Shown one piece after another: positions 1 through 12,233 of a DNA stretch of 12,233 bases. The stretch is taken from the NCBI GenBank assembly GCA_023512255.1, contig JAILZY010000099.1, forward strand, positions 1-12,233. The letters run 5' to 3'. The notes under the pieces were generated by a model. That model worked only from the letters and a program-made list of their open reading frames with translations. It did no database searches and was not told the DNA's origin. The position numbers and the translations under genes were made by a program. How positions within the stretch are numbered: position 1 is the stretch's first letter; each line of letters starts with the position of its first letter. This stretch comes from a bacterium. GTDB taxonomy: Bacteria; SZUA-182; DTGQ01.

Positions 1-1
1 A

Positions 2-99
2 CACTTTTGCAGAAATTTCTTAGCGCCTTGACATCCTTAGAAAGTTACCTCTAATAGCAAATCCAGTAAAATCAAGGTCTTGGAGAAAAAGTGCAAAAG
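2..99 (+). repeat. Structured intergenic repeat element, copy A (upstream of mnmG)
   Basis: A 98-bp segment that recurs, diverged, at 5434-5526 in the same orientation. It begins CACTTTTGC and ends GCAAAAG, so its ends are inverted repeats. A second, nested inverted pair, CCTTGA (26-31) and TCAAGG (72-77), lies inside. The best conserved stretches between copies are CCAGTAAAATCAAG and TTGGAGAAAAAG near the right end. A perfect -35-like TTGACA lies at 28-33, with only a weak -10-like match (TAATAG, 52-57) downstream. The element ends 117 bp before the mnmG start. It could be a MITE-like element, a portable promoter or a structured RNA leader. The repetition is seen directly; the function is inferred. 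Confidence 0.7.
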
Positions 100-168
100 C
101 ATAGTTAATCTCTCAATTAATCTAAGAACAAGGGCCAAGAACGAGCATATTAGTATTTACAGTATATT

Positions 169-206
169 AACAAGCATAATATATATTAACAAGTATAATA
201 TATATT
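169..206 (+). repeat. 19-bp AT-rich direct repeat upstream of mnmG
   Basis: Two tandem 19-bp units (169-187 and 188-206) differ at one base and begin AACAAG. Each carries a -10-like hexamer: CATAAT at 175-180 and TATAAT at 194-199. The second ends 11 bp before the mnmG start. No good -35 lies 17 bp upstream of either, so the promoter reading is weak. Confidence 0.65.
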
Positions 207-216
207 ATTATTAAGT

Positions 217-2112
217 ATGATGAAGTATGATGTAATTGTCGTCGGTGCAGGACATGCTGGCTGTGAAGCTGCCCTGGCTAGCGCCAGGATGGGATGCAGC
301 ACTCTCCTTCTGACCATGAATCTTGACGGTATTGCCTACATGGCTTGCAGCCCGTCCATCGGCGGGCTTGGCAAGGGCCACTTGGTGAGGGAAATCGACG
401 CCCTGGGCGGTGAAATGGGCAGGGTAGCGGATAGGACCGCCATTCAGTTCAAAACCCTAAACACCAGTAAGGGCCCGGCAGTTCAGGGGTCGAGGACCCA
501 GAACGATAAGCTTCGCTATCATATGGTGATGAAGGAAACCTTAGAGAAAGCTCATCAGCTCCATATCTGCCAGGGGATGGTTGAGGAGCTTTTGGTGGAT
601 GGCCAGCGGATTTTTGGGGTAAGGACACGGGTACAGGGTGAGATTTTGGCCCAAGCAGTGATTTTGGCTACTGGAACCTATCTGCGAGGACTGGTGCACA
701 TTGGGACTGAGAGTTTTTCTGCCGGACGAGCCGGTGAGTTTTCTGCCGAGGGGTTAGCCCGGAATCTAGCCAGGCTTGGCTTTCAGATCGGCAGGCTGAA
801 GACCGGCACGCCTCCACGGCTTCGCCGCTCAACCATTGATTTTTCCGCTATGACCCCTCAGCCAGGAGATGATTCTCCTCGGCCCTTTTCCTCATCTACC
901 ACCTGCGCCGAACTTCCGCAGCTTCCCTGCTACCTTACCCAGACTAACGATAAAATCCATGATTTGATCCGAAAAAACATTCATCTTTCGCCCCTCTACA
1001 ATGGGACAATTACCGGCATCTCAGCTCGCTACTGTCCCTCCTTGGAAGATAAGGTCATGAAATTCCCTGAGCGGCAAAGCCATCAGGTGATTATTGAGCC
1101 CGAAGGCCTTGAAACTGAGGAAATGTACGCTAGTGGCCTTGGCAATAGCCTCCCCTACGAGCTTCAGGTGGCCATTGTCCACTCGGTCAAAGGTCTTGAG
1201 GAGGCCCAGGTTATGAGACCAGCCTATGCCATCGAGTATGACTTTATCTTTCCTACACAACTTAAGCCGACCTTAGAAACCAAGCTGATCGAGGGCCTTT
1301 ACCTGGCTGGTCAGATCAATGGCACCTCAGGCTATGAGGAGGCCGCGGCTCAGGGGCTTTGGGCCGGAATCAATGCCGCCCTGGCGGTGCGTGGGGATGA
1401 ACCCTTTATCATGGACCGCTCGGAAAGCTTTATGGGGGTTTTGGTGGATGATCTGATTACCCGGGGAACCCGTGAGCCTTACCGGATGTTCACCTCAAGG
1501 TCAGAATATCGGCTCATCCTCAGGGAGGATAATGCCGATCTGCGGCTTACGGAAAAAGGCTATCGGCTTGGCCTGGTCAGCCAGGAGCGCTACGAGCAGG
1601 TCAGGGAAAGGGAGCGAGCCGTTCGCCTGGGGCTAGAATGGCTCGGCTCGGTCAAGATTTTGCCTAATGTGGAAACAAATCAGGCTCTGGCCAGATTGGG
1701 TTCGGCGCCGCTTCAAAAAGTAGTCAGCCTGAAGGAAATCCTAAGACGCCCTGAGCTCAGGTTTCAAGATTTACAGTCTCTGCCTGCTCATCAGGCCTGC
1801 GGCGGCTGGCCCTCTGTCTGTTTAGACCCTGAAGTAGTGCGCCAGATCGAGATTGAGGCAAAATATGAAGGCTACATCCAGCGCCAGATGCAAGAGATCA
1901 GGCAGTTTCAAAACCTGGAAAGAGTCAAGATTCCACCTGACTTTGACTACCAGAGATTGTCAGGCCTATCTAACGAGCTGAAGCAAAAACTCACCGACAT
2001 TCGCCCTATCTCTCTCGGCCAGGCATCCCGGATTTCGGGCATGACTCCAGCGGCTCTTTCCGTGTTGATGATTCACCTAAAAACCAGGAAGGCATTAGAA
2101 AAATCGCTCTGA
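217..2112 (+). CDS. mnmG: tRNA uridine-5-carboxymethylaminomethyl modification enzyme MnmG (GidA)
   Basis: The FAD-dependent partner of MnmE. The MnmEG complex adds the carboxymethylaminomethyl (or aminomethyl) group at C5 of the wobble uridine of certain tRNAs, in the cytoplasm. The 631 residues match the usual family length. The N-terminal Rossmann motif GAGHAG is at residues 10-15, followed by [13 protein letters not shown], the LKTGTPPRL segment, the [10 protein letters not shown] signature with the conserved Cys at 273, and [17 protein letters not shown] at about 364-380. The C-terminal helical part fits the MnmE/tRNA-binding region. The start is at 217 or 220 (adjacent ATGs) and no Shine-Dalgarno is visible, only A/T-rich sequence. 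A perfect 10-bp tandem duplication spans the start codon. The classical neighbours (mnmE, rsmG, parA/parB) are absent; mtgA follows after 93 bp. Confidence 0.97.
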
Positions 2113-2205
2113 TATTCCTCCTCATCCGCCCTCTATGAGCGCTCTGATATACTCTTTGGTCTTTTCTTTGGTCTTTAAGGATATCGAATTTGCGTAAGGT
2201 TCAGA

Positions 2206-2934
2206 ATGAAAAAGGGATCAAGGGGCAAAAAACGAAAAAGATTCTTTCCCTGGATAATATCAGCCATCCTGTTAATTATCCTGGCTACAGGGGTCGGCTA
2301 TCTTTTCTTCATCCCTGATATTTCAAAGCTGGTTAGTGAGAATCCCCAAAAGACAGCTTTCATGGCCTATCGGGAGCGGGAATGGAAAGCCAAGGGCAAG
2401 AGAGTTAAAATCAAGCAGCGCTGGGTACCTCTCTCACAAATATCACCGCATCTGATCAGGGCAGTGATTATTGCTGAAGATGCTAAGTTTTGGAAGCATA
2501 ATGGATTCGATTATGAGGCCATCAGAGCAGCCATAGAGCAGGATATTGCGGCCAGAAGATTTAAATTCGGCGGCAGCACGATCAGCCAGCAGCTGGCTAA
2601 GAACCTCTACCTTTCACCAGCCAAGAACCCTTTGAGGAAAATCCGTGAGGCGATCATCACCTGGCGGCTGGAGAGAACCCTTAGCAAAAGACGTATCTTG
2701 GAGCTCTATCTAAACGTCATCGAGTGGGGAGAGGGAATATTTGGCGCCGAAGCTGCGGCCAGATATTACTACGGAAAGTCAGCTTCGCGGCTTACTCCCC
2801 TTGAGGCAGCCAGACTGGCTGCGGTTATTCCTAATCCGCGGCGGCTCAATCCGAGGGATAATCACCGCTCTGTGGTCAGGCGATCAAACCGCATCTGGCA
2901 CCGTATTATGGCTATAAGGGGAAGAGAGGGTTAA
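2206..2934 (+). CDS. mtgA: Monofunctional biosynthetic peptidoglycan transglycosylase (GT51)
   Basis: Polymerises lipid II into glycan strands at the outer face of the inner membrane and has no transpeptidase domain. The 242 residues fit the MtgA length. A basic N-terminus is followed by one membrane segment at about residues 14-36. The GT51 motifs appear in order: EDAKFWKHNG at 91-100 with the likely catalytic Glu91, GGSTISQQ at 122-129, RKIRE, then RRILELYLN with the GAEAAARYYYGK segment after it. The start is supported by TAAGGT at 2195-2200. The spacer after mnmG (2113-2205) has no terminator but contains two tandem copies of CTTTGGTCTTT; co-transcription with mnmG is possible but not shown. 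A strong hairpin follows the stop codon. Confidence 0.95.
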   Translation: MKKGSRGKKRKRFFPWIISAILLIILATGVGYLFFIPDISKLVSENPQKTAFMAYREREWKAKGKRVKIKQRWVPLSQISPHLIRAVIIAEDAKFWKHNGFDYEAIRAAIEQDIAARRFKFGGSTISQQLAKNLYLSPAKNPLRKIREAIITWRLERTLSKRRILELYLNVIEWGEGIFGAEAAARYYYGKSASRLTPLEAARLAAVIPNPRRLNPRDNHRSVVRRSNRIWHRIMAIRGREG

Positions 2935-2939
2935 TCAGC

Positions 2940-2977
2940 CGGGGGCACCGAGAGCGGCTGCCCCCGAGCGAGGTTTT
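2940..2977 (+). terminator. Strong hairpin after mtgA, probable terminator
   Basis: CGGGGGCA (2940-2947) pairs with TGCCCCCG (2959-2966). An inner CCG/CGG pair closes an AGAG loop, with one bulged C at 2958. It begins six bases after the mtgA stop. Only four T residues follow (2974-2977), after a gap, so it is not a textbook intrinsic terminator. It lies between convergent genes and may also limit read-through from the minus strand. Confidence 0.6.
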
Positions 2978-3080
2978 GCCAAGGTTTAAGGTTTGCTCTG
3001 CGGCCAATCGCAGCTTATCAATATACTGCAAATCTCCTCTGGACAGGGCAGGCGTTTAGTCTGCTGTTACATGTAGCCTA

Positions 3081-3485
3081 TCAGGTAATCTTAGGCTCAA
3101 GTTTTTTCGCCTGCTCTATCCAGTGCTGAACAACACGGGGTGAAGGATTAATCTTGGATAGCCGCTTTCTCGCGTTGATCTCGTGAAGCTTCTGAGAGAG
3201 AGCGGTTGCGTCCTGATCACGCAGATCCAAGGTTGTTCTTATTCCAGAGGCTTCGAGCAATTGGCTTGTCTGGCGGCCAATTCCACGGATTCTAAATAAA
3301 TCCGCGGTGTTGGTCCACTTGAGCAAAGTGTCGGCATCAATCCCTATCTTTCCAGCCAGCTCGTCCCGCTCTTCCCTGCGCCCGCACATATTCAGCAAAT
3401 CATCGGTTGTGTCTATTCCCACCTGGTGTAATTTTTCCGAGTAGGATGGACCAATTCCCTCGATTTCATCAATCCTGTTTGCCAT
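3081..3485 (-). CDS. DUF4332-type helix-hairpin-helix protein
   Basis: A 134-residue soluble protein with no signal peptide or membrane segment. It has two helix-hairpin-helix-like modules: IDEIEGIGPSYSEKLHQVGI at residues 5-24 and LFRIRGIGRQTSQLLEASGI at about 63-82. Each carries the GIG turn typical of HhH folds that contact DNA backbone or mediate protein contacts. The pattern GIGPxYxEKLxxxGIxTTDDLL is what I associate with DUF4332 proteins, whose function is unknown. The start is well supported: on the minus strand AAGGAG (complement of 3495-3500) lies nine bases ahead of the ATG. It follows the outer-membrane-protein gene on the same strand after about 200 bp, with a possible weak terminator between them. 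DNA binding is inferred only. Confidence 0.85.
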   Translation of the reverse strand: MANRIDEIEGIGPSYSEKLHQVGIDTTDDLLNMCGRREERDELAGKIGIDADTLLKWTNTADLFRIRGIGRQTSQLLEASGIRTTLDLRDQDATALSQKLHEINARKRLSKINPSPRVVQHWIEQAKKLEPKIT

Positions 3486-3614
3486 AATCCTTATCTCCTT
3501 ATTTAATATCCATTACAATAAAGAATTTAATTTTCTTCATCCTCTTTTCGGTTATTTTATAAATTATAATTTCGTTATTGAAGATGAGAAAATAGGAAAT
3601 GGAGAAACAGGAAA

Positions 3615-3638
3615 TAAAAACTACCGCCAAGAAGGCAG
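3615..3638 (-). terminator. Possible weak intrinsic terminator after the outer-membrane-protein gene
   Basis: Read on the minus strand, CTGCC, a five-base TTCTT loop and GGCGG form a five-pair stem (one G-U), followed by TAG and TTTTT (complement of 3616-3620). It lies about 50 bp after the stop of the 354-residue minus-strand gene. The short stem keeps confidence low. Confidence 0.4.
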
Positions 3639-3678
3639 ATCTATGATCATAGTAGTTAGATCTAAAATCATAGTAACA
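3637..3678. repeat. 21-bp direct repeat with AGATCT boxes
   Basis: Two tandem 21-bp units (3637-3657 and 3658-3678), each beginning AGATCTA and sharing ATCATAGTA. The first contains the 12-bp palindrome CTATGATCATAG. The repeat lies between two minus-strand genes, just downstream of the outer-membrane-protein gene. Its role is unknown; it overlaps the base of the possible terminator. Confidence 0.5.
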
Positions 3679-3687
3679 GATTGTTTT

Positions 3688-4752
3688 TTAAAAGTAAATG
3701 GCTGATTTGACAAACACCCCTTGGCGAAGTAGCCTGACTTCATCGAGATTCGACTTTCCCTTTTCCCCAGAATAATAATAGGTAATATCAGTGCCGCCAT
3801 CTGCGGCCAGCCACAGATATTGCCAGCCCAGCTCAAAACCGATCGCTGCCCAAGGATGGTAGATAAGCGACAGCTCGGCACTCACTCCATACCCATAGGC
3901 CTTATGATGAAAGCTTGGATTTTGGGCAAAATCATCCTCAAGGTTCCATATTCCCGTACCAAGATAATGGGCCAGCAGGGGAGTTACTTTACCTCCGATT
4001 TCCAGAAAATGGCAAAGCGGAATAGGGGGATGGGTTAAATTCCATGTTGACTTTAGTCCGATCTTGATCGCATCCCAGGTGAAATGGTAATAGGAGTTTA
4101 ACCAGCCGACGGTTTGCTCTCTATTGGCTATTGGCCCATTATCCTGGGCAGATCTGCTCTCTTGGCTGTCAAGCCGAGAAGTGGTGGGCAGGGGCCGGGT
4201 GGAGAACATACGCAGACTGTCCTGGTAATGCTGAATCCCTAAAATTCCCTGCCAATGCCAGGCTGGGGATAGCTTCGGTGCCCTTGCCCTGAGTGAATGA
4301 GGAGCTGTCCCAAGGGGTAGAGTAATCCGCCCCTCCAGACTCCAGAGATCAACACGGCCATCTACGGGATTTTTTGACTCTGAAAGCCGCCGGCTATTCT
4401 CATAATCGGTATCTTGGGAACGCCCGTTGTTGATCGGGGCTGCGGCAAAGAGAAGGTTTAAACCAAAGGCAGGAGCATGGCGGAGGATATCGACTTCGAT
4501 AGAGAGCAGATCTGCATCAAGGTCATGGTATTTGAGCCTGGAGATGCAACTGCCCGATTTGCTGCTGAAGGATGTCTGCCAGGAGGCATCAGCCCTAGTG
4601 GGCCAATAGCCTGTTCGTAGACAAACATCATCTTTTCGCCTAACCGAGAGATTCTCTTGGCTAAGGCTTGGGCGGCTGCCTAGAAAAATCATTAATCCTG
4701 CCGCGATCAGGACTATTACAGGATTTGGCTGCACGCTGAGGATGGTTTTCAT
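3688..4752 (-). CDS. Predicted outer-membrane beta-barrel protein, family not recognised
   Basis: A 354-residue protein with an N-terminal hydrophobic stretch (about residues 12-25, VIVLIAAGLMIFLG) that looks like a Sec signal peptide, with cleavage probably near residue 31. No lipobox is present. The C-terminal half alternates aromatic and polar residues (for example IGFELGWQYLWLAAD), and the last residues are FVKSAIYF. A final Phe with aromatic residues at alternate positions is the typical BAM-recognised end of outer-membrane barrels. The start is supported by GAGGGAG about nine bases upstream on the minus strand. I do not recognise the family or its cargo. Internal ORFs on both strands within this gene are shadows. 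The barrel call is inferred from pattern and not from homology. Confidence 0.7.
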   Translation of the reverse strand: MKTILSVQPNPVIVLIAAGLMIFLGSRPSLSQENLSVRRKDDVCLRTGYWPTRADASWQTSFSSKSGSCISRLKYHDLDADLLSIEVDILRHAPAFGLNLLFAAAPINNGRSQDTDYENSRRLSESKNPVDGRVDLWSLEGRITLPLGTAPHSLRARAPKLSPAWHWQGILGIQHYQDSLRMFSTRPLPTTSRLDSQESRSAQDNGPIANREQTVGWLNSYYHFTWDAIKIGLKSTWNLTHPPIPLCHFLEIGGKVTPLLAHYLGTGIWNLEDDFAQNPSFHHKAYGYGVSAELSLIYHPWAAIGFELGWQYLWLAADGGTDITYYYSGEKGKSNLDEVRLLRQGVFVKSAIYF

Positions 4753-5133
4753 CCGAAAATCTCCCTCACTTTAATTCTTCCTCACCTATATCATTATCAA
4801 GGACTTTGAACTCAAAGACTTCGCAATTTCTTGAGTTAAACTATCCAGACTATCCTACATAAACGATAAATCTTGTGGCCCCAAACGTATGATCCCAAAC
4901 AGGGCTATTTGGCGAGTTGAGACTTTATGCTTTGAAGAGCATATCTTTATCGGTAAGTTGAGAGAAAATAAGCTCACCGAAATGTGTTTTAGAAAACTAG
5001 AAAACTTCCTGCTCTTCCAGTGCTTAAGTTTTGGTTTTTTTCCAGGCATAATTTTTGATTAGCTATTTTGGTAAAAATTTATAGTTTATTTCATTGTGTT
5101 CAGGTTACCATTTATAAGGTTCGATTTTCAGAG

Positions 5134-5215
5134 TTTTTGACACTTGCCTGTTTTTGATTTTTGATTTGGAAATAATTTTTGACTTGCCCACTCTTGATTT
5201 TTTGGATTGGTAATA
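5134..5215. repeat. Degenerate ~42-bp tandem duplication
   Basis: Two imperfect units begin TTTTTGAC (5134 and 5176) and share the order TTTTTGAC, CTTGCC, TTGATTTTT and GATT(T)GG. The second unit is two bases shorter near its start. It is T-rich and carries no coding frame that I can support. Confidence 0.45.
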
Positions 5216-5433
5216 CTATCATAGCATCTTGCCAGGCCTACTTTTTCGCTTGGGTGCCTTGAGGGTCCGCTTCATCCTGCCATAACCTTTGCTCGATTGT
5301 ACCGGTATCATGCTTTAAGGGGTCTTGATCGTTCTTATTAGCTAGCCTTATGCTGGAGAGCAAGAGATGGAAGGGAGGAAGGAGTATGAGGAATTTGGAG
5401 GAAGGTAACAATTTGGCAATATAGACAATACTG

Positions 5434-5526
5434 CACTTTTGCGGCTTTCCATGCCTTGAAATTCTTGAAGGTTATCTTTCATACCAAACCCAGTAAAATC
5501 AAGAGGTTGGAGAAAAAGCGCAAAAG
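5434..5526 (+). repeat. Structured intergenic repeat element, copy B (upstream of greA)
   Basis: The second copy of the element at 2-99, about 93 bp long and in the same orientation. Its ends are ACTTTTGC and GCAAAAGT, a perfect eight-base inverted pair when the following T (5527) is included. The nested inner pair is kept as CCTTGA (5454-5459) with TCAAGAGG (one bulged A). The 3' end is duplicated: GCAAAAGTATAT occurs twice in tandem (5520-5531 and 5532-5543). It is bracketed by ATAGACAAT repeats on both sides. It ends 102 bp before the greA start, close to the spacing of copy A from mnmG. A TTGAAA at 5456-5461 corresponds to the TTGACA of copy A. Confidence 0.7.
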
Positions 5527-5541
5527 TATATGCAAAAGTAT

Positions 5542-5594
5542 ATAGACAATAGACAATAAAATAATAGATAATAGACAATAGTATATAGACAATA
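5542..5594 (+). repeat. ATAGACAAT short tandem repeats upstream of greA
   Basis: ATAGACAAT or a one-base variant starts at 5542, 5549, 5564, 5571 and 5585, so spacings are near multiples of seven. A further copy lies at 5421-5429 on the other side of repeat element B. The run ends about 23 bp before the greA ribosome binding site. Low-complexity sequence like this is prone to replication slippage; a regulatory role is inferred. Confidence 0.6.
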
Positions 5595-5628
5595 TATACG
5601 GTAGTTAAAACCTTATGGAGGGCATCTG

Positions 5629-6108
5629 ATGAGTGAGAAAGAGTATATGCTCCAGAAGGACTATGATCGACTGATGCAGGAGCTGGAAAGATTAAAAAAA
5701 AAGGAGCGGCCCGAAGTGATAGCCAGAATTGCTGAGGCCAGGGCATTTGGAGACCTGTCGGAAAATGCAGAATATGATGCCGCCCGTGAGCATCAATCAT
5801 TTATCGAGGGAAGAATCCTTCAACTAGAGGATCGTCTAGCCAAGGCTATTGTCATTAATCCGGATGATTTGCCCAAGGATAAGATTGTCTTTGGCAGTCG
5901 GGTTATCCTATACGATCTGGACGAGGATCGTGAGGTGGAGTATACCCTTGTGGGCAAGGATGCAGATTACAGTAAGAAGGAGATCTCGGTCTACTCTCCT
6001 ATTGGCCGAGGATTGCTGGGAAAACGCGAGGGAGATGTGGTTGAAATCAAGGTGCCTTCTCGAACCTTGCGCTACGAGGTCCAAAAGATCAATCCACAAG
6101 ATGATTAA
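5629..6108 (+). CDS. greA: Transcription elongation factor GreA
   Basis: Binds the secondary channel of RNA polymerase and stimulates cleavage of the backtracked transcript 3' end, rescuing stalled elongation. The 159 residues match the family length. The N-terminal antiparallel coiled coil (about residues 1-75) carries the tip motif GDLSENAEYDAA, whose acidic residues assist the catalytic metal. The C-terminal FKBP-like domain ends with SPIGRGLLGKREGD and VEIKVPSRTLRYEV. GGAGGG at 5617-5622 is six bases before the ATG and fixes the start. An A9 run (5694-5702) encodes part of the KKK in the coiled coil. There is no clear terminator after the stop, only AATATC/AACAAT-type repeats. Confidence 0.97.
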   Translation: MSEKEYMLQKDYDRLMQELERLKKKERPEVIARIAEARAFGDLSENAEYDAAREHQSFIEGRILQLEDRLAKAIVINPDDLPKDKIVFGSRVILYDLDEDREVEYTLVGKDADYSKKEISVYSPIGRGLLGKREGDVVEIKVPSRTLRYEVQKINPQDD

Positions 6109-6124
6109 TAGGCCATCTCACTTC

Positions 6125-6173
6125 TACCAATATCAATACAATTACCAATATCAACAATTATCAACAATATTGG
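6125..6173 (+). repeat. TACCAATATCAA-type tandem repeat after greA
   Basis: Units starting at 6125 (18 bp), 6143 (16 bp) and 6159 (partial) share TACCAATATCAA and ACAAT. The right edge ATATTGG (6167-6173) is complementary to CCAATAT at 6127-6133 and 6145-6151, so alternative hairpins are possible. No T-tract follows, so I do not call it a terminator. Confidence 0.5.
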
Positions 6174-6244
6174 AAGAGATCATTAATATTTGAGTGATAT
6201 TATTGGCCTGGATATGGCTTTGGGGTAGGCTCTAGGTAGTCTTT

Positions 6245-6330
6245 TCGCCAACAAAGTGCGCAAGCTGGGTGAACACAGGGGCCGTCCCTGCGATTGATTG
6301 AGTAATTGGATATGCTCTCGCACTTGGCGA
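6245..6330 (+). promoter_or_regulatory. Possible structured RNA leader before the AI-2E/PerM-like gene
   Basis: TCGCCA (6245-6250) pairs with TGGCGA (6325-6330), and AGTGCG (6255-6260) pairs with CGCACT (6319-6324). This gives 12 Watson-Crick pairs interrupted only by a four-base ACAA bulge. The enclosed 58 bases contain a perfect five-pair hairpin, CAGGG-GCCGT-CCCTG (6276-6290). Downstream, CCACTAAG (6336-6343) can pair with CTTAGTAGG (one bulged A). It does not match any riboswitch consensus I know. It lies 114 bp ahead of the preferred start of the membrane-protein gene. The pairing is seen in the sequence; the regulatory role is inferred. Confidence 0.4.
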
Positions 6331-6443
6331 GGAAACCACTAAGTTTTAATTCTGGCCTGGATATCTCAACATCAGGATATCAAATAATAACCTTAGTAGG
6401 GTCTCCTGGAGGAGCCAGCAAAGTAGTCTCCTGGCCTCTGGTT

Positions 6444-7598
6444 ATGAAAAACGAACCAAAACCAACGGATCGAAAGCTAGCTCAGAGGTTTCTTCTCCTT
6501 CTGCTGGTGGCAGCCCTTTTGCTGGCCTTCTATGTGATCAGAACTTATCTTCATTCTCTGATCCTGGCCATACTTCTGGCCTCGATAATTTATCCGATTC
6601 ATGAGTGGATAACCCGGATTTTTAGAGGGAGAAGGAATCTGGCCGCCTTTGCCTCCTGCTTGTTGGTTATTCTGCTGATCGTGCTTCCCCTGTTGCTTCT
6701 GCTTTTTGGCCTGGTTGATCAGGGGGTGCGCTCAGTCAATGCGGTCCGCAGATGGCTTGAGCAGGTAAACCTAGAAGGCATATTGCAATCTAGGTACCTG
6801 ATCTACCTTCGGCACCTGGGGAGCCGATACTTAGCCTCACCCGGCTTTGCCGTAAACCGTCTCCAGGAGTGGGCGATCAGAGGGAGTCAATACCTTGGGC
6901 AGTTCCTGCTGAGCCGGGGTGGAGCGCTGGTTTCTAACCTCGGCGCCCTCTTTGTCCATTTTTGGATTATGATCTTTATTCTCTTCTATTTCCTGCGGGA
7001 TGGGAAGCAGTGGCTGAATCAATTTCTACACCTTTTTCCCTTGACCAGGAATCAGGAGGAGGTTCTGATCAGCAGGCTCAAAATCGTTGGCCGCTCAGCT
7101 CTGATCGGGACAATTCTGACCGCCATTGTCCAGGGGGTTGTCGGCGGCATCGGTTTGTGGATAGTCGGGATTTCCCCTCTGTTTTGGGGGAGCCTGATTG
7201 CCGCGGCTTCATTTATTCCGCTGGTGGGAACTGGTCTGGTTTGGTTGCCAGCGGTTTTGTATCTTTTCATGATTCAGCAGCCTGGCCGGGCGATCTTTCT
7301 GACCATCTACAGCCTGGCCATTTTGGGCTCCATTGATAACTTCTTGCGTCCTCACCTGATGCCAAAGCAAAAAGGGGTATCTTTCCCTCCACTATTGATT
7401 TTTCTGGCTATCCTTGGCGGGATAAGTACCTTCGGTTTGGTGGGGGTTCTCTATGGCCCCATGATTTTGAGCTTGCTGTCCTCTTTGCTCTATCTCTATG
7501 AAGTTGAGTTTTCTTCCTTCCTGGGGCATCAGGATCAATCTTCCTCTCGCCGGCATGATAGCTTTTCTGAGACGCCTTCCGATACAGAGAGCCGGTAG
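6444..7598 (+). CDS. AI-2E family transporter (PerM-like multispanning membrane protein)
   Basis: A polytopic inner-membrane protein, 384 residues from this start. Two N-terminal hydrophobic segments (FLLLLLVAALLLAFYVI and SLILAILLASIIYPI) precede a basic loop and a third membrane segment. After a soluble region come the family's C-terminal membrane segments, with typical signatures: GVVGGIGLWIVGISPLFWGS, FIPLVGTG, DNFLRPHLMPKQKGVSF and GGISTFGLVGVLYGPMIL. Family members have been linked to autoinducer-2 export or to ion/proton antiport, so the substrate cannot be named. The frame is open from 6306 (TTG 6306, ATG 6312), but the extra 46 residues are atypical and overlap the potential RNA structure. 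ATG 6444 gives the usual length and a normal basic N-terminus, although its ribosome binding site is poor (GGAGGAG lies about 30 bases upstream). The start is therefore uncertain. Confidence 0.88.
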   Translation: MKNEPKPTDRKLAQRFLLLLLVAALLLAFYVIRTYLHSLILAILLASIIYPIHEWITRIFRGRRNLAAFASCLLVILLIVLPLLLLLFGLVDQGVRSVNAVRRWLEQVNLEGILQSRYLIYLRHLGSRYLASPGFAVNRLQEWAIRGSQYLGQFLLSRGGALVSNLGALFVHFWIMIFILFYFLRDGKQWLNQFLHLFPLTRNQEEVLISRLKIVGRSALIGTILTAIVQGVVGGIGLWIVGISPLFWGSLIAAASFIPLVGTGLVWLPAVLYLFMIQQPGRAIFLTIYSLAILGSIDNFLRPHLMPKQKGVSFPPLLIFLAILGGISTFGLVGVLYGPMILSLLSSLLYLYEVEFSSFLGHQDQSSSRRHDSFSETPSDTESR

Positions 7599-7701
7599 AT
7601 TCCAAATTTACACAAAAAATTAAAACATTTAACACAACAATAATACATTTTGTACTAACCTACCGATAGATGAATAGAATCACAGAGGGAGAAAAAATCG
7701 G

Positions 7702-7749
7702 TGCATATAGCGCATATAATTTGTATGCATATAGTGCATATAATTTGAT
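7702..7749 (+). repeat. 24-bp direct repeat with TATAAT boxes upstream of the OmpA-family gene
   Basis: Two tandem 24-bp units (7702-7725 and 7726-7749) each contain two GCATATA subrepeats and one TATAAT (7715-7720 and 7739-7744). The second TATAAT ends 33 bp before the lipoprotein start codon, in promoter position. No matching -35 is evident. A promoter is plausible and gain or loss of a unit would move it, but this is inferred. Confidence 0.5.
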
Positions 7750-7777
7750 TGAAGATATAACATGGGGGAATTGAAAA

Positions 7778-9295
7778 ATGGAAAAACATAATCTTCGACT
7801 CATGCAGTGCTTAAGCCTTGGAATTCTCCTGCTCATATCCTTTGCCTGCACTAAACTGCCAGCCAGGACAGAGCTAGGAGAGCCAAAGAGCGAGCTTTTT
7901 TATCCAGCTAAGAGCGCCTTGGATCAAGCTGTTTCCGAGCGGGCCGATGAGCTGGCTCCCGACGTTTATAGGCAAGCTGTCAGGGAGTATTTTAAAGCGG
8001 AAGATAAATTTGAGAAAGGAAAGTCTAAGACCGATGTCCAAAAGCATTTGCAGGAGGCTGAAAAACTGGCCAGAAAAGCTATTGACACCTCTCAATCCAT
8101 GCAGAGTAACTTCCCGCAGTTGATTGCTAGCCGCGACAAGGCCATTGCTGCTCAGGCGCATAAGATGGATCTGCCTGCCTACAAAAAAGCGGATAAGTCA
8201 TTTTTGGACGTCTGCTCTGATGTAGAAAAGGGAAAGATCGACCATGCCCGCAAGAAGGCCGATGAGGCCACAAGCAATTATCGTCTGGCCGAGCTCCAGG
8301 CCATTCAGCACAATATGGTTGGGGAATTGAACAGACAGCTCAAGGAAATTGAAAAAGAGGATGCTCATAAGCTGGCTCCAGAGACTTACCAGACTGCACT
8401 CAAATACCGCGACCAGGCCCTGGAGGTCCTGTCTCAGGATCGCTACAATGAGGAACTTGCCCGGCAGAAGGTGAAAGAAGGTGAGTACTACGCCCGTAAA
8501 GCCAGATTTTTGGCCCAGAAGGTTAAGGATTTTAAGGGAGACAAGAGTAATTACGAGAAGCTCTTCCTGCAGAGAGAGGCTGATCTCAATCGGATTGCCT
8601 CAAGCCTAGGAGTAAAACCAGAGTTTGACAAAGGCTTCCAGGTAGCGGTTTCTGAGATTGATCAGGCCATCCAGGAGCTGAAGCAGCAGGAGCAGGTCTA
8701 CCAGCGGCAGCTAAGCTCTAAGGATCAGGCGCTGGCTAGAGCCGAGCAGCAGATCAGGGAGGCTGAGCAGGCCAGAGCTCGGGCTGAAGCTCGGATTAGA
8801 GAGGCGGAAGAGGCTAAGCAAAGGATCGCTTCTGAGCTCAAAACTACTGAGAGTGCTCTTGAGATGAGAAGGGCGGCGGAAGAGAAAATGAAAGCGATCC
8901 AAAAAATGTTTTCCCCGCAGCAGGCTGAAGTAAAGCTTGATCCTGAAAATAATATTACCATTGTTCTTCGGAGCATCAATTTCGACAGCGGTCGAGCCAG
9001 TCTAAAACCAGAACACTATGAGGTGCTGGCTAAGATCAAGCAGACAGCAGACCTTTTCCCAGATCGAAAGATGATTATTTCTGGCCACACTGACTTTACC
9101 GGCAGCAGGGAATTCAACCGCAGATTGTCCCTGGAGAGAGCCAAATCAGTGATGGACTACCTAAGATCTGCAGGCGTAGCCCCCGAGCGGATGGAAGCTA
9201 TTGGCGCCGGGGAGTCAAAACCGATTGCTCCTAATACTACGGCTGAGGGGAGAAAACTGAATCGGCGAATCGAAGTAACCATTTTGGCTCCGTAA
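7778..9295 (+). CDS. OmpA-family lipoprotein with DUF4398-like repeats
   Basis: A 505-residue envelope protein expected to tether the outer membrane to peptidoglycan. The signal segment LSLGILLLISFAC ends in a lipobox-like ISFAC, with the lipidated Cys at 24. Three similar helical segments follow (about 50-110, 115-175 and 190-260), each with a pattern like ADELAPDVYRQAVREY...KA. The first resembles DUF4398, which often precedes OmpA domains. An Ala/Glu/Arg-rich coiled coil spans about 275-385. The C-terminal OmpA domain starts near 391 (NITIVLRSINFDSG) and keeps the diaminopimelate-binding pair Asp439 (GHTDFTGS) and Arg454 (RRLSLERA), plus EGRKLNRRIEV near the end. GGGGGA about nine bases upstream supports the start. 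A 24-bp repeat with TATAAT lies in promoter position. It is a Pal-like or general cell-wall anchor; its partner is unknown. Confidence 0.92.
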   Translation: MEKHNLRLMQCLSLGILLLISFACTKLPARTELGEPKSELFYPAKSALDQAVSERADELAPDVYRQAVREYFKAEDKFEKGKSKTDVQKHLQEAEKLARKAIDTSQSMQSNFPQLIASRDKAIAAQAHKMDLPAYKKADKSFLDVCSDVEKGKIDHARKKADEATSNYRLAELQAIQHNMVGELNRQLKEIEKEDAHKLAPETYQTALKYRDQALEVLSQDRYNEELARQKVKEGEYYARKARFLAQKVKDFKGDKSNYEKLFLQREADLNRIASSLGVKPEFDKGFQVAVSEIDQAIQELKQQEQVYQRQLSSKDQALARAEQQIREAEQARARAEARIREAEEAKQRIASELKTTESALEMRRAAEEKMKAIQKMFSPQQAEVKLDPENNITIVLRSINFDSGRASLKPEHYEVLAKIKQTADLFPDRKMIISGHTDFTGSREFNRRLSLERAKSVMDYLRSAGVAPERMEAIGAGESKPIAPNTTAEGRKLNRRIEVTILAP

Positions 9296-9349
9296 AAAGG
9301 AGGCTTTGTGTGAGACAGCAAGCGGCTCTATGCCGCACATGGCGCCGTG

Positions 9350-9562
9350 GGAAAGCAGGGAGCTATGGGCTGGCCACAGCACAGCAGGGAACTATGGCTG
9401 GCCACAGCACAGCAGGGAACTATGGCTGGCCACAGCACAGCAGGGAACTATGGGCTGGCCCACGGCAGGAGCTATGGATAACTGGCAGGGCCATTGCCCC
9501 TGGGAAGAGGGCTGGCTACAGCAGGGAGCTATGGCTGGCCCACGGCAGGAGCTATGGCGCTT
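9350..9562 (+). repeat. 28-bp minisatellite downstream of the OmpA-family gene
   Basis: Three near-identical 28-bp units begin GGCCACAGCACAGCAGGG (9372, 9400, 9428), flanked by degenerate partial units. A 23-bp segment starting CTGGCCCACGGCAGG and ending CTATGG occurs exactly at 9455-9477 and 9535-9557. Units share GCAGG(G)A(G/A)CTATGG and the palindrome TGGCCA. Period 28 is not a multiple of three, so translated frames rotate through the array, which argues against protein coding. There are no unique spacers, so it is not a CRISPR array. Function unknown. Confidence 0.85.
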
Positions 9563-9640
9563 GGCCGATGGTGGCCTTGAGTAAATTGTCTGTAGCGATG
9601 AGTATAATGATTAGGCAATTCTCTGTATGAGAAGTAGGGG

Positions 9641-9698
9641 GTGATATGGCAGGTGGAAGTAGGTGGTGGTGATGGCAGGTGTGGTGATATGGCAGGTG
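9641..9698 (+). repeat. G-rich GTGATATGGCAGGTG repeat patch
   Basis: The 15-mer GTGATATGGCAGGTG occurs at 9641-9655 and 9684-9698, with a shorter relative GGTGATGGCAGGTG at 9668-9681 and further AGGTGG triplets between. The + strand is strongly G over C here. No coding frame is supported. Confidence 0.55.
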
Positions 9699-9769
9699 TA
9701 GCTATTATGGCCAAGCCCTGAGAGCAATCTTTGGCTCCCGAGGAGAAGTAGGGTTTGTTATCTTTGGCC

Positions 9770-9859
9770 GGCCGGCCCAGGTAAACAGTGAGGGAGTAGC
9801 CGTCCAGATCAGGTTGAGTTTGATCTGATTAGGCCGGCACAGGTAAACAGGAGGGAGTG
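9770..9859 (+). repeat. Duplicated GGCCGGC-AGGTAAACAG block around a hairpin
   Basis: The left copy (9770-9798) and right copy (9832-9859) share GGCCGGC, CAGGTAAACAG and GAGGGAGT. Between them CAGATCA (9805-9811) pairs perfectly with TGATCTG (9821-9827) across a nine-base loop. The order direct repeat, hairpin, direct repeat is seen in the sequence; the role is unknown. Confidence 0.55.
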
Positions 9860-10282
9860 AGGAAGAGGGGAAGGTTTTAAGTATTTTGAAACTCCTTCAT
9901 GCCTCATCCCTCCTGTTTTCATTTTCCACTAACACTCTTTTTACCCTTCCACTATTTGCCTTTCTTTTTTTCATCATATTTTTTTCCTTTTCATCGCGTT
10001 TTCATCATGTTCTGTAGCTCCTTGCGTATTCAAGATCCAGTGGGAAAGTTCCCACAGTCATTAGATAAGAATATGAAATTTTATTCATAAAATATGAAAT
10101 TAATTTCATAATTTAAGATTATTTAAGATTATTAAAGTTATAAATTAAATAATTTTAAATAATAATTAAATTTAAATATTAATAATCTACTTTAATTCAA
10201 ATTATTATAATTAAATGGCATATATTTTGCAACAATGCGTATACGTATATAATTTATATTTTCTTTTCTTTTTCTGCTGTCG

Positions 10283-10445
10283 GCACTGGTTCAGTTTGAT
10301 TTAATAATGTTGGCTATATTTCCATATTTTTTTAACTGTTTGAAAATATTTAAACTTAGTCCTAACCCTTAGTCATTATAAGCTCAAGCTCTCAGAGAGA
10401 CAAAAAAGATGAAAGTATAATATTTCAATTAAACTTAACCAGTGC
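10283..10445. mobile_element. Probable MITE-like element with 19-bp terminal inverted repeats
   Basis: The left end GCACTGGTTCAGTTTGATT (10283-10301) and the reverse complement of the right end (10427-10445) match at 17 of 19 positions. As RNA one difference is a tolerated G-U pair. Flanking the element are TTCTGCTGTC (10272-10281) and TTCTGTTGTC (10446-10455), nine of ten identical, which resembles a target-site duplication. The 163-bp size and lack of a coding frame fit a non-autonomous miniature element. It ends 79 bp before the NHL gene. The alternative is a long-stem regulatory RNA leader of that gene. No transposase is present in the window. Confidence 0.55.
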
Positions 10446-10524
10446 TTCTGTTGTCTATAACAAAAACAAAAAACTTGGGAAACATCTGGATAATTTAATA
10501 AGAAGCAATATAGGAGGTAACAAA

Positions 10525-12233
10525 ATGTTTTGGTCAAGAAATTGTATTATTGGCTTAGTAGTAAAATGGGCAATAGCTTTGATAGTAACATTAGGAGCGA
10601 TCTGGACAATGGGAGGCCTGGTAGGCTTTAGGACAATTTCCGGGCAGATGATTCCAGGGCAGAAAAGAGGCGAAGCTTGGGCAGCAAATTCATTTTTTCC
10701 TGATAGCGGACAAATCAAATTTACTCCTGGCCCATCTGGTACTCAGCTGTTGGGGCCAGATTCTATTCCCCTAGAAATCCTGCCTCAAGACTTAGTGTCA
10801 AGTTATATCCCACCCGATACCAAACCACAGATCAAATCCTACACTAGTGCCCTTCCCTCAGAAGCCCCACCTCAATTTGTCTGGACAATCCCTGAGCCAC
10901 CACCCCAACCATGGTATTTCAATTATCCTTGTGGTCTTGCGGTTGATGGCAGTGGCAATGTCTATGTGGCTGACACTTATAATCATCGGATCCAGAAATT
11001 CAGCTCATCAGGGGAATTTTTGGCCAAATGGGGATCTTTTGGCCAAGAAGATGGGCAATTTTGGGGTCCTCATGCCCTTGCGGTTGATGGCAGTGGCAAT
11101 GTCTATGTGGCTGACACAGGGAATGATCGGATACAGAAATTTAGCTCATCAGGGGAATTTTTGGCCAAGTGGGGCTCTCGTGGCCATGAAGATGGGCAAT
11201 TTGAGTGGCCTTATGGCCTTGCGGTTGATGGCAGTGGCAATGTCTATGTGGTTGACACAGGAAATGATCGGATACAGAAATTCAGCTCATCAGGGGAATT
11301 TTTGGCCAAGTGGGGATCAGAGGGCCAAGAAGATGGGCAATTTGCCGGTCCTTATGGCCTTGCGGTTGATGGCAGTGGCAATGTCTATGTGGCTGACATA
11401 TGGAATCATCGGATACAGAAATTTAGCTCATCAGGGGAATTTTTAGCCAAATGGGGAGCCTTTGGCCATGAAGATGCGCAATTTGTTTTTCCTTTTAGCC
11501 TTGCGGTTGATGGCAGTGGCAATTTCTATGTGGCTGACACAGGAAATCATCGGATACAGAAATTCAGCTCATCAGGGGAATTTTTGGCCAAGTGGGGCTC
11601 TCGTGGCCATGAAGATGGGCAATTCCGGTATCCTTTTGGCCTTGCGGCTGATGGCAGTGGCAATGTCTATGTGGCTGACAGAGATAATAATCGGATACAG
11701 AAATTCAGCTCATCAGGGGAATTTTTAGCCAAATGGGGAGCCGCGGGTTCAGAAGATGGACAATTTTCTTATCCTTGGAACCTTATGGTTGATGGCAGCG
11801 GCAATATCTATGTGGCTGATAGTAATAATCATCGGATACAGAAATTCAGCTCATCAGGGGAATTTTTGGCCAAGTGGGGATCAGAGGGCCAAGAAGATGA
11901 GCAATTTTGGTATCCTTATGGCCTTGCGGTTGATGGCAGTGGCAATGTCTATGTGGCTGACACATGGAATAATCGGATCCAGAAATTTAGCTCATCAGGA
12001 GAATTTTTAGCCAAATGGGGATCTTTTGGCCAAGAAGATGGGCAATTTGATGGCCCTTGTGGCCTTGCGGTTGATGGCAGTGGCAATGTCTATGTGGCTG
12101 ACACTTATAATCATCGGATACAGAAATTTAGCTCATCAGGGGAATTTTTGGCCAAATGGGGATCTTTTGGCCAAGAAGATGGGCAATTTGATGGCCCTTG
12201 TGGCCTTGCGGTTGATGGCAGTGGCAATGTCTA
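10525..12233 (+). CDS. NHL-repeat beta-propeller protein, 3' end beyond the window
   Basis: The frame is open from ATG 10525 to the window edge (569 codons plus two bases) with no stop, so the gene is partial. The start is firm: AGGAGG at 10512-10517 is seven bases upstream. A hydrophobic N-terminal segment (about residues 9-34) is a signal peptide or membrane anchor. A possible signal-peptidase site at AWA-ANS (about residues 54-58) sits rather far downstream of it. A Pro-rich linker follows to about residue 130. From residue 138 there are nine full 47-residue repeats plus the start of a tenth. Each contains LAVDGSGNVYVAD, then N-x-RIQKFSSSGEFLAKWG, the classic NHL blade. NHL propellers usually bind protein, carbohydrate or other ligands outside enzymatic contexts; the ligand here is unknown. 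Repeats are nearly identical at DNA level. More than six blades suggests more than one propeller. Confidence 0.92.
   Translation, partial: MFWSRNCIIGLVVKWAIALIVTLGAIWTMGGLVGFRTISGQMIPGQKRGEAWAANSFFPDSGQIKFTPGPSGTQLLGPDSIPLEILPQDLVSSYIPPDTKPQIKSYTSALPSEAPPQFVWTIPEPPPQPWYFNYPCGLAVDGSGNVYVADTYNHRIQKFSSSGEFLAKWGSFGQEDGQFWGPHALAVDGSGNVYVADTGNDRIQKFSSSGEFLAKWGSRGHEDGQFEWPYGLAVDGSGNVYVVDTGNDRIQKFSSSGEFLAKWGSEGQEDGQFAGPYGLAVDGSGNVYVADIWNHRIQKFSSSGEFLAKWGAFGHEDAQFVFPFSLAVDGSGNFYVADTGNHRIQKFSSSGEFLAKWGSRGHEDGQFRYPFGLAADGSGNVYVADRDNNRIQKFSSSGEFLAKWGAAGSEDGQFSYPWNLMVDGSGNIYVADSNNHRIQKFSSSGEFLAKWGSEGQEDEQFWYPYGLAVDGSGNVYVADTWNNRIQKFSSSGEFLAKWGSFGQEDGQFDGPCGLAVDGSGNVYVADTYNHRIQKFSSSGEFLAKWGSFGQEDGQFDGPCGLAVDGSGNV
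10936..12233 (+). repeat. Exact-period 141-bp tandem repeats inside the NHL gene
   Basis: Units start at 10936, 11077, 11218, 11359, 11500, 11641, 11782, 11923, 12064 and 12205 (truncated by the window). Every spacing is exactly 141 bp with no indels. The framework TCATCAGGGGAATTTTT is almost unchanged in every unit, including synonymous positions. Differences cluster in three patches: after the GNVYVAD box, after KWG, and around the Pro before LAVDG. From about 12014 and from 12155 the sequence is identical for more than 70 bp, which indicates very recent duplication or gene conversion. Confidence 0.95.

Follow-up and report, generated by a model that had tools for sequence, protein, structure and literature searches.

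The closest described systems are built from WD40 or NHL blades. The HNWD genes of Podospora anserina (het-d, het-e, and het-r; PMC1805685, PMC2873952, PMC12222747) carry near-identical WD40 blades that have the look of concerted evolution and in which a small number of interaction-face codons are hypervariable. A mode of unequal exchange or gene conversion combined with selection has been worked out for these fungal genes (PMC1805685, PMC2873952), and is hinted at for bacterial WD40 proteins (PMC5587647). HNWD proteins are intracellular HET-NACHT receptors with a predicted double propeller of 11 conserved and 3 cryptic blades (2 × 7), and their length polymorphism and recognition have been shown by genetics. 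Highly repetitive bacterial WD40 proteins (Hu et al. 2017, PMC5587647) likewise have frozen repeats with exceptions at interaction hotspots on the top face; NHL proteins lie outside that study. Recently amplified propellers (Pereira and Lupas 2022, PMC9218822; Afanasieva et al. 2019, PMC6805158) originate from single-blade amplification, independently in each lineage, and show high DNA identity; the word NHL is absent from the main text of PMC9218822, and a mapping of variable columns to ligand contacts was not found there. The NHL domains of LIN41/TRIM71, Brat, and Thin each form one six-blade domain of 47-residue, diverged blades, and LIN41 and Brat act as RNA binders in eukaryotic cells.

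Here, we describe an NHL-array gene at the end of the window, by which we mean the whole 12,233-nt stretch of bacterial DNA that was analysed. The gene resembles HNWD in its near-identical blades with few hypervariable codons, and the highly repetitive WD40 proteins in its frozen repeats with exceptions on one predicted face. In contrast to both, its blades are NHL; unlike HNWD, it has no HET or NACHT domain before the repeats, is expected to encode 12 blades (2 × 6), and is known from one sequence. Single-blade amplification with high DNA identity is shared with the recently amplified propellers, and the fold and 47-residue blades with LIN41/TRIM71, Brat, and Thin. The entry motif and the unit are those of 12-blade WPxLxQPWYF NHL proteins, a probable orthologous family whose blades are, however, more diverged than those of the window. 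We consider it probable that the blade framework has been homogenised while the contact face, a putative NHL binding face on what is likely an exported protein, has been diversified by selection.

Gene layout and relatives

The initial annotation placed the repeats at 10936-12233. The repeats are found there, but the gene begins upstream of that interval, at 10525, from where a single open frame runs to the contig end with no stop. The source assembly comprises 3.83 Mb in 172 contigs. The features of the gene are as follows:

10512..10517, + strand: Shine-Dalgarno AGGAGG, 7 nt upstream of the ATG, as read from the sequence
10525..12233, + strand: NHL-array gene, 569 visible codons, running open off the contig end without its C-terminus
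10525..10629, + strand: N-terminal hydrophobic segment, residues 1-35, a putative signal peptide or membrane anchor by sequence reading alone
10864..10935, + strand: entry motif APPQFVWTIPEPPPQPWYFNYPCG, common to 12-blade relatives of other phyla (WPxLxQPWYFxxPxG)
10936..11076, + strand: blade 1, patches 10975-10986, 11035-11055, 11062-11076
11077..11217, + strand: blade 2, patches 11116-11127, 11176-11196, 11203-11217
11218..11358, + strand: blade 3, patches 11257-11268, 11317-11337, 11344-11358
11359..11499, + strand: blade 4, patches 11398-11409, 11458-11478, 11485-11499
11500..11640, + strand: blade 5, patches 11539-11550, 11599-11619, 11626-11640
11641..11781, + strand: blade 6, patches 11680-11691, 11740-11760, 11767-11781
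11782..11922, + strand: blade 7, patches 11821-11832, 11881-11901, 11908-11922
11923..12063, + strand: blade 8, patches 11962-11973, 12022-12042, 12049-12063
12064..12204, + strand: blade 9, patches 12103-12114, 12163-12183, 12190-12204
12205..12233, + strand: blade 10, initial 29 nt, cut by the contig end
12151..12233, + strand: 83-bp exact repeat at the contig terminus, a copy of 12010-12092 and longer than any other exact repeat of the array

At least nine units had been claimed at exactly 141-bp spacing, and we find nine complete units (starts 10936-12064) followed by 29 nt of a tenth. The 47-residue unit reads LAVDGSGNVYVAD..., TRF scored the array at 1804 with 86% matches and zero indels, and the 47-codon register is unbroken. 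Pfam PF01436 (NHL repeat) matches nine stretches with 266 bits against a cut-off of 20 (E = 7e-82). The N-terminal 137 residues consist of the hydrophobic segment and a linker, with no Pfam domain found in them, and the encoded protein is probably exported. A PADLOC match to the defence kinase PD-T4-6 was rejected, as it covers only profile positions 363-431 and overlaps the NHL stretch, and Pfam detects no kinase domain in the visible part of the protein.

Among ~100 contiguous arrays in the fetched loci, which were picked by similarity to the window, those of 6 blades (n = 56) and 12 blades (n = 24) predominate, with few in between. The window gene carries before blade 1 the entry motif of the 12-blade proteins (PPQFVWTIPEPPPQPWYFNYPCG), and WPxLxQPWYFxxPxG is present in many 12-blade members from Nitrospirae, Desulfobacteraceae, Hydrogenedentota, and others. 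The contig ends in blade 10, and the complete gene probably encodes 12 blades in two six-bladed propellers. Three 12-blade arrays from several phyla (L042, L047, and L055) have a C-terminal legumain-like Peptidase_C13; the domain scores below the curated cut-off in L053, L044 is only a fragment, and the same-genus 12-blade homologue L033 lacks the domain. In the model of L033 (pTM 0.59), confidence falls at the junction of blades 6 and 7. In structural alignments, one ring spans residues 10-288 and the other takes in residue 560 and the extreme N-terminus, where residues 1-11 have pLDDT <50; the model is consistent with a pair of rings, with an N-terminal strand completing the second in the manner of LIN41.

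The genes upstream (transglycosylase, DUF4332, Pom-like, GreA, AI-2E, and OmpA-like) form a block that G001, a genome of the same genus, shares in colinear order. Synteny was used there as a test of gene age, and no NHL gene follows OmpA at the colinear locus of that genome, which makes the window gene lineage-specific at this position; G001 has 12- and 2 × 12-blade arrays elsewhere. A 1433-aa frame of G001 (L034, contig C33) combines two distinct arrays of 12 blades with Cu-binding_MopE motifs and has a dockerin-like end. Behind the OmpA-like gene of the window lies a GC-rich minisatellite with a 28-bp unit (9354-9477), and the same-genus counterpart (L123, 9021-9704) has another, apparently unrelated repeat-rich stretch. 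Further away, the 375-kb plasmid of Candidatus Chlorohelix allophototropha (NZ_CP128401.1; L161) has 30 NHL-like places by tblastn; several of its NHL-array genes adjoin FHA-domain, HTH, and Ser/Thr kinase genes, which suggests a dedicated sensing cluster.

Framework and variable columns

Across the nine units, 22 of the 47 unit codons are invariant, 10 vary silently only, four (2, 3, 9, and 12) vary slightly in few units, and 11 are hypervariable and carry nearly all amino-acid change; 32/47 residues are invariant. This per-site count confirms that change is concentrated in 11/47 codons, which form the three patches per blade described in the initial annotation: columns 14/15/17, 34/35/37 together with 40, and 43/44/46/47. 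The framework had also been called conserved even at synonymous sites. That claim was overstated: 22 of the 36 framework codons are invariant, but 10 are silently variable, and 'mostly frozen' is the fitting wording. Pairwise pN and pS are 0.015 and 0.151 in framework codons, and 0.438 and 0.391 in hypervariable codons. The variant pairings and reuse reported earlier are present, with SFGQEDGQF joined to WGPHA in unit 1 and to DGPCG in units 8-9, TYNHR shared by units 1 and 9, and TGNDR by units 2 and 3.

The mean DNA identity of the window units is 0.87, compared with at most 0.68 in every other array examined, and the array qualifies as a highly repetitive propeller in the sense of PMC9218822 (median blade identity >60%). 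A search of the phyla of three further genomes (G050, G032, and G013) found no second equally homogenised array. When column variability in the family was ranked from 38 other arrays, with the window left out, the five most variable columns were 46, 15, 44, 43, and 35, the same five as in the window itself. Nine columns with a family variability of at least 0.55 (5, 6, 24, 25, 27, 30, 31, 38, and 39) show zero variation in the window, and the remaining two at this level, 3 and 12, are weakly variable. Since these nine columns vary freely in the family, their freeze in the window reflects recent common origin and not protein constraint; together with the identity values, this upholds the proposed recent amplification or homogenisation. 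The ligand columns, by contrast, are already at family-level diversity.

An AlphaFold2 model of six window blades, built with an alignment of 27 related segments, is a closed six-blade ring (predicted pLDDT 97.4, pTM 0.94), as expected of a six-bladed NHL propeller, and its closest structures are the NHL domains of Thin (TM 0.92) and TRIM71/LIN41. The predicted strands occupy columns 45-3 (A), 9-13 (B), 18-22 (C), and 28-32 (D), so that every hypervariable column belongs either to the B-C loop or to the D-A connection. On the opposite face, the amino acids of the A-B loop (4-8) and the C-D loop (23-27) are invariant in the window. In the established propeller topology, the B-C loop and the D-A connection share one face. 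The strand assignment and this general topology support a location of the variable columns in the loops of one face of the predicted propeller.

The crystal structure of the LIN41 NHL-RNA complex names 14 RNA-contact residues (PMC5908797). We placed these on the repeat via the TRIM71 sequence, where the spacing of R564, R581, R611, K628, and D629 occurs once and 14/14 letters agree. All 14 contacts map to columns 14, 15, 43, 44, and 46 only, and 5/5 of these distinct columns are hypervariable in the window (P = 3e-4 for five columns out of 47); patch 2 (34, 35, 37, and 40) holds none of the listed contacts. By analogy, the variable positions would be the ones that an NHL propeller uses for touching its ligand, with RNA as the ligand not implied: LIN41 binds RNA in the cytoplasm, and shared contact columns prove neither ligand nor binding for the window protein. 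The adaptable binding surface suggested earlier gains support from variable columns that lie on one predicted face and include every column with which LIN41 touches RNA.

Selection, recombination, and other possible sources of the variants

At columns 46, 15, 44, 43, and 35, the nonsynonymous rate in the window exceeds the silent rate 4.4-fold when the latter is taken from the framework (P = 2.6e-5) and 2.75-fold when it is taken from all codons (P = 7e-4), where rates are minimum change numbers per site, changes are treated as independent, and the data are nine units of one incomplete gene. The ratio of amino-acid to silent change ranges from 2.1 to 4.4 by choice of denominator. As in HNWD, the excess of amino-acid change lies at codons of the interaction surface. 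As an independent check, we took 21 disjoint recent blade pairs, each at least 78% identical in DNA, from other genomes (14 arrays). In these, contact-column pN over framework pS is 1.76 (95% CI 1.27-2.29, arrays resampled), and framework pN/pS is ~0.3; the excess in the 14 other arrays indicates that the tendency is general and that the window is its extreme.

These ratios bear on the reading that the gene is an ordinary young propeller, in which one blade was recently amplified and the variable columns are unconstrained loop positions under neutral drift. Amplification of blades makes new propellers continuously (PMC9218822, PMC6805158), and the five most variable columns of the window are among the most variable of the family. 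Neutral drift, however, cannot push amino-acid change above silent change, which is what we observe in the window and at the contact columns of the other arrays, and the window shows no change in columns 5, 6, 24, 25, 27, 30, and 31, which vary in the family but lie off the ligand face. We therefore regard drift in a young propeller as unlikely. In codons with unchanged amino acids, silent differences in the window rise from 0.08 far from the patches to 0.16 beside them and 0.24 within, in small numbers. This gradient suits a homogenisation of the framework that stops at selected patches; as silent differences are raised inside the patches too, the rate alone may also be compatible with older patches or local hypermutation.

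The variants could instead be the product of assembly, with collapsed or chimeric repeats having largely made or distorted the variants and their pairings. The window assembly is probably short-read, and arrays of this kind are error-prone: Illumina assemblies of comparable HNWD repeats are reported to drop units or create chimeric ones (PMC12222747), and the contig stops inside the longest exact repeat (83 bp). An assembler can re-pair patch codons but cannot invent them; apart from the terminal repeat, no exact repeat within the array exceeds 69 bp, and the column pattern is seen again in other genomes' arrays, including one on a plasmid recorded as complete (L161). An artefact of this extent is quite improbable. 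Re-pairing of patches by the assembler is a genuine risk and weighs on the module shuffling proposed in the initial annotation. Incompatible site pairs exist, but the codon-level PHI test for recombination among units is not significant (P = 0.18-0.45). A nucleotide-level PHI signal (P = 0.001, one window size) was discarded, since it vanishes once each codon is treated as one character and hence reflects linkage within codons. Module shuffling among units is plausible but unproven.

Variants might also be supplied from elsewhere. Silent donor cassettes acting through gene conversion would fit patches that look mosaic across units, but a DNA search of the genome, from whose assembly repeats may be missing, gave no second copy, the best match to the array being 47 bp at 81% in another NHL gene; such a supply is very unlikely. 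Viral contigs searched with the array gave no match, and phages gave weak matches alone (<60% identity). The same genome contains a reverse transcriptase of the type found in diversity-generating retroelements (DGRs) beside a template/variable repeat pair (C113), and targeted mutagenesis by such an element could in principle rewrite the patches. The template aligns to the NHL array with a local score of 9, as against 9.5 for shuffles, i.e. no similarity; of the unit's adenine columns, 27 never vary, 19/42 variable columns are without an A allele, and the C113 template has its match in the lectin-like variable repeat next to it. With neither a template match nor adenine-directed change, we rejected a DGR as diversifier of the array, and targeted mutagenesis of the patches seems exceedingly improbable. 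The C113 element itself (L124, ~725-1426, minus strand) has a reverse transcriptase frame whose 5' part is the template repeat NASNTDNAWCVNFSNGSVNNNNKSNSYYVRAVRGG and, ~0.8 kb upstream, a lectin-like gene that ends in a variable copy, with ~12/13 differences at template adenines by hand count.

Proposed origin and meaning of the binding face

The reading that we favour, selection on the contact face of a homogenised array, would start with recently amplified or homogenised NHL blades, in all likelihood 12 of them arranged as two six-bladed propellers. Recombination between units, by unequal exchange or gene conversion, would keep the framework near-uniform and the 47-codon register exact. Diversifying selection, rather than mutation targeted to the patches, would keep the ligand-face codons, which sit in each blade's B-C loop and D-A connection, mutually different. 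The outcome would be a ring of similar blades showing combinatorial contact residues, i.e. a binding face able to change specificity fast, in the mode of the fungal HNWD sensors but built from NHL blades and probably facing outward. A much wider possibility, which we hold to be doubtful, is that exported double NHL propellers, some fused to C13, are widespread in bacteria and archaea, and that blade recombination with selection on contact columns gives them a heritable, fast-evolving repertoire for recognition of kin, phage, prey, or glycans, like fungal allorecognition receptors.

The design of a frozen framework with variable contacts, known from WD40 sensors, is here extended to the NHL family and, if export holds, to the cell exterior. 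Because variable columns match crystallographic contact positions, specificity would be readable from sequence. The rule of 6n blades is a testable constraint on how recombination acts, and young arrays like that of the window would allow the earliest diversification of a binding face to be measured directly.
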